DNA of 64,000 nucleotides from Erysipelothrix rhusiopathiae (GTDB lineage: Bacteria > Bacillota_I > Bacilli_A > Erysipelotrichales > Erysipelotrichaceae): positions 1,116,001 through 1,180,000 of the forward strand of contig NZ_LR134439.1 in NCBI RefSeq assembly GCF_900637845.1, read 5' to 3'. Below the pieces are notes generated by a model. The model ran no database searches. It saw only the letters and a program-made list of their open reading frames with translations, and was not told where the DNA came from. Of the stretch, positions 1-64,000 are shown in pieces (position 1 is the first letter of the stretch; the number at the start of each line of letters is the position of its first letter). The position numbers were made by a program, and so were the translations under genes.

Positions 1-207
1 GAAACGGAAATACCAGGCTTTAAAGAAAGACTTCTTGTTAAGCCAGGGATTACCGGATGGGCTCAAGTTAATGGTGGGTATGACATTACTCCTGCTGAGA
101 AACTTGTGTTTGATCGAGAGTATCTCAATGCGTTTTCATTTAAACAAGATATCGTAATTATCTTCAAAACAATTCGTGTGGTTCTAACAGGAAGTGGCGC
201 ACGATAA
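1..207 (+). CDS. Bacterial sugar transferase, C-terminal end (5' truncated by window)
   Basis: The reading frame is open from the first base and ends at TAA 205-207, giving 68 residues. It carries the conserved C-terminal block of the polyprenyl-phosphate hexose-1-phosphate transferase family (KPGITGWAQVNG, then a DREYL-type segment and a KTIRVVLTGSGAR end). Enzymes of this family load the first sugar phosphate onto undecaprenyl phosphate at the inner membrane for capsule, teichoic acid or glycan synthesis. The N-terminal membrane part and most of the catalytic domain lie outside the window, so the sugar cannot be inferred. It is the last gene of its transcription unit, since a terminator follows at once. 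Confidence 0.85.
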   Translation, partial: ETEIPGFKERLLVKPGITGWAQVNGGYDITPAEKLVFDREYLNAFSFKQDIVIIFKTIRVVLTGSGAR

Positions 208-230
208 AGCACTCGAGAGAGTGCTTTTTT
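206..230 (+). terminator. Intrinsic terminator of the sugar transferase gene
   Basis: A GCACTC stem (209-214), GAGA loop and GAGTGC (219-224), flanked by AAA and followed by a T run. It starts inside the stop codon of the upstream gene. Confidence 0.85.
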
Positions 231-346
231 CATATTCTTGTGAATTCATGGTAAAATTAAGATTAATTAATATATGATTCTTTGTTAGAGTACTTTATAT
301 CAGAAGAATAGTTTATAATACTATTATTGTCGAGGAGGTTTTGTTT

Positions 347-3300
347 ATGGAAAGAAAGAGATTTCTAGCGTTATTTTTAACGTTAGTAATGCTTGTTACT
401 TCAGTTACTTATAATACATTAGCATTTGAAGAACCGGATGCATCATTAAGTACTGATGTGAATCAAGAAGTTGATTTAAATCATAAAATTGAATTTGAAA
501 AAGAAGAAGAGTCAGAAATTATAGAGGAACCAACTAAATTGGAACCTGAAGAACCTGTGGTTGATCCTGAAATTCAACCTGAAGTTCCTTCAAAAGCACC
601 TTTGAATACTTTAAAGGCGGTTTCGAGTCTTTGTGTCCAAGAGGGTTGGGTACAAAAAGGGACTGCTTGGTTTTACTGTGAAAATGGAAACCCAATCAAA
701 AATTGGAAAGAAATTGGGGGATATTGGTATTTCTTCAGACCGGATGGTGAAATGAAGTCACAAGCATGGCATCAAAGCGGTGATGATTGGTATTATTTTA
801 GTAAAAGTGGGAGTGCGGTCAAAAATGATTGGGCTCAAATAGGTGGTGTCTGGTATTTATTTAATTCTAAATCAGTAATGCTTAAAGACCAATGGACTCA
901 ATCTGGAGGTTATTCTTATTACCTAGGCTCAAATGGTAAGGCAGCGAAATCACAATGGAAAAAAGTTGGAGATGTTTCATATTATTTTGATTCATCAAGT
1001 CATCTCATTCGTGAAACCAGTGCTACCCATACCTATTCCGTTAAGAAAATTATGGATGATGGTAGTATTGCAACGGGAAAGGCAGATTTTGTAAGTAATA
1101 ATCTTAATGATGCCATAAATAAAATGAACCAACTCGGAAGTGGTTATGTTGTGACGTCGAAGGCTGGTTTGAGTCATTTGGGGATTGTGGCCATGAGTTC
1201 AGGATATGCGCATTCACTTCCAAGTCGCAAAGGGGAAATTAAAGATCTTGCAAGTACTGAAACATTAAACATCTATAGTAATCGTAATCTTTCGGGATCT
1301 GCGCTTACTTATATCTCAAGTAATTATAAAATGCAGTATAAAGGGACTGAATTAACGGACTCTGGAAACCCGGTAATTCGGGTTAATATTCAAGGTGCGG
1401 AAGGGTATGTCGATCTTAATAAAGTTGATTTAATTCCGATGCACTATATCGATAAAAAAATTCCAGTTTATTTGGGTGGTAATCTTGATGACGATGGTTA
1501 TCGAAAAGTCGTCGCTCCAGATTACTATTGGGTGAAAAATGGAGAAATATCATTATACTTCTCTCAAACCTACGCCCAAAGTGGAGAACAAGGAATTACG
1601 TATGCGCAAGCACCTTCGTGGCTTCCTGAATCCGGTAATCCATACTATTCCGAAGATGGTGTCCATTTCTTTAGCGATAAGGAACTGAAAAAACCTATAA
1701 TGGACGGGAACCAACCGGGAGAATTTTATGCGTATTATCAATGGCTTCCGGTTCGTAGTTTTTCAAATATTAGTGCGGATGATTTAAATGCGCGCCTACG
1801 CTATCTCGATAAAACAGACTCAATTATGTTTGGAAATGAACAAGCATTTATTGAAAGTGGTCATCTTTATGGTATGAACCCACTACTGTTATTTGCACAA
1901 GCTGCACATGAATCTGCTTATGGAACTTCGTGGTTGGCTAAAAATAGATTCAATTTGTTTGGTTGGAATGCAGTTGATTCCGATCCAAGTCAAGCATTGA
2001 CTTATACAGGTGTTTATAACAGTATTAATTATCATATGTCCAAACAATTAAGTTCTTATTTCGATGTTGGAGAGTGGCGTAATGCTGGACTGAGTTTTGG
2101 AAATAAGGGTTCTGGAATTGCTGTGCGTTATGCTTCAGATCCGTTTTATGGTATTAAAGTAGCGGGTATCGCTTATACAACAGATCGTGCAGCAGGATTT
2201 AAGGACCATAATGGCTATTCCTTAGCACGAATCAACAATCAAACAAGTACGCCTGTATATAAAGGGGCGAATACGCATTCAGGTGTTTATTATGCAACAA
2301 ATTCCGGGTTGAACCATCAAGTTGTTCTTGATCTGGGTGATTCAGCTGGTTTTATGAAAACATATTTATCAATGCCGGTAGTAAATGGCTCGGTATCCGT
2401 TAAAGCAATGCCTGTAGATTTACCGGCAAACTTTGGTTATATTGCAAATAGTGCACGGGTTAAAATTAAATCAAATGGTGTAAAGAAATCAAATGCTCCA
2501 AGCACGCGTATTACGGTAGCGGAATCGTCAAAGAAATACACTGTAACACAAGATCTCAATATGCGTAGTGGTTGGGGAACTTCAAATCGTGTCTTAGCGA
2601 CAATTCCTGCAAAGACCGTTGTTCAAGCATATCCAACTACAAATGGATGGGCAAAAGTTGTCTATAATAATCAAATTGGCTATGTATCACAAGATTATCT
2701 CACAACTGAAACGATCCCAACAGCGCCTAAAAAGGGCTGGGTTAAAGATGGAGCGAAATGGCTCTATTATGAAAACAATACACCTGTAAAAGGGTGGCGA
2801 GAAATTGGTGGAAGTTATTATCTCTTTAATAACAGCACAGGCGTTATGTATTCGAGTACATGGACTAAAGATGTTCAAGGGCGTTGGAGTTACATTGGTA
2901 CGGATGGTAAAGCATTGAAGAATGAATGGTTTAAATCCGCAGGAAAATGGTATTATGCTGGAAATGATGGCAAAATGCTTCGTTCGGGTCTTCATCTAGT
3001 AAAAGGTTCATGGTATGAATTTGGTTCTGATGCGGATATGAAAGCAAATAAATGGATTAAAAATTCTAAAGGGAAGTGGCATTATCTCAATTCAGGTGGT
3101 GCGGCTGTAAAAAATGCATGGGTTAAAGTCAGTGGGAAATGGTATTATGCTGATGCAAATAGTGAAATGATTACGGGTTGGAAGAAGATTAACGGTAATT
3201 GGTATGTATTTGATTCAAGTACCAAAATGCTTTCAAACCAGTGGTATAAAAATGCAAGTGGTACTTGGTCTTATGTATCGGATTCAGGTGCGGCATTAAC

Positions 3301-3613
3301 CAATCAATGGAAGAAGTCGGGTGGTAAATGGTACTACTTCTTAAGTCATGGTGGAACCGCACGTGGTGTTCATCGAATCGGTGGTTCAAGTTATGCTTTT
3401 GGAACGGATTCTGCAATGCATGCCAATCAGTGGGTAAAGCTGAATCAAAAATGGTATTATGCTACGGGTTCTGGAGCACTTCAAAAAGGCTGGATTAAGC
3501 TGGGTGGTGCTTGGTATTATTTAAATCCTTCTGACTGTGTGATGATTTCAGATAAAACAATGACGATAAATGGTACTCGATATCGTTTTGATCGTTCAGG
3601 TCGTATGCTTTAA
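347..3613 (+). CDS. Secreted LytB-like endo-beta-N-acetylglucosaminidase with choline-binding-type repeats
   Basis: Predicted peptidoglycan hydrolase of 1088 residues, exported and held at the cell surface. ATG 347 is chosen because GAGGAGG (332-338) sits 8 bases upstream; the in-frame TTG at 341 is too close to it. Residues 1-27 look like a signal peptide, followed by an acidic Glu/Pro-rich linker (about 28-90). A first set of aromatic GW-type wall-binding repeats spans about 100-220. A central SH3-like plus WW-like region precedes a glucosaminidase (GH73-type) domain around 480-620, with AAHESAYGTSW and likely catalytic Glu522. An SH3 domain lies at about 728-788. A second repeat set fills 797-1088. 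This order resembles pneumococcal LytB plus extra C-terminal repeats. Phosphorylcholine is a known surface component of E. rhusiopathiae, so the repeats may bind it; that is inference. Confidence 0.85.
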   Translation: MERKRFLALFLTLVMLVTSVTYNTLAFEEPDASLSTDVNQEVDLNHKIEFEKEEESEIIEEPTKLEPEEPVVDPEIQPEVPSKAPLNTLKAVSSLCVQEGWVQKGTAWFYCENGNPIKNWKEIGGYWYFFRPDGEMKSQAWHQSGDDWYYFSKSGSAVKNDWAQIGGVWYLFNSKSVMLKDQWTQSGGYSYYLGSNGKAAKSQWKKVGDVSYYFDSSSHLIRETSATHTYSVKKIMDDGSIATGKADFVSNNLNDAINKMNQLGSGYVVTSKAGLSHLGIVAMSSGYAHSLPSRKGEIKDLASTETLNIYSNRNLSGSALTYISSNYKMQYKGTELTDSGNPVIRVNIQGAEGYVDLNKVDLIPMHYIDKKIPVYLGGNLDDDGYRKVVAPDYYWVKNGEISLYFSQTYAQSGEQGITYAQAPSWLPESGNPYYSEDGVHFFSDKELKKPIMDGNQPGEFYAYYQWLPVRSFSNISADDLNARLRYLDKTDSIMFGNEQAFIESGHLYGMNPLLLFAQAAHESAYGTSWLAKNRFNLFGWNAVDSDPSQALTYTGVYNSINYHMSKQLSSYFDVGEWRNAGLSFGNKGSGIAVRYASDPFYGIKVAGIAYTTDRAAGFKDHNGYSLARINNQTSTPVYKGANTHSGVYYATNSGLNHQVVLDLGDSAGFMKTYLSMPVVNGSVSVKAMPVDLPANFGYIANSARVKIKSNGVKKSNAPSTRITVAESSKKYTVTQDLNMRSGWGTSNRVLATIPAKTVVQAYPTTNGWAKVVYNNQIGYVSQDYLTTETIPTAPKKGWVKDGAKWLYYENNTPVKGWREIGGSYYLFNNSTGVMYSSTWTKDVQGRWSYIGTDGKALKNEWFKSAGKWYYAGNDGKMLRSGLHLVKGSWYEFGSDADMKANKWIKNSKGKWHYLNSGGAAVKNAWVKVSGKWYYADANSEMITGWKKINGNWYVFDSSTKMLSNQWYKNASGTWSYVSDSGAALTNQWKKSGGKWYYFLSHGGTARGVHRIGGSSYAFGTDSAMHANQWVKLNQKWYYATGSGALQKGWIKLGGAWYYLNPSDCVMISDKTMTINGTRYRFDRSGRML

Positions 3614-3620
3614 AAATATA

Positions 3621-3655
3621 AAAAAACCATAGTCACTATTGTGATTATGGTTTTT
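3621..3655. terminator. Bidirectional terminator between glucosaminidase gene and pepF
   Basis: AAAACCATAGTCAC, a TATT loop, then GTGATTATGGTTTTT. A-rich and T-rich flanks let it serve the two convergent genes. Confidence 0.8.
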
Positions 3656-3675
3656 CTATGTCTGATTGTTTGTTG

Positions 3676-5421
3676 TTATTGAGTTAGTTCGATAAACATT
3701 TCGATGCGATCTGCCGCAACTTGGAGACTTGATTTCCAAAAATCTACATCTGTAACATCGATGTCTGCTTGTGCAGCGACATCTTCACAGGATGCAGTTG
3801 TTGTAGCTTTTAGAAGGTTTCGGTATGCCGGAACAAATGCTTCGCCTTCTTTTTCAAACTTAGCGTAAAGACCCAATGCGAATAAACCACCAAATGCGTA
3901 AGGGAAGTTGTAATAACTTAACCCGCCACTATAATAGTGTCCTTTACATGCCCACATATAAGGGTGATACGTGCTTGCATCGAGGCCATCTCCATACGTT
4001 TGACGTTGTGCTTCGATCATAATTTCTTTCAAATCTTTAGGGAATAAAAATTCAGTTTTACGGCGTTCGAAGACTTCAGATTCGAACTTAAATCGTGATA
4101 AAATGTCAACGATAATTTGTGTTAAATCTTGTAGTGAGTTTTCAATTAACACGAGTTTTTCTTCGTCGCTCGATGCTTTGAGTGCGGCATTGAAGACAAT
4201 GTTTTCGCAGAATGTTGATGCGGTTTCTGCTACAGGCATTGAGTAACTTGTGTTTAGTATTGGTAGATCTTCAATCATCATACCATGGTATGCGTGCCCT
4301 AATTCATGTGCAATCGTAACAATATCCGAGATAGAACCGTCAAAGTTGGTAAGAACATAACTTTGTTTTATCTGTGATTGGTTACTACAGAAAGCACCGC
4401 TACGTTTTCCTTCGCGAGGTAAAAAGTCAATCCATGCATCTTCGTAAGCAGTTTTCGCCATATCCGCAAGATCATCTGAGAACACTGCAAAGCTATTAAG
4501 AATCATTTCTTTGGAGTCTTCAACTGTATACGTTTTTGGGTTTTTGGTTTCAAAAGGTGCAAAGAGATCATACCAAGGTAGTCCGTTTTCATGATTCATG
4601 AGATGGGCTTTATGTTTTAGATATTTCCTAAATACAGGAAGATACGCTTCAATAGCCTCTAACAAAGCATCGAGTGTTTTCTTGCTCATTCTTGAATCGA
4701 AAAGTGTTTTTTCAAGTGCTGATTCGTAGCCACGTAAGTCAGAAATCGTATTTACAGTACCTTTGATGCTGTTCAATGCGAATGCGATGGAATCATCCAT
4801 CTTTTCATACAATTCTAATTCTTTATAATAAGCATCTTTACGAACCTTGGGATCGTGAGCGTATGCAAGGTTACGAATTGAAGCCATCGTGTGTTTTTCA
4901 CCATTAAATTCAATTGTTGTCATTGAAGTAAGGTGACCAAATAATTGATTCCAAGCGCTTGCGCCATTAATATTCAATTTAGAAATGACCTCTTCAACAT
5001 CAGGGCTTAAATTATGCTTGCTGAGGTCGATCATTTCTTGCAAGATAAATTCATGTTCTTTAACTAATGGACTTTCCGAAACCCATTGCGGAAATACATC
5101 TTTTGAATCAGCCATGAATTGACTGAAAAGAGCGTAAGCGCGTGATGTTTCGCTGAGTATGTTTTGGAGTTGTCCCATGTGGCGATTGCTTTCATTATCA
5201 CTTGCGTTTGCTGAAATCTGTAAACTTGCAAAGCTTACGAGTGAATTTGCAAGTGTATTGAGTTCTGAATCGAGAGTGATAAAGGCCTCTAAGTCCTTGC
5301 AATTTGTAAGGTTGGGTGCTAAGTCATTCATTGATTTAATAATTGTTTTGAGCTTTTCTACATCTGAAGTGTAGTCTGCGTCATACCCTTTATAAAGGGC
5401 GTCTAAATTCCATGTATACAT
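3676..5421 (-). CDS. pepF: Oligoendopeptidase F (M3 family zinc metallopeptidase)
   Basis: Cytoplasmic zinc endopeptidase of 581 residues that cuts short imported peptides. The M3 signature HELGHAYH places zinc ligands near His372 and His376 with catalytic Glu373, and a downstream ETAS-type segment supplies the third ligand region. Length is close to the usual 600 residues of the pepF/M3B clade, and there is no signal peptide. The start is ATG (complement of 5419-5421) behind AAAGGAG. It is a single-gene unit convergent with the glucosaminidase gene. A peptide-degrading role fits the opp importer encoded elsewhere in this window. Confidence 0.93.
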   Translation of the reverse strand: MYTWNLDALYKGYDADYTSDVEKLKTIIKSMNDLAPNLTNCKDLEAFITLDSELNTLANSLVSFASLQISANASDNESNRHMGQLQNILSETSRAYALFSQFMADSKDVFPQWVSESPLVKEHEFILQEMIDLSKHNLSPDVEEVISKLNINGASAWNQLFGHLTSMTTIEFNGEKHTMASIRNLAYAHDPKVRKDAYYKELELYEKMDDSIAFALNSIKGTVNTISDLRGYESALEKTLFDSRMSKKTLDALLEAIEAYLPVFRKYLKHKAHLMNHENGLPWYDLFAPFETKNPKTYTVEDSKEMILNSFAVFSDDLADMAKTAYEDAWIDFLPREGKRSGAFCSNQSQIKQSYVLTNFDGSISDIVTIAHELGHAYHGMMIEDLPILNTSYSMPVAETASTFCENIVFNAALKASSDEEKLVLIENSLQDLTQIIVDILSRFKFESEVFERRKTEFLFPKDLKEIMIEAQRQTYGDGLDASTYHPYMWACKGHYYSGGLSYYNFPYAFGGLFALGLYAKFEKEGEAFVPAYRNLLKATTTASCEDVAAQADIDVTDVDFWKSSLQVAADRIEMFIELTQ

Positions 5422-5519
5422 TGTGATATAATTCTCCTTTAAATATATTAGAATTATACCACAATTATGAAAGTTTGTTACATAATAATGTAAATGATAT
5501 TCAAATTATCAGAAAAACA

Positions 5520-5548
5520 TTGAAACAACAAACCAAACATGTTAAAGT
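5520..5548 (+). promoter_or_regulatory. Candidate promoter of the first aromatic leader
   Basis: TTGAAA (5520-5525), 17-base spacer, TAAAGT (5543-5548). The -10 is weak, but the arrangement matches the corresponding site of the paralogous leader at 6734-6762, including similar spacer bases next to the -10 (acatgt and cagtgt). Confidence 0.45.
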
Positions 5549-5573
5549 TTCTTTACAGAAAGGTTGGTGTCCT

Positions 5574-5624
5574 ATGACCAACATAAATCACAAACAAAAC
5601 AGCTCTTTCTTTTACTTTAGATAA
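5574..5624 (+). CDS. Leader peptide 1 with Phe/Tyr codon cluster (MTNINHKQNSSFFYFR)
   Basis: A 16-codon open reading frame opens with ATG 5574, ten bases after AGAAAGG (5557-5563), and stops at TAA 5622-5624. Codons 12-15 read Phe-Phe-Tyr-Phe, close to the stop, the hallmark of a ribosome-stalling attenuation peptide. It lies about 110 bases upstream of the receptor gene and immediately before a set of alternative RNA helices. A second leader ORF occupies the same place before the paralogous receptor gene, begins with a similar context (GAAAGGTTGG) and also ends in aromatic codons. Expression of the peptide is inferred, not shown. Confidence 0.75.
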   Translation: MTNINHKQNSSFFYFR

Positions 5625-5625
5625 A

Positions 5626-5714
5626 GGTTAATATCGCTACACGGTATTAACCCTTTTTCCTAGGTTAATCGAATGTAGCTCACTAATCAAAAAGCTGCAT
5701 TTGCAGCTTTTTTT
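5626..5714 (+). promoter_or_regulatory. Ribosome-mediated attenuator upstream of aromatic receptor gene 1
   Basis: Four competing helices can be drawn by eye. Helix A:B pairs GGTTAATA (5626-5633) with TATTAACC (5645-5652). An anti-antiterminator pairs GCTACA (5636-5641) plus ATTAACC (5646-5652) with GGTTAAT (5663-5669) plus TGTAGC (5674-5679). An antiterminator pairs AATGTAGCT (5672-5680) with AGCTGCATT (5693-5701). The terminator is 5689-5714. A ribosome at the leader stop would cover segment A and favour termination. A ribosome stalled earlier on Phe/Tyr codons would leave A:B free and allow read-through. No T-box consensus is present. Confidence 0.75.
5689..5714 (+). terminator. Leader terminator of attenuator 1
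   Basis: AAAAAGCTGCA, TT loop, TGCAGC and a seven-T run (5708-5714), ending 18 bases before the receptor start codon. Position just upstream of the ribosome-binding site marks it as a conditional terminator. Confidence 0.88.
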
Positions 5715-5731
5715 GTTTGAAGGAGGAAACG

Positions 5732-6685
5732 ATGAAAAAAACAATGATATTCTGTATGCTTCTACTATTATTGGTAGGCTGTAATAGTACAAAACAAAAA
5801 GATATATATACGATTGGTGTGTTACAATTCGCAGATCATCCATCGTTGGATGCGGCTTATGAAGGGATGAAGGTTAAGTTAGACAAGATTATAGGAAGTG
5901 AAAACTATCGAATTATTTATCAAAATGCACAAGGAGAAAACGGAAATAATGAATTGATGGCTCGTGGTTTTGTATCTCAAAACGTGGACTTAATCTATGC
6001 AATTGGAACAAACTCCGCACAAAGCGCTAAAAACGCGACGGAAGGAACAAGCATTCCAGTAGTTTTTAACGCGGTTACAGATCCAGTTACTGCAGGACTT
6101 GTTGATTCGATGGAACAACCTGGGCAATTTGTTACGGGAGTTAGTGATCAAACGCCCGTTAAAAAACAGTTAGCGCTTATTAAAGCACTCTTACCTGAAG
6201 CGAAGCGTATGGGGATTGTTTATAATATTGGTGAAATTAATTCTGTGACTCAAGTTGAAGTCATCACTTCCTTCGAAAAAGATTTAGAAGTCGTTTCGAT
6301 TGGGGTCACAAGTATGCAAGAATTACCAATTGCAACTCAACAGTTAGCAGAAAAGGTAGATGTTATTTTCAACATAACAGATAACATGGTCGTTGCATCA
6401 ACTGCGAATATTGCGGATATTGCTTCAAAATATAAGGTACCGGTGTTTGCCTCGGAAGATGGTCAGCTTGATGAGGGGATTTTAGCGACGGAATCGTTAA
6501 GTTACTTTGATCTAGGGGAATCGGCGGGTGATCTAATCTGTAAAATCCTTGTGGATCAGGTAGATCCAAATAATCTTTCTATTTTAATTTCAGATAAGAC
6601 AAAATTGTTTATAAATAAAGAGGTTGCTAAGAAGTTTGGTATTGCGATTCCAGCATCACTTGCAGAACGTAATGAGTTAAAATGA
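5732..6685 (+). CDS. ABC transporter substrate-binding lipoprotein 1 (TrpX-type, aromatic amino acid candidate)
   Basis: A 317-residue lipoprotein of the COG2984 receptor family, which in Firmicutes is associated with tryptophan/aromatic amino acid import. ATG 5732 follows AAGGAGG (5720-5726); an earlier in-frame TTG overlaps that site and is rejected. A short signal peptide ends in the lipobox LVGC (Cys about residue 17). Two alternating-lobe receptor segments follow (IGVLQFADHPSLDAA near the N-terminus, VFNAVTDPVTAGLV in the middle). It is about as long as, and clearly paralogous to, the receptor at 6988. No permease gene is adjacent, so it presumably shares the permease and ATPase at 7944-9633. 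The Phe/Tyr leader peptide argues for an aromatic substrate; the exact ligand is not visible. Confidence 0.8.
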   Translation: MKKTMIFCMLLLLLVGCNSTKQKDIYTIGVLQFADHPSLDAAYEGMKVKLDKIIGSENYRIIYQNAQGENGNNELMARGFVSQNVDLIYAIGTNSAQSAKNATEGTSIPVVFNAVTDPVTAGLVDSMEQPGQFVTGVSDQTPVKKQLALIKALLPEAKRMGIVYNIGEINSVTQVEVITSFEKDLEVVSIGVTSMQELPIATQQLAEKVDVIFNITDNMVVASTANIADIASKYKVPVFASEDGQLDEGILATESLSYFDLGESAGDLICKILVDQVDPNNLSILISDKTKLFINKEVAKKFGIAIPASLAERNELK

Positions 6686-6733
6686 AAATATATTCATTAA
6701 GAATGTAAGAAATGAATAAAACTGAAAAAGTAC

Positions 6734-6762
6734 TTGCATCTAAAAAACAACAGTGTTATGGT
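6734..6762 (+). promoter_or_regulatory. Candidate promoter of the second aromatic leader
   Basis: TTGCAT (6734-6739), 17-base spacer, TATGGT (6757-6762), placed 25 bases before the leader ATG. Layout parallels the promoter at 5520-5548, suggesting the promoter, leader and receptor gene were duplicated together. Confidence 0.5.
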
Positions 6763-6786
6763 TGTAACGAAAGGTTGGGTATTCCA

Positions 6787-6849
6787 ATGAAAAATATAAA
6801 CAATTTAAATCAAGCCCAACAATGGAGCTACTATTATTATTTTAGTTAA
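6787..6849 (+). CDS. Leader peptide 2 with Trp/Tyr/Phe codon cluster (MKNINNLNQAQQWSYYYYFS)
   Basis: A 20-codon reading frame starts at ATG 6787 behind AAGG (6771-6774) and stops at TAA 6847-6849. Codons 13-19 read Trp-Ser-Tyr-Tyr-Tyr-Tyr-Phe, six aromatic codons within seven, directly before the stop. A Tyr-Tyr-Tyr-Tyr run next to Trp is hard to explain except as a translation sensor. The stop codon lies two bases before the first arm of helix A:B, exactly the spacing of leader 1. The GTTGGG upstream of the ATG (6774-6779) can pair with CCCAAC inside the ORF (6815-6820), which may tune initiation. Confidence 0.82.
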   Translation: MKNINNLNQAQQWSYYYYFS

Positions 6850-6850
6850 T

Positions 6851-6963
6851 TAGTTAATATGCCGCGTGGATATTAGCTATTTTGTGTTACTAAAATCTAC
6901 AGGCTCCCATCAATCTCGTATCAACTTAACAAAGCCGTGTAGATTTCTGTACATGGCTTTTTT
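6851..6963 (+). promoter_or_regulatory. Ribosome-mediated attenuator upstream of aromatic receptor gene 2
   Basis: The same helix set as attenuator 1 is built from different bases. Helix A:B pairs TAGTTAATAT (6851-6860) with ATATTAGCTA (6870-6879). The anti-antiterminator pairs GTGGATATTAG (6866-6876) with CTAAAATCTAC (6890-6900), one mismatch, extended by GCC (6861-6863) with GGC (6902-6904). The antiterminator pairs AATCTACAGGCT (6894-6905) with AGCCGTGTAGATT (6933-6945), one bulge. The terminator is 6931-6963. Conserved pairing with changed sequence is compensatory evidence for a real RNA switch. Confidence 0.8.
6931..6963 (+). terminator. Leader terminator of attenuator 2
   Basis: AAAGCCGTGTA pairs with TACATGGCTTT (one G-T), followed by a T run, 25 bases before the receptor ATG. 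Confidence 0.85.
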
Positions 6964-6987
6964 GTTGGATTGAAAGAGGAGAAAAAA

Positions 6988-7944
6988 ATGAAAAAAATAA
7001 TATTGATGCTCATAGGAGCACTTGTACTTACAGGGTGCATGGATAGTAAACAGAAGGAAATGAGAATCGGTGTTATTCAATGGGCTGAACACCCAGCGCT
7101 AGCAGATTCATTAGAAGGATTTAAAAAAGGTCTTGATGATCATGGCTTGACCGATAAGATTTCACTGGAAGTTAAAAATGCGAATGAGGATGTCGGTACT
7201 GCACATCTCATTGCAAATCAGTTTGTACGTGATTCTGTTGATCTAATATTTGTAATTGCAACACCAGCTGCTCAAGCAGCGATGAATGCAGTTGAAAAAA
7301 CAGAAATCCCAGTCATCTTCAGTGCTGTATCGGATGCGAAACAAGCAGGATTAGTCGATGATTTAATGCAACCGGGAGGCAACTTAACAGGGGTTAGTGA
7401 TTTACCGCCGCTGTCGAAACAAGTTGCGCTGATCAAAGAAATGCTTCCCGACGCTAAAAATATAGGAATATTATTCAATACAAGCGAAATTAATAGTAGA
7501 AATCAGATTGATGAAGTGCGTGGTATTGCACAAGATTTAGAAATTAATGTAATTGAAAAAGGTGTAAGTCAGGCTAACGAGATTGCGATTGCAACACAAC
7601 AATTAGTTCAAGAGACCGATGCAATTTATATCGTAAACGATAATATGATTGCTGCTGCTACTGGACTTGTGGTAGATACTGCAAATGGTGCCAATAAACC
7701 TGTATTTATGGCAGAGGTTGGACAGTTTGATCAAGGCATTCTCGCTTCAGATTCGGTAAGTTATAAACAACTTGGCGAAAAAGCTGGGGAAATGGCTTAC
7801 GAAATTTTAGTAAATAGATCAGCGATTTCATCAATTCCAGTTTATGTTTCCGAACAAACGGAATTATTCGTAAGTGAGAACGTTGCATCGAAACTTGGTA
7901 TCAGTATTCCAGAAACGGTACGTGAAAGGGCGGTAATTCAATAA
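6988..7944 (+). CDS. ABC transporter substrate-binding lipoprotein 2 (TrpX-type, aromatic amino acid candidate)
   Basis: A 318-residue receptor lipoprotein, paralogue of the product at 5732. ATG 6988 lies after AAAGAGGAG (6973-6981); the upstream in-frame TTG at 6970 overlaps that site. The signal peptide ends in lipobox LTGC. The two-lobe receptor body follows the same motif order (IGVIQWAEHPALADS, VIFSAVSDAKQAGLV, EVGQFDQGILASDS). The stop overlaps the permease start (TAATG at 7942-7946), so receptor, permease and ATPase form one operon. The leader is dominated by Trp and Tyr codons, which points to import of those residues. COG2984/COG4120/COG1101 sets are predicted tryptophan importers in other Firmicutes; substrate here is inferred. 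Confidence 0.83.
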   Translation: MKKIILMLIGALVLTGCMDSKQKEMRIGVIQWAEHPALADSLEGFKKGLDDHGLTDKISLEVKNANEDVGTAHLIANQFVRDSVDLIFVIATPAAQAAMNAVEKTEIPVIFSAVSDAKQAGLVDDLMQPGGNLTGVSDLPPLSKQVALIKEMLPDAKNIGILFNTSEINSRNQIDEVRGIAQDLEINVIEKGVSQANEIAIATQQLVQETDAIYIVNDNMIAAATGLVVDTANGANKPVFMAEVGQFDQGILASDSVSYKQLGEKAGEMAYEILVNRSAISSIPVYVSEQTELFVSENVASKLGISIPETVRERAVIQ

Positions 7945-8867
7945 TGGGACTTATTAATGCTTCATTTATTTCAGACATCTTAATTCAAGGATTTCTATAC
8001 GGAATTTTGTCGATGGGAGTTCTTATCTCCTATAAAATTTTAGATATTCCGGATTTGTCCGTCGATGGAACATATCCACTGGGGGCAGCTGTGAGTGCTA
8101 TTTTAATTCTTAATGGATTTAATCCGTGGTTAGCATTACTCATTTCAACAATTGCGGGCGCATCTGCAGGTGTTGTTACAGGAGTATTCCATGTTAAATT
8201 TGGTATATCGTCCTTACTGAGTGGTATTTTGGTGATGACAGGACTTTATTCCATCAATTTAGTTGTAGCTGGAGGAAAACCTAACATTCCGCTTTTTAAA
8301 TTTGAAACAATCTTTTCTACGCAATGGTTAGAACAAATCGGAGCACCCAATTTTATAATTAATAACTTTCAACTCATTATCATGGCGGTTCTGGTACTTA
8401 TAATAAAGGTAATCATTGATCAACTGTTGACAACTAAAACGGGCTATTTACTCAAAGTTACGGGCGACAATGAACAACTGGTTACCTCACTTGGCCACAA
8501 TGTTGGTGTAGTGAAAATCATGGGCTTGGCTTTAGCGAATGCGATTGTTGCATTTAGTGGTGGATTGGCTGTTTCAGTGAATAAATACTTTGATATCTCG
8601 CTTGGAACGGGAATGGTTGTCCTGGGATTATCTTCTGTAATTTTAGGAACAACAATTTTAGGAAGAACTAAATTAAAATCAACAACAATGGTTATTTTTG
8701 GAGCAATTGTTTACCGTCTAATTGTAGCATTTGCAATTCGAATGGGAATTGATGCACAGTTCATGAAACTGATGACTGTTGCAATCTTCATCGGAGCAAT
8801 TATGCTGAATAAAATTAAACTTCCAAAACATATGGATACGAAGGAGAAACGACATGTTACAGCTTAA
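7944..8867 (+). CDS. ABC transporter permease (TrpY-type)
   Basis: A 307-residue integral membrane protein, the transmembrane channel of the importer. It has many hydrophobic segments, the family-typical N-terminal part around DIPDLSVDGTYPLGAAV, and a basic C-terminus. It matches the COG4120 permease family related to branched-chain amino acid permeases. Start ATG 7944 overlaps the receptor stop by one base, and its end overlaps the ATPase start by 14 bases, indicating translational coupling. It is the only permease of the locus and probably serves both receptors. Confidence 0.85.
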   Translation: MGLINASFISDILIQGFLYGILSMGVLISYKILDIPDLSVDGTYPLGAAVSAILILNGFNPWLALLISTIAGASAGVVTGVFHVKFGISSLLSGILVMTGLYSINLVVAGGKPNIPLFKFETIFSTQWLEQIGAPNFIINNFQLIIMAVLVLIIKVIIDQLLTTKTGYLLKVTGDNEQLVTSLGHNVGVVKIMGLALANAIVAFSGGLAVSVNKYFDISLGTGMVVLGLSSVILGTTILGRTKLKSTTMVIFGAIVYRLIVAFAIRMGIDAQFMKLMTVAIFIGAIMLNKIKLPKHMDTKEKRHVTA

Positions 8868-9633
8868 TAACATTTCAAAAGCGTTCAATCGAAATACCCC
8901 CATGGAGACGAAACTTTACCAAAATGTGAATCTTCAAGTTGATGAGGGTGAGTTTGTCACAATTATTGGCTCGAATGGTAGTGGAAAATCAACGTTACTC
9001 AATTTAGTATGTGGCCAAATCGATCCTGATGAAGGTAACTTGATATTTATGGGTCATAATCTTCTAAAAATGAAGAATCACGAACGTTTTAAAACAATTT
9101 CACGCGTATACCAAGATCCGATGGCCGGAACATCACCTTCGCTAACTGTGTTGGAAAATCTGTCTCTTGCTTCAAATAAAGGGAAACTCATGAGTTTAAA
9201 AAAGGCGATTAACCATAAAAAAGAATCAGAATTTATCGCGTTATTGAAATCGCTAGATTTAGGACTTGAAGATAAATTACATGTCCAAGTTGGTCAACTT
9301 TCAGGAGGGCAGCGCCAAGCGTTGTCATTACTCATGGCTTTAATGAATAATCCAAACTTATTACTTCTTGATGAGCATACAGCAGCACTTGATCCAAAAA
9401 GTTCGGAATCCATCATTAAACTTACTCAGGAGATGGTAAGCAAACGAAAAATTACGACCATTATGGTAACGCATAATCTACAGCATGCACTCGATTATGG
9501 TACGCGATTATTGATGTTTCATAATGGTACGATCATCCGTGATATTTCAAATGATGAAAAATCCAAACTTACGAAAACTGATTTATTAAATATGTTTGCA
9601 TCATATGACGATAATTATGTAGAAACAATCTAA
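8854..9633 (+). CDS. ABC transporter ATP-binding protein (TrpZ-type)
   Basis: A 259-residue nucleotide-binding subunit. Visible motifs are Walker A GSNGSGKST, the signature LSGGQRQAL, a Walker B segment LLLLDEHTAALDP and the H-loop VTHNL. The Q-loop segment reads YQDPMAGT. ATG 8854 follows AAGGAGA and overlaps the permease gene. It belongs to the COG1101 family that pairs with COG2984/COG4120. The operon ends directly afterwards with a terminator that starts in the stop codon. Confidence 0.9.
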   Translation: MLQLNNISKAFNRNTPMETKLYQNVNLQVDEGEFVTIIGSNGSGKSTLLNLVCGQIDPDEGNLIFMGHNLLKMKNHERFKTISRVYQDPMAGTSPSLTVLENLSLASNKGKLMSLKKAINHKKESEFIALLKSLDLGLEDKLHVQVGQLSGGQRQALSLLMALMNNPNLLLLDEHTAALDPKSSESIIKLTQEMVSKRKITTIMVTHNLQHALDYGTRLLMFHNGTIIRDISNDEKSKLTKTDLLNMFASYDDNYVETI

Positions 9634-9651
9634 GGCAGCAATGCCTTTTTT
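9632..9651 (+). terminator. Terminator of the aromatic ABC operon
   Basis: AAGGCA, GCAA loop, TGCC and six T residues. The hairpin begins within the TAA stop of the ATPase gene. Confidence 0.85.
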
Positions 9652-9760
9652 CTTTATTTTCTTTTGTTTGTTGTAGTGCTTATATATAAGGAAGAAAATA
9701 TTATTGATTCGTGATGTAAAAGAACCAAACAAAATAAAACAAAATAAAGTGAAAATAGTG

Positions 9761-9789
9761 TTGACGGTGGCTAAAGAGGGTGGTATTAT
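9761..9789 (+). promoter_or_regulatory. rRNA operon promoter
   Basis: TTGACG (9761-9766), 17-base spacer, TATTAT (9784-9789). It is the best sigma-A-type match upstream of 16S. The rest of 9652-9916 holds only AT-rich sequence, the boxA site and the 5' processing arm. Confidence 0.75.
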
Positions 9790-9822
9790 ATACAAGCGCT
9801 AAGGGAAACCGAGTGCAGAAAA

Positions 9823-9832
9823 TGGTCTTTGA
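9823..9832 (+). promoter_or_regulatory. boxA antitermination site before 16S
   Basis: TGGTCTTTGA followed by AAACT resembles the rRNA leader boxA of Bacillus (TGTTCTTTGAAAACT). A second copy precedes 23S at 11539-11548. It should load the Nus antitermination complex. Confidence 0.6.
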
Positions 9833-9848
9833 AAACTAAACAGGAAAC
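9832..9848 (+). other. 5' arm of pre-16S processing stem
   Basis: AAAACTAAACAGGAAAC is perfectly complementary over 17 bases to 11495-11511 downstream of 16S. The two arms would enclose 16S in a long helix, the expected RNase III substrate. Confidence 0.85.
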
Positions 9849-9916
9849 GTCAATTTCAAAAAGAAATACGGATAAATTAATAAACAAAACTCGTCAGAGT
9901 TAAAAAGAGAAAGAAT

Positions 9917-11457
<1,541 letters not shown>

Positions 11458-11538
11458 AAGGAGTAATTAGAAAGACGTGAAGTTGACACCTAAAGTTTCC
11501 TGTTTAGTTTTGAGAGTCCGTTGGAATCTCAAGAAAAA

Positions 11539-11548
11539 TGATCTTTGA
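11539..11548 (+). promoter_or_regulatory. boxA-like site before 23S
   Basis: TGATCTTTGA followed by AAACTGAAT, closely matching the boxA at 9823-9832. Confidence 0.55.
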
Positions 11549-11565
11549 AAACTGAATAACAGAAA
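11548..11565 (+). other. 5' arm of pre-23S processing stem
   Basis: AAAACTGAATAACAGAAA is perfectly complementary over 18 bases to 14692-14709 downstream of 23S. Confidence 0.85.
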
Positions 11566-11762
11566 AGAAAAAGAGATAGACAAAGAAATAAATGTTATCA
11601 ACATGATCTTTTCGAATAGTTGTATAAAACTAGATTTACATCAAGTTAAACAAAAACAGTAACTTAAGCAATTAAGTAAGCAATCAAAGCAAACACACAG
11701 CTTATCAAGCGATAAGCGTTAAAAAAAACCTGATTTTAAGAATTAGGGCGCGAAATTACATG

Positions 11763-14660
<2,898 letters not shown>

Positions 14661-14736
14661 CAAAAGATACAACGATTCGAAAAAGATCAAATTTCTGTTA
14701 TTCAGTTTTGAGAGTTCATCTCTCTAATGCACTACG

Positions 14737-14851
14737 ATCTGGTGATTTTAGCGAAGTGGTCACACCTGTTCCCATCTCGAACACAGAAGTTAAGCACTTT
14801 AGCGGCGACAATATCTAGCCACGCGCTAGTGAAGATAGTTCATCGCCAGGT
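14737..14851 (+). rRNA. rrf: 5S ribosomal RNA
   Basis: CTGGTG (14739-14744) pairs with CGCCAG (14844-14849) to close the molecule. In between lie the typical CACACCTGTTCCCATCTCGA and ACAGAAGTTAAGC segments. Length is about 115 bases. It is the last gene of the rRNA operon. Confidence 0.95.
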
Positions 14852-14856
14852 AATTT

Positions 14857-14883
14857 GACACTCTATTTAGAGTGTCTTTTTTT
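14857..14883 (+). terminator. rRNA operon terminator
   Basis: GACACTCTA (14857-14865), TT loop, TAGAGTGTC (14868-14876), then seven T residues. Confidence 0.92.
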
Positions 14884-14980
14884 ATATATGCTTTTAGTTG
14901 TGATTATGTGACGGTTTATATTTTTTTCACATGTTTATTTAATATTGTTAATGGTTTTTAACACAAATACATGTATTGAC

Positions 14981-14989
14981 TGTTATAAT
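14981..14989 (+). promoter_or_regulatory. Extended -10 promoter of the Ugp-type ABC operon
   Basis: TGTTATAAT is an extended -10 with no good -35 at the normal distance. It lies about 100 bases before the first start codon. Confidence 0.5.
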
Positions 14990-15014
14990 AATGATGTAAC
15001 AACTGTACGTAAAA

Positions 15015-15031
15015 TTCGTGGTGTTCACGAA
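15015..15031. promoter_or_regulatory. Inverted repeat in the 5' UTR of the Ugp-type operon
   Basis: TTCGTG (15015-15020), five-base spacer, CACGAA (15026-15031), starting 26 bases after the -10. A repressor operator or small hairpin is possible; no regulator gene is adjacent. Confidence 0.4.
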
Positions 15032-15089
15032 ATAAATAATATCGAATATATTAAAATTACGTAATAATATGTTTATAGGAGGAAGATGA

Positions 15090-16160
15090 ATGATTGAAGT
15101 CAAGGACTTACGGAAAGTGTTTGATAATGGTTTTGAGGCATTAAAACAAGTTACATTCTCGATTGAGAAAGGTGATTTGGTTTGCTTACTTGGCCCTAGT
15201 GGTTGTGGAAAAACAACAATTTTAAATTTAATTGCTGGATTACTCGATCCCACAGATGGCACAATTCACAATGAAGGGGTCTCAATGGTTGATAAGCATC
15301 CTAAAGATCGTGATATTGGTTTTGTATTTCAAAACTACGCACTTTACCCACATATGACAGTATTAGAAAATGTCATGTTCCCACTACGTGTTGGCGATAA
15401 AAAAATGCCTAAAGAAGAAGCTGAAAAAATTGCTCGTAAATATATGGCGTTAACAGATATTGAAGAATTAGCAAATAAAAAACCAGGGACAATGTCTGGT
15501 GGACAACAACAACGTGTAGCGATTACACGTGCTTTAGTTCAAAACCCTTCAATTTTATTACTTGATGAACCATTAAGTAACCTTGATGCGCGTTTGCGCT
15601 TGAAAATTCGTGAAGAAATTCGTCGTCTTGTTAAAGAAATTAACATTACTACAATTTTTGTAACGCATGATCAAGAAGAAGCGTTATCGATTAGTGATAA
15701 AATTGTTCTAATGAACGAAGGTGTTATCCAACAATATGATGACCCTCAAAATCTATATTTAGAACCTAATAATTTATTTGTTGCTCAATTTATTGGTAAT
15801 CCTGTCATCAACATTCTTCCTGTAGAAGTTAAAAATGGCACAATCGTAGGAGAAACTTTTGAATTCAATAAGAGTTCACTCGTACAAAATCGAATTAAAA
15901 CAGATTTAACTGATGGAACATATCTTTTAGGTGTTCGTCCAGAAGATATTATTTTCGGTGAGCAAGGAATTTTTAATACGGAAATTGAAACCGTAGAACT
16001 TATTGGTCGTGAGGGAATCCTTAATTTTAAAATTGGTTCAAAAAATGCGAAGGGAATCGTAAGTATCGAATCTTTAATTGATCCTGCAACAATCGTTAAT
16101 TGCGATTTCAATTATCCACGTATCTTTATGTTTAATGAATCTGGCGAGAGGGTCTACTAA
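15090..16160 (+). CDS. ugpC: Carbohydrate/glycerol-phosphate-type ABC importer ATPase (UgpC/MsmK type)
   Basis: A 356-residue CUT1-family nucleotide-binding subunit. Walker A is GPSGCGKTT, the signature MSGGQQQR, Walker B LLLDEPLSNLDARLR and the H-loop FVTHDQEEA. A C-terminal TOBE-like region (about 240-356) is longer than in amino acid ATPases, as usual for sugar importers. ATG 15090 follows AGGAGGAAG. It leads an operon with two permeases, a hydrolase and a receptor, and its stop overlaps the first permease start. The substrate cannot be read from the sequence; sugars and glycerol-phosphate compounds are both possible. Confidence 0.88.
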   Translation: MIEVKDLRKVFDNGFEALKQVTFSIEKGDLVCLLGPSGCGKTTILNLIAGLLDPTDGTIHNEGVSMVDKHPKDRDIGFVFQNYALYPHMTVLENVMFPLRVGDKKMPKEEAEKIARKYMALTDIEELANKKPGTMSGGQQQRVAITRALVQNPSILLLDEPLSNLDARLRLKIREEIRRLVKEINITTIFVTHDQEEALSISDKIVLMNEGVIQQYDDPQNLYLEPNNLFVAQFIGNPVINILPVEVKNGTIVGETFEFNKSSLVQNRIKTDLTDGTYLLGVRPEDIIFGEQGIFNTEIETVELIGREGILNFKIGSKNAKGIVSIESLIDPATIVNCDFNYPRIFMFNESGERVY

Positions 16161-17044
16161 TGAAGAAGTTTAAGTATAGCGCTGAAAATCAAAGACAAGC
16201 TTGGTTGTTTCTTTTGCCTGCTTTGGTGATTATTGCTTTATTTAATATATATCCATTAATCCGCGCGTTAATCATGTCATTTCAATCAGGTACATTAACA
16301 AACTTGAAGCCCGCTGGTATTAGTAATTACCAATACGTATTACAAGATCCAAAGTTTCATATTGCAATGCGAAATACTGCAGTTTATGCCTTTCTTGTAG
16401 TTCCAATTTGTTTAATTATTTCAATGTTTATTGCACTGCTTATTTTTGAGAAAATAAAGAATAAGAGTTTCTTTGAAACAATTTTCTTTATTCCTTACTT
16501 AACAAGTGTTATTGCGATTGGGGTTGTGTTCCGTTATCTCTTTAATGGTTCTTACGGATTCATTAACTTTCTATTAAGCTTTATTAATGTAGGTCCAATT
16601 AATTTCTTGGACGACATCATGATGAGTTTGCCAACGCTGGTCATTTTTGGAATTTGGAATGGTCTTGCGTTTAATATAATCATTCTACTTTCAGGCCTTC
16701 GTAATATTGATCGTGAATACTATAAGGTAGCCGATATGTTTGGTGCAACGGAACTTCAAAAATTATTTCGAATAACTTTGCCTCAACTTATCCCAACTTT
16801 AACGTTCCTGTTAACAGTTAACTTAATTAATGCCTTTAAAGTATATACTCAAGTCTTTGCGATCTTTAATGGTAAGGCGGGAATTGCAAACAGTGCGACA
16901 ACTGCCGTATTCTATATATTCACTACCTTCCATGTTGATAATCGATATGGTCCGGCTATGGCCGCAACAATTCTTCTGTTTGTGTTTATTCTTGTATTAA
17001 CACTGATTCAGAATAAAGTGTTGAAGAAGATAGAGGAGAGATAG
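16160..17044 (+). CDS. ABC importer permease 1 (UgpA/MalF type)
   Basis: A 294-residue membrane subunit of the CUT1 importer with a short cytoplasmic N-terminus and about six hydrophobic segments (first around residues 15-35). The EAA loop that docks the ATPase appears as YYKVADMFGATELQKLFRITLPQ near residue 190-215. Start ATG 16160 overlaps the ATPase gene stop. The gene is followed after two bases by the second permease. Confidence 0.9.
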   Translation: MKKFKYSAENQRQAWLFLLPALVIIALFNIYPLIRALIMSFQSGTLTNLKPAGISNYQYVLQDPKFHIAMRNTAVYAFLVVPICLIISMFIALLIFEKIKNKSFFETIFFIPYLTSVIAIGVVFRYLFNGSYGFINFLLSFINVGPINFLDDIMMSLPTLVIFGIWNGLAFNIIILLSGLRNIDREYYKVADMFGATELQKLFRITLPQLIPTLTFLLTVNLINAFKVYTQVFAIFNGKAGIANSATTAVFYIFTTFHVDNRYGPAMAATILLFVFILVLTLIQNKVLKKIEER

Positions 17045-17046
17045 CC

Positions 17047-17907
17047 GTGAACGAAAAATCTGAATTTTCACCAAGTTTAAAAATGATACTAACTAAGATA
17101 TTTAAAGTAATTGCGACAATCTTTATTGTGGTTATGGCGATCATCACCTTATTTCCATTTGTATATATGATTCTCGCAAGTTTGATGACCTATCAAGAAG
17201 CAACAAGTATTCCACCTACATTAATTCCTGCATCACCACAGTTCCACAACTTTGTGGAAGTATTTCAAACTGCACCGTTTGTTCGTTATTTCATTAATAC
17301 TGTAGTGGTTGCAGGTATTAGTACACTTGGAATTTTAATTACATCAACTTTGGCTGCATTTGCACTTGTTAAGCTCGAGTTTAAACACAAAGGTCTAATT
17401 ATTCTAATCATGGTATCTTTGCTTATGGTACCGTATGAGTCAACAGTCTTTACAAATTATCAGACGATTGCGCGCCTTGGTTTATTGAATACATATACTG
17501 CGTTGATCGTTCCATCACTTGCCAGCGTATTCTATATATTCTATCTAAAAGGATATCTAACAAGTATTCCAATTTCATACTATAAAGCAGCGAAAATTGA
17601 TGGGTGTACTGATTTGGAATTTATTCGTAAAATTATGATTCCTTTATCAAAACCTGCTCTGGTTACCATTGGTATTCTAAGCTTTATCTCACACTGGAAT
17701 TCATTCTTGTGGCCACTATTGGTTACAAATGATTCAAGTATGCGTTTATTGAATAATGGGTTGAGCGCATTTGCTACTGAGAGTGGAACGGATGTTCACC
17801 TTCAAATGGCAGCTGCGACATTAACGATTATTCCTGTGCTGATTATTTACTTTATATTTAGAAATCAAATTATTAAAGGAGTGTCGAAGAGTGGACTTAA
17901 AGGATAG
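17047..17907 (+). CDS. ABC importer permease 2 (UgpE/MalG type)
   Basis: A 286-residue membrane subunit, partner of permease 1. The start is GTG 17047, preceded by GAGGAGAG at the end of the upstream gene. The EAA loop reads YYKAAKIDGCTDLEFIRKIMIP near residue 180-200, and the C-terminal end IIKGVSKSGLKG is typical for MalG-type permeases. The end overlaps the hydrolase start by 17 bases, so the hydrolase is translationally coupled to the transporter. Confidence 0.9.
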   Translation: MNEKSEFSPSLKMILTKIFKVIATIFIVVMAIITLFPFVYMILASLMTYQEATSIPPTLIPASPQFHNFVEVFQTAPFVRYFINTVVVAGISTLGILITSTLAAFALVKLEFKHKGLIILIMVSLLMVPYESTVFTNYQTIARLGLLNTYTALIVPSLASVFYIFYLKGYLTSIPISYYKAAKIDGCTDLEFIRKIMIPLSKPALVTIGILSFISHWNSFLWPLLVTNDSSMRLLNNGLSAFATESGTDVHLQMAAATLTIIPVLIIYFIFRNQIIKGVSKSGLKG

Positions 17908-19168
17908 AAAAACAAAAATTACATTTCATAGCGGTGTCCTTACAATTGGTGGTACTGTTATTGAAATAGCGTATGAAGATTCACATATCTTTTTTGATTT
18001 CGGTACAGAATTTAAACCGGAATTAAATCTTAAAAATGAATCGCTTCAAGAACTAATTGATCATCGTTTAGTGCCCCATTTAGAGAATGTTTATGATCCT
18101 GAATTAGGGTATACATATCCCTTCGATAAGGGCCCTAACTATACCCATACAGCTGTGTTTTTAAGTCATTGTCATCTTGATCATACGCGTATGGTTAATT
18201 ACTTAGATCCAAAAATTCCGATGTATGCACTTAAAGAAACTAAAGTTTTATTAAACAGTTTGAATGCACAAAATGACTTTATTTTACCAAGAGCAAAGAC
18301 TTCAGATTCCTTTACACGTGATATTATCGGTTGTGATAATCATGATGTGATTGAAGTTGGAGATATCAAAGTAGAATTAAGTCGTGTTGACCATGATGCT
18401 TATGGTGCTTGTGGTCTTTTGATTACAACACCGGATATGCATATTGCTTACACTGGTGATTTACGACTTCATGGTTTTGATGTTGAAGATTCCCTTCACT
18501 ATTGTGAACAAGCGAAGAACACAGATATGCTTATTATTGAAGGTGTGTCGATAAGCTTCCCTCAAGAGGACCGTGCAACGGGCCGAATTGAAACAGAAGC
18601 AGATTTACTTAAGAAAATCGTGAATATTGTAAACAGTAATCCAACCAAACAAGTGACTTTCAATTGCTATCCTGCAAACGTTAAACGTTTAGCTGAGATT
18701 GTAAGACAAAGTCCACGTGAGGTGGTACTCGAAGCATCCTTTGCAAATATCTTGAAAGAGTGTTTAAATATGGAGTGTAAGTATTACAATACCAATGACA
18801 ACAACTTTAACCTGGATAAGAATCTTGAAGTGGATTACAATACACTGATTGAAGATGAGGGAGATTATCTATGGCAGGTTGTTGATCATCACGAAAACCT
18901 TAAAGGAGGTGGTGTCTATATCCATAGCGACGCTTCGCCGCTAGGAGAATTTGATCCAGCATATTTACCATTTATTCAGTTGTTGAAGGATTGCGATATT
19001 GAATTTAATCGTATAGCGTGTTCTGGACATGCTTACCCTGAAGATTTAGATCGTATTGTAGGCCTAATTCAACCGAAGTTATTAGTTCCAATTCATTCTC
19101 TAAGACCAGATTTACTTGAGAATAAATATGGAATGCGTCATTTACCAACCCGTGGGGAAACTATCTAA
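17891..19168 (+). CDS. MBL-fold hydrolase of the beta-CASP/RNase J-like type inside an ABC importer operon
   Basis: A 425-residue cytoplasmic metallo-hydrolase. The metal motif HCHLDH lies at residues 93-98, followed by a His in VDHDAYG and an Asp in YTGDLRLHG. The C-terminal half shows beta-CASP-like motifs, with SGHAYPEDLDRIV and LLVPIHSLRPD. The start is GTG 17891, eight bases after AAAGGAG and overlapping the permease gene. RNase J is about 550 residues and has an extra C-terminal domain, which is absent here. Position between permease and receptor genes suggests action on the imported compound, perhaps a phosphodiester, but a nucleic acid substrate is equally compatible with the fold. 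Confidence 0.8.
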   Translation: MDLKDRKTKITFHSGVLTIGGTVIEIAYEDSHIFFDFGTEFKPELNLKNESLQELIDHRLVPHLENVYDPELGYTYPFDKGPNYTHTAVFLSHCHLDHTRMVNYLDPKIPMYALKETKVLLNSLNAQNDFILPRAKTSDSFTRDIIGCDNHDVIEVGDIKVELSRVDHDAYGACGLLITTPDMHIAYTGDLRLHGFDVEDSLHYCEQAKNTDMLIIEGVSISFPQEDRATGRIETEADLLKKIVNIVNSNPTKQVTFNCYPANVKRLAEIVRQSPREVVLEASFANILKECLNMECKYYNTNDNNFNLDKNLEVDYNTLIEDEGDYLWQVVDHHENLKGGGVYIHSDASPLGEFDPAYLPFIQLLKDCDIEFNRIACSGHAYPEDLDRIVGLIQPKLLVPIHSLRPDLLENKYGMRHLPTRGETI

Positions 19169-19188
19169 AGGAGACACATAAAACAAAT

Positions 19189-20448
19189 ATGGGAAATATT
19201 AAAAAGATTTTAGTAGCATTACTTGCTTTACTTGTTCTTGTAGGATGTTCAAATAAAGGTGATGATACAGCATCTGCTGATATTGTTACTGAGTTAACAG
19301 AAGAAACAGAAATTCGTTTCTGGCATGCAATGAATGGTAAACAAGAAGAAGCATTAACAAAACTTACTGAAGATTTTATGGCTGCAAATCCAAAGGTTAA
19401 AGTTGTATTACAAAACCAATCAAGTTATCCGGATTTACGTCAAAAATTATCTGCAACACTTGTAAGTCCTAAAGACTTGCCTACAATGACACAAGCATAT
19501 CCAGCATGGATGTTTAATGCGTCAGTAGATAAACTTGTTACAGACTTAACACCATATATCGAAAACGATACAATCGGAATGAAAGACTACAATGATATTG
19601 TTGAAGGATTCCGTGAAGGTGGTAAAATTGAAGGCGTAACATATGGTATGCCATTTAATAAATCAACAGAAGTTCTTTACTATAACAAAACGCTTCTTGA
19701 TGAATTAGGACTTAAAGCTCCAACGAATCTTGAAGAACTAAAAGAAGTAAGTAAAACTGTTTATGAAAAGAAAAATATTGTGGGAGCAGGTTTTGACTCA
19801 CTCAATAACTACTATGCTACAGGATTAATCAATAAAGGCGTCGAATTCAATAAGGATATGGATCCTACAAGTAAAGAAAGTATTGAAGTTGCATCATTCT
19901 ACCAAGAAGGTGTAAAAGATGGTTACCTACGTATCGCAGGAACTGACAAATACTTATCCGGACCATTTGGTAATGGTCAACTTGCAATGAATGTTGGTAG
20001 TACAGCAGGAGAATCACACGTACTTAAAGGTGTAGACGGTCGTTTCGAAATTGGCGTTGTTAAACGTCCTGAAAAAATCAGTTTACAACAAGGTACTGAC
20101 TTATACATGTTCTCATCCGCAACACCAGCACAAAAAACTGCAGCGTTTGAATACATGAAATTCTTAGTATCTGCTGATTCACAATTACACTGGGCTAAAT
20201 CAACAGGTTATATTCCAGTGCGTACAAGTGTTATCGAAAGTAAAGAATACTTAGAAAGTGGTTCAATGATTGCACCATTAATTCAAGAAATTACGAAAGA
20301 TGTATTTACAATTCCAGTATCCGCAAACTCAGATGCAGCTTATACAGAAGCAACTGTGAAGATGGAAGAATTACTGTCTGATACATCAAAAACACCAGAA
20401 TCCGTAATGGAGTCATACAAAACTTCTTTACAAACAATCTGGCAATAA
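19189..20448 (+). CDS. ABC importer substrate-binding lipoprotein (family 1, UgpB/MalE type)
   Basis: A 419-residue extracellular receptor. ATG 19189 begins MGNIKKIL; the hydrophobic signal ends with lipobox LVGC, so it should be lipid-anchored. The body has the family-1 features IRFWHAMNGKQEEAL near residue 45 and YGMPFNKSTEVLYYNKTLLDE around 155. AAAGGAG (19167-19173) is 15 bases upstream, a long spacing. As the last gene of the operon it is followed by a strong terminator. Confidence 0.9.
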   Translation: MGNIKKILVALLALLVLVGCSNKGDDTASADIVTELTEETEIRFWHAMNGKQEEALTKLTEDFMAANPKVKVVLQNQSSYPDLRQKLSATLVSPKDLPTMTQAYPAWMFNASVDKLVTDLTPYIENDTIGMKDYNDIVEGFREGGKIEGVTYGMPFNKSTEVLYYNKTLLDELGLKAPTNLEELKEVSKTVYEKKNIVGAGFDSLNNYYATGLINKGVEFNKDMDPTSKESIEVASFYQEGVKDGYLRIAGTDKYLSGPFGNGQLAMNVGSTAGESHVLKGVDGRFEIGVVKRPEKISLQQGTDLYMFSSATPAQKTAAFEYMKFLVSADSQLHWAKSTGYIPVRTSVIESKEYLESGSMIAPLIQEITKDVFTIPVSANSDAAYTEATVKMEELLSDTSKTPESVMESYKTSLQTIWQ

Positions 20449-20456
20449 TTAAATCA

Positions 20457-20485
20457 AAAGTGGATTCTAAATCCACTTTTTTTTT
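20457..20485 (+). terminator. Terminator of the Ugp-type operon
   Basis: AAAAGTGGATT, CTA loop, AATCCACTTTT and a long T run. Confidence 0.93.
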
Positions 20486-20493
20486 GGGATTTC

Positions 20494-20523
20494 TTGAGTA
20501 TACGACCATTAATGTCGTATACT
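20494..20523 (+). promoter_or_regulatory. Promoter with embedded 27-bp palindromic operator
   Basis: TTGAGT (-35, 20494-20499) and TATACT (-10, 20518-20523) are 18 bases apart. A perfect inverted repeat AGTATACGAC (20497-20506), seven bases, GTCGTATACT (20514-20523) covers the promoter from -35 to -10. A further GTATACT half-site follows at 20528-20534. The arrangement predicts repression by a dimeric regulator, most simply the WYL-domain protein of the same operon. Confidence 0.75.
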
Positions 20524-20555
20524 GTTGGTATACTTAAGTCAAGAGGTGATACAAG

Positions 20556-21107
20556 ATGAAAAAAGGATTTAATTTAAAAGATTTGATGATTGCAATGAAA
20601 GGAAATGATGTGAGCTCATTTATTAATGATCAAGCACTTCGTTTTACAGAACGATTTGGATTATCATTTGAAGATTGTGTTTCCGTTACGCTAAAATTTG
20701 ATTCCCATGAGGATGCACAGGATTTCTATAATGAGTTAAAATTTAATGCATATTATTCAAACGACTATTCAGTTGCTTCATCTGATTGTGGAGCGCATTA
20801 TCTAACTGTATCCGGTGCTGAAACACTTTATGATTATTTTGGATCGAATGAACCAAATCTGTTAACTGTAAGTCGTGATCTAGACTTAAACTTTGAAATT
20901 TCTTTTATTCAAACGTATACCGGTACCGAGTTTACTGGCGCAGTTCATCGTGGTGAGCTTTTAAGTCGTCAATGTATTGTTGAGGTGAGTGATATGTTAC
21001 CAGAATTTACGCTTGGAGGACTTTGTCAAATTGCACGCAGCGAATCAGAATTTAATGATCTGCTAACACGTTGCTATATTGTCGAAGGTCAAACGATTTA
21101 TGAGTAA
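20556..21107 (+). CDS. Hypothetical protein (183 aa), cotranscribed with WYL regulator
   Basis: I do not recognise a family. The product is a soluble, acidic 183-residue protein with no signal peptide or membrane segment. An N-terminal lysine-rich stretch (MKKGFNLKDLMIAMKG) is followed by mixed alpha/beta-looking sequence with several Cys residues (about 41, 77, 139, 157, 172). ATG 20556 follows AAGAGGTGAT at a good distance. The 3' end overlaps the regulator start at 21100, so the two are translationally coupled. It could be an effector or partner of the regulator; nothing in the sequence proves this. Confidence 0.7.
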   Translation: MKKGFNLKDLMIAMKGNDVSSFINDQALRFTERFGLSFEDCVSVTLKFDSHEDAQDFYNELKFNAYYSNDYSVASSDCGAHYLTVSGAETLYDYFGSNEPNLLTVSRDLDLNFEISFIQTYTGTEFTGAVHRGELLSRQCIVEVSDMLPEFTLGGLCQIARSESEFNDLLTRCYIVEGQTIYE

Positions 21108-22026
21108 GTTAAGTAACGCACTTGTGATGTTAGATGTATTATCCGCACGCTCTGTTGTTCCCCTTTCAGAGCTTGCGGATCTTTTGGAGATAAGTGAGCG
21201 TGGCGTTCAACGTCTGAAAGGCGAGCTTGAATCTGTTGGATATGAGATTACAACGGTAATGGGACCAGGTGGTGGTTATGTATTGGAATCAAAAACACAG
21301 CTTCAGCCACTTGCTTTTGAGCGCAATGAACGTAAAATGTTGAAGCAAGCTTTTGCGGTTTTGTTATCACAAGATAATCCAACCTTAGGTAATGATTTTG
21401 TTGCGGTGATTTCAAAGTTATCGCATCAATTAGATTATAGTGGTAATGTTTCCATATCTGCTTTCCAATCGGTTAAGCTTAATGTCGATCCAAATCTCTA
21501 TCAAAAACATATAGAGATGCTTGAGAACGCTATTGAAAACCATTTGCGTATAGACATTGTCTATAATAAAAATCATCGTGAGAAGCGATCATACATCTTT
21601 GAGCCTTATGAACTTGTGATCGTGAATAAGTTTTGGTATTTGTTGGGCTATGATGAAAAAAATCGTTACTTAAGTCTAAAAGTGAATCGAATTCATGAAT
21701 TATCGTTACGTGATGAGATATTTCGTTTTGATGATGAGACATCAAGTAAACATGTTTTTTCGAAGTTTGGTTATAAAATTAAACCCGTATTTGCGGAATT
21801 AGAGGTTTTTGAACAAGATTATATCAGTGAGTATATTTGGGGCGAACACCAGGAAATTACATGGATTGACGATCATCGTTTTGTCTTAAAAGTTGAATTT
21901 TCCAACGAACTTGCCGTAAAAGATTTTATATTACAAGGTGGTTCTCATATTACAGTTTTAAAACCAGAGTGGCTTCGAGAATGGATTGTTGATGAATGTC
22001 ATAAAATTACGAAACTCTATCGTTAA
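21100..22026 (+). CDS. HTH/WYL-domain transcriptional regulator (YafY type)
   Basis: A 308-residue DNA-binding regulator. Residues about 8-60 form a DeoR-like winged helix (VPLSELADLLEISERGVQRLKGEL), and residues about 145-225 form a WYL domain with FWYLLGYDEKNRYLSLKVNRI. A C-terminal extension domain follows. ATG 21100 is favoured (GAAGG 12 bases upstream, MSKLSN) over an earlier in-frame TTG. WYL domains bind small ligands or nucleic acid fragments and act as switches. The palindromic promoter at 20494-20523 is a likely autoregulatory target. Confidence 0.87.
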   Translation: MSKLSNALVMLDVLSARSVVPLSELADLLEISERGVQRLKGELESVGYEITTVMGPGGGYVLESKTQLQPLAFERNERKMLKQAFAVLLSQDNPTLGNDFVAVISKLSHQLDYSGNVSISAFQSVKLNVDPNLYQKHIEMLENAIENHLRIDIVYNKNHREKRSYIFEPYELVIVNKFWYLLGYDEKNRYLSLKVNRIHELSLRDEIFRFDDETSSKHVFSKFGYKIKPVFAELEVFEQDYISEYIWGEHQEITWIDDHRFVLKVEFSNELAVKDFILQGGSHITVLKPEWLREWIVDECHKITKLYR

Positions 22027-22039
22027 GAGGCTTGCTTTT

Positions 22040-22051
22040 TTGTCATGACAA
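22040..22051. promoter_or_regulatory. Perfect 12-bp palindrome upstream of the kinase gene
   Basis: TTGTCATGACAA, whose left half could serve as a -35 (TTGTCA). A convincing -10 at 17 bases is lacking, so the role is uncertain. Confidence 0.3.
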
Positions 22052-22160
22052 AGCTAAACTTATGGATAGAGTGTCTCTTAGGGACATGAGATGGTGGTGA
22101 GTTATGGGATTTAATTATAGCGATATATTAAATTATGTATCACGGAAAGAGGTTTATGAC

Positions 22161-22763
22161 ATGATAGTTATTGAAGGTGTTGTTGGAGTTGGAAAAAGTT
22201 CATTAATGCGCATTCTTGGTCAAGAAGGCTACGAAGAGTTTGAAGAACCGGTAGTTGATAATCCAGTCTTGGATAAGTTTTATCATGACCGTTGTCGTTA
22301 TTCATTCCCTCTACAAGTTTTTTTCCTAAATAAGCGTTTTGAACACATCAAACAAGCGAAAGATGTAAGTAAAGCGGTAATGGATCGAAGCATATATGGG
22401 GACGCAATATTCGCTCGTATGTTAAACTTAAGTGGAGAAATGAGTGACGAAGAATTTCAAATTTATTCTGAGTTATTACAAAATATGCTTGAACATGTTC
22501 ATGTTCCAAAATTAATGGTATATCTTGAGATTAGTGTTGATGAGGCAATGAATCGTATTAAGAAACGTGGAAGAGATTATGAATTGATTGTTGAGCGTGA
22601 ATATTGGGAAAAGCTCAATTATGAATACAGTAATTATTTTGACAATTACGATCTTTCACCAATGCTTAAAATTAATGTTGATCATCTTGATTTTGAAAAT
22701 AATGAAGCCGATCGCATCTATGTTCTCAAACTCATCAATGAAGCGTTACTCGAATTAAAATAA
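22161..22763 (+). CDS. Deoxynucleoside kinase (dGK/dAK/dCK family)
   Basis: A 200-residue salvage kinase that phosphorylates deoxynucleosides with ATP. The P-loop GVVGVGKSS is at the N-terminus, the DRS motif of the family appears in MDRSIYGDAIFAR near residue 75, and the LID region KKRGRDYE with Arg residues near 145. ATG 22161, eight bases after GGAAAGAGG, gives the standard MIVIEG start. An in-frame ATG at 22104 would add 19 residues but has a poorly spaced ribosome-binding site. The length matches bacterial deoxyadenosine/deoxyguanosine kinases; substrate preference cannot be told. Confidence 0.85.
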   Translation: MIVIEGVVGVGKSSLMRILGQEGYEEFEEPVVDNPVLDKFYHDRCRYSFPLQVFFLNKRFEHIKQAKDVSKAVMDRSIYGDAIFARMLNLSGEMSDEEFQIYSELLQNMLEHVHVPKLMVYLEISVDEAMNRIKKRGRDYELIVEREYWEKLNYEYSNYFDNYDLSPMLKINVDHLDFENNEADRIYVLKLINEALLELK

Positions 22764-22773
22764 GGAGTATTTT

Positions 22774-23304
22774 ATGAGATTTTTAGAGACAGCACGTGCA
22801 TATAAAAAACAAGATCCTGCTGTACGATCAGTTCTGGAGGTTATTTTACTTTATCCAGGATACCATGCGATGGGATTTTATCGAATCGCACATTGTTTCT
22901 ATCGTATTAAGTTTTTCTTTGTGGCACGGCTTATTTCGCAGCTTGGACGATTCTTTACTCAAATTGAAATTCATCCGGGTGCAGAAATTGGTCGTCGATT
23001 TATTATTGATCATGGTAGCGGTGTTGTTATTGGACAGACTGCGATCATCGGTGATGATTGTTTGATACATCACGGAGTTACATTAGGCGGTAAATCGAGA
23101 GAGCCAGGGAAACGACACCCTACTTTAGGTAATAAAGTACACGTTGGTGCTGGAGCACAAGTACTGGGTAATATTATGATTCATGATGAAGCTGTCATTG
23201 GTGCAGGTAGTGTTGTGACCAAAGATGTTGCGCGTTGTGATATTGTTGCTGGGATTCCAGCTCGAACAATACGCAATAAGTGTAGTGATGAAGGAAGATT
23301 ATAA
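22774..23304 (+). CDS. cysE: Serine O-acetyltransferase
   Basis: A 176-residue cytoplasmic enzyme that makes O-acetylserine from serine and acetyl-CoA, the first step of cysteine synthesis. The C-terminal half is a left-handed beta-helix with hexapeptide repeats (IHPGAEIG, IDHGSGVVIGQTA, IHHGVTLGGKSREPGKRHPTLG, VHVGAGAQVLG). Catalytic-type His residues sit in DHGSG and HHGVT. It is the short type found in Firmicutes, lacking the long N-terminal extension of E. coli CysE. AAGGAG lies 7-12 bases before ATG 22774, ten bases after the kinase gene. No cysK is nearby. Confidence 0.92.
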   Translation: MRFLETARAYKKQDPAVRSVLEVILLYPGYHAMGFYRIAHCFYRIKFFFVARLISQLGRFFTQIEIHPGAEIGRRFIIDHGSGVVIGQTAIIGDDCLIHHGVTLGGKSREPGKRHPTLGNKVHVGAGAQVLGNIMIHDEAVIGAGSVVTKDVARCDIVAGIPARTIRNKCSDEGRL

Positions 23305-23334
23305 AAAAAACGAACAGATTCTGTTCGTTTTTTT
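23304..23334. terminator. Bidirectional terminator between cysE and purA
   Basis: AAAAAAACGAACAG, ATT loop, CTGTTCGTTTTTTT, flanked by convergent genes. Confidence 0.92.
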
Positions 23335-23336
23335 CT

Positions 23337-24617
23337 TTATCGTAAAGGAGTGCGCTTCATAATTTGGTTTCGATTTGGACCGTTTGAAACAAGTGCAATA
23401 TTTGTATCAATGAGCGCTTCGAGTTTATTAATATAGTTTTTACAATTTTCAGGAAGATCATCGTAGCAGGTGATATGAGTAATATCTTCTTTCCATCCTG
23501 GGAATATTTCAATAACAGGTTGTGTTTGTTCTAGTTCTGTAATATTTCCAAAACGCATTGATTGTTGCCCTTGATACTCATACGCAGTAACGACTTTGAT
23601 TTCATCAAGGTAAGAAAGTACATCAATGTTTGTCAGAGCTACATGAGTTGCTCCTTGAGTTTTACAACCAAATCGCGTTGCAACAGCATCAAAGTAACCA
23701 ACTCGGCGTGGACGTTTTGTGTTGACACCATATTCTCCGGCATCGCCACCACGTTTACGCAATGCTTCCGCTTCATCTCCAAATATTTCTGAGACAAAAG
23801 CACCAGCACCGACACAACTTGAATAAGCTTTTGTGACTGCCCATACTTCATCGATAGGATGAGGTAAGCCTGCCCCTATAGTTGCAAAGTAAGCTAAAGT
23901 AGATGATGAGGTTGAATAGGGATAAATTCCAAAGTCTGGATCACGTAATGCACCAAGTTGTCCTTCGAAGAGAATGTTTTTACCCATATCATGCGCTTCA
24001 TTTAAGAAGGTAAAGACATCACGAACAAAAGGATCAATTAAGTCTCGGTATGTCATCAATTCTTCAAAAATTGCATCCGCAGATAAAGGTTCTTGATGAT
24101 ATAAATTTACTAATAATGTATTTTTTATATCTAAGATGCGATTTATCTTATTGCGTAACCAGTCTTCGTTGTATAACTCACACACTTGAAAACCAATCTT
24201 TGCGTACTTATCCGAATAAAAAGGAGCAATCCCAGATTTTGTGGATCCGAATTGATCTTTACCCATACGCGCTTCCTCATAAACATCAAAATTTTTATGG
24301 TAACTCATCACAATTTGAGCGCGATCACTTACAATAACTTGAGGATGGACCCCACGTGATTTTAATTCTTCTAATTCTTGAATGAATGCGGGGATGTTTA
24401 AGGCAACACCATTACCAATAACATTTATCGTATGTTTATAAAAAACACCGGATGGCAACATTTTAAGTGCAAACTTGCCCTGATCATTGATAATTGTATG
24501 ACCTGCGTTATTTCCACCTTGGAATCGAACGACGATATCTGACTCACTTGCGAATACATCGGTAAGCTTTCCTTTACCTTCATCGCCCCAGTTAGCACCT
24601 ACTATAGCTTTAATCAT
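23337..24617 (-). CDS. purA: Adenylosuccinate synthetase
   Basis: A 426-residue GTP-dependent enzyme joining IMP and aspartate in AMP synthesis. The N-terminal WGDEGKGKLTD loop, the NNAGHTI motif near residue 37-43 and a GTP-binding region near the C-terminus are intact, and length is normal. GAGGTAATT precedes the ATG (complement of 24615-24617). A hairpin followed by a T-rich stretch lies in the short leader (24629-24660), so expression may be controlled by premature termination. It is a single-gene unit. Confidence 0.96.
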   Translation of the reverse strand: MIKAIVGANWGDEGKGKLTDVFASESDIVVRFQGGNNAGHTIINDQGKFALKMLPSGVFYKHTINVIGNGVALNIPAFIQELEELKSRGVHPQVIVSDRAQIVMSYHKNFDVYEEARMGKDQFGSTKSGIAPFYSDKYAKIGFQVCELYNEDWLRNKINRILDIKNTLLVNLYHQEPLSADAIFEELMTYRDLIDPFVRDVFTFLNEAHDMGKNILFEGQLGALRDPDFGIYPYSTSSSTLAYFATIGAGLPHPIDEVWAVTKAYSSCVGAGAFVSEIFGDEAEALRKRGGDAGEYGVNTKRPRRVGYFDAVATRFGCKTQGATHVALTNIDVLSYLDEIKVVTAYEYQGQQSMRFGNITELEQTQPVIEIFPGWKEDITHITCYDDLPENCKNYINKLEALIDTNIALVSNGPNRNQIMKRTPLR

Positions 24618-24628
24618 AATTACCTCCT

Positions 24629-24660
24629 AAAAATACAAAATGAGACACCTTGGTGTCTCA
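24629..24660 (-). promoter_or_regulatory. Hairpin plus T-rich tract in the purA leader
   Basis: Read on the minus strand: TGAGACACC, AA loop, GGTGTCTCA, then TTTTGTATTTTT and at once the AGGAGG of purA. A nine-pair perfect stem in this position looks like a leader terminator or ribosome-site control element. I found no ligand-binding domain or leader peptide for it. Confidence 0.55.
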
Positions 24661-24722
24661 CTGTACACGAACTAGAATACTTTTATTTTTTTCGAGTGTC
24701 AAGATTTTTTTTTGATAGAATA

Positions 24723-24764
24723 AAAAAAATACAAAATTTCTAAGAACTTGAAACTTTGTATTTT
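24723..24764 (-). terminator. Terminator of the 5'-nucleotidase gene
   Basis: On the minus strand AAAATACAAAGTTTC pairs with GAAATTTTGTATTTT (one mismatch) and a T run follows. Confidence 0.8.
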
Positions 24765-24770
24765 AGGATT

Positions 24771-26294
24771 TTATGTTGAGGCAATAACTTTAATATTATC
24801 ACGATGATTTACATGAACTGGAGAATTTTCTACAAAATAATCCATAATGATATCGACCATTTCTTCTTGAATATCATCCAATGTTTCGCTTTCCGCAACC
24901 ATTGTATAGTTTCCGCCACCCATCGCACGATAATTATTCACAACGACTGTGAATTGATCATCGTCTTGTACGGGTTTGTCTTGATAAACTAGAGATGTAA
25001 CTCGAGAGCCTCTTGGTTTTGAGATATCAAGTGTATAGTCCACACCATCAAGCATATCGTAATTATAGTGTTGAGGTTTTGGCTCTACATACTCTGGAGA
25101 AGGTACAATTTGATGCACTTCATTTAAGGTAAAGTAATGTGCACTGAATTCAATCATTTCACGAAGTGCTTTCCCACTCATTTGTTTTACAACTAATGTG
25201 TTGGGATAGAGGTAAGTACTCACTAATTCACGCATAGTGATAGATTTATTGAATCCTTGCGCGCCATTAAAGAGTGCTACTGATGAAATTTGCGCACCCG
25301 AACGTTTGAGTTGGATCTGATTTAAAAGGGACACGAGTGGATGCTTATGAAGTCGTGCATCCAATTCGTCATCAATCATCACATCCATGTTTTCTAAGGT
25401 TCCAACCGGTTGATCCAGCCATGTTTGTGTTTTATTTTGTAAAGATTCTAGGGGTTCAAGGAGGTCTTGGTCGATATCATAATCAGCTGCACTTAGGCGT
25501 TGTGCAGAGGTGCTTCCTGTTTCTAAATCAAGATCTATAGTAATGAATTCTTTTGCTTTAAAGGTATTTTGAGTTACTAAAACACCATTAACGGTTTCAA
25601 TAAAAGAACGGTGTTGATGACCTGTAATTAAAATATCGAGTCCTTCTATCTCAGTCATAGCATAACCTTCATTTTCACCAGTAAGTCGTTCAGTAGGTTC
25701 ACCGGTTTGTGGATCCCGTTCTAAACCACCATGGTACATTGCGATGACATAATCGACATCATTTCGCACACGTAAAACTTCTTTTTGAAGGTGTTCAAAA
25801 GCACTTTTAAAACGCATATTTTTAATATGAGCAGGACGTTCCCAATGTGGAATATATTGGGTTAAAACTCCAATTAACGCTATTTTTTTACCTTCATAGG
25901 TAAGAATCTGCGTACTTCCGGGTACATTACCCTCAATTTCTATATTTGAAGTAAGCAAAGGCGCATTATTTTCGTTAATATATTTGTTTAAAATTTTAGG
26001 ACCATAATTAAAATCATGGTTCCCAAGATTGATGAAATCATAGTTCATTGCATTAAAACATTGTGCCATCGGGTTGGTTACCGTTTGCGCATGTTGATGT
26101 GCATAGGTTAAAAGAGGTGTGCCTTGAAAGGCATCTCCATTATCAAGAAGTAAAACATTTCCTTCATTTCGGAACTGTTTAACTGCAGTACTGATGCGTG
26201 CAAGCCCATAATCTTCAAGGTTTTCACGACTTGTATAATTTGTTGGAAAGATATTTCCATGGACGTCTGTTGTGACGACGATTTTAAGTTTCAT
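24771..26294 (-). CDS. 5'-nucleotidase/2',3'-cyclic phosphodiesterase family protein
   Basis: A 507-residue calcineurin-like phosphoesterase. Metal-binding motifs appear in order: TDVHGN near the N-terminus, DNGDAFQGT around residue 50, NLGNHDFNYG near 92, and ITGHQHR near 222. A C-terminal 5'-nucleotidase substrate domain follows (FNGAQGFNKS, VNNYRAMGGGNY). ATG at 26294 behind GGTGAT is preferred. There is no signal peptide or wall anchor, so unlike many relatives it is probably cytoplasmic. It should release phosphate from nucleotides, UDP-sugars or cyclic nucleotides; the substrate is not decided by sequence. Confidence 0.87.
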   Translation of the reverse strand: MKLKIVVTTDVHGNIFPTNYTSRENLEDYGLARISTAVKQFRNEGNVLLLDNGDAFQGTPLLTYAHQHAQTVTNPMAQCFNAMNYDFINLGNHDFNYGPKILNKYINENNAPLLTSNIEIEGNVPGSTQILTYEGKKIALIGVLTQYIPHWERPAHIKNMRFKSAFEHLQKEVLRVRNDVDYVIAMYHGGLERDPQTGEPTERLTGENEGYAMTEIEGLDILITGHQHRSFIETVNGVLVTQNTFKAKEFITIDLDLETGSTSAQRLSAADYDIDQDLLEPLESLQNKTQTWLDQPVGTLENMDVMIDDELDARLHKHPLVSLLNQIQLKRSGAQISSVALFNGAQGFNKSITMRELVSTYLYPNTLVVKQMSGKALREMIEFSAHYFTLNEVHQIVPSPEYVEPKPQHYNYDMLDGVDYTLDISKPRGSRVTSLVYQDKPVQDDDQFTVVVNNYRAMGGGNYTMVAESETLDDIQEEMVDIIMDYFVENSPVHVNHRDNIKVIAST

Positions 26295-26398
26295 TTTTAT
26301 CACCAAATCTATTATACCAAATCTAACTTACGATGTTTGGTATTGATTACTTTTTTTGAAATATATGATAAAATATAAACAAATGAAAGGAGGAACTT

Positions 26399-26626
26399 AT
26401 GAATCGCTCAGATAAATGTTTAATGTGTGTTATTTTATTTCTAACGATTATGTCGAATGGTATGTTTGGCTCTCATAATCAACAAGGGGCTTTTGTGTCT
26501 CCAAGAAATAGTAAGCACCTTTTAACCCAAGTGAATAAAAATGATAATATTGCATTATCGAGCGTCGCATTTTGTGGTATACAAAATACTTATGATTGTC
26601 TGTGTGATTCTGTAAGTGCCTCTTAG
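26399..26626 (+). CDS. Small exported Cys-containing peptide (75 aa), unknown function
   Basis: The start ATG 26399 has an excellent AAAGGAGG (26386-26393), and AT-rich -10-like sequence lies just upstream (TATGAT, 26364-26369). The product has a hydrophobic segment at residues 8-22 like a signal peptide or membrane anchor, then a polar body. Cys residues are at about 8, 11, 59, 67 and 69 (CGIQNTYDCLC). A terminator follows at 26654-26679, so it is its own transcription unit. It lies directly upstream of a two-gene ABC exporter operon. A bacteriocin-like or signalling peptide is possible, but no known leader or modification gene is present. Confidence 0.55.
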   Translation: MNRSDKCLMCVILFLTIMSNGMFGSHNQQGAFVSPRNSKHLLTQVNKNDNIALSSVAFCGIQNTYDCLCDSVSAS

Positions 26627-26653
26627 CACACTTATTTTCAGCATAGATATCAT

Positions 26654-26679
26654 AAAAAACACATGGAAATGTGTTTTTT
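26654..26679 (+). terminator. Terminator of the small peptide gene
   Basis: AAAAACACAT (26655-26664), GGAA loop, ATGTGTTTTT (26669-26678). Confidence 0.85.
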
Positions 26680-26718
26680 AAGCCTTAAAGGAGAAGATAA
26701 TATAATATCGAGGTGAAT

Positions 26719-28512
26719 ATGAAAAATATTAAATTTATTTTTAAATATACTGAGGGGCATCGAAATAAAATCATAATGATGGCATTCTCAGTAATTATTT
26801 ATTGTGCAGTACTTTTAGTGAATCCGCTTTTACTGCAGTATACAATTGATCATGTTTTAAACGACTTACCGATAAACACCTCATGGATGATGATGTTTAC
26901 AGATTTTTTTGGAGGAATGAATTCCGTTCGTGATCACTTATGGTATGTAGGTGTTGTGATTGTGATTTTGAATGTTTTGAGTGGGTTTGCTCATTTTTGG
27001 GCTTCATACTCAATTGGTTCTTTTTCGGAGTATTTCTCAGAAAATTTACGTAATGATGTTTTTGATCATTTACAAAAATTACCCTATGCCTATCATGTAC
27101 GCGCTAAAACGGGTGATTTAATCCAACGTTGTACCAGTGATGTAGATCAAATAGGACGGTTTTTAAAATCGAAAATTCAAGAGTTGGTGTATGCAGTAAC
27201 GATGGTTGTCATTGCACTGACGGTTTTATTTCGAATTAATGCCAAGATGACATGGATTACAATGATTTCATTTCCATTCATCTTTGGATTCGCGTTTTTA
27301 TTCTTTAAAAAAATGCAAGCTGTATTTAAGAAAAGTGACGAAGCTGAAGCGGCTTTGTCGAATACCTTTCAAGAGAGTATGGATGCAGTACGTGTTGTGA
27401 AAGCGTTTAATCAAGAACAGTTTGAAGTTGAAAAATTCGAGGTTAAAAATAAAGAATATGCTTCGATTACCAAAGAAATGATTCGACTTCTCGGTGTTTA
27501 TTGGGGAACTTCGGACTTGCTCTGTTTTATGCAAACCTTGATTGTTCTTATCGCAAGTATTTTTGAAGTGCGTGCGGGAAACTTAACCGTTGGGAATGCA
27601 ATTGTTTTTATTTCTTATGTAAATATGGTGCTTTGGCCAATTCGTAATGTGGGTCGAACCCTCTCGGATATGGGGAAGGTCAGTGTGAGTATTGATCGTT
27701 TAAATGAAATTTTAGAATTACCCATTGAAAATCTTGAATCCGGTCTAACCCCTGATATCCAAGGTGAAATCTTATTTGATAATGTTTCGTTTAAATATGA
27801 TGATGCAAGCACACCCATACTCAAAAATTTAAATTTCAAAATTAATCCCGGTGAAACGGTTGCGATTATGGGACCGACCGGAAGTGGTAAATCGAGTTTA
27901 GTTCATTTACTTACCCGCATTTATGATGTCACTTCAGGGACTATTCGAATTGATGGCATTGATATTAATGATATTTCAAAAAGCTATCTTCGAAAAAACG
28001 TAGGACTTGTTCTTCAAGAGCCTTATTTATATTCGAAAACACTTTTTGAAAATATTCGAATTGCGATACCTCATGCCTCAGAACAAGATGTCTACGATGC
28101 ATCCCGTGTCGCGTCAATTCACGATGTGATTACATCTTTTGATCTTGGGTATGAAACACCAGTGGGTGAAAAAGGTGTTACCTTATCGGGTGGACAAAAA
28201 CAACGTGTTGCGATTGCGAGAACACTTATTGCCAATACACCAATTTTAATCTTTGATGATTCCTTGTCTGCTTTGGATTCGCAAACAGATGCGTCAATTC
28301 GAGAATCATTGAATCATACTAAAAATGCAACGTCTATCATCATTACCCATCGTATAAACAGTGCACAAAATGCAGACAAAATTATTGTTGTTCTAGATGG
28401 TGAGATCAAACAAATTGGTACTCATGATAGCTTATTGGAAGTTGATGGTTTGTACCGAAATATTTATGATATCCAAACGAATCAGAAAGGAGGTGCATTG
28501 TATGAGTTATAG
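26719..28512 (+). CDS. Heterodimeric ABC exporter subunit 1 (degenerate catalytic site)
   Basis: A 597-residue half-transporter: six membrane segments in residues about 15-310, then an ATPase domain. Walker A is GPTGSGKSS and the signature LSGGQKQR is canonical. Walker B reads ILIFDDS, with Asp where the catalytic Glu belongs, and the H-loop is ITHRINS. ATG 26719 is preferred behind GAGG. The gene overlaps its partner by 11 bases. The pattern matches TM287/BmrC-type members of heterodimeric exporters, which handle drugs, lipids or peptides. Substrate unknown. Confidence 0.87.
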   Translation: MKNIKFIFKYTEGHRNKIIMMAFSVIIYCAVLLVNPLLLQYTIDHVLNDLPINTSWMMMFTDFFGGMNSVRDHLWYVGVVIVILNVLSGFAHFWASYSIGSFSEYFSENLRNDVFDHLQKLPYAYHVRAKTGDLIQRCTSDVDQIGRFLKSKIQELVYAVTMVVIALTVLFRINAKMTWITMISFPFIFGFAFLFFKKMQAVFKKSDEAEAALSNTFQESMDAVRVVKAFNQEQFEVEKFEVKNKEYASITKEMIRLLGVYWGTSDLLCFMQTLIVLIASIFEVRAGNLTVGNAIVFISYVNMVLWPIRNVGRTLSDMGKVSVSIDRLNEILELPIENLESGLTPDIQGEILFDNVSFKYDDASTPILKNLNFKINPGETVAIMGPTGSGKSSLVHLLTRIYDVTSGTIRIDGIDINDISKSYLRKNVGLVLQEPYLYSKTLFENIRIAIPHASEQDVYDASRVASIHDVITSFDLGYETPVGEKGVTLSGGQKQRVAIARTLIANTPILIFDDSLSALDSQTDASIRESLNHTKNATSIIITHRINSAQNADKIIVVLDGEIKQIGTHDSLLEVDGLYRNIYDIQTNQKGGALYEL

Positions 28513-30352
28513 AGAAGAAGAGCAATTCACTTCAGAAAAATTAGATGTGGGACTTTGGAAGAAAATCCTAAAGATGTTACTTGAAAATAAGAAGAATCTA
28601 TTTTTAGCTTTATTTTTTGTTTTGTTGGAAGCGGTTATTGGAGTCATCCTACCGGTTCTAAATCGTTACGCCATTGATGTTTTCTATCAAGGGCATGGAT
28701 CAACCGAAACGATTTTGAAGTTTACGCTACTTTATGGAGGCTTGGTTGCGGTTCAAGCATTTTTAATTTACGAGTTCATCTATCGCAGTGGTCTTATTGA
28801 GATGGATATTAGTTATCAAATCCGTCAAAATGTTATGGAGAAACTTCAGACGCTTCCCTTTTCGTACTATGATAAAACGCCAACAGGATGGATTATGGCT
28901 CGGATGACCAGTGATGTATCACGACTATCCGAAATACTTTCCTGGAGTTTTAATGACCTTGTATGGGGGTTTTTGGTGATGATCTTGTTACTGATTGTGA
29001 TGTTTACTGTAAATTGGAAACTCGCTCTAATTATCCTTGTAATCGTACCGATGGTTTACTTTGTGAGTGCTTGGTTTCAAAAGCGCATTCTTCAAAACTA
29101 TCGCAGTGTTCGTGCTGAAAATTCAAAAATAACACACGGATTCAGTGAAGGGATTACCGGCGCAAAGACCACAAAGACAATGGGCTTGGAAGCGATACAT
29201 TATAGTGAATTTAAAAATAACACGATGGCAATGCGCTCCAAATCGATTCATGCTGTTATTCTGAGTGCACTTTATATGCCTTTGATTACCCTTATTTCTT
29301 CACTGGGAAATGCTGGCATTATTTACGTTGGGGGTAACATGGCATTACAAGGTGTTATCCAAATTGGGACTTTAATATTATTTACCCAGTATGCAGAACG
29401 GTTCTTTGAACCGTTACGAAACATCAGTAACGTGTTTGCACAATTACAAATGGCGCAGGCTTCTGCGGAACGTGTACTCTCATTGTTGGAACAAGATTCA
29501 ACGCTCGTTGATCGTCCAGATGTTATTGAAAAGTACGGAACCATCTTAAATCCCAACGAATCCGTTTATGAACCAATAGTGGGAGATATTGAATTTAAAG
29601 ATGTTGATTTTTATTATCAGGCATCAGAGCCTATCCTAAATAAATTTAATCTGACCGTGCAACCGAAGCAACGCATTGCTTTAGTCGGTGAAACGGGAAG
29701 TGGTAAATCGACGATTGTTAACTTAATATGTCGTTTTTATGAACCGATTTCTGGTTCGATACTGATTGATGGTGTTGATTATCGAGATCGCTCGATTGGC
29801 TGGCTTCATTCTCACCTTGGATATGTCTTGCAAGCACCGCATCTTTTCTCTGGATCTGTTCGAGATAATATTGCCTATGGAAAACCAGACGCATCGGATG
29901 AAGACGTGATAAAGGCTTCAAAACTTGTTGATGCGCATCGCTTCATCATGGAACTCGAAGATGGTTATCAAACGGATGTTGGTGAAGGAGGAAACCGATT
30001 GTCTACGGGACAAAAACAGTTAATTTCGTTTGCACGAGCAATACTTGTTGATCCATCAATCTTTATTCTCGATGAAGCAACAGCTTCAATCGATACAGAA
30101 ACTGAGGCCATCATTCAGAATGCAGTCGAAACGGTACTTAAAGAGAAAACAAGTTTCATAATCGCTCACCGTCTTTCAACGATTGTGAATGCAGATCGAA
30201 TTCTTGTCATTGATAAAGGTCAGATACTGGAAGATGGAAATCATCACAGTCTTATGAGCCAAAAAGGACGATATTACGAACTCTATATGAACCAGTTTAA
30301 CGAGAAAAATCAAACAAATATGATGAATACACTAACACCTATTTCCGAATAG
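28502..30352 (+). CDS. Heterodimeric ABC exporter subunit 2 (catalytic Glu present)
   Basis: A 616-residue half-transporter. ATG 28502 (MSYREEEQF) follows AAAGGAGGTG. The membrane part covers about residues 30-340. Walker A is GETGSGKST and Walker B FILDEATASID with catalytic Glu. The signature is altered to LSTGQKQL, and the H-loop is IIAHRLST. The altered signature and the partner's Asp together give one consensus and one degenerate ATP site, the rule for this transporter class. A terminator overlaps its stop codon. Confidence 0.87.
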   Translation: MSYREEEQFTSEKLDVGLWKKILKMLLENKKNLFLALFFVLLEAVIGVILPVLNRYAIDVFYQGHGSTETILKFTLLYGGLVAVQAFLIYEFIYRSGLIEMDISYQIRQNVMEKLQTLPFSYYDKTPTGWIMARMTSDVSRLSEILSWSFNDLVWGFLVMILLLIVMFTVNWKLALIILVIVPMVYFVSAWFQKRILQNYRSVRAENSKITHGFSEGITGAKTTKTMGLEAIHYSEFKNNTMAMRSKSIHAVILSALYMPLITLISSLGNAGIIYVGGNMALQGVIQIGTLILFTQYAERFFEPLRNISNVFAQLQMAQASAERVLSLLEQDSTLVDRPDVIEKYGTILNPNESVYEPIVGDIEFKDVDFYYQASEPILNKFNLTVQPKQRIALVGETGSGKSTIVNLICRFYEPISGSILIDGVDYRDRSIGWLHSHLGYVLQAPHLFSGSVRDNIAYGKPDASDEDVIKASKLVDAHRFIMELEDGYQTDVGEGGNRLSTGQKQLISFARAILVDPSIFILDEATASIDTETEAIIQNAVETVLKEKTSFIIAHRLSTIVNADRILVIDKGQILEDGNHHSLMSQKGRYYELYMNQFNEKNQTNMMNTLTPISE

Positions 30353-30360
30353 GTGTTTTT
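30334..30360 (+). terminator. Terminator of the first ABC exporter operon
   Basis: AACACCTATT, TCCG loop, AATAGGTGTT and T residues; the stop codon TAG 30350-30352 lies inside the stem. Confidence 0.85.
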
Positions 30361-30370
30361 ATCGCAATTC

Positions 30371-30399
30371 TTGTCATCTTGAATATTCGCTATCATAAT
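30371..30399 (+). promoter_or_regulatory. Promoter of the M42 peptidase transcript
   Basis: TTGTCA (30371-30376), 17-base spacer, CATAAT (30394-30399). A second -10-like TATGAT lies at 30425-30430. Confidence 0.5.
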
Positions 30400-30406
30400 T
30401 CGTGTC

Positions 30407-30605
30407 CTATAGAAATCTTTGTGATATGATAGTTTAGAAAAAAGAGGCTCTTTCATTCCCACCAATTGACGTTACATGTGGTTAATGATTCGTTTTTTTG
30501 AGGATTTAGTCACGTCATTGTAAGATGTTGTAGTACATAATAATTACCATCTTAATACTGTAAGATTATTGGATTAAAGTTAGGGTCTAGAAATAGGAGA
30601 ATGAT
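30407..30605 (+). promoter_or_regulatory. Long structured leader upstream of the M42 peptidase gene
   Basis: About 200 untranslated bases. CAATTGACGT (30463-30472) pairs with ACGTCATTG (30512-30520) around an inner TGGTTAA/TTAGTC helix. Further on, CATCTTA (30548-30554) can pair either with TAAGATG upstream (30521-30527) or, as ATCTTA, with TAAGAT downstream (30561-30566), so two folds exclude each other. I recognise no known riboswitch and no terminator here. A small RNA encoded in the gap is the alternative. Confidence 0.4.
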
Positions 30606-31715
30606 ATGAAGAAAAATATTACGCTTGAAGAAGCATATGGTGATGTAAACTTAGAAATGCTTGCTGATTTTACGCTTACAAATGGTATCTCAGGTCATGA
30701 AAAAGATGTTGCAAATGTTTTTAAATCATGGGTTGAAGAAAGTGCAGATGACATCTGCTTTGACAATCTTGGATCGATTATTGCTCATAAAAAAGGTGCT
30801 GAAAATGGACCTAAAATTATGTTAGCGGGTCACATTGATGAAGTTGGTTTCCTTGTTCGAAGCATTGATGATAATGGTTTCTTACGAATTCATCCTGTTG
30901 GTGGATGGTGGCCACATGTGTTATTATCACAACCAGTCACAATTCAAACACGTGATGGAAAGATGTATGTTGGTGTTACGGGATCAAAAGCACCTCATGG
31001 TATGACTCCTGCAGTTCGTAACAAAGTTATGGATATTACAGAAGTGTTTGTTGATCTGGGTGTCGCATCAAAAGATGAAGTTGAATTATTAGGAATCCAA
31101 GTTGGGGATACTGTAACGCCAAAGTCAGATTTTCATGTTCTCGCAAATCCTAACTTCTTAATGTCAAAAGCATGGGATGACCGTATCGGTGCTGCAATTG
31201 TTGTGGATGTTATGAGACAGCTTAAAGATGTTCAAACAGCATCACACATTTATTCAGTTGGTACAGTACAAGAAGAAGTGGGATTACGTGGAGCTCGTAC
31301 TGCTGCACAAACAATTAACCCTGATATTGCTTTTGCTGTTGATGTCACCATCGCAACAGATACACCAGGTGAAGACAACCGTATTAAAATGGGTGTTGGT
31401 GCCACTTTAGAAGTAATGGATGGCTCTGTAATTGGTCATAAAGGACTTCTTTACTACCTTCAAGATTTAGCAGAAGAAATGAACATTGATACACAATTTG
31501 AAATCTTAGCTGCTGGGGGAACGGATTCCGGAGAAATCCATAAAGTTCATGATGGTGTTATTACGTTAACCCTTTCAATCCCTGCACGTTATATTCACTC
31601 GCATTTAGGAATTATTCATCGTAAAGATTACGCAGACACAGTTGCTCTCATTACTGAATTCTGTAAACGATGCGATGCGGATGTGCTTGAATCCTTACAA
31701 AACTACAAAAGATAA
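30606..31715 (+). CDS. M42 family metallo-aminopeptidase (glutamyl aminopeptidase/FrvX type)
   Basis: A 369-residue cytoplasmic aminopeptidase of the tetrahedral M42 type. Metal-binding elements are AGHIDEVGF (about residue 79), AWDDRIG (about 198), VQEEVGLRGA with catalytic Glu (about 223), and VDVTIATDTPG. Length is typical. It trims N-terminal residues from peptides and fits beside the PepF and M24 peptidases as part of peptide catabolism. TAGGAGAATGAT precedes the ATG. The unusually long leader suggests post-transcriptional control. Confidence 0.9.
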   Translation: MKKNITLEEAYGDVNLEMLADFTLTNGISGHEKDVANVFKSWVEESADDICFDNLGSIIAHKKGAENGPKIMLAGHIDEVGFLVRSIDDNGFLRIHPVGGWWPHVLLSQPVTIQTRDGKMYVGVTGSKAPHGMTPAVRNKVMDITEVFVDLGVASKDEVELLGIQVGDTVTPKSDFHVLANPNFLMSKAWDDRIGAAIVVDVMRQLKDVQTASHIYSVGTVQEEVGLRGARTAAQTINPDIAFAVDVTIATDTPGEDNRIKMGVGATLEVMDGSVIGHKGLLYYLQDLAEEMNIDTQFEILAAGGTDSGEIHKVHDGVITLTLSIPARYIHSHLGIIHRKDYADTVALITEFCKRCDADVLESLQNYKR

Positions 31716-31736
31716 GTCTATGACTTATCTTTTTTT
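31707..31736 (+). terminator. Terminator of the M42 peptidase gene
   Basis: AGATAAGTC (31710-31718), TAT loop, GACTTATCT (31722-31730) and T run, overlapping the stop codon. Confidence 0.87.
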
Positions 31737-31766
31737 CAGTTATAATAGAATAAAGTGAGGTAGTGT

Positions 31767-32174
31767 ATGCTTAAAGAAACAGTTTTTATTGAGGCTCCTT
31801 TAGAAGAAGCCTGGGATCGATTCGAACTTGAATTCGCAAAACTCTTCAAGTGCAGTCCTAAAAAAATGCTTCATCGCGAAATGAAGGCAAAGGTTAAAAC
31901 TATGAATGGACGGGAAATTGAATTGAAGCAACGTGTTATCATTCATGATCGCTATAAACATTTTGCTTTTATATCGGAAAACCCTAAAGAAAACGTAACA
32001 ACGCATTATGAATTTTTTGAGGACAAAGATGGAACCTTTATATCATCGTATGATGAAAAGAGTAAAGGTGAAATGGTGTATCGCCTTCCTTTTGTAAAAC
32101 AAAAAGTTCGAAAACAGCTTAAAGGTCGTCTTCAACAGATTAAATTCATGATAGAAACAGAAAAGGGAGCATAG
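31767..32174 (+). CDS. SRPBCC-like small protein (DUF3284-like)
   Basis: A 135-residue soluble protein. The start LKETVFIEAPLEEAWDRF resembles the beta-strand plus helix opening of START/SRPBCC folds. The middle (QRVIIHDRYKHFAFISENPKENVTTHYEF) and basic C-terminal helix (VKQKVRKQLKGRLQQIKFMIE) fit DUF3284-type members. No enzyme motif is visible. GTGAGGTAG precedes ATG 31767. It converges with the GntR regulator gene and shares a terminator with it. Confidence 0.65.
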   Translation: MLKETVFIEAPLEEAWDRFELEFAKLFKCSPKKMLHREMKAKVKTMNGREIELKQRVIIHDRYKHFAFISENPKENVTTHYEFFEDKDGTFISSYDEKSKGEMVYRLPFVKQKVRKQLKGRLQQIKFMIETEKGA

Positions 32175-32183
32175 CTCCCTTTT
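32161..32183. terminator. Bidirectional terminator between the SRPBCC-like and GntR genes
   Basis: AAAAGGGAGC, ATA loop, GCTCCCTTTT. Confidence 0.82.
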
Positions 32184-32889
32184 AAATTGGACTGGATAAT
32201 TTTAAGAATCGTGCATATTTATAATGATGGTAGTCAATTGAATAATCGAAAATTTCTCCGTTTTTAAGCATGGCTTTACTGGTCGTCTTTAAAGCAGGGT
32301 CGCCTTGATGAAGTCCAAGTAACTCAGCATTAATATCATCTAAAGAACATGCTTCGATTAGGCGGTCAATATAGCCAACTTCTTGTCTAAGACCTTCTTG
32401 AATATAGGAATATATAGAACTTTCAATGATTTCTCGATTGAGATAGGGAATTAAATTACGATTGAAATATGAATATTCGACAACCCACCGGTTTCCATCC
32501 ACAATTCGTAGCCGATTCACAAAATACAATTGGGTACCCACTTCGCAATTCATCTCGATGGCAATCTCACGATCGGCGCTAATCTCTTGAAAATCCAAGA
32601 TTTTCGTTTCAATACGATTCTTTTTATGATTTGAAGATAAACCGTGAAAGTTTTCTAAGTTTATCGCATTAATGTGGTCCACATCACGAACAAACATACC
32701 ACTCCCTTGAACGGAAATAATATAACCTTGTCGTGACAGGAGGGCAATGGCTTTTCGAATGGTATTTCGACTCACATTAAATTCCTGCATCAACGCTTCT
32801 TCTGTAGGGATTTTTGTATTAGATGGATAGATACCATCCATAATACGATCTTCTATTATAGTACTAATCATACGATACTTATGTGACAT
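32182..32889 (-). CDS. GntR-family regulator with UTRA domain (HutC/TreR type)
   Basis: A 235-residue transcription factor. The N-terminal winged helix (residues about 5-70) carries KIPTEEALMQEFNVSRNTIRKAIALLSRQGYI. An effector-binding UTRA domain follows (about 90-230), ending in IDYHHYKYARFLKLSSP. Such regulators usually sense phosphosugars or amino acid derivatives. No sugar operon is directly adjacent, so the target is unclear; the Ugp-type operon is 12 kb away. The gene is divergent from ppiB. Confidence 0.88.
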   Translation of the reverse strand: MSHKYRMISTIIEDRIMDGIYPSNTKIPTEEALMQEFNVSRNTIRKAIALLSRQGYIISVQGSGMFVRDVDHINAINLENFHGLSSNHKKNRIETKILDFQEISADREIAIEMNCEVGTQLYFVNRLRIVDGNRWVVEYSYFNRNLIPYLNREIIESSIYSYIQEGLRQEVGYIDRLIEACSLDDINAELLGLHQGDPALKTTSKAMLKNGEIFDYSIDYHHYKYARFLKLSSPI

Positions 32890-32947
32890 AATGTGCTCCT
32901 TTATCTCAATTATACCATGGTCTAAGAAAAGTAACGCAAACGCTCTG

Positions 32948-32972
32948 TAAGGATTGATGATATTAATCCTTA
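32948..32972. promoter_or_regulatory. Inverted repeat in the GntR-ppiB intergenic region
   Basis: TAAGGATT (32948-32955), nine bases, AATCCTTA (32965-32972). It is a candidate operator or hairpin upstream of the GntR gene; a second short repeat AAAAGT/ACTTTT lies near 33052. Confidence 0.35.
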
Positions 32973-33094
32973 TAAATAAAATTTTTAGGTTTTGGACTCT
33001 TGATGTTGGAATAGATTAATTCGCCTTATGCTTTCAAGAATTCCTCCTAGTAAAAGTATAGCACTTTTGCTATGATTGTCACGGAGGTATTTTT

Positions 33095-33574
33095 ATGACA
33101 CAAACAATTAAAATTACAATGAATAATGGTAAAACCATGACAGCAGAACTTTATGAAGACATTGCGCCTAAAACAGTCGCAAACTTTGTGAAGTTGATTG
33201 AAGATAAGTTTTATGATGGTTTGATTTTTCACCGTGTAATTCCTGGATTTATGATTCAAGGTGGATGCCCTAATGGAACTGGAATGGGTGGTCCGGGTTA
33301 TGAAATCGAAGGCGAATTTACTTCAAACGGTTTTAAAAATGATTTAGTACACAGTAAAGGTGTTTTATCAATGGCACGTGCGATGGATCCAAACAGTGCT
33401 GGAAGTCAATTCTTTATCATGGCTGAAGATGCACCGCATTTAGATGGTCAATATGCAAGTTTTGGTAAACTTGTGGATGGACTTGATGTTGTTGATGAGA
33501 TCGTGCATGTTAAACGTGATCGTAACGATAAGCCAACAGAACCTCAAATCATTAAAACAATCGAATTAATCTAA
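33095..33574 (+). CDS. ppiB: Cyclophilin-type peptidyl-prolyl cis-trans isomerase
   Basis: A 159-residue cytoplasmic cyclophilin. Conserved elements are FHRVIPGFMIQGGCPNGTG near residue 48-66, MARAMDPNSAGSQFFI near 94-109 and YASFGKLVDG near 124-133. Active-site Arg (in FHRV), Phe and Gln residues are present. No signal peptide. CACGGAGG precedes the ATG. It is a monocistronic unit ending in a hairpin at 33576-33606. Confidence 0.95.
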   Translation: MTQTIKITMNNGKTMTAELYEDIAPKTVANFVKLIEDKFYDGLIFHRVIPGFMIQGGCPNGTGMGGPGYEIEGEFTSNGFKNDLVHSKGVLSMARAMDPNSAGSQFFIMAEDAPHLDGQYASFGKLVDGLDVVDEIVHVKRDRNDKPTEPQIIKTIELI

Positions 33575-33575
33575 T

Positions 33576-33606
33576 AAAGGAAGGTGTATGATGCACCTTT
33601 TCTTTA
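33576..33606 (+). terminator. Terminator of ppiB
   Basis: AAGGTG/CACCTT stem with a TATGATG loop, extended by AAAGG and followed by TTCTTT. Confidence 0.7.
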
Positions 33607-33683
33607 TTCCAAAGGTAATAGGAATTGTCTGTATTTTATAGTATAATACCCCGTGTATATAAAGCCTTTCAAGGAGGTTATGA

Positions 33684-34829
33684 ATGAAGAAAAAACTTGA
33701 TTATATATTAAAGCACAATAAAATATTGTTGATTGTATTTACAAAGACGCTTTCGATGATTTTCCGATTCGTCGGTTTATTTATTCGCACTGAAGAAAAT
33801 TTAATCTTAATTTCCGCTAATTCACGCGGATATAATGATAGTCCTCGTGCAATCTATGAATATATGAAAAAAGACCCCAAATATGCTCAGTATCGCTTTG
33901 TGTGGGCTGTTGATGATGTTACGCAAACAATTGAAGGGGCAGAACTTGTTAAAGCGGATACGTGGCAATATTTCAAGACTGCTTTGAAAGCACAATATTG
34001 GATTACCAGTGTTAATATTGAACGAGGTTTGCATTTTAAAAAGAAAAAGACGGTCTTTCTTAATACATGGCATGGCGTTGCAATTAATGAAATGGGAAAT
34101 GCCGTAGCAGGACGTACTGATTTTGATTGGTCTGACACAGATTATATTTGTTATAGTGCAGAAAATGAAAGACCGATTTATTATCGTGACTTTAATGCGC
34201 GTCCAGAGTCAATGATTCCTACAGGTCTTCCACGTAATGATGAGTTGTATCATGTGGATCCTAATAAAGTCATTGAAATTAAGAAAAACTTGAACATTCC
34301 AGAAGATAAGAAAGTGATTCTATACGCACCGACATGGCGTGATAGTGAAGATTTTGGTAAGAGTTATCAAATCAAGCCACCGATTGATTGTGATGTTTGG
34401 AAAAAAGCTTTGGGCGATGAGTATGTTGTGATTTTAAGAACCCACCCTTATACCAACGAATTGATGGGTGTTACCTTTGATGATTTCTTCTTTGATGGAA
34501 CGATGTATCCTCGTGTTAATGACTTGATGATGATTTCAGATATGCTTATCTCAGATTACTCAAGTATTATCTTTGATTATTGTGTTCTTGAAAGACCTGT
34601 AATCTGTTTTGGTTATGATTATGAAGCGTATGCTGAAAAACGTGGATTCTATATTGACTTAGAGACAGTGATTCCAAGCGGTATCATTCGAGATGAAACA
34701 CATCTCATTGAGCACATTAAATCGATGGACTATGAAGAACAAGTTGCAAAGACAAAAGTGATGAAAGAAAATCATGTCACCTATGGCGGTAATGCCACTG
34801 AACAGATTGTTAATGCTGTATTTGGATAA
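33684..34829 (+). CDS. CDP-glycerol glycerophosphotransferase family protein (TagB/TagF type)
   Basis: A 381-residue enzyme of teichoic-acid-type polymer synthesis. The family core is visible: NTWHGVAINEMG (about 128-140), APTWRDSEDFG (about 212-222), LRTHPY (about 252) and MISDMLISDYSSIIFDYCVLERPVICF (about 283-310). The length equals the primase TagB or a catalytic domain of TagF without its N-terminal half. A basic N-terminus with a hydrophobic stretch probably anchors it at the inner membrane face. AAGGAGG precedes ATG 33684. No other wall-polymer genes flank it. Confidence 0.88.
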   Translation: MKKKLDYILKHNKILLIVFTKTLSMIFRFVGLFIRTEENLILISANSRGYNDSPRAIYEYMKKDPKYAQYRFVWAVDDVTQTIEGAELVKADTWQYFKTALKAQYWITSVNIERGLHFKKKKTVFLNTWHGVAINEMGNAVAGRTDFDWSDTDYICYSAENERPIYYRDFNARPESMIPTGLPRNDELYHVDPNKVIEIKKNLNIPEDKKVILYAPTWRDSEDFGKSYQIKPPIDCDVWKKALGDEYVVILRTHPYTNELMGVTFDDFFFDGTMYPRVNDLMMISDMLISDYSSIIFDYCVLERPVICFGYDYEAYAEKRGFYIDLETVIPSGIIRDETHLIEHIKSMDYEEQVAKTKVMKENHVTYGGNATEQIVNAVFG

Positions 34830-34832
34830 ATT

Positions 34833-34866
34833 AAAAAGCTGGTCCTTTAACGACCAGCTTTTTTTT
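34833..34866 (+). terminator. Terminator of the glycerophosphotransferase gene
   Basis: AAAAAGCTGGTC, seven-base loop, GACCAGCTTTTTTTT. Confidence 0.92.
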
Positions 34867-34870
34867 ATTT

Positions 34871-34894
34871 AAAAAAAGGCAGCCATTGGCTGCC
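34871..34894 (-). terminator. Terminator of the M24 peptidase gene
   Basis: On the minus strand GGCAGCC, AAT loop, GGCTGCC and seven T residues. It lies about 105 bases past the stop of the gene at 35000. Confidence 0.8.
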
Positions 34895-34999
34895 AAATGC
34901 TTTGAGGGGATGTAAAGCATTACAATCTTATGACTGCATATACATCATACCTTCTAAAGATACAGATGTAAATTAATACGAGTTCATTTCACAAGTGTT

Positions 35000-36046
35000 T
35001 CACTTTTTAATATCGGTAAACTCTTTTTTACATTGATTCATTACAAAGACACCATCCTTTGTAACGTGTACAAGGTCTTCAATTCGGATGCCACCTTTAC
35101 CAGGAATATAGATTCCCGGCTCGATTGAAAAACACATTCCGGGTTCAATGATTCGATCGTTTTTGGAAGAAACATCGAGGTTTTCATGACACTCAATACC
35201 AATTCCATGTCCTGTACGATGTACAAAGTAAGGACCATATCCAGCTGCTTCAATAACAGCGCGGGTTGCTTTATCAACATCCGACAAACGTGACCCTGGC
35301 TTTACTGCATCAATACCCGCTTTATTTGCGGCTAGTACGATTTTATAGAGATGTTCCATCTCAGGGTTTTCGCCCATAAAGAAGCATCGTGTCATATCGG
35401 AACAATAGTCTTGATATATGCCACCCATGTCAATCAGTACTACATCGTCTTCGCGTAAGGTGCGACTTGATGGAACACCGTGGGGATCTGCAATGTTTTC
35501 AGTAAACAGTACGATGGGTTCAAAACTTACCCCCGTTAACGGTGGTGTACTTTGCTTTTCGCGAACAATTTCAGCGAGTTCAATTTCAGTCATACCAACT
35601 TTAAGCAAAGATTCCATTTCGAGCATAATGCGATCATTATGATGGGATGCTTCAATGAGTGTAGCGAGCTCTAGTTCATCTTTAAGCGTACGGATTTGTT
35701 CGAGGTAAGTGGAACCATTAACAACCTTGTATCCTTTATTAATGAACGGGATTAAAAAGCGAGAAGCCCAATTTCCATCAACTGCGATATGTTTATGTGT
35801 GAGATAGTTTTCAATGAGTGATGTCGTATCATCACCATCTTCATAAACAATAGTTTTTATATCTTTGGGTGCTTCAAAAAGTTTGTTTAAAAACAAGATG
35901 GGTTCATGGTCTTTTCCGACCAAAAGTGCAATCATGCGTTCACCAACGTCAAAACGATGGCCAGTATAGTAAAAAATCATCATTTTATCTGAGATAATCA
36001 GCTGTGATTCCTGCATTAGATTTGTTAGTTTATCGATTCTTTTCAT
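35000..36046 (-). CDS. Xaa-Pro aminopeptidase/dipeptidase (M24 family)
   Basis: A 348-residue cytoplasmic metallopeptidase that removes residues next to proline. ATG at 36046 (MKRIDK) follows AAAGGAG; longer in-frame starts overlap that site. The N-terminal creatinase-like domain covers about 1-125. The catalytic pita-bread domain has metal ligands in DMGGIYQDYCSDMTR (about 211-225), HRTGHGIGIECHE (about 283-295), EPGIYIPGKGG and RIEDL. Complete and of normal length. Confidence 0.92.
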   Translation of the reverse strand: MKRIDKLTNLMQESQLIISDKMMIFYYTGHRFDVGERMIALLVGKDHEPILFLNKLFEAPKDIKTIVYEDGDDTTSLIENYLTHKHIAVDGNWASRFLIPFINKGYKVVNGSTYLEQIRTLKDELELATLIEASHHNDRIMLEMESLLKVGMTEIELAEIVREKQSTPPLTGVSFEPIVLFTENIADPHGVPSSRTLREDDVVLIDMGGIYQDYCSDMTRCFFMGENPEMEHLYKIVLAANKAGIDAVKPGSRLSDVDKATRAVIEAAGYGPYFVHRTGHGIGIECHENLDVSSKNDRIIEPGMCFSIEPGIYIPGKGGIRIEDLVHVTKDGVFVMNQCKKEFTDIKK

Positions 36047-36140
36047 AGTGTTACTCCTTTTCATCATTATACGCTTGGTATTAAGGCAAATGCAATGTAC
36101 ATATAAGTATGTTAGAATATGAAAGAAAGGATGATACTCT

Positions 36141-36497
36141 ATGAAACAAGGACATGAATCACAAGTTATTATCGTAAATCGTAATCCTTACGATTCCAGT
36201 ATTCAAATTGTCATACCGCCGTTTCGTCCGATAAATCTTTTTGAAATTGAAGATAATTTTGAAGAAGTCAAACTAGAAATCGAAACAAAAATTATGAACC
36301 AAGAGGTTGCTGAACGCATAGTTCTATTCGTTTCCGCTTTTAAAGAATCGATGGAAGAAGGGGATGTCTTACCAATTGTCGAGTATTTTATTTCCAGTGA
36401 TATTGAAAATATGGATCCTGATGAATTAAAGATGATCTTTGATGCAGTTAAAGAATTTATCACTCTGGTTAATGATGAGAATCGTTTAATGCATTAA
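36141..36497 (+). CDS. Hypothetical protein (118 aa)
   Basis: I do not recognise a family. The product is a small acidic protein without signal peptide or membrane segments, with a short N-terminal beta-like stretch (SQVIIVNRNPYDSSIQIVIPP) and a mostly helical C-terminal half rich in Glu, Asp and Met. GAAAGGATGAT precedes ATG 36141 at a good distance and a strong terminator follows, so it is very likely expressed alone. Confidence 0.7.
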   Translation: MKQGHESQVIIVNRNPYDSSIQIVIPPFRPINLFEIEDNFEEVKLEIETKIMNQEVAERIVLFVSAFKESMEEGDVLPIVEYFISSDIENMDPDELKMIFDAVKEFITLVNDENRLMH

Positions 36498-36523
36498 AAA
36501 ATCTCCTGCGGGAGATTTTTTTT
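36494..36523. terminator. Bidirectional terminator after the 118-aa gene
   Basis: AAAAAATCTCC, TGC loop, GGGAGATTTTTTT; also serves the convergent phosphatase gene. Confidence 0.9.
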
Positions 36524-37130
36524 ATTGGTAATGCGATGTATCATTACGGTAAATTAAATGAGTTCCGTCTTCATCAATGATGATTTTAGTGAGACTTGTT
36601 GAATCAAAATCTTCTTGATTAATAATGGACGTTAAGTCATGGTTTATAAAAAAATTCGTCAATACTTTAAGTGTGATTCTGTGGGATACAAGTGCGATCG
36701 TCTTGCCAACATATTGAGTCGTCAGGTTTTTGACCACGGGAGCGATGCGATTGTGAACATCTTCAAATCGTTCACCGGGACCAACAGGTGTGTAATGAAG
36801 GGGATCATTAAAAAATGCATACCATTGATCAGGATGCTGTTTTTTAACATCTTGATGTAGTTGCCCTTCCCAAACGCCCATTTCAATCTCTCGAATGCCT
36901 GGTTCTAATCGAATTGGTGTTTGTGGAAATACAAGTGCTGCAGTTTCTTGTGCTCGTTCACTGGTACTTACGATGACTTCATCAAAGTCTATTGATTCTA
37001 AACGTTTTTGAAGAAGCATTGCTTGTTCTTTTCCTTCAGCCGTTAAAGGTGAATTTTTAGAACCTTGCATTCGATGTTCTTGATTCCATAAAGTTTTTCC
37101 ATGGCGAATAAGATAAATTGTTGTTTTCAT
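36522..37130 (-). CDS. Histidine phosphatase (phosphoglycerate mutase-like) family protein
   Basis: A 202-residue enzyme. The RHGKTLWN motif with the phosphate-accepting His is at the N-terminus, the acid residue region REIEMGVWEG near 80-90, and the second His in ALVSHRITLKVL near 150. ATG at 37130 follows AGGAG. Length and motifs fit the broad-specificity CobC/PhoE-type phosphatases. The true glycolytic mutase of this window is gpmA at 62565. Substrate unknown. Confidence 0.85.
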   Translation of the reverse strand: MKTTIYLIRHGKTLWNQEHRMQGSKNSPLTAEGKEQAMLLQKRLESIDFDEVIVSTSERAQETAALVFPQTPIRLEPGIREIEMGVWEGQLHQDVKKQHPDQWYAFFNDPLHYTPVGPGERFEDVHNRIAPVVKNLTTQYVGKTIALVSHRITLKVLTNFFINHDLTSIINQEDFDSTSLTKIIIDEDGTHLIYRNDTSHYQ

Positions 37131-37154
37131 AATAACTCCTTGATTACAATTCAT

Positions 37155-37174
37155 AAAAAAAGCACATAAGTGCT
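37155..37174 (-). terminator. Short terminator after the DUF2721 gene
   Basis: On the minus strand AGCAC, TTAT loop, GTGCT, then seven T residues. The stem is only five pairs, so read-through into the phosphatase gene is possible. Confidence 0.55.
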
Positions 37175-37592
37175 AATTGTTTTCATTTTTATTTCTAATA
37201 TCTTGTAGCTGAATGGTAAGGGCTTCAATCGATATTGAAAGTTCTTTAAGTAGATAAACTAAAGAAATAACAAGAAGCACTAAACTGAGCGCAAATATGA
37301 TGTGAGAAAAAGTAACCATTGCTTCGTTATATTGTGCAAAAAGGGTTAGGAGCATACTGAGCACAGCTCCAATAAAACTCATTGCTCCGAGAACTTGCAT
37401 GGACTTTATATATTTCATGCGTTTTTGAAGGTTTATAATTTGTGCGAGAATCTGTTTATTCGGGGAATCTTGATGTTTTTCGTAGAGGTCACGAATGAGT
37501 CCAGCAAGCACGACAAAGCGATTTGTATAAGCAAGCATAAGCAGCGAAATTGCCGGAAAAATCATTGCGGGTGTTTGTAATGTGAATTCCAT
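37173..37592 (-). CDS. DUF2721 family membrane protein
   Basis: A 139-residue membrane protein. The N-terminal LQTPAMIFPAISLLMLAYTNRFVVLAGLIRDL is the hallmark segment of DUF2721. Two further hydrophobic stretches lie at about 68-90 and 95-115, with a charged C-terminal tail. AAAGGAG precedes the ATG at 37592. The function of the family is unknown. Confidence 0.85.
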   Translation of the reverse strand: MEFTLQTPAMIFPAISLLMLAYTNRFVVLAGLIRDLYEKHQDSPNKQILAQIINLQKRMKYIKSMQVLGAMSFIGAVLSMLLTLFAQYNEAMVTFSHIIFALSLVLLVISLVYLLKELSISIEALTIQLQDIRNKNENN

Positions 37593-37725
37593 AATTTAAT
37601 CTCCTTTTTAGTTGTCAAAACGATAACGAAGTGAATGTGAAATATAAATTCACTTTAGTTGAATTATATCGCAATGGTCTTTAAAATGAAAGTGGATGTG
37701 GGAGATAGAGAGTGAGGTAACAAGT

Positions 37726-38712
37726 ATGAGATACTTAAAAAATCCATCAACAAATCCTTATTTTAATTTAGCACTTGATGAATATGCAATGAAGCACATC
37801 AATTGTGAGGAGGATTTTTTCTTTCTATGGCAAAATGAGCCAGCGGTAATTATTGGTAAAAATCAAAATACCGTGGAAGAAATTAATCAGAAATTTATTG
37901 ATGATAACAAAATCAAGGTTGCCCGTCGTGTTTCAGGCGGTGGCGCAGTATATCATGATTTTGGAAATCTTAATTTTACATTTGTGATTAATGTGGATGA
38001 CCCAGGAAAAGTCAATTATAAGAAGTATGTTCAACCAATTATTGATGCACTTGCAAGTATGGGTATCAATGCTGAGGCATCGGGACGTAACGACATTTTA
38101 ATTGATGGCCTTAAGATTTCAGGAAATGCGCAACGAATGGCCAATGGAAAGTTAATGCACCATGGTACGTTGTTGTTTGATGTTAATATTGAAGATATGG
38201 TTCAAGCGTTAAACGTTGATCCTGATAAAATTACATCAAAAGGTGTAAAATCAGTGCGATCACGTGTAACCAATATTAAGGAACATTTACCTGAAGGGAC
38301 AGATCTTAAAACCTTCTGGGATGAGTTACAATACTTTTTATCAAATAAGGGGCAAGATGCGGAAATTATTCTCGCACCTGAAGAAATTGCGAAAATCGAA
38401 TATGAAGCAATCAATCGATTTGGCACATGGGATTGGATTTACGGTGCTTCACCTGAGTTTAACCTAAAGAACAGTAAGCGATTTGCAGGCGGACGCGTTG
38501 AGGTCTTGATGGATGTAAGCGAAGGCCACATCGATAACGTTCGTTTTATTGGAGATTACCTAGGTTTAGAAGATGTTGCGGATGTTGAAGGACGCCTCCA
38601 AGGAACGCGTTTTAAACAAAGTGATGTCGATGCCGTACTTTCAGAAATGGATTTACGAAAATACTTTGGTATTATCACAAAAGAGGAATTATTAGAGTTG
38701 ATGTTTGATTAG
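37726..38712 (+). CDS. lplA: Lipoate-protein ligase
   Basis: A 328-residue enzyme that activates free lipoate with ATP and transfers it to lipoyl domains. The catalytic fold shows LWQNEPAVIIGKNQN (about 33-47), RRVSGGGAVYHDFGNLNFTF (about 69-88) and the C-terminal accessory domain after about residue 240. ATG 37726 follows GAGG at eight bases. It lies directly upstream of the pyruvate dehydrogenase operon, whose E2 carries two lipoyl domains, so the genes are functionally linked. The organism probably depends on imported lipoate. Confidence 0.93.
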   Translation: MRYLKNPSTNPYFNLALDEYAMKHINCEEDFFFLWQNEPAVIIGKNQNTVEEINQKFIDDNKIKVARRVSGGGAVYHDFGNLNFTFVINVDDPGKVNYKKYVQPIIDALASMGINAEASGRNDILIDGLKISGNAQRMANGKLMHHGTLLFDVNIEDMVQALNVDPDKITSKGVKSVRSRVTNIKEHLPEGTDLKTFWDELQYFLSNKGQDAEIILAPEEIAKIEYEAINRFGTWDWIYGASPEFNLKNSKRFAGGRVEVLMDVSEGHIDNVRFIGDYLGLEDVADVEGRLQGTRFKQSDVDAVLSEMDLRKYFGIITKEELLELMFD

Positions 38713-38755
38713 TTTCAAACAACAATATGAATTTTGCTCGAAAGTAGCAATATCG

Positions 38756-38784
38756 TTGAATGAAATGCGCTTACGTGTTACATT
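38756..38784 (+). promoter_or_regulatory. Candidate promoter of the pdh operon
   Basis: TTGAAT (38756-38761), 17-base spacer, TACATT (38779-38784). Moderate match, about 70 bases before pdhA. Confidence 0.4.
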
Positions 38785-38820
38785 TAAACTGTAATTAGGC
38801 ATTACCACTTAATGACCTAA

Positions 38821-39968
<1,148 letters not shown>

Positions 39969-39969
<1 letters not shown>

Positions 39970-40949
39970 TGGCACAACTAACAATGATTCAAGCCATTAC
40001 TGAAGCGCTTGATATTGCCCTTGAACGTGACGAAAATACATTGATTTTCGGTGAAGACGTTGGGAAAAACGGTGGAGTATTCCGTGCAACTGACGGACTT
40101 CAAGAAAAACACGGTGAAGACCGCGTATTTGATACACCATTAGCTGAATCAGGTATTGGTGGATTAGCAATCGGATTGGCATTAGAAAAATACCGTCCAA
40201 TTCCTGAAATCCAATTCTTCGGATTTGTATTCGAAGTTATGGACTCAGTTGTAGCACAAATGGCACGTACACGTTACCGTTTAGGAAATACACGTAACAT
40301 GCCAATTACAATTCGCTCACCATTTGGTGGTGGTGTTCATACCCCTGAACTCCATTCAGATAACTTAGAAGGTTTAATGGCACAATCACCTGGAATTAAA
40401 GTGGTTATTCCATCAAATCCATATGATGCAAAAGGTTTACTTTTAGCTTCTATTGAAGATAACGATCCAGTTGTTTTCTTAGAACACATGAAATTATACC
40501 GTTCATTCCGTGATGAAGTTCCAGAAGGATACTATACAGTACCATTAGGAAAAGCAAATGTTGTAAAAGAAGGTAATGATGTAACAATTATTACTTATGG
40601 AGCAATGGTTCGTGAATCCATTAAAGCTGTTGAAACATTAGCAGCAGAAGGAATTTCTGCAGAAGTAATCGACTTACGTACAGTTTCACCAATTGATTTA
40701 GATACAATTATTGAATCTGTAACGAAAACAGGACGTTTAGTTGTTGTACAAGAAGCACAACGTCAAGCCGGAGTAGGGGCTCATGTTATGTCAGAAATCG
40801 CAGAACGCGCAATTCTTACATTAAAAGCACCTGTAGGTCGTGTTGCAGCACCAGATACAATTTTCCCATTTGGTTTAGCTGAAAACGATTGGTTACCAAA
40901 CGAAGAAGACATCACAAATAAAGTACGTGAAATTGTTAACTTTGATTAA
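39969..40949 (+). CDS. pdhB: Pyruvate dehydrogenase E1 beta subunit
   Basis: A 326-residue partner of E1 alpha. Typical segments are [19 protein letters not shown] (about 25-43), [18 protein letters not shown] (about 54-71), [17 protein letters not shown] near 115-131 and [15 protein letters not shown] near 258-272. Length is normal for Gram-positive E1 beta. AAGGAGG in the end of pdhA precedes ATG 39969; the A of the stop TAA is shared. Confidence 0.95.
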
Positions 40950-40969
40950 TTTAGGAGGCGAAGTGCATA

Positions 40970-42550
40970 ATGTCATTTATATTTAAAATGCCTGACGTAG
41001 GTGAAGGAATTGCTGAAGGAGAAATCGTTAGTTGGTTCGTTAAAGAAGGCGACACAATTAAAGAAGATGAACCTCTATTAGAAGTTCAAAACGATAAACT
41101 TGTTCAAGAAATTCCATCCCCAGTAGCAGGAACAATTACAAAAATTATGGTCGCACCAGGAACTGTAGCAACAGTTGGTGACGATCTCGTAGAAATCGTA
41201 GCAGAAGGCGCAGTTGCATCTGCACCTGCTAAAGAAGAAACAGCAGCACCTGCACCCGCAGCAGCTGCAGGATCATTTGTATTCAATATGCCAGATGTTG
41301 GTGAAGGTATCGCTGAAGGTGAAATTGTACAATGGTTCGTAAAAGTTGGTGATGACATTAAAGAAGATGCACCACTATTAGAAGTTCAAAACGATAAACT
41401 TGTTCAAGAAATTCCATCCCCAGTATCAGGTAAAGTCATGAATATCATGATCGAAGCCGGTACAGTGGCAACAGTTGGACAACCACTTGTTGAGTTTGCG
41501 GCAGAAGGACATGCTCCAGCAGCAGCTCCTGCCCAAGCAGCACCTGTTGCAGCAGCAAGCCAACAAGCTTCAGGAAACGGCGAAACTTTCGCACAGAATA
41601 AAATTGCAGGACGCGTTCTCGCAATGCCATCTGTTCGTCAATTTGCTCGCGAAAATAACATTGATTTAACACTTGTTACAGCAACAGGTAAACACGGTCA
41701 TATCCGTAAATCAGATGTTGAAGCATTTATCGCAGGCGGCGCAACTGCACCAGTAGTTGAAGCACCAGTAGTTGAAGCAACGACATCCGTTGAAGCAGCA
41801 CCAGTAGCAAAACCAGCAGCAAAACCAGCTCCAGTTGTTGTTACAGGATCTACTACACGTGAAAAAATGACTCCAACTCGTAAAGCAATTTCAAAAGCTA
41901 TGGTTACAAGTAAAGCAACAGCACCACACGTTACATTATTTGACGAAGTTGATGTTACAGAACTTGTAAATCACCGTAAGAAATTTAAAGAAATTGCAGC
42001 AGCACAAGATGTTAAATTAACATTCTTACCTTATATTGTTAAGGCATTAACTGCAGTAGTACGTAAATATCCAATCTTAAATTCAAGTGTTGATGATTCA
42101 ACACAAGAAATTGTTTACAAAAACTTCATTAACATCGGTTTTGCAGCAGATACACCTCACGGTTTATATGTTCCAAATATCAAAAATGCTGATTCAAAAG
42201 GTATCTTTACAGTAGCTAAAGAAATCTCAACATTGGCAGCCGCAGCAAATGATAATACATTAGCTGGAGCAGATATGCGCGATGGTTCAATTACAATTAG
42301 TAATATTGGATCAGCACGTGGACTCTGGTTTACACCGATCATCAACTACCCAGAAGTAGCGATCTTAGGTGTAGGACGTATTGATAAGAAACCAGTTGTT
42401 CTAGCAGATGGAACAATCGGCGTTGGAAATATGTTAGCATTATCATTAAGCTTCGACCACCGTATTATCGATGGTGCCCTAGCACAAAATGCCATGAACG
42501 AACTCAAGAGATTGTTAAACAATCCTGAGCTTCTATTAATGGAATCTTAA
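40970..42550 (+). CDS. pdhC: Dihydrolipoamide acetyltransferase (E2) with two lipoyl domains
   Basis: A 526-residue core subunit. Two lipoyl domains occupy residues about 3-78 and 103-178, with the lipoylated Lys at 43 and 143. Ala/Pro/Glu-rich linkers follow each. A peripheral-subunit-binding domain lies at about 212-248 (VLAMPSVRQFARENNIDL). The catalytic domain fills the rest and ends with SFDHRIIDGALAQ. The two lipoyl domains are almost identical and spaced exactly 100 codons; 41075-41125 and 41375-41425 are identical in DNA. LplA encoded upstream probably lipoylates it. Confidence 0.95.
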   Translation: MSFIFKMPDVGEGIAEGEIVSWFVKEGDTIKEDEPLLEVQNDKLVQEIPSPVAGTITKIMVAPGTVATVGDDLVEIVAEGAVASAPAKEETAAPAPAAAAGSFVFNMPDVGEGIAEGEIVQWFVKVGDDIKEDAPLLEVQNDKLVQEIPSPVSGKVMNIMIEAGTVATVGQPLVEFAAEGHAPAAAPAQAAPVAAASQQASGNGETFAQNKIAGRVLAMPSVRQFARENNIDLTLVTATGKHGHIRKSDVEAFIAGGATAPVVEAPVVEATTSVEAAPVAKPAAKPAPVVVTGSTTREKMTPTRKAISKAMVTSKATAPHVTLFDEVDVTELVNHRKKFKEIAAAQDVKLTFLPYIVKALTAVVRKYPILNSSVDDSTQEIVYKNFINIGFAADTPHGLYVPNIKNADSKGIFTVAKEISTLAAAANDNTLAGADMRDGSITISNIGSARGLWFTPIINYPEVAILGVGRIDKKPVVLADGTIGVGNMLALSLSFDHRIIDGALAQNAMNELKRLLNNPELLLMES

Positions 42551-42569
42551 TTGGAAGGTGGAATAGTAC

Positions 42570-43976
42570 ATGGTAGTAGGAGATTTAGCTCTTGAATTAG
42601 ATACAATTGTTATTGGTTCAGGTCCTGGTGGATATGTTGCAGCAATTCGTGCAGCTCAATTAGGCCAAAAAGTAGCAATTATTGAAAAAGACAATATTGG
42701 TGGCGTTTGCCTTAACGTTGGATGTATTCCATCAAAAGCGTTAATTAATGCAGGTCATCGATACCAAGAATCAATGAATTCAGAAACATTCGGTGTTACA
42801 GCTGAAAATGTTAAAATTGACTTCACAAAAACACAAGCATGGAAAGATGAGCAAGTTGTTAATAAACTTACATCTGGAATTGCAATGTTATTAAAGAAAA
42901 ATAAAGTTGAAATCATTCGTGGTACAGCATTCTTTAATGACACACATCAATTACGTGTTGTAAATGATGAGTCAGCTCAATCATATACATTCAAACACTG
43001 TGTAATTGCAACAGGTAGCCGTCCAATTGAAATCAAAGGTTTCAAATTTGGAAAACGCATCATTGACTCAACAGGTGGATTAAACTTAAAAGAAATTCCT
43101 AAGAAACTTGTTGTTATCGGTGGAGGATACATTGGTTCAGAATTAGCAGGTGTTTATGCTAACCTAGGATCAGAAATTACAATCCTTGAAGGTGCACCTT
43201 CAATCTTACCTCAATTCGATAAAGACATGATTAAACTTGTTGAAAACGAATTTAAGAAAAAAGACGTTACAATCGTAAACAACGCTATGGCTAAAGATGC
43301 TAAAGAAACAAAAGATGGTGTTGTCGTTACTTATGAAGTAGATGGCAAACCAGCAACAATCGAAGCAGATTACGTTATGGTTACTGTTGGACGTCGTCCT
43401 AACACGGATGATCTTGGTTTACAAGTAGCCGGTGTTGAGACAAACGAACGTGGTCTTATCACTGTAGATAAACAAGGACGCACAAGCCAAAAACATATTT
43501 TTGCAATTGGTGATGTTACTCCAGGTTTAGCATTAGCACACAAAGCTTCATACGAAGCAAAAGTTGCTGCTGAAGCAATCTCAGGCCAACCTTCAGAAAT
43601 CGACTATGTTGCGATTCCAGCGGTATGTTTCACAGACCCTGAACTAGCAACTGTTGGATTAACTGAAAAAGAAGCAAAAGACCAAGGATTAACAGTTAAA
43701 GTATCAAAATTCCCATTTGGTGCAAACGGTCGTGCACTTTCACTTAATGCAGGTGAAGGATTTGTAAGACTTGTATCAGAAAAAGACACAGGATTACTAC
43801 TTGGTGGACAAGTAGCCGGTGTTGGAGCAAGTGATATTATTGCTGAAATCGGATTAGCTGTTGAAGCACGCATGAATGTTGAAGATCTTTCATTAACAAT
43901 CCATGCTCACCCAACACTATCAGAAACAGTTATGGATGCATCTGAAATTTCACTCGGATTGCCAATTCATATTTAA
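42570..43976 (+). CDS. lpdA: Dihydrolipoamide dehydrogenase (E3)
   Basis: A 468-residue flavoprotein that reoxidises the lipoyl groups with NAD+. FAD-binding [17 protein letters not shown] is at the N-terminus, the redox disulfide in [15 protein letters not shown] (about 44-58), NAD-binding [17 protein letters not shown] near 183 and the C-terminal active-site His in [10 protein letters not shown]. There is no N-terminal lipoyl domain of the kind fused in some relatives. It ends the pdh operon before a strong terminator. Confidence 0.96.
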
Positions 43977-43986
43977 TCTATATAAT

Positions 43987-44012
43987 AAGGATGCGAAAGC
44001 ATCCTTTTTTTT
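43987..44012 (+). terminator. Terminator of the pdh operon
   Basis: AAGGATGC, GAAA loop, GCATCCTT and T run. Confidence 0.93.
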
Positions 44013-44178
44013 ATTTATTTCATTTAAACCATGATAATTTTGTATTATCTTGCATAAATTTCTGAAAGTTGTTTCAAGAATACTTGCCAAATCAACGAGT
44101 TCTATGGATTTCTTGTGATATTTATAGATTTATTTTCATACGATGTTTTCATCCAACATACAATCTGTATCTTTAAAC

Positions 44179-44192
44179 CCACTAATTAGTGG
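44179..44192. promoter_or_regulatory. Perfect palindrome upstream of opp
   Basis: CCACTAATTAGTGG, extended by AAA on the left and TTT on the right with one extra C. It resembles an operator; it is about 100 bases upstream of the promoter. Confidence 0.4.
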
Positions 44193-44279
44193 TTTATTTG
44201 CTTAAATATGCTAAATGTAAATTGTTTCATATCTTTTATGATTTATTTTCATAAAATTGATAATATACTGAAAAATCAA

Positions 44280-44307
44280 TTGACAAATTTTCTGTATCCT
44301 ATATAAT
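44280..44307 (+). promoter_or_regulatory. Promoter of the opp operon
   Basis: TTGACA (44280-44285), 16-base spacer, TATAAT (44302-44307), both consensus hexamers. Confidence 0.8.
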
Positions 44308-44367
44308 ACATTCATACAGTATCACTTATCTGTATCAATGTTTGACAACAAAAGGAGGAGAATTACC

Positions 44368-46146
44368 ATGAAAAAATTAATGATTGCATTCGTTGCAGCG
44401 TTATTGGTTCTTACTGGTTGTGGATCACAAGGTTCATCCAGTACATTAACGGTTGCGGCCCCTGCTTCACAAAATGGTGACTTTGTGGAAGGGTTCGGAT
44501 CAAATGCCTATGACCGATGGGCAACTAACTTAATGCACATTGGTGCAAGCGTTTTCTATATTGATCGCGATACTTCAGAGATCAAGCCAAACCCTAACTT
44601 CGTAGAAAGTCACGAAGTAAAAGCAGATAGCGAAGGAAATAAAACTTATACCTTCAAAATCAAAGGTGGCAACAAATACTCTGACGGAACAGAGATCACA
44701 GCAAAAGATTACGTTATGTCAATGTTGTTCCGTACACATCCAGCTTGGATGAAAGTTGCATCAATGGAAAGTACCGGAGATGAACTATTAGGATACAACG
44801 CATATAGTACAGGGGAATCAAAAGTTTTCGAAGGGGTTAAATTAATCGATGACAACACATTCTCATTAACAATTGATAAAGCAAACTTGCCTTACTACTT
44901 TGAAGCAAGTAAAGCTGATATCTCACCTGAACCAATGCATGTTTGGTTTAAGGATGCTAAATTAAATGCTGAAGGAAATGCATTCGACAACACACCTGAA
45001 GAAATTCAAGCAGCTGTTGAATATGTTTCAACAACTGAACGATACAAACCAACTGTAGTAGTCGGTGCGTATAAGTTAGAAAGCTATGAAAATGGTACAA
45101 CAATTCTTGTTAAAAATGATCAATATGCAGGAAACTACGAAGGTAAAAAACCTGAAGTTGAAAAAGTTGTAATCCGTCAAGTTGACTCAAACGTTACAGT
45201 ACAAGCGATCGAAAAAGGTGAAGTTGATTTATCACCAGGTAACATCGAAGGTGAATACATCAATAAAGCAAAAGAACTTGAATTACAAACAGTTAACTAT
45301 CCACGTAATGGATTTGGTAACATCACATTAAAAGCAAACAAAGGACCTACTCAATATAAAGAAGTACGTCAATCAATTGGTTACATGTTAAACCGTAACG
45401 AATTTGTTCAAAAAATTGCTGGTGGATACGGTTCTGTAGTTAACGGACCATTCGGACTATCACAATGGTTTTATAAAGATAACAAGGACAAGATCGAAAG
45501 TTCACTTATTGACTATACTTACAACATTACTAAAGCAAACGAATTACTAGATCAATCAATCTACAAATTCGAAAAAGATGGTGTAACACCATTTGATGCA
45601 AGTAAAGCAAGTAAAGATTATGCTCGTTACGATGCAGATGGAAATAAACTTGTTGTTAAACACTTTGGTTCTGAAAAGAACTCAGTAACAGATTTAATTG
45701 TTTCTCAATTAGTTCCTGCAGCGGAAAAAGCTGGTATGGAATACTACATTGAGCAAGGAGAATTTGCTACATTAGGTGCATACATGCAAGGACGTGAAGA
45801 GAATGACTTTAATGCATTTAACCTTGCAACATCATTCACATCACTATACGATCCATGGCAAAACCATTCAAAATATGTTGGTACAGGTTTAAACTGGAGT
45901 GATATTTCAGATCCAGAACTTGATGCAGCTATTGAAAAGGTACGTCGTATTGAACCAGGAAACCGTGAAGCTTATTCAGAAGCAGTTGTAGAATACTTCC
46001 AACTTTGGAATGATCTCTTGTTCCAAATTCCTCTCTACTCAAATCTATACCATGATATCGCGTCAAACCGTGTTAAAGGTTTAGAAAAAGTAACACCAGA
46101 GATGGACTGGTCAAAAACTATAGAATATATCTCAATCGAAGGATAA
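44368..46146 (+). CDS. oppA: Oligopeptide ABC transporter substrate-binding lipoprotein
   Basis: A 592-residue family-5 receptor. ATG 44368 follows AAAGGAGGAG; an earlier in-frame ATG at 44338 is rejected. The signal peptide ends in lipobox LTGC, so the protein is anchored outside the membrane. The body shows the family segment TYTFKIKGGNKYSDGTEITAKDYV near residue 95. It leads the opp operon. A strong intercistronic hairpin separates it from oppB and probably protects or raises oppA mRNA. Confidence 0.9.
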   Translation: MKKLMIAFVAALLVLTGCGSQGSSSTLTVAAPASQNGDFVEGFGSNAYDRWATNLMHIGASVFYIDRDTSEIKPNPNFVESHEVKADSEGNKTYTFKIKGGNKYSDGTEITAKDYVMSMLFRTHPAWMKVASMESTGDELLGYNAYSTGESKVFEGVKLIDDNTFSLTIDKANLPYYFEASKADISPEPMHVWFKDAKLNAEGNAFDNTPEEIQAAVEYVSTTERYKPTVVVGAYKLESYENGTTILVKNDQYAGNYEGKKPEVEKVVIRQVDSNVTVQAIEKGEVDLSPGNIEGEYINKAKELELQTVNYPRNGFGNITLKANKGPTQYKEVRQSIGYMLNRNEFVQKIAGGYGSVVNGPFGLSQWFYKDNKDKIESSLIDYTYNITKANELLDQSIYKFEKDGVTPFDASKASKDYARYDADGNKLVVKHFGSEKNSVTDLIVSQLVPAAEKAGMEYYIEQGEFATLGAYMQGREENDFNAFNLATSFTSLYDPWQNHSKYVGTGLNWSDISDPELDAAIEKVRRIEPGNREAYSEAVVEYFQLWNDLLFQIPLYSNLYHDIASNRVKGLEKVTPEMDWSKTIEYISIEG

Positions 46147-46172
46147 TTTGAGTTATAATTGAATGTAAGTAC

Positions 46173-46202
46173 TATAAGAAGTGTCAATCGGCACTTCTTA
46201 TA
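46173..46202 (+). promoter_or_regulatory. Intercistronic stem-loop between oppA and oppB
   Basis: TATAAGAAGTG (46173-46183), eight-base loop, CACTTCTTATA (46192-46202): eleven perfect pairs and no T run. It fits an mRNA-stabilising or partial-termination element, common after receptor genes. Confidence 0.7.
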
Positions 46203-46225
46203 GTCGTGTTAAAAGGAGAAAAACG

Positions 46226-47197
46226 ATGTTTAAGTATATGATAAAACGGATTATGTCGTTGATTCCTGTTGTGATCATCATTTCAATCATGCTATTTTCA
46301 TTAGTGAAAATGATGCCTGGTGATCCCGTAATAGGAATGATTAACCCAGCGATTAAAGATCCAGTACAATACCAAAGGGCTTATGATGAAGCTGCAGAGC
46401 GCATCGGTCATAACAAGCCACTCCCAGAACAATATGTTCGCTGGGTAAAAAACACACTTTCGGGTGATTTAGGAATTTCAACATCTAAAAACAAACCCGT
46501 AAAAGAGGTTATTGCAACACCACTAAAAAATACAGTATTTCTTAATATAATTTCTACAACAATTGCGTTTGTTATCTCAATTATTGTAGGTATTAAATCA
46601 GCCGTGAATCGTGGTGGAAAATTTGATAAGTTTTGGCAAGTCTTTTCACTTGTCGGAATGTCAATGCCAACATTGTTAATCTCGATCTTGTTAATTTACT
46701 TCTTTGCAATTAAATTAAGCATCTTCCCTACAGGTGGGATGCCACTTGCTGGAACTACAGGGATTGCATATGTGGGTCAATGGTTCCGTTATGCAGCCTT
46801 ACCGATTATCACATTAACTATTGGTTCATTTGCATCGACAATTCGTTATGTCCGAAATGCAATGATTGAAGTGTTAAACAGTGACTATATTCGTACTGCA
46901 CGTGCTAAAGGGTTATCTGGAAAAGTCATTGTCTATTCGCATGCGTTTAGAAATGCTCTAATTCCAGTTGTAACGGTTCTTGCAGGTTCGATTGCTGGTA
47001 TATTTGGGGGTGCCGCAATTACTGAACAGATATTCTCGTGGAACGGGATTGGAAACGTCTTGATTCAAGGAGTTGGTAGTCGTGATCTCATGCTTGTATT
47101 AGCAATGAACATGTTCTATGCGATCCTATCACTCGTTTCAAACATTGTTATGGATATTGGATACGCGATGGTTGACCCACGTGTTAAATTAGATTAG
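46226..47197 (+). CDS. oppB: Oligopeptide ABC transporter permease OppB
   Basis: A 323-residue membrane subunit. ATG 46226 (MFKYMIKRIM) follows AAAAGGAG; longer in-frame starts run back through the hairpin. It has a normal first extracellular loop (PGDPVIGMINPA to GDLGISTS), and the EAA loop reads YIRTARAKGLSGKVIVYSHAFRNALIP near 225-250. The normal size contrasts with its partner OppC, whose equivalent loop is greatly enlarged. Confidence 0.93.
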   Translation: MFKYMIKRIMSLIPVVIIISIMLFSLVKMMPGDPVIGMINPAIKDPVQYQRAYDEAAERIGHNKPLPEQYVRWVKNTLSGDLGISTSKNKPVKEVIATPLKNTVFLNIISTTIAFVISIIVGIKSAVNRGGKFDKFWQVFSLVGMSMPTLLISILLIYFFAIKLSIFPTGGMPLAGTTGIAYVGQWFRYAALPIITLTIGSFASTIRYVRNAMIEVLNSDYIRTARAKGLSGKVIVYSHAFRNALIPVVTVLAGSIAGIFGGAAITEQIFSWNGIGNVLIQGVGSRDLMLVLAMNMFYAILSLVSNIVMDIGYAMVDPRVKLD

Positions 47198-47207
47198 GGG
47201 TTTTGAT

Positions 47208-49067
47208 ATGGACAACAATAAGAAAAATTCATTTTGGTCAAGTATCAAATCGATGTTTGCTAATCTGTTTAAGAGCGGTGGGCAACGACGCGAAGAACTT
47301 GAAGATTTAATCGCTGATGATGTGGTAATTAGCCCATCAAAACAAATTGCGAGAAACTTTTTTGAAAATAAATTAGGTGTTACAGGACTTGTAGCATTCG
47401 TATTAATATTTGTAGTTGTATTTGGTACTACATCATTTAGACCGTATAATTCATACGAACATGAAACAGTATTAAATAACTTAGCACCTGGGACAAAGTA
47501 TTTGAATATTCCCAAGGAAATACAAGGTAAAAACATTGATACAATTAGTAGTGGTACTTCATACTCCGTTGCTTTAGATGATGCAGGAAAAGTACATTTT
47601 TGGGGACAACGCCCGGATAAGAAATTTAAAGTAGATCAAATCGTTGAAAAAACTAAGAATAGTAAAATTAAGTCACTCGCGTCTGGAGATAAATTTGTTG
47701 TTGCAGTCACCGAAAACAATCAATTTATTGGTGTAGGTGAAAATACATTCTCTCAAACAGAACTACCATTTGATGTCATGGAAGAACTTGGTAGTGATAA
47801 CATTGTTAAAGTAGCAGCAGGAAAACGATTTACTGCGATTGTTACTGATACAGGAAAAATCTATACATGGGGTAGTGTTCTTGAAAACAACCTCGATAAT
47901 ATTCCGAAAAGTATCCAAGGGCGTGTTAAAGACATCGCAATTGGACAATTCAATATCATCGCTTTACTTGATGACGGATCATTGGTTGCGTTTGGTCAAG
48001 GTGGTACTGAAGTAGGTGCCATTCCGACAGAATTAACAGATGGTTCTGTAAAAGTTACTCAAGTAGAACTTACTAAGACTTCAGCAATCGCTTTAGATGC
48101 TGATGGTAATGTTCATACATGGGGAGCACAAGGTAAATATCAAAGCGTTCCAGAACTTGATGGTAAAGTAGTTCAAATTGCATCAACATTATCATCATTT
48201 AATGCACTTACAGAATCTGGAAGTGTTTATGCTTGGGGTGAAGGTAAATTTAATTTAACGGATGTTCCATCATCAGTAACAAACGTTAAAAACAAACAAA
48301 TTTTCTCAGATCACTTCCAATCCTTTGCAGTTAGTGAAGACAACCAAATTAAAGGTTGGGGAAATAAAGGATTTGTATTAGGTACTGACGATATGGGTCG
48401 TTCAATTGGAGAACGTTTACTTTATGGTGGACGCATCTCACTAACAGTTGGTGCGATTTCAATGATCATTTCTACTGTAATTGGGGTTCTCGTTGGTTTA
48501 ATTGCAGGTTTCTATGGTGGTTGGGTTGATAACTTACTCATGCGTATCGCTGAGGTTATTAGTGCATTCCCATTCTTACCGCTTGCTATTACTTTATCGG
48601 CCTTGTTGCCTTCATCGACAACACAGTCACAACGACTCGCTATGATTATGGTTATTTTAGGGGTAATCTCTTGGCCGGGTGTTGCACGTCTTGTGCGTGG
48701 ACAAATCCTTGCCGAACGTGAAAAAGACTTTGTTCTTGCCGCACGTGCGTTAGGGCTAAAAGAAAAAACAATTATTATTCGCCATATCTTACCAAGTGTG
48801 TTTAACTTTATTATTGTTAATATGACACTTGGATATGCATCAAGCTTGCTTACAGAAGCTGGATTATCATATTTAGGATTTGGTGTTAAGCCACCTTCAC
48901 CATCATGGGGTAATATGCTCAATGGTGTTGCGAATACAACAGTTATTGAAAATTACTGGTGGCAATGGCTTCTACCAGCACTCTGCGTTATGTTCACAGC
49001 CTTGTCTGTAAACTTAATGGGAGATGCACTTCGTGATGCAATGGATCCGAAGTCGAACCAGAAGTAG
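47208..49067 (+). CDS. oppC: OppC permease with inserted seven-repeat RCC1-like beta-propeller
   Basis: 619 residues, about twice the usual OppC length. Residues 1-56 are cytoplasmic and 57-75 form the first membrane helix. Residues about 105-387 replace the normal short first loop with seven RCC1-like repeats, each with a small-residue turn, a hydrophobic strand, a (D/E)xGxV-like turn and a W/F-G end: 108-133, 154-178, 198-223, 239-264, 282-306, 320-344, 362-386. The standard permease resumes at LGTDDMGRSIGERLLYGGRIS (391), with the EAA loop around 503-530. The frame is continuous with no stop, so it is a genuine fusion. The propeller should face the outside, near OppA. Confidence 0.9.
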   Translation: MDNNKKNSFWSSIKSMFANLFKSGGQRREELEDLIADDVVISPSKQIARNFFENKLGVTGLVAFVLIFVVVFGTTSFRPYNSYEHETVLNNLAPGTKYLNIPKEIQGKNIDTISSGTSYSVALDDAGKVHFWGQRPDKKFKVDQIVEKTKNSKIKSLASGDKFVVAVTENNQFIGVGENTFSQTELPFDVMEELGSDNIVKVAAGKRFTAIVTDTGKIYTWGSVLENNLDNIPKSIQGRVKDIAIGQFNIIALLDDGSLVAFGQGGTEVGAIPTELTDGSVKVTQVELTKTSAIALDADGNVHTWGAQGKYQSVPELDGKVVQIASTLSSFNALTESGSVYAWGEGKFNLTDVPSSVTNVKNKQIFSDHFQSFAVSEDNQIKGWGNKGFVLGTDDMGRSIGERLLYGGRISLTVGAISMIISTVIGVLVGLIAGFYGGWVDNLLMRIAEVISAFPFLPLAITLSALLPSSTTQSQRLAMIMVILGVISWPGVARLVRGQILAEREKDFVLAARALGLKEKTIIIRHILPSVFNFIIVNMTLGYASSLLTEAGLSYLGFGVKPPSPSWGNMLNGVANTTVIENYWWQWLLPALCVMFTALSVNLMGDALRDAMDPKSNQK

Positions 49068-49125
49068 GGGATGGTAGATAAAATGAAAAATACAGTAAAT
49101 TACAAAGTAAGGATGGGATTATATA

Positions 49126-50613
49126 ATGGAAAATAAAGATAATCGCGTTCTCATAAAGGTTGAACACTTACAAAAATATTTCCCAATAAAAAAATCCAGT
49201 GTTTTCCAACGTAAACAAGAATATGTAAAAGCCAACAAAGATATCTCAATTGAAATTTTTGAAGGTGAAACATTAGGACTTGTTGGAGAATCAGGTTGTG
49301 GTAAATCCACGTTTGGTCGTACATTAATTCAATTGTACGAGCAAACAGGTGGAGTATCACTTTATTATGGTGAAACAATTGAAGAAATGATGCCTGAGTA
49401 CGTACGCGGAGTATATAAATCAATACCAAAGGTATTTGGTAAACATGATACAGAATACAAAGCGATTAAGGACCTTGAATCAAAAATTGAAGGAACATCA
49501 GGCGAAGAATTTATTGAACTTAATGAATCATTGCGTCTTTTAAAGATTGCATATGAAACAACATACGGTAATATTTTCCGTCTTGCAGGTGGACTTCTCG
49601 TTCATGATAATCTCAATGAAGTAAGTAAATTGCTTCTTTCAAAATATCAAAAAGGGAGTGCAGTTGCGAAGTTACATAAAGAACTTGAAATGGAAACATT
49701 ACGCAATACCATGCATGATAAAAAAGCAAATGGTAATGTATCAAGTTTAAAAGAAAAATTAGCAGCAGCTCAAAAAGAGCTTGATGACGTTAATGTGGTT
49801 ATTAACGAAATGAAGGCAAAATTATCTTCACATGATAATTTTGAAGAATATGAATCTTTACTTGATGATGGTATCGATTTATCATCATTAAACAAACAAG
49901 AGATGCGTTTCTTACGTAAGGATTTACAAATTATTTTCCAAGATCCATATTCATCACTTGATCCTCGTTTTACCGTAGGAAACATTATTGGAGAAGGGCT
50001 GATTGCTCATAAACTCTTCAAGGATGCAAACAGTGACGAATATAATGAATACATTATTGATATAATGGAAAAATGTGGACTTCAGAAGGAATTTATACAT
50101 CGTTATCCTCACCAATTTTCAGGTGGACAACGTCAACGTATCGGGATTGCACGTGCATTAGCACTTCGTCCTAAGTTTATCGTTTGTGATGAAGCGGTTA
50201 GTGCGTTGGATGTATCCATCCAGTCTCAAGTTATTAACTTACTTCAAGATCTTAAAGATGAGCACAACTTAACATACCTATTCATTACACATGACTTAGG
50301 TGTAGTACGTTATATCAGTGACCGTATTGGAGTTATGTATTTTGGTAACTTGGTTGAACTTGCACCTGCTGAAGAAATCTTCAGTAATCCGCAACATCCA
50401 TACACCAAACAATTGCTTGCAGCGATTCCTCGAATGGAAAAAGATGAAGCAGAGATTGCGGAACTTCTTAAAGTTGTTCCAAATGGCATTTTTGATTTCA
50501 CATTTGAAGAAACGGGTGAAGCCGATAAAGATTGGTATGAAGTGGCACCAGATCACTTTGTAGCATGTCGTCTGCTTAATGCCGAAGCAAAGAACAAGAA
50601 AGGAGGTATGTAA
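49126..50613 (+). CDS. oppF: Oligopeptide ABC transporter ATPase OppF with large insertion
   Basis: 495 residues, against about 310-330 for usual OppF. Walker A GESGCGKST is at 54-62, the Q-loop FQDPYSSLDP at 271-280, the signature FSGGQRQR at 331-338, Walker B IVCDEAVSALD at 352-362 and the H-loop at His389. Between Walker A and the Q-loop about 170 extra residues (about 84-256) are inserted. They are charged and helical, with a coiled-coil-like stretch at about 205-245. The oligopeptide C-terminal extension is present. Long OppF insertions are known in Mollicutes, relatives of this class. Confidence 0.88.
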   Translation: MENKDNRVLIKVEHLQKYFPIKKSSVFQRKQEYVKANKDISIEIFEGETLGLVGESGCGKSTFGRTLIQLYEQTGGVSLYYGETIEEMMPEYVRGVYKSIPKVFGKHDTEYKAIKDLESKIEGTSGEEFIELNESLRLLKIAYETTYGNIFRLAGGLLVHDNLNEVSKLLLSKYQKGSAVAKLHKELEMETLRNTMHDKKANGNVSSLKEKLAAAQKELDDVNVVINEMKAKLSSHDNFEEYESLLDDGIDLSSLNKQEMRFLRKDLQIIFQDPYSSLDPRFTVGNIIGEGLIAHKLFKDANSDEYNEYIIDIMEKCGLQKEFIHRYPHQFSGGQRQRIGIARALALRPKFIVCDEAVSALDVSIQSQVINLLQDLKDEHNLTYLFITHDLGVVRYISDRIGVMYFGNLVELAPAEEIFSNPQHPYTKQLLAAIPRMEKDEAEIAELLKVVPNGIFDFTFEETGEADKDWYEVAPDHFVACRLLNAEAKNKKGGM

Positions 50614-50615
50614 GC

Positions 50616-51557
50616 ATGGCTTTATTAGAAATTAAAAACCTACATACCTACTTTGATACAAAACGTGGCTTGGTAAAAGCTGTTAATGGTGTTTCTTTCT
50701 CTGTAGATGAAGGACGCACATTGGGTATTGTTGGTGAATCAGGAAGTGGAAAGAGTCAGACAGCAATGTCGATTTTACAATTGTTTGAATCAAACCAACG
50801 TATCTATGAAGGTGAGATTATTTTTAACGGTGAAGTTCTATCGGATTATACTGAAGAACAATTACGTAAAATTCGCGGAAATGATATTTCAATGATTTTC
50901 CAAGAACCAATGACAAGTTTAAACCCAGTATTTACGGTTGAACGTCAAATTAGTGAAGTATTAATGCTTCACCAAGGTATGACAAAGCAAGAAGCGAGTC
51001 AACGCGCACTAGAAATGCTTGCATCCGTTAAAATTCCTCGTCCAGAGAAAGTTCTAAAAAACTATCCTCACCAATTATCAGGTGGGATGAGTCAACGTGT
51101 TATGATTGCGATGGCGCTTGCATGTAATCCTAAGCTTTTAATCGCTGATGAGCCTACAACGGCTCTTGATGTTATTATTCAAGCAGAGATTCTAAAATTA
51201 ATGAATGATCTCAAAACAGATTACAACACATCAATTCTCTTTATTACTCATGATCTCGGTGTTATCAGCCAAATGGCAGATGATGTTATTGTTATGTATG
51301 GTGGTAAGATTGTTGAAGCGGCACCAATCAAAGCGATCTTTACAGATGCGAAACATCCATATACGAAACGCTTATTAAACGCATTCTTAAAAACGGATAT
51401 CAGTGGACGTAAAGATCGTAAAGAAGTTGAAGCAGATCTCTATTCTTCAGAAAATGATGTTTATGACTTCTATAACTTTAAAACAAACGCGATTGCGGAT
51501 GTTGATTGGCATAGTGTTGGTGAGAACCATTACGTTGCGTGTAATTTAAAGAAATAA
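50616..51557 (+). CDS. oppD: Oligopeptide ABC transporter ATPase OppD
   Basis: A 313-residue nucleotide-binding subunit of normal size. Walker A is GESGSGKSQ, the Q-loop FQEPMTSLNPVF, the signature LSGGMSQR and Walker B LLIADEPTTALDV; the H-loop is FITHDLG. A C-terminal peptide-importer extension ends with HYVACNLKK; the typical Cys-rich iron-sulfur motif is reduced to one Cys. AGGAGG precedes ATG 50616. The order F before D is the reverse of most opp operons. Confidence 0.92.
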   Translation: MALLEIKNLHTYFDTKRGLVKAVNGVSFSVDEGRTLGIVGESGSGKSQTAMSILQLFESNQRIYEGEIIFNGEVLSDYTEEQLRKIRGNDISMIFQEPMTSLNPVFTVERQISEVLMLHQGMTKQEASQRALEMLASVKIPRPEKVLKNYPHQLSGGMSQRVMIAMALACNPKLLIADEPTTALDVIIQAEILKLMNDLKTDYNTSILFITHDLGVISQMADDVIVMYGGKIVEAAPIKAIFTDAKHPYTKRLLNAFLKTDISGRKDRKEVEADLYSSENDVYDFYNFKTNAIADVDWHSVGENHYVACNLKK

Positions 51558-51559
51558 TT

Positions 51560-51748
51560 ATGTTGAATAAACGAAAAAAAAGAAAATTACTAACTGAAGA
51601 AGAAATTCAAGAAAAGTTTAAAGATGTTGAGTTTGAGAAAAATGATACGACGGCGATGATTATTGCCGCAATCGTGACACTTTTACCAGCACTACTCCTA
51701 GTATTAGGATTAATCTATGGACTTTTATGGCTGATCTTCATTGGCTAA
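51560..51748 (+). CDS. Small membrane protein (62 aa) at the end of the opp operon
   Basis: Residues 1-28 are highly charged (RKKRKLLTEEEIQEKF), then one or two tightly packed hydrophobic segments run from about 31 to 61 and end the protein. ATG 51560 lies two bases after the oppD stop, with only a weak ribosome-binding site, implying coupling. The opp terminator follows. I do not recognise a family. A transporter accessory or unrelated membrane microprotein are both possible. Confidence 0.6.
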   Translation: MLNKRKKRKLLTEEEIQEKFKDVEFEKNDTTAMIIAAIVTLLPALLLVLGLIYGLLWLIFIG

Positions 51749-51757
51749 AGACACTAA

Positions 51758-51787
51758 GGAAGCCGTCTCAGGACGGCTTTCATTTAT
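51758..51787 (+). terminator. Terminator of the opp operon
   Basis: AAGCCGTC (51760-51767), TCAG loop, GACGGCTT (51772-51779) and a T-rich tail. Confidence 0.87.
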
Positions 51788-51814
51788 TTATCACAGTGTC
51801 TTTTTCTTTTTTGA

Positions 51815-51839
51815 TATAATTAGTTAGTCGTTTAACTAA
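51815..51839 (+). promoter_or_regulatory. MarR operon -10 and adjoining operator
   Basis: TATAAT (51815-51820) is followed by the inverted repeat TTAGTTA (51820-51826), six bases, TAACTAA (51833-51839), which covers the expected start of transcription and ends just before AAAGGAG. No clear -35 is seen. Autorepression by the MarR protein is the natural reading. Confidence 0.65.
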
Positions 51840-51850
51840 AGGAGAAGCTT

Positions 51851-52291
51851 ATGGAATCTGTTTTATCACAACTTTATCGCGCATTAGAACGAAAACACAG
51901 AAGTGTTGTCCAAACCTATTTAGATACTTTAGGGCTCTATATAGGACAACCACGTTTTTTGTTTGAACTGTATCGAAATCCTGGTTTGACACAAAGAGAG
52001 TTAGCAGAAACACTTGTGGTTACAAAGGAAACAGTATCTGTGGCTCTTAAACGTCTTGAACAAGGTGATTTTATTCGCCGGGAAATACCGGAAGATGATA
52101 AACGTTGTCGTCAGCTATACCTGACTGAAAAAGGGGAAGCAACGATTGTTGAGTTGAAGAAAAACTTCGATTCCATAAATAACTCAATGTTCCTGAACTT
52201 AAGTCCGGAACAACAACTGCAGTTAGAAGAATTACTTACAGAAATGATTAAAGGATTGGAGGCAAGAGAGACAAATGAAAACGTTCTTTAA
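51851..52291 (+). CDS. MarR-family transcriptional regulator
   Basis: A 146-residue winged-helix regulator. The recognition region LTQRELAETLVVTKETVSVALKRLEQGDFIRRE (about residues 45-78) is followed by the wing DDKRCRQLYLTEKGE. AAAGGAG precedes ATG 51851. The end overlaps the ABC exporter gene by 17 bases, so the regulator probably controls the exporter in response to a toxic compound. Confidence 0.92.
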   Translation: MESVLSQLYRALERKHRSVVQTYLDTLGLYIGQPRFLFELYRNPGLTQRELAETLVVTKETVSVALKRLEQGDFIRREIPEDDKRCRQLYLTEKGEATIVELKKNFDSINNSMFLNLSPEQQLQLEELLTEMIKGLEARETNENVL

Positions 52292-54005
52292 ATATTTTAA
52301 ACCTGAGATCCCAATCGCATTATTGGGAATAATTTTTGTCGGTAGTGTAGCCTTCATCGAATTGTATCAAATTCAATTGATGGCGCAAATTATCGATGTA
52401 GGGATTGCGAATCAAGATTTTACAGTAATCCTTAATGTTGGCCTAAAAATGGTTGGACTTGCCTTGCTAGGGGCAGTCATCGCAATGCTTGGTTTGGTTT
52501 TCCCATCGCAAGCATCCAACAATTTCGCCTTAAATTTACGTCGAGACATCTTTAAACGTGTCCAAACATTTTCATTAAAGAATATGTCTCAATTTCAAAC
52601 GGCTTCTTTAGTAACCCGTTTGACAAATGATATTAACTTTCTACAACGAACCATAATGATGTGCTTACGCTTATTAGTGCGTGCACCAGTATTTCTAATC
52701 AGTACAGTTGTCATGACCTATATGATTAGTCCTGATCTGTCCATTGTAATGTTGGGAGCAGTTGTGGTTTTATCACTCGTCCTGCTTTATGTAATTAAAG
52801 AAGGATTTCCACGATTTGTCAAGTTGCAAGATAAAGTGGATAAGATGAACCGTAAGGTGCAAGAATCCCTCATGAACATTCGAGTTATTAAATCTTTTGT
52901 ACGTGAGGATGAAGAATCCCATAAATTTCAAGATGAAAACGGCGAGTTGTTTGATGCTTCCGTCAGCGCAATGAATTTAATGGTTGTTATGAATCCTGCA
53001 CTAATGGGTGCGATTCATTTTGCGACACTGTTTATCGTATGGATTTCAAGTTTCCTCATTGTTGATCAACATTTAATCAATATTGGAGATTTACTCGTCT
53101 TTATAAACTATCTTCGTTTCACGATGTTCTCGATGATGATGATTACAAACGTCTTAATGATGATTTCACGATCGAAAGCATCCGTCATTCGTTTGAAAGA
53201 AGTGTTGGAAACTGAACCAGATATTACCAATGCGGCAATACTGGATACACTTCCTGAAAATCCGCGTGGTGATATACATTTTGATAATGTTTCATTCCGT
53301 TATTATGAGGATGCAAATGATATTCTCACAAACATTAATTTTGCTATTAAACCCGGTGAACATGTTGGGATTATCGGTTCTACAGGTTCCGGTAAATCGA
53401 CTTTGATTAATCTGATGGTACGTTTAATTGATGTTACTGAAGGAACAATTTACCTTGATGGAAAAGACATCCGTACGCTTGACTTAAAATCGTTACGCAG
53501 TCAATTTGGATTTGTTCCCCAAAAAAATGTGCTCTTTACGGGAACCATTGAGTCCAATCTGAAACTTGGAAATCCAAATGCAAGTCAAGAAGATCTTATC
53601 CGTGCTACCAAAGCTGCTTCAATCTATGATTTTATCATGGAACAAGAAGAAGGTTTTAAAGCACCGATCCAACAAGGTGGTACCAATTTATCAGGTGGTC
53701 AACGTCAGCGAATGTGTATTGCTCGAGCATTGGTTGTGGAACCTAAAATTCTTGTTTTAGATGATAGTACCAGTGCCTTGGATGCTGCTACAGAACAACG
53801 GGTTAAAGAATCCGTTCAAAGTCTTTATGAAGATGTTACGGTTATAAGTATTGCGCAAAAAATTAGTTCTGTTTCAGACAGTGATATGATTTTAGTTATG
53901 GATGAGGGTAAGATTGTCGGGCAAGGAACACACACTACATTGCTTGAGTCCTGTAATGTCTACCAAGAAATCTATGAAAGCCAACAAAGAAAGGGGGATG
54001 AATAA
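52275..54005 (+). CDS. Second heterodimeric ABC exporter, subunit 1 (degenerate site)
   Basis: A 576-residue half-transporter with six membrane segments (about 12-300) and an ATPase domain. Walker A is GSTGSGKST and the signature NLSGGQRQR canonical. Walker B is LVLDDSTSALD with Asp for the catalytic Glu, and the H-loop His is replaced (SIAQKISS). ATG 52275 lies within the MarR gene, overlapping it by 17 bases. It pairs with the gene one base downstream. Likely a drug or lipid exporter of the LmrCD/BmrCD kind; the substrate is unknown. Confidence 0.88.
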   Translation: MKTFFKYFKPEIPIALLGIIFVGSVAFIELYQIQLMAQIIDVGIANQDFTVILNVGLKMVGLALLGAVIAMLGLVFPSQASNNFALNLRRDIFKRVQTFSLKNMSQFQTASLVTRLTNDINFLQRTIMMCLRLLVRAPVFLISTVVMTYMISPDLSIVMLGAVVVLSLVLLYVIKEGFPRFVKLQDKVDKMNRKVQESLMNIRVIKSFVREDEESHKFQDENGELFDASVSAMNLMVVMNPALMGAIHFATLFIVWISSFLIVDQHLINIGDLLVFINYLRFTMFSMMMITNVLMMISRSKASVIRLKEVLETEPDITNAAILDTLPENPRGDIHFDNVSFRYYEDANDILTNINFAIKPGEHVGIIGSTGSGKSTLINLMVRLIDVTEGTIYLDGKDIRTLDLKSLRSQFGFVPQKNVLFTGTIESNLKLGNPNASQEDLIRATKAASIYDFIMEQEEGFKAPIQQGGTNLSGGQRQRMCIARALVVEPKILVLDDSTSALDAATEQRVKESVQSLYEDVTVISIAQKISSVSDSDMILVMDEGKIVGQGTHTTLLESCNVYQEIYESQQRKGDE

Positions 54006-54006
54006 G

Positions 54007-55797
54007 ATGAGTGAACGTAAAGTTGTCATTGGTCATAAACCACGAAACCAACAAAAAACACTGAAACGCCTGTTAGGATATTTAGGACAAAATAAGATCT
54101 TACTAATTATGGTAATCATCGCATCGATTGTCTCCACCTTGGGTGGGCTTTATGGATCGTATTCTATCTCTCCATTAATCAAAATTATTGAAAATGGATT
54201 AAATGGATCGATTTCAAGAGATTTGATGTTCCAACAGCTCTTTAGTAAACTTGTCTTTCTTGCAATTATCTTCGCGCTTGAAGTATTAGCGATGCTTTTC
54301 TCAAACCGTATGATGGTGAAGATATCACAACGTACTGTTGAAACAATTCGCAAAGACATGTTTGATCATGTGTTGAAGATGGATGTTAAGTATCACGATC
54401 AAAATGCTCACGGGGATTTAATGAGTCGTTTTACCAATGATATTGATCTTGTGGGGGAAGGGTTAAACTCCGCTGCTGCTTCAATTGTTATTAATATCTT
54501 CACGTTGTTAGGGACAATCGTGGTTATGTTTATCTTAAGTCCTACGCTATCCCTAGTGACTCTGATTATTTTGCCACTCCTTTCAATTATGGCAAATGCA
54601 ATCGTAAAACGAAGTCGCATTTATTCTAAACGCCAACAACGTTCCCTTGGAACCCTCAATGGTTACATTGAAGAATCCATGGAAGGCCAAATGGTTATGC
54701 AACTTTTTAATCATGAAGCAGAAGCTGAGAAAGATTTCCAAGTGCTAAATCAAGACTACCGAAAGAATTCTCAAAGTGCTCAGATTACCTCAATTATGAT
54801 GTACCCGTTGATGCAAAATGTGAATACAATAAGTTATGCGGTTATTGGGATTGTTGGGGGATACCTTGCAATTAATCATGGATTAAGTATTGGAGACTTG
54901 GGTGCTTATGTAAATATGACACGGACTCAAGGAAAACCAATTAATGAAATCTCGAGTCAATTCACAACACTTCAGTCTGCAATCGCTTCAGCTGAACGAA
55001 TCTTTGAACTGCTGGACTGGAGTTTAGAGTCTGAAAATGAAACGGATTTAATTCTTGAAGATGTTGTAGGGTCAGTGCGTTTTGAAAATGTAACATTCGG
55101 ATATAATCCAAGTGTTCCAGTCTTAAAAGATGTTTCGTTTTGGGCGAAACCGGGACAAAAAATTGCTTTCGTAGGATCTACAGGTGCAGGGAAAACGACT
55201 ATCACAAACCTAATATCTCGATTCTACGATATTGATGCAGGTACCATCTTAATTGATGAAAAACCTTTGGATACCATTAATCGTTACAGTTTACGAAAAC
55301 ATATTGCGATGGTACTTCAAGATACGCATTTGTTTAGTGGTACCGTTATGGAAAACATTCGTTATGGTAATCTTGATGCAAGTGATGAGGCATGTATTGA
55401 AGCTGCAAAGCTTGCGAATGCGGATCATTTTATACGTCAACTTAAACATGGCTATCAAACGGTTCTTGGTGGGGATGGGGATGATTTATCGCAAGGTCAG
55501 ATGCAATTACTGAATATTGCACGTGCTGCGGTAGCCAATCCTGAAATTCTTATCCTTGATGAGGCTACATCCTCCATCGATACCCGTACTGAACGTATGG
55601 TTGAAAAAGGGATGGATTCAATTATGGAAGGACGTACAACCTTTGTGATTGCACACCGTCTGTCTACAGTTCGAAATGCAGACGCGATTATTGTTTTAGA
55701 ACATGGTGAAATTATTGAACGCGGTAGCCATGATGATTTAATTCAACTAGGCGGACGTTATGCATCATTATATTCGGGACAATCTCAGTTAGCTTAG
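54007..55797 (+). CDS. Second heterodimeric ABC exporter, subunit 2 (catalytic)
   Basis: A 596-residue half-transporter. ATG 54007 (MSERKVV) lies nine bases after the GGGGG of AAGGGGG and one base after the stop of its partner. Walker A is GSTGAGKTT and Walker B LILDEATSSID with catalytic Glu. The signature is altered to LSQGQMQL, and the H-loop is VIAHRLST. The same asymmetry occurs in the exporter at 26719-30352, so the two operons are paralogous. Confidence 0.88.
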   Translation: MSERKVVIGHKPRNQQKTLKRLLGYLGQNKILLIMVIIASIVSTLGGLYGSYSISPLIKIIENGLNGSISRDLMFQQLFSKLVFLAIIFALEVLAMLFSNRMMVKISQRTVETIRKDMFDHVLKMDVKYHDQNAHGDLMSRFTNDIDLVGEGLNSAAASIVINIFTLLGTIVVMFILSPTLSLVTLIILPLLSIMANAIVKRSRIYSKRQQRSLGTLNGYIEESMEGQMVMQLFNHEAEAEKDFQVLNQDYRKNSQSAQITSIMMYPLMQNVNTISYAVIGIVGGYLAINHGLSIGDLGAYVNMTRTQGKPINEISSQFTTLQSAIASAERIFELLDWSLESENETDLILEDVVGSVRFENVTFGYNPSVPVLKDVSFWAKPGQKIAFVGSTGAGKTTITNLISRFYDIDAGTILIDEKPLDTINRYSLRKHIAMVLQDTHLFSGTVMENIRYGNLDASDEACIEAAKLANADHFIRQLKHGYQTVLGGDGDDLSQGQMQLLNIARAAVANPEILILDEATSSIDTRTERMVEKGMDSIMEGRTTFVIAHRLSTVRNADAIIVLEHGEIIERGSHDDLIQLGGRYASLYSGQSQLA

Positions 55798-55820
55798 AGT
55801 AGCATTATGCTACTCTTTTT
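55796..55820 (+). terminator. Terminator of the MarR-ABC operon
   Basis: GAGTAGCA (55797-55804), TTA loop, TGCTACTC (55808-55815), T run. Confidence 0.88.
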
Positions 55821-55852
55821 CGTGTTATAATAAAAAGAAGGGGGGCATTATG

Positions 55853-56527
55853 ATGGTTAATGTAGAATATATTAATAATGCGGGTTATGTTGTGGAAACG
55901 GAAAAAGCCGTTTATATTTTTGATTATGTTGAGGGGCTGTTGCCATCACGGTATTTATACAGTGAGAAAGAAACATTCTTTTTTGTAACAAGTCGTCATC
56001 GTAATCACTATAATGAATCAATTTACAGTTATGGCAAGACGGTTATTCTGTCATCGGATATTTTAGTCTCACCGTACCGTAATGTATTTATGATGGAGCC
56101 AGGTGATGAAATTCATTTGGGTTTTGCGAAAGTACGTACGTACGGAAGTACGGGTGGTGGTGTGTGTTATTTTATTCAAGAGGGAGATTTAAAAATCTTG
56201 CATGCCGGTTCGCTTAACAACTGGCACTGGAAGGATACGTTTACGCCTGCAGAATCACGTTTTGAAACGCATCGCTTCCATGAAATTCTTCAGGAGATTG
56301 CGGTGTATGCACCGATTGACATCTTAATGTTTACACTCGAACCTTCAATGGGTGAAGATTTTGATCGTGGTGCGCGTGAAGCACTTGATTTACTCCAACC
56401 GCTTTGTTTCTTTCCAATTAAAACAAAGCATGATGATTCACGCTTTTTCAATTGGGCGATGTCACGTCCAATCACAACATGTTATGAACCAAAACATGAT
56501 AATCAAGTTTTTAGAAATATTATTTAG
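55853..56527 (+). CDS. MBL-fold protein with degenerate metal motif
   Basis: About 224 residues. The overall pattern (VEYINNAGYVVET start, a beta-sandwich-like body, HAGSLNNWHW, LEPSMGEDFDRGAREALDLLQP end) fits the metallo-beta-lactamase fold, UlaG-like branch. The usual HxHxDH is replaced by HRNHYN (about residue 53-58), so metal binding may be lost or different. AAGGGGGG precedes two consecutive ATG codons (55850, 55853). The next gene, a HAD phosphatase, starts 14 bases downstream, so they probably form an operon. No biochemical role can be assigned. Confidence 0.65.
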   Translation: MVNVEYINNAGYVVETEKAVYIFDYVEGLLPSRYLYSEKETFFFVTSRHRNHYNESIYSYGKTVILSSDILVSPYRNVFMMEPGDEIHLGFAKVRTYGSTGGGVCYFIQEGDLKILHAGSLNNWHWKDTFTPAESRFETHRFHEILQEIAVYAPIDILMFTLEPSMGEDFDRGAREALDLLQPLCFFPIKTKHDDSRFFNWAMSRPITTCYEPKHDNQVFRNII

Positions 56528-56541
56528 AAAGTTGGATACAG

Positions 56542-57186
56542 ATGGCTTTTATATTTGATTTGGATGGAACGTTATTAGATTCCATTGATGATTTAGGAAA
56601 TAATTTAAATACAGTGCTTTTGCGTCATGATCTTCCCACTTATGATCGCGCACAGTATAAAAAGTTTGTAGGAAATGGGATGAAGAAACTCGTTGAGCGG
56701 GCATTACCGAGCGATTACGAAGCATTTGATGTAATCCTAGAAGAATACCTTGATGAATACAGTCGTCATTACACAGAGGCTTCTGTGCCTTATAGCAAGG
56801 TCTGTGATACCTTAAAAGAATTGAATCAACGCAACATCCCGATTGCAATTTGTACAAATAAGAAACAAGAATATACAGAGGGTATTGTGAAGCATTATTA
56901 TGATGATATTCAATTTGTTGCGACAATTGGGGATACCTTTGATGGTAAACATAAGCCAGACCCATACTATCCGCTCGCAATTGCATCAACAATGAGCATA
57001 GATCCTTCATTGATTTATTTCGTGGGTGATAGTGATGTGGATATGAAAACAGCTAAGAATGCAGGGATGGTACCTGTAGGAGTATCATGGGGTTTTCGAA
57101 GTGTTGAAGAACTTCGAGAACATGGTGCGAAGTATATTATCAATTCAATTGAAGAAGTACTTGATTTACCACCACTTACAAAATAA
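56542..57186 (+). CDS. HAD-family phosphatase (phosphoglycolate phosphatase-like)
   Basis: A 214-residue hydrolase. Motif I DLDGTLLDS (nucleophile Asp near residue 6) is at the N-terminus, motif II lies around ICTNKK, motif III Lys in GKHKPDPYYP (about 136) and motif IV GDSDVDMKTAKNAGM near 162. A helical cap sits between I and II. This is the Gph/PpaX group acting on small phosphates such as phosphoglycolate or pyrophosphate. The exact substrate is open. Confidence 0.85.
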   Translation: MAFIFDLDGTLLDSIDDLGNNLNTVLLRHDLPTYDRAQYKKFVGNGMKKLVERALPSDYEAFDVILEEYLDEYSRHYTEASVPYSKVCDTLKELNQRNIPIAICTNKKQEYTEGIVKHYYDDIQFVATIGDTFDGKHKPDPYYPLAIASTMSIDPSLIYFVGDSDVDMKTAKNAGMVPVGVSWGFRSVEELREHGAKYIINSIEEVLDLPPLTK

Positions 57187-57196
57187 CTTTGTGTAG

Positions 57197-57236
57197 AAAA
57201 GCACGGAAATCACAAATGGTTTCCTGTGCTTTTTAT
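57197..57236 (+). terminator. Terminator after the HAD phosphatase gene
   Basis: AAAAGCAC plus GGAAA pair with TTTCC plus GTGCTTTT around a ten-base loop, with a one-base bulge. Confidence 0.75.
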
Positions 57237-57324
57237 TTTATGACATGAGTACCATTTTTTAGAACAAATTATTCTCGTAAACGATACTTTGTGAATAATA
57301 TCATCAATTTAACTTATGAAATGC

Positions 57325-57353
57325 TTGATTCATCGATAAGGTTTGAATAGAAT
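57325..57353 (+). promoter_or_regulatory. Promoter of the ABM-domain gene
   Basis: TTGATT (57325-57330), 17-base spacer, TAGAAT (57348-57353). Confidence 0.55.
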
Positions 57354-57394
57354 ATACATAGAGAACTTACGATTTTAAAAAGGATGGTATCACA

Positions 57395-57697
57395 ATGAAA
57401 TATGTAGAAGTTAAACATTTTGAAATGAAAAAAGGAACAGGTCGTGACTTTGCCGAGAATTTTTATAATCGTACGGTAGTTAAAGATTTTCCAGGATTTG
57501 TTAGTATTCGTGTAGGGCTGAATGAGTCATGCCACAGTTATGATTGTGTGGATGTTTCATTTGTTTGGGAAAATGAAGATGCCTATACTAATTTTAAACG
57601 CAGTGACTTGCATAAAGAAATTCACCGAACACGCAAACCAAATCCAAATATGATTAAACATTCATCATATCGCTACGATATGATTCATGAAGACTAA
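57395..57697 (+). CDS. ABM-domain protein (antibiotic biosynthesis monooxygenase-like)
   Basis: A 100-residue ferredoxin-like-fold protein. VEVKHFEMKKGTGRDFAENF, FPGFVSIRV and VSFVWENEDAYTNFKRSDLHKEIHR match the ABM/IsdG-type pattern. Members include haem-degrading enzymes and quinol monooxygenases, but many have no assigned role. The Asn-Trp-His haem triad of IsdG is not clearly present. It is a single gene between its own promoter and a terminator. Confidence 0.75.
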   Translation: MKYVEVKHFEMKKGTGRDFAENFYNRTVVKDFPGFVSIRVGLNESCHSYDCVDVSFVWENEDAYTNFKRSDLHKEIHRTRKPNPNMIKHSSYRYDMIHED

Positions 57698-57722
57698 ACA
57701 CTGAGAAATCAGTGTTTTTTTA
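57696..57722 (+). terminator. Terminator of the ABM-domain gene
   Basis: AACACTGA, GAAA loop, TCAGTGTT and T run. Confidence 0.88.
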
Positions 57723-57917
57723 TTTAGATAAAAAAAAGCAAGATGATTTCAGAAATCCTGTTTTTGAAAGAAAAACAGAATAAATAACGCAACATAGAAT
57801 TAGATTTAGTCAGTTATACCTATAAATAGTGTTTAATCGTGGTTCTTTTTCACAGGGTCATCTTTATATATTAAGTAGATATGATAAACTTATATTAATC
57901 ATTGAAAGGGAATTAAT

Positions 57918-59570
57918 ATGAAAAACGAAAAAGATTTAATCTATATTTGTGGACATCGTCATCCAGATACGGATTCAATTGTATCGTCAATTGCATATGC
58001 TCATCTTAAAAACATTCTGGGTGCTCCAGCAGTACCCTGTCGTTTGGGTGAACTGAGTGATGAAACCAGCTATCTTCTTGATCGCTTTGGTTTTGAAACG
58101 CCAACACTTCTCAAAGATGCACGTGCAACACTTGATGAGATTGAAATGGATGATGCGGTAAAGATTCATCTGGATACTTCTATTAAGGAAGCAATGGAAA
58201 TTATCTCAGATAAGCGACAGACACTTGCGGTAGTTGATGATCGGGATCAACTTATTGGGCTTGTGACCAGTTCAAATCTTGCTCATATCGCGATGGGTGA
58301 TACGAAACATTCCATCGCACTTTTAAAGAAAACACCGATGTGTAATATTGCGCAAGCAATCGATGGTGAATTGATTTATGAACCAAAGCATTTTCATTTT
58401 AATGGGAAAACAAGTATCATTGCGATATCTAAAACAAAATTGGATAATTATGAATTAACAGACCGCCTCGTAATTATTGGTAATGATACGGAATCACAGT
58501 TAACTGCAATTCGTAAAGGTGCATCTTGTATTGTGACAGTATGGACAGATGAGATTGAAGAATCGGTCTTATCGCTTGCGAAATTGCATGATTGTGGAAT
58601 TATTCGATCAACACATGGAACCATGAATACTTCGCGTTATTTGCTGTTTGCGCCAAGTGTTCGTGAAGTAATGTCCACGGATTTAATTACATTTAATTGG
58701 AATGAGTTTGTAGATGATGTTGGAAAGCGAATGCTAAAAACACGTTATCGAGCATACCCTGTATTGGATGATCAGAATAAGATTTATGGTTTTGTGTCAC
58801 GGTACCATATTTTAAACTCATCAAGTAAAAAGATGATTCTTGTGGATCACAATGAAGCCTCACAGAGCGTGGATGGGATCCAACAAGCAGAAATACTAGA
58901 AATCATTGATCATCACCGTATTGGCGACCTACGCACCGTTAAACCGATATATTTCAGAAATGAAATCATCGGATCAACGGCATCAATCATTACAAAGATG
59001 TATTTGGAACATGGTGTCGAAATTCCAAAAGATATTGCTTCATTATTACTCGCAGCACTGGTATCTGATACCTTAAATTTAAAATCACCAACGACGACGC
59101 CAAAAGATTTTGAAATTGCGAACATTCTTCAAGATCGATCGGGTCTTGATCGCAATGAATTTGCACGTGATATGTACGAAGTAACATCTGGCTTAAAAAA
59201 TAAACCATATGAAGATATTATTAACCAAGATATTAAGAAATTCTACATTTCTCAAAAAGAGGTAATGGTATCCCAGCTTGTAATTTACCACTTTGATGAG
59301 TTGGATGATATTTTAGATTCATTTGAAGAAGTGATGGAACAATTTGTAACTCAACATCACCTGGATTTATTGGTTGTCGTCTTTACCAGTGTTGAGGATA
59401 ATGGATCCATTATTGTTGCTTCAGGAAGTTTAAAAGAAGCAGTCTTGGATGCGTTTCCCAATAAAGATGGTGAAGCACGTACCTTCTTACAAGATGTTGT
59501 TTCAAGAAAGAATCAAATCATACCGCGCTTGTCAGCTGCGATATCTCAGTACTTAGGAACGGGAATGTAA
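57918..59570 (+). CDS. ppaC: Manganese-dependent inorganic pyrophosphatase with CBS-DRTGG regulatory insert
   Basis: 550 residues; a family II pyrophosphatase. The DHH motifs appear as GHRHPDTDSIVSSIAYA (residues 12-28) and IIDHHRIGDL near 332. Between them, about residues 70-300 form two CBS domains separated by a DRTGG-like domain (first CBS near 78-125, last near 253-300). Such inserts bind adenine nucleotides and control activity in Clostridium and Desulfitobacterium enzymes. AAAGGGAATTAAT precedes ATG 57918. It removes pyrophosphate from biosynthesis. Confidence 0.92.
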   Translation: MKNEKDLIYICGHRHPDTDSIVSSIAYAHLKNILGAPAVPCRLGELSDETSYLLDRFGFETPTLLKDARATLDEIEMDDAVKIHLDTSIKEAMEIISDKRQTLAVVDDRDQLIGLVTSSNLAHIAMGDTKHSIALLKKTPMCNIAQAIDGELIYEPKHFHFNGKTSIIAISKTKLDNYELTDRLVIIGNDTESQLTAIRKGASCIVTVWTDEIEESVLSLAKLHDCGIIRSTHGTMNTSRYLLFAPSVREVMSTDLITFNWNEFVDDVGKRMLKTRYRAYPVLDDQNKIYGFVSRYHILNSSSKKMILVDHNEASQSVDGIQQAEILEIIDHHRIGDLRTVKPIYFRNEIIGSTASIITKMYLEHGVEIPKDIASLLLAALVSDTLNLKSPTTTPKDFEIANILQDRSGLDRNEFARDMYEVTSGLKNKPYEDIINQDIKKFYISQKEVMVSQLVIYHFDELDDILDSFEEVMEQFVTQHHLDLLVVVFTSVEDNGSIIVASGSLKEAVLDAFPNKDGEARTFLQDVVSRKNQIIPRLSAAISQYLGTGM

Positions 59571-59574
59571 ACAT

Positions 59575-59610
59575 AAAAAAAACTTCTTAGTCATTTAAGA
59601 AGTTTTTTTA
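59575..59610. terminator. Bidirectional terminator between ppaC and zwf
   Basis: AAAAAAAACTTCTTA pairs with TAAGAAGTTTTTTT; loop GTCATT. Confidence 0.9.
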
Positions 59611-59613
59611 TGT

Positions 59614-61047
59614 TTAGTATTTAAAAATTTCTCCCATAACCTGTTCTTCAATCCATTGATTGCCATCACGTGCTAATAAATCATGGGCACGTTTAGGACC
59701 GGATGAATATGCATCATAGCCTTCAGGTTTGTCGTTTCCTTTATGTTCTAGAATTGTTTCAACCAAACTCCAACTTAAATGGACTTGTTTAAAACTTGCG
59801 AAAAGGGATTGATCGGAATCCATGGCTGCCTTAAGAAGACGTTCATAAGCTTCCGGTGTATTTTCTCTGTTTTCATAATTACAGCTCTGGCAAAAATCCA
59901 TAAAAACCGTTTGGCTATCATGGCTTTGACCTGGTTTTTTAATATTGAAGCGAAGATAGACTCCTTCATCCGGTTGAACTTTAATGATTAACACATTTGG
60001 TTGTTCGTGGTCTTTCTGATTAAATTCAATCATAATCTCCGTTGAACGCTTATGCATGCGTTTTCCTGTCCGAATATAGATGGGTGTATCTTGCCATTTG
60101 GGTAGTGAAGAGGCAAGCTTTAACGCAACATAGGTTTCAGTTGTGGAATTCGGTTCAACTTTATCTTCGTGTGTATAGGACTTCGAATCTCTGTTTTCAA
60201 GGTATTGACCGTAAACAATATCATTTTCGTAATCTTCTACATATAGACTTTCCAATACGGCTTCTTGTTCATGGTGAATGTCCGCAGCATTAAATGCATG
60301 CGGTTCTTCCATGAGTACAATGGATAATAATTGAAGCAAGTGATTTTGAAACATGTCTTTTAAAGCACCTGTATGATCGTAGTAATTACCACGATTTTCA
60401 ACCCCAACCGTTTCTGCCGCACTAATTTGTATATTGTTGATGGACGCTCCATTCCAACTATCCGCAAAGATCATATTAGAAAAACGAATGGTAAAGATGT
60501 TTTGAACCATTTCTTTCGCAACATAGTGATCAATACGGAAAATACGATCTTCGTCAAAAATATGCGTTAAGGTATTATTGATATCGATTGCGGATTTTAA
60601 ATCATTACCAAAGGGTTTTTCAATAATAACTTTACTATTGGAAACCAGTTGATGCCGATCGAGTTGTGTTGCAATTGTTTCAAAGAAAGAAGGCGCAACT
60701 GCGAAGTAGTAAAGGATTTGTGCTTGTGGATCAAGTGTCTCAAAGTATGTCTTAAGACGTGGATACCCTTCATCTTCGGTAAATGTCATTTTAAAATACG
60801 ATACGTATTCGAGGAAGACATCCAGAATCTCCTCTTTCACATCAAAACGTGCTTGTTCTCGAAGCCAAGGCTTTACCAAATCATGGTATGCCGCTGTCGT
60901 TAACTCTTGTCGACCAATCACAACAAGATGAAACGAATCAGGTAGGCTCTTTGTTTCAAGAAGGTTATAGAATGCAGGTAACAATTTTCGGTAGGTTAGG
61001 TCACCTGTACCTCCGAAAATTGCGACGATATGATTATTTGGCTTCAT
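59614..61047 (-). CDS. zwf: Glucose-6-phosphate 1-dehydrogenase
   Basis: A 477-residue first enzyme of the oxidative pentose phosphate pathway. The cofactor motif GGTGDLTYRKLLPAF is at the N-terminus. The active-site region reads RIDHYVAKEMVQN, where most members have RIDHYLGKE; His, Tyr and Lys are kept. ATG at 61047 (MKPNNH) overlaps the end of gnd by 14 bases, so the two are coupled. NADPH and ribulose-5-phosphate production is the joint role. Confidence 0.94.
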   Translation of the reverse strand: MKPNNHIVAIFGGTGDLTYRKLLPAFYNLLETKSLPDSFHLVVIGRQELTTAAYHDLVKPWLREQARFDVKEEILDVFLEYVSYFKMTFTEDEGYPRLKTYFETLDPQAQILYYFAVAPSFFETIATQLDRHQLVSNSKVIIEKPFGNDLKSAIDINNTLTHIFDEDRIFRIDHYVAKEMVQNIFTIRFSNMIFADSWNGASINNIQISAAETVGVENRGNYYDHTGALKDMFQNHLLQLLSIVLMEEPHAFNAADIHHEQEAVLESLYVEDYENDIVYGQYLENRDSKSYTHEDKVEPNSTTETYVALKLASSLPKWQDTPIYIRTGKRMHKRSTEIMIEFNQKDHEQPNVLIIKVQPDEGVYLRFNIKKPGQSHDSQTVFMDFCQSCNYENRENTPEAYERLLKAAMDSDQSLFASFKQVHLSWSLVETILEHKGNDKPEGYDAYSSGPKRAHDLLARDGNQWIEEQVMGEIFKY

Positions 61048-62458
61048 TACTGGGATTCCATTCGTGGTGGAAACTGCCTTGTTTATCAACACGTTCAAAA
61101 GTATGAGCACCAAACAAGTCACGTTGTGCTTGAATTAAGTTTGCATTTGAACGGCCGTTACGGTAAGCATCGAAATAACTGATTGCATTTGTAAAGGCTG
61201 GAACACTGATTCCGGATTGAATGGCAAGACCACACACATCACGTAAACTACCTTGATAGTCTAGAAGACTTTCTTTAAAAGATGCATCCAACATTAAGTT
61301 CTGCAATTCAGGATTTAAGGTATATGCATCCGTAATACGGTTTAAGAATTTCGCACGAATAATACATCCTTCGCGGAATACTTTCGCAATTGCACCAAAG
61401 TCTAAGTCCCATCCATATTCAATGGAAGCATTTTTCATCAAGTCAAAACCTTGTGCATAGGCAATAATCTTACTTGCATACAAGGCTTGACGAACTTGTT
61501 CGATAAATTCTTCCCGATCGTTTAGTTGTATATGAGGTGCTTCATAGTTAAGAATTTCTTGTGCTTGAACACGCTCTTGTTTTTTAGCGGATATAAAACG
61601 AGCAAAAACAGCAGAAGCAAGTAGGGATGCATCCGTTCCGGTGTTTAATGCTTCCTCAGCGGTCCATTTACCCGTTCCTTTTTGAGCAGCTGTATCTAAA
61701 ATAACATCCACCATATGCTTACCGGTATCCGGATCAATCTCACCAAAGATTTGTGCTGTAATTTCGATTAAGAAACTATCAAGTTCACCTTGATTCCAAT
61801 CGCTAAAGATTTGCTCAAGCTCTTCATTTGAAAAACCACCAACATGTTTTAAAATTGAATAACTTTCCGCAATCAACTGCATATCTGCATATTCAATTCC
61901 ATTATGTACCATCTTGACATAATGTCCGGCACCATTTTCACCAATATAAGTACAGCATGGTTCGCCTTGTGCTTTAGCGGAAACATCTTCTAAAATATTT
62001 GAAACAAATTTATAAGCGTCTTTACTTCCACCTGGCATAATAGCAGGTCCAAAACGAGCACCTTCTTCACCACCAGAAATACCTACACCTAAATAACGGA
62101 ATCCAAGGGCTTCAATTTCTTGTGTACGACGAATGGTATCTTTAAAATTAGAATTACCACCATCCATAATGATGTCACCCTTGTTAAGGAGTGGAATTAA
62201 ATTTTCAATTACTTTATCGACAGCAGGTCCCGCTTTAACCATAAGGATGATCTTACGAGGTGCTTCGAGTGAAGTCACAAAATCTTCTAAGCTTTCGAAA
62301 AGACTTAAATTTTCGTGTGGGTTTTCTTGAATTACTTTTTGACCAACAGCATATGTACGATTATAAATCGATACATTATACCCGTGATCAGCCATATTAA
62401 GGGCTAGGTTTGACCCCATGACTGCAAGTCCAATAACACCTATATCATTTTTTTTCAT
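61034..62458 (-). CDS. gnd: 6-phosphogluconate dehydrogenase (decarboxylating)
   Basis: A 474-residue enzyme converting 6-phosphogluconate to ribulose-5-phosphate. The NADP motif GLAVMGSNLALNMADHG, the substrate motif GISGGEEGARFGPAIMPGG (near 127-145) and KMVHNGIEYADMQLIAE (near 184-200) are intact. GGAGG precedes ATG at 62458. It is the first gene of a gnd-zwf operon, with the second and first enzyme of the pathway in reverse order. Confidence 0.96.
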   Translation of the reverse strand: MKKNDIGVIGLAVMGSNLALNMADHGYNVSIYNRTYAVGQKVIQENPHENLSLFESLEDFVTSLEAPRKIILMVKAGPAVDKVIENLIPLLNKGDIIMDGGNSNFKDTIRRTQEIEALGFRYLGVGISGGEEGARFGPAIMPGGSKDAYKFVSNILEDVSAKAQGEPCCTYIGENGAGHYVKMVHNGIEYADMQLIAESYSILKHVGGFSNEELEQIFSDWNQGELDSFLIEITAQIFGEIDPDTGKHMVDVILDTAAQKGTGKWTAEEALNTGTDASLLASAVFARFISAKKQERVQAQEILNYEAPHIQLNDREEFIEQVRQALYASKIIAYAQGFDLMKNASIEYGWDLDFGAIAKVFREGCIIRAKFLNRITDAYTLNPELQNLMLDASFKESLLDYQGSLRDVCGLAIQSGISVPAFTNAISYFDAYRNGRSNANLIQAQRDLFGAHTFERVDKQGSFHHEWNPSNEAK

Positions 62459-62534
62459 AATTACCTCCAAAGTCTATAACTATTGTACAAAAATCTAAGC
62501 TAATAAACTAGCCTTATAACTTAGACCAACAAGA

Positions 62535-62560
62535 AAAAAAACGAGTGAGACTCGTTTTTT
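62535..62560 (-). terminator. Terminator of gpmA
   Basis: AAAAAACGAGT, three-base loop, ACTCGTTTTTT, just past the gpmA stop on the minus strand. Confidence 0.88.
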
Positions 62561-62564
62561 AAAT

Positions 62565-63314
62565 TTATTTAGCTTTTCCTTGGTTTGCGACTGCTTCCAT
62601 TTTAGCTTTAAGTGCTTCTTGGTCACCGAGGTAGTATTTGTTTACAACATTAAAGTCGTTATCAAATTCATAAACCAAAGGAACTCCTGTAGGGATGTTT
62701 ACCTTCATGATTTCTTCATCACTCATATTGTCAAAATATTTAACAAGTGAACGTAATGAGTTACCATGAGCAACAATAAGAACACGTTTTCCATCTAACA
62801 TTTGAGGTTTAATTGTTTCTTCAAAATAAGGAACAGCACGTTCAATTGTTTCTTTTAAGGATTCGTGTAATGGTAAGATATCTTTATCTTCTACATTACG
62901 GTATGCTTCCATGTTACGTGGAGCACGTTCGTCAGTAGGATCTAATTCTGGAGGTTTAACGTCAAATGAACGTCTCCAAATAAGAACTTGGTCTTCACCA
63001 TATTTCGCAGCTGTTTCAGCTTTATCTAAACCTTGTAACGCACCGTAGTGACGTTCGTTAAGTCTCCAATCTTTAACGATTGGTAACCATGTACGTTCCA
63101 TTTCATTTAAAATATTGTCCATAGTGTGGATTGCACGTTTTAAGTATGAAGTATAAACGATATCGAAATCGTAACCTTCTTCTTTAAGCATACGTCCACC
63201 AAGTTTAGCTTCTTCTACACCTTTTTCTGAAAGTTCTACATCAGCCCATCCAGTAAAGAGGTTCTTTTCGTTCCATTCACTTTCACCGTGACGAACTACA
63301 ACTAATTTCATCAT
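62565..63314 (-). CDS. gpmA: 2,3-bisphosphoglycerate-dependent phosphoglycerate mutase
   Basis: A 249-residue glycolytic enzyme. [16 protein letters not shown] with the phospho-acceptor His is at the N-terminus, and [14 protein letters not shown] near 87-100 and [10 protein letters not shown] near 183-192 complete the active site. ATG at 63314 is eight bases after AGGAGG; a second ATG follows directly. The C-terminus has the lid region of dimeric dPGM. Monocistronic. Confidence 0.96.
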
Positions 63315-63428
63315 AATCAATTCCTCCTAGTTCTTTAATCATTTTACACCATTCCTTTTCTAAAATCTACATTATCCAGACTAGTTCACAAACTTGAAAA
63401 TTACACAATCATCTTTAGAGCATATGGT

Positions 63429-63458
63429 TTGAATTAACATAGTCAGCAACTATATAAT
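63429..63458 (+). promoter_or_regulatory. Promoter of the nitroreductase gene
   Basis: TTGAAT (63429-63434), 18-base spacer, TATAAT (63453-63458). Confidence 0.7.
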
Positions 63459-63496
63459 ATAATTCGTAAAACATAGTGACTCAGGAGGTAAATGTC

Positions 63497-64000
63497 ATGA
63501 CTAAGATTTTTGAAGATTTAGAACTTAGACGTTCTCGATATGGATTATCAAAGGAAGCAGTTTTAACCGAAGAGGAAGTAATTGAATTGGTAGAAGCATC
63601 AGTTCAACATACACCATCAGCATTTAATGCTCAAACACAACGCGCAGTCGTTTTATTTGGAAAACACAGTGATACATTTTGGGACTTAACACGTGAAGCA
63701 TTACGTAAAGTAGCGCCTGAAGAAGGCTTTGAAAATACAGTTACGAAATTGGAAAGCTTCAAACAAGGTCAAGGAACAATTCTTTATTATATTGACACTG
63801 ATGTTGTGAAAGGCTTACAAGATCAATTTGCACTTTATGCAGATAATTTCCCAATTTGGGCAGAACAAGAAAATGGAATGATGCAATTGGTAACATGGAC
63901 CGCTTTAGCAGGTGCGGGAATCGGAGCTTCCGTACAACATTACAATCCCCTTGTGGATGCAAGTGCAGCTGAGGCTTTTGAAATTCCATCAAGTTGGAAA
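63497..64000 (+). CDS. Nitroreductase family protein (3' truncated by window)
   Basis: 168 residues are visible from ATG 63497, eight bases after AGGAGG, and the frame is open at the window end. ELRRSRYGLSK, HTPSAFNAQTQRAVVLFG and the LVTWTALAGAGIGASVQHYNP segment match the FMN-dependent nitroreductase fold of about 200 residues (oxidoreductase with NAD(P)H). About 30 residues should be missing. Substrate unknown. Confidence 0.9.
   Translation, partial: MTKIFEDLELRRSRYGLSKEAVLTEEEVIELVEASVQHTPSAFNAQTQRAVVLFGKHSDTFWDLTREALRKVAPEEGFENTVTKLESFKQGQGTILYYIDTDVVKGLQDQFALYADNFPIWAEQENGMMQLVTWTALAGAGIGASVQHYNPLVDASAAEAFEIPSSWK

Follow-up and report, generated by a model that had tools for sequence, protein, structure and literature searches.

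A gene for an ABC substrate-binding protein of Erysipelothrix rhusiopathiae (R2) is preceded by a short ORF with a run of tyrosine codons, a set of competing helices and an intrinsic terminator. This region is a candidate ribosome-mediated transcription attenuator sensing charged tRNA-Tyr, a reading that draws partly on modelled folding and to which we assign a probability of about 0.88. The paralogous gene R1 has a leader with the same helices and a run of phenylalanine codons. All positions refer to the window, that is, the whole stretch of 64,000 nucleotides that was analysed.

Structure of the locus

The region 5574-9633 encodes two ABC substrate-binding proteins, one permease and one ATPase. 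The R1 and R2 genes are each preceded by their own short ORF and terminator. The following features were identified.

5574-5714, plus strand: Phe-type paralogous leader preceding R1, with the same helices and terminator; ORF 5574-5624 encodes MTNINHKQNSSFFYFR
5732-6685, plus strand: receptor R1, ABC substrate-binding protein, PF04392
6734-6762, plus strand: probable promoter TTGCAT-17 nt-TATGGT, found by eye; weak, under the threshold of the consensus scan
6769-6774, plus strand: Shine-Dalgarno box GAAAGG of the leader ORF, read from the sequence and conserved in relatives
6774-6779, plus strand: 5' arm GTTGGG of hairpin P0; partner CCCAAC at 6815-6820, within the ORF
6787-6849, plus strand: Tyr-type leader ORF encoding MKNINNLNQAQQWSYYYYFS, from the sequence and an ORF scan; ATG at 6787, stop codon TAA at 6847-6849
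6824-6829, plus strand: segment 0, GGAGCT, holding the conserved Ser codon AGC; partner 2' at 6902-6907
6829-6840, plus strand: Tyr codons of the Tyr-type leader ORF, followed by the Phe codon at 6841-6843
6839-6846, plus strand: segment Z, AUUUUAGU, in the last codons; partner C, ACUAAAAU, at 6889-6896
6851-6860, plus strand: arm A of hairpin A:B, placed by the helix and by covariation and shuffle tests
6861-6871, plus strand: segment 1, GCC..GUGGAU; partner 6895-6904
6870-6879, plus strand: arm B, pairing with A or (6873-6876) with C at 6890-6893
6893-6905, plus strand: segment 2, pairing with segment 1 or segment 3
6931-6963, plus strand: intrinsic terminator 3:4, 11 pairs followed by a T run
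6933-6946, plus strand: segment 3 in the antiterminator 2:3
6988-7944, plus strand: receptor R2, ABC substrate-binding protein, PF04392
7944-8867, plus strand: permease of the same transporter
8854-9633, plus strand: ATPase of the same transporter

The Tyr-type leader ORF has 20 codons with six aromatic ones among seven and ends in WSYYYYFS before the stop codon, as described in the initial annotation. ORFs with such an aromatic tail occur only twice on the two strands of the 64 kb, at 5574-5624 and 6787-6849. The stop codon is followed by A, segment 1, B, C, segment 2, a linker, 3 and 4, so ordered, and the terminator lies between the leader ORF and the R2 gene. Two further details of that annotation, the GAAAGGTTGG context common to both leader ORFs and the location of segment 1 in the loop of A:B, were confirmed. 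However, the gap that it had given as two bases between the stop codon and the first arm is not constant: helix A starts 1-2 nt past the stop in the window and 0-3 nt past it in all 33 leaders of the family described below.

A transcript from the promoter at 6734-6762 would probably start at about the Shine-Dalgarno box of the leader. No other clear terminator was found between R1 and the Tyr leader, and thus RNA polymerase coming from the R1 promoter should likewise run into the Tyr attenuator on its way to the permease and ATPase genes. Through this stretch (6685-6990) the Tyr switch may control the transporter as a whole. Directly downstream of the transporter genes, at 9917-14851, is a complete rRNA operon (16S, 23S, 5S).

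Distribution of the leaders

We found 33 leaders, 11 of the Phe type and 22 of the Tyr type, in 22 genomes of the family; they are related by descent, and counts across them are not independent. The leader ORF and its Shine-Dalgarno box are intact in all of them, and the loss of the ORF, which had been named in advance as evidence against the attenuator, was not observed in any of the 33. In the genus, including the records named E. anatis and E. aquatica, the receptors were found in 12 of 13 genomes, and each readable leader is intact. The R1 leaders end in S-FFFFF-R/T/S before the stop or nearly so, and the R2 leaders mostly in x-S-YYYYF-S. The Tyr-type leader is also present in ten genomes from other genera of the family (G017, G218, G265, G269, G270, G280-G284), with quite different bases.

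The covariance search proposed in the initial annotation was performed with a model built from 26 of the 33 leaders. It retrieved 32 leaders in 21 of 273 genomes of the family, its own building sequences included, exclusively before these receptor genes. In the genome of the window it had no further match besides the two leaders, and a search of plasmids gave no match. The intact ORFs and the position of the leaders before homologous receptors support the initial reading as a leader-peptide attenuator. A model built from Phe-type leaders only also detects Tyr-type ones, with 33 bits for the window leader and a maximum of 51.7. However, the element is nearly palindromic, and for this reason matches on the reverse strand reach 31.7 bits; therefore this cross-detection supports a common origin only modestly.

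In other members of the family the same gene is preceded by a T-box (L049, L050, L141, L154, L155, L157, L161, L162, L166). From the sequences, the leader could be a local replacement of the T-box, or the T-box could have replaced the leader. Tyr-rich leaders MNKNENRSYYYYYYFRIMK and MTNSRKYYYYYCYAQVDRCCTSLD, with other downstream folds, were observed before homologous receptors in L048 (G014) and L058 (Firmicutes UBA1764), respectively; these are possibly of independent origin.

Conserved helices

The helices A:B, 1B:C2, 2:3 and 3:4 were found in essentially all leaders. Compared with dinucleotide shuffles (p<0.05), A:B is more stable in 33 of 33 leaders, 1B:C2 in 32 of 33, and the antiterminator 2:3, mutually exclusive with the terminator, in 30 of 33. 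This agrees with the competing helices originally described for both leaders of the window, and the selection on the RNA fold proposed there is supported by compensatory changes in A:B. The covariation of A:B is 0.301 vs 0.191 +/- 0.016 in shuffles (0/500), and both-side changes occur in 4 of 8 pairs (18 cells), slid controls being far lower. The covariation of the 1:2 helix alone among Tyr-type leaders was not significant, and it was left out of the evidence.

Folding of whole leaders yielded three further helices that use bases of the ORF, namely 0:2', Z:C and P0; the first two, connecting the ORF with the downstream region, had been missed in the initial annotation. Firstly, segment 0, just 5' of the aromatic run, pairs with 2', which is the 3' tip of segment 2. 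The pairing is GGAGCU:GGCUCC in the window, GCGACC:GGUCGC in G017 and GUUAACUAC:GUGGUUGAC in G281; within a single genus it is GUGUC:GACAC (G282, G284) vs UUGUUAC:GUAACAA (G280; G283 has U for the last C). Secondly, the Z:C pairing is AUUUUAGU:ACUAAAAU in the window, with compensatory changes to AUUAUAGU:ACUAUAAU in G005 and UACUUUAG:CUAAAGUA in G010. Finally, P0 pairs the Shine-Dalgarno spacer with codons 5' of the aromatic run. In a test that exchanged partners at random among 22 divergent leaders, the mean pairing energy of the true partners was matched in 0 of 20000 permutations for each of 0:2', Z:C and A:B, and in 1 of 20000 for P0. Thus the conservation of the Ser codon and of GCCCAACAA is accounted for by RNA pairing, not by the peptide.

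These pairings bear on a different role of the ORF. Free tyrosine or another ligand might cause the aromatic peptide itself to arrest inside the ribosome tunnel, comparable to TnaC with tryptophan, and the RNA switch would then read the stall. Its aromatic residues are indeed near the stop codon, and the QAQQ-x-S motif is well conserved within the genus. However, the peptides show no conservation outside the aromatic run (YYGYYH, YYFYFYFR, FFFFFT, YYYFIFS), pairing with the Shine-Dalgarno spacer (P0) and with 2' accounts for the QAQQ and Ser codons, and in other genera these bases change together with their partners. We consider arrest by the nascent peptide improbable.

Codon register and the sensed amino acid

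In 32 of 33 leaders the aromatic codon nearest to the stop occupies position -2; in the remaining one, of the Phe type, the stop has moved by one codon and the last aromatic codon is at -3. If the footprint extends some 13 nt beyond the A site, a ribosome at -3 or further upstream leaves arm A bare, and one at -1 or at the stop covers it.

This fixed register also speaks against a regulator other than the ribosome, such as an RNA-binding protein or an RNA ligand, with the ORF being incidental. The structured part after the stop codon does have two alternative folds by itself. On the other hand, the ORF is intact in all 33 leaders with its codons held in register with the stop and A, two helices draw on its bases, and no Rfam riboswitch or T-box matches the leader. 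We regard this explanation as very unlikely, even less probable than peptide arrest, and retain ribosome-mediated attenuation as the preferred reading.

Tryptophan, initially suggested among the sensed amino acids, was rejected: the W codon is replaced by M, G or L in four members of the genus and is absent in others. In Tyr-type leaders, Tyr is found at -3 in 20 of 22 cases and at -5 in 19 of 22, and the window leader has four consecutive Tyr codons. In the Phe type, positions -2, -4 and -5 are nearly always Phe. From the codons, the sensed residue is most likely Tyr for the R2 leader and Phe for the R1 leader, and the leader codons may predict which amino acid each receptor imports.

The same attenuator might respond to aromatic amino acids generally, that is, to Tyr, Phe and, where present, Trp. 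The window leader combines W, four Y and F, and Y and F are mixed in leaders from other genera. However, Tyr predominates at -3 and -5, Trp occurs in about a quarter of Tyr-type leaders, and the Phe codon at -2 is within the zone where A is masked; in the model a stall there occurs without antitermination. General aromatic sensing is therefore the less probable variant, although a good deal more plausible than the two explanations above; a Tyr-specific response remains the preferred one.

Folding with a ribosome footprint

The ribosome was modelled as a gap of 30 nt and the whole leader was folded at equilibrium; footprints and equilibrium folding serve here as stand-ins for co-transcriptional kinetics. 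Averaged over the leaders, the terminator forms with a probability of 0.81 when no ribosome is present; this value falls to about 0.5 while the A site lies on the aromatic codons and rises again to 0.83 at -2 and to 0.91-0.93 at -1 and at the stop codon. For the window Tyr leader it is 0.99 when untranslated, 0.07 with the third Tyr codon in the A site, and 1.00 at the stop; the maximum drop among its shuffles is 0.01. The window Phe leader switches weakly (0.72 vs 0.96).

Over all leaders the mean drop is 0.51, vs 0.05 when the region after the stop is shuffled. The drop exceeds 0.3 in 21 of 33 leaders and in 7% of shuffles, and does not reach this value in the equilibrium model for the other 12 leaders (e.g. 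G003, G269, G281). Replacement of arm A by its complement abolishes the switch, the terminator probability being 0.84-0.90 throughout, and with segment 0 mutated the off state of untranslated RNA is weaker (0.57). A simpler model, restricted to RNA downstream of the ribosome, points the same way and holds for footprints of 11-17 nt, with a weak switch for the window Tyr leader (0.75 vs 1.00); inclusion of the upstream RNA brings the stalled value to 0.07.

A third receptor paralogue, present in five genomes of the genus, has leaders in which a single Trp codon is invariant (KRWSNKR, TTWSNSR, KRWSNRR), located at L031:2787-2940, L032:3195-3340, L037:2892-3049 and L041:2877-3031. A segment of their ORF pairs with covarying downstream bases and the terminator is strong; no switch was seen in the footprint folding model for this leader.

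Proposed mechanism

The following scheme is consistent with these data. Untranslated RNA would form one long hairpin (0:2', Z:C, A:B) holding segment 2, and the terminator 3:4 would form. When Tyr-tRNA is scarce, we infer that the ribosome would halt on the Tyr codons, covering segments 0 and Z and leaving A bare. A:B would then form, keeping B and segment 1 away, and segment 2 would be free for segment 3. The resulting helix 2:3 would block the terminator, leading to read-through in the cell and transcription of the receptor, permease and ATPase genes. When Tyr is ample, the ribosome at the stop codon would cover A and release B and segment 1; region 2 would then fold back on itself (1B:C2), allowing the terminator to form.

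Segment 2 would thus be free only with the ribosome on the aromatic codons, with 0 covered and A bare. In terms of the classical scheme, segments 0, Z and A would together correspond to region 1, and B, C and 2 to region 2. What is added would be the self-closure of region 2 (1B:C2) and its prevention by A:B. Whether the leader is indeed a detector of ribosome position, in which two nested checks permit read-through only with the ribosome on a few aromatic codons, and in which one architecture was recoded for Phe and Tyr in paralogous receptors, is a more ambitious claim, to which we give even odds. As both the absence of a ribosome and a finished peptide would lead to termination, the switch could work in a Firmicute, where the coupling of RNA polymerase and ribosome may be loose.

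The receptors and the need for import

The closest solved structure to R2 is CD0873 of C. difficile (213.7 bits), which binds tyrosine, its Glu-263 holding the Tyr hydroxyl (PMC6816091). This Glu is kept in R2, R1 and the third paralogue; in R2 it agrees with a Tyr ligand, and it says nothing about Phe for R1. The CD0873 pocket code (Glu-263/Tyr-279) was considered as a discriminator between Phe and Tyr and rejected, as all paralogues have Glu and Tyr. With the NCBIfam TrpX model R1 and R2 score 252 and 264 of 390 bits, far under the cut-off, and the label "tryptophan receptor" is probably wrong for both. In one species (G006, L035) an in-frame TAA breaks the R1 gene, leaving 196 aa open, and the Phe leader is intact.

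Chorismate synthase and prephenate dehydratase are absent from the genome (control genomes were all positive), and thus import should be needed. According to the model, the leader family as a whole may govern the import of aromatic amino acids in Erysipelothrix and its neighbours.

Comparison with known attenuators

Leader-peptide attenuation itself is textbook knowledge. The trp, phe and his attenuators of enterobacteria have a short ORF with regulatory codons and competing helices 1:2, 2:3 and 3:4. The leader described here is similar in having an ORF with regulatory codons, pairing of an ORF segment with 2, helices 2:3 and 3:4, and termination on untranslated RNA. Unlike in enterobacteria, region 2 lies beyond the reach of a ribosome at the stop codon and can fold back on itself (1B:C2), and an additional hairpin after the stop, A:B, would decide the outcome; besides, no Rfam leader family matches.

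The T-box model RF00230 did not match the window leaders and had 12 matches elsewhere in the genome. The amino acid leader families of Rfam 15 had no match at the gathering score. A weak match to the "trpB ncRNA motif" RF04312 at 6865-6968 (23.8 bits, cut-off 59, E 1.5) is most likely due to chance. No published description of the leader family was found in the searchable literature, and it is absent from Rfam. The principle of leader-peptide attenuation is known; a leader family with two nested checks, as proposed here, would be new. It offers paired mutations for probing how ribosome position is read by a switch at a distance from the stop codon.

According to Naville and Gautheret (2010, PMC2965389), Firmicutes seldom use leader-peptide attenuation, this job being usually done by T-boxes, and a His leader peptide replaces the T-box before hisZ/hisS* in bacilli. 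The latter case is similar, as an ordinary leader peptide stands in a Firmicute in place of a T-box; it differs in the amino acid and the genes, and the part of the paper available describes no counterpart of the A:B toggle. The Leu/Ile-rich attenuator peptide of Staphylococcus aureus ilvD, with genetic support, shares a codon-rich ORF, a terminator and a model of ribosome stalling in a Firmicute; unlike the Erysipelothrix leader, it belongs to branched-chain biosynthesis and in its model the antiterminator pairs with the poly-U tail (PMC5794164). The candidate uORFC-13-1 motif before aroF of Acholeplasma, a Phe-coding uORF followed by a terminator, likewise involves aromatic amino acids, but precedes a biosynthesis gene in another genus and has another structure (PMC8632094). 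Finally, a T-box controls the homologous aromatic amino acid transporter trpXYZ of Streptococcus suis: there, too, tRNA charging governs the transporter, but the tRNA is sensed directly, without an ORF (PMC9382623).
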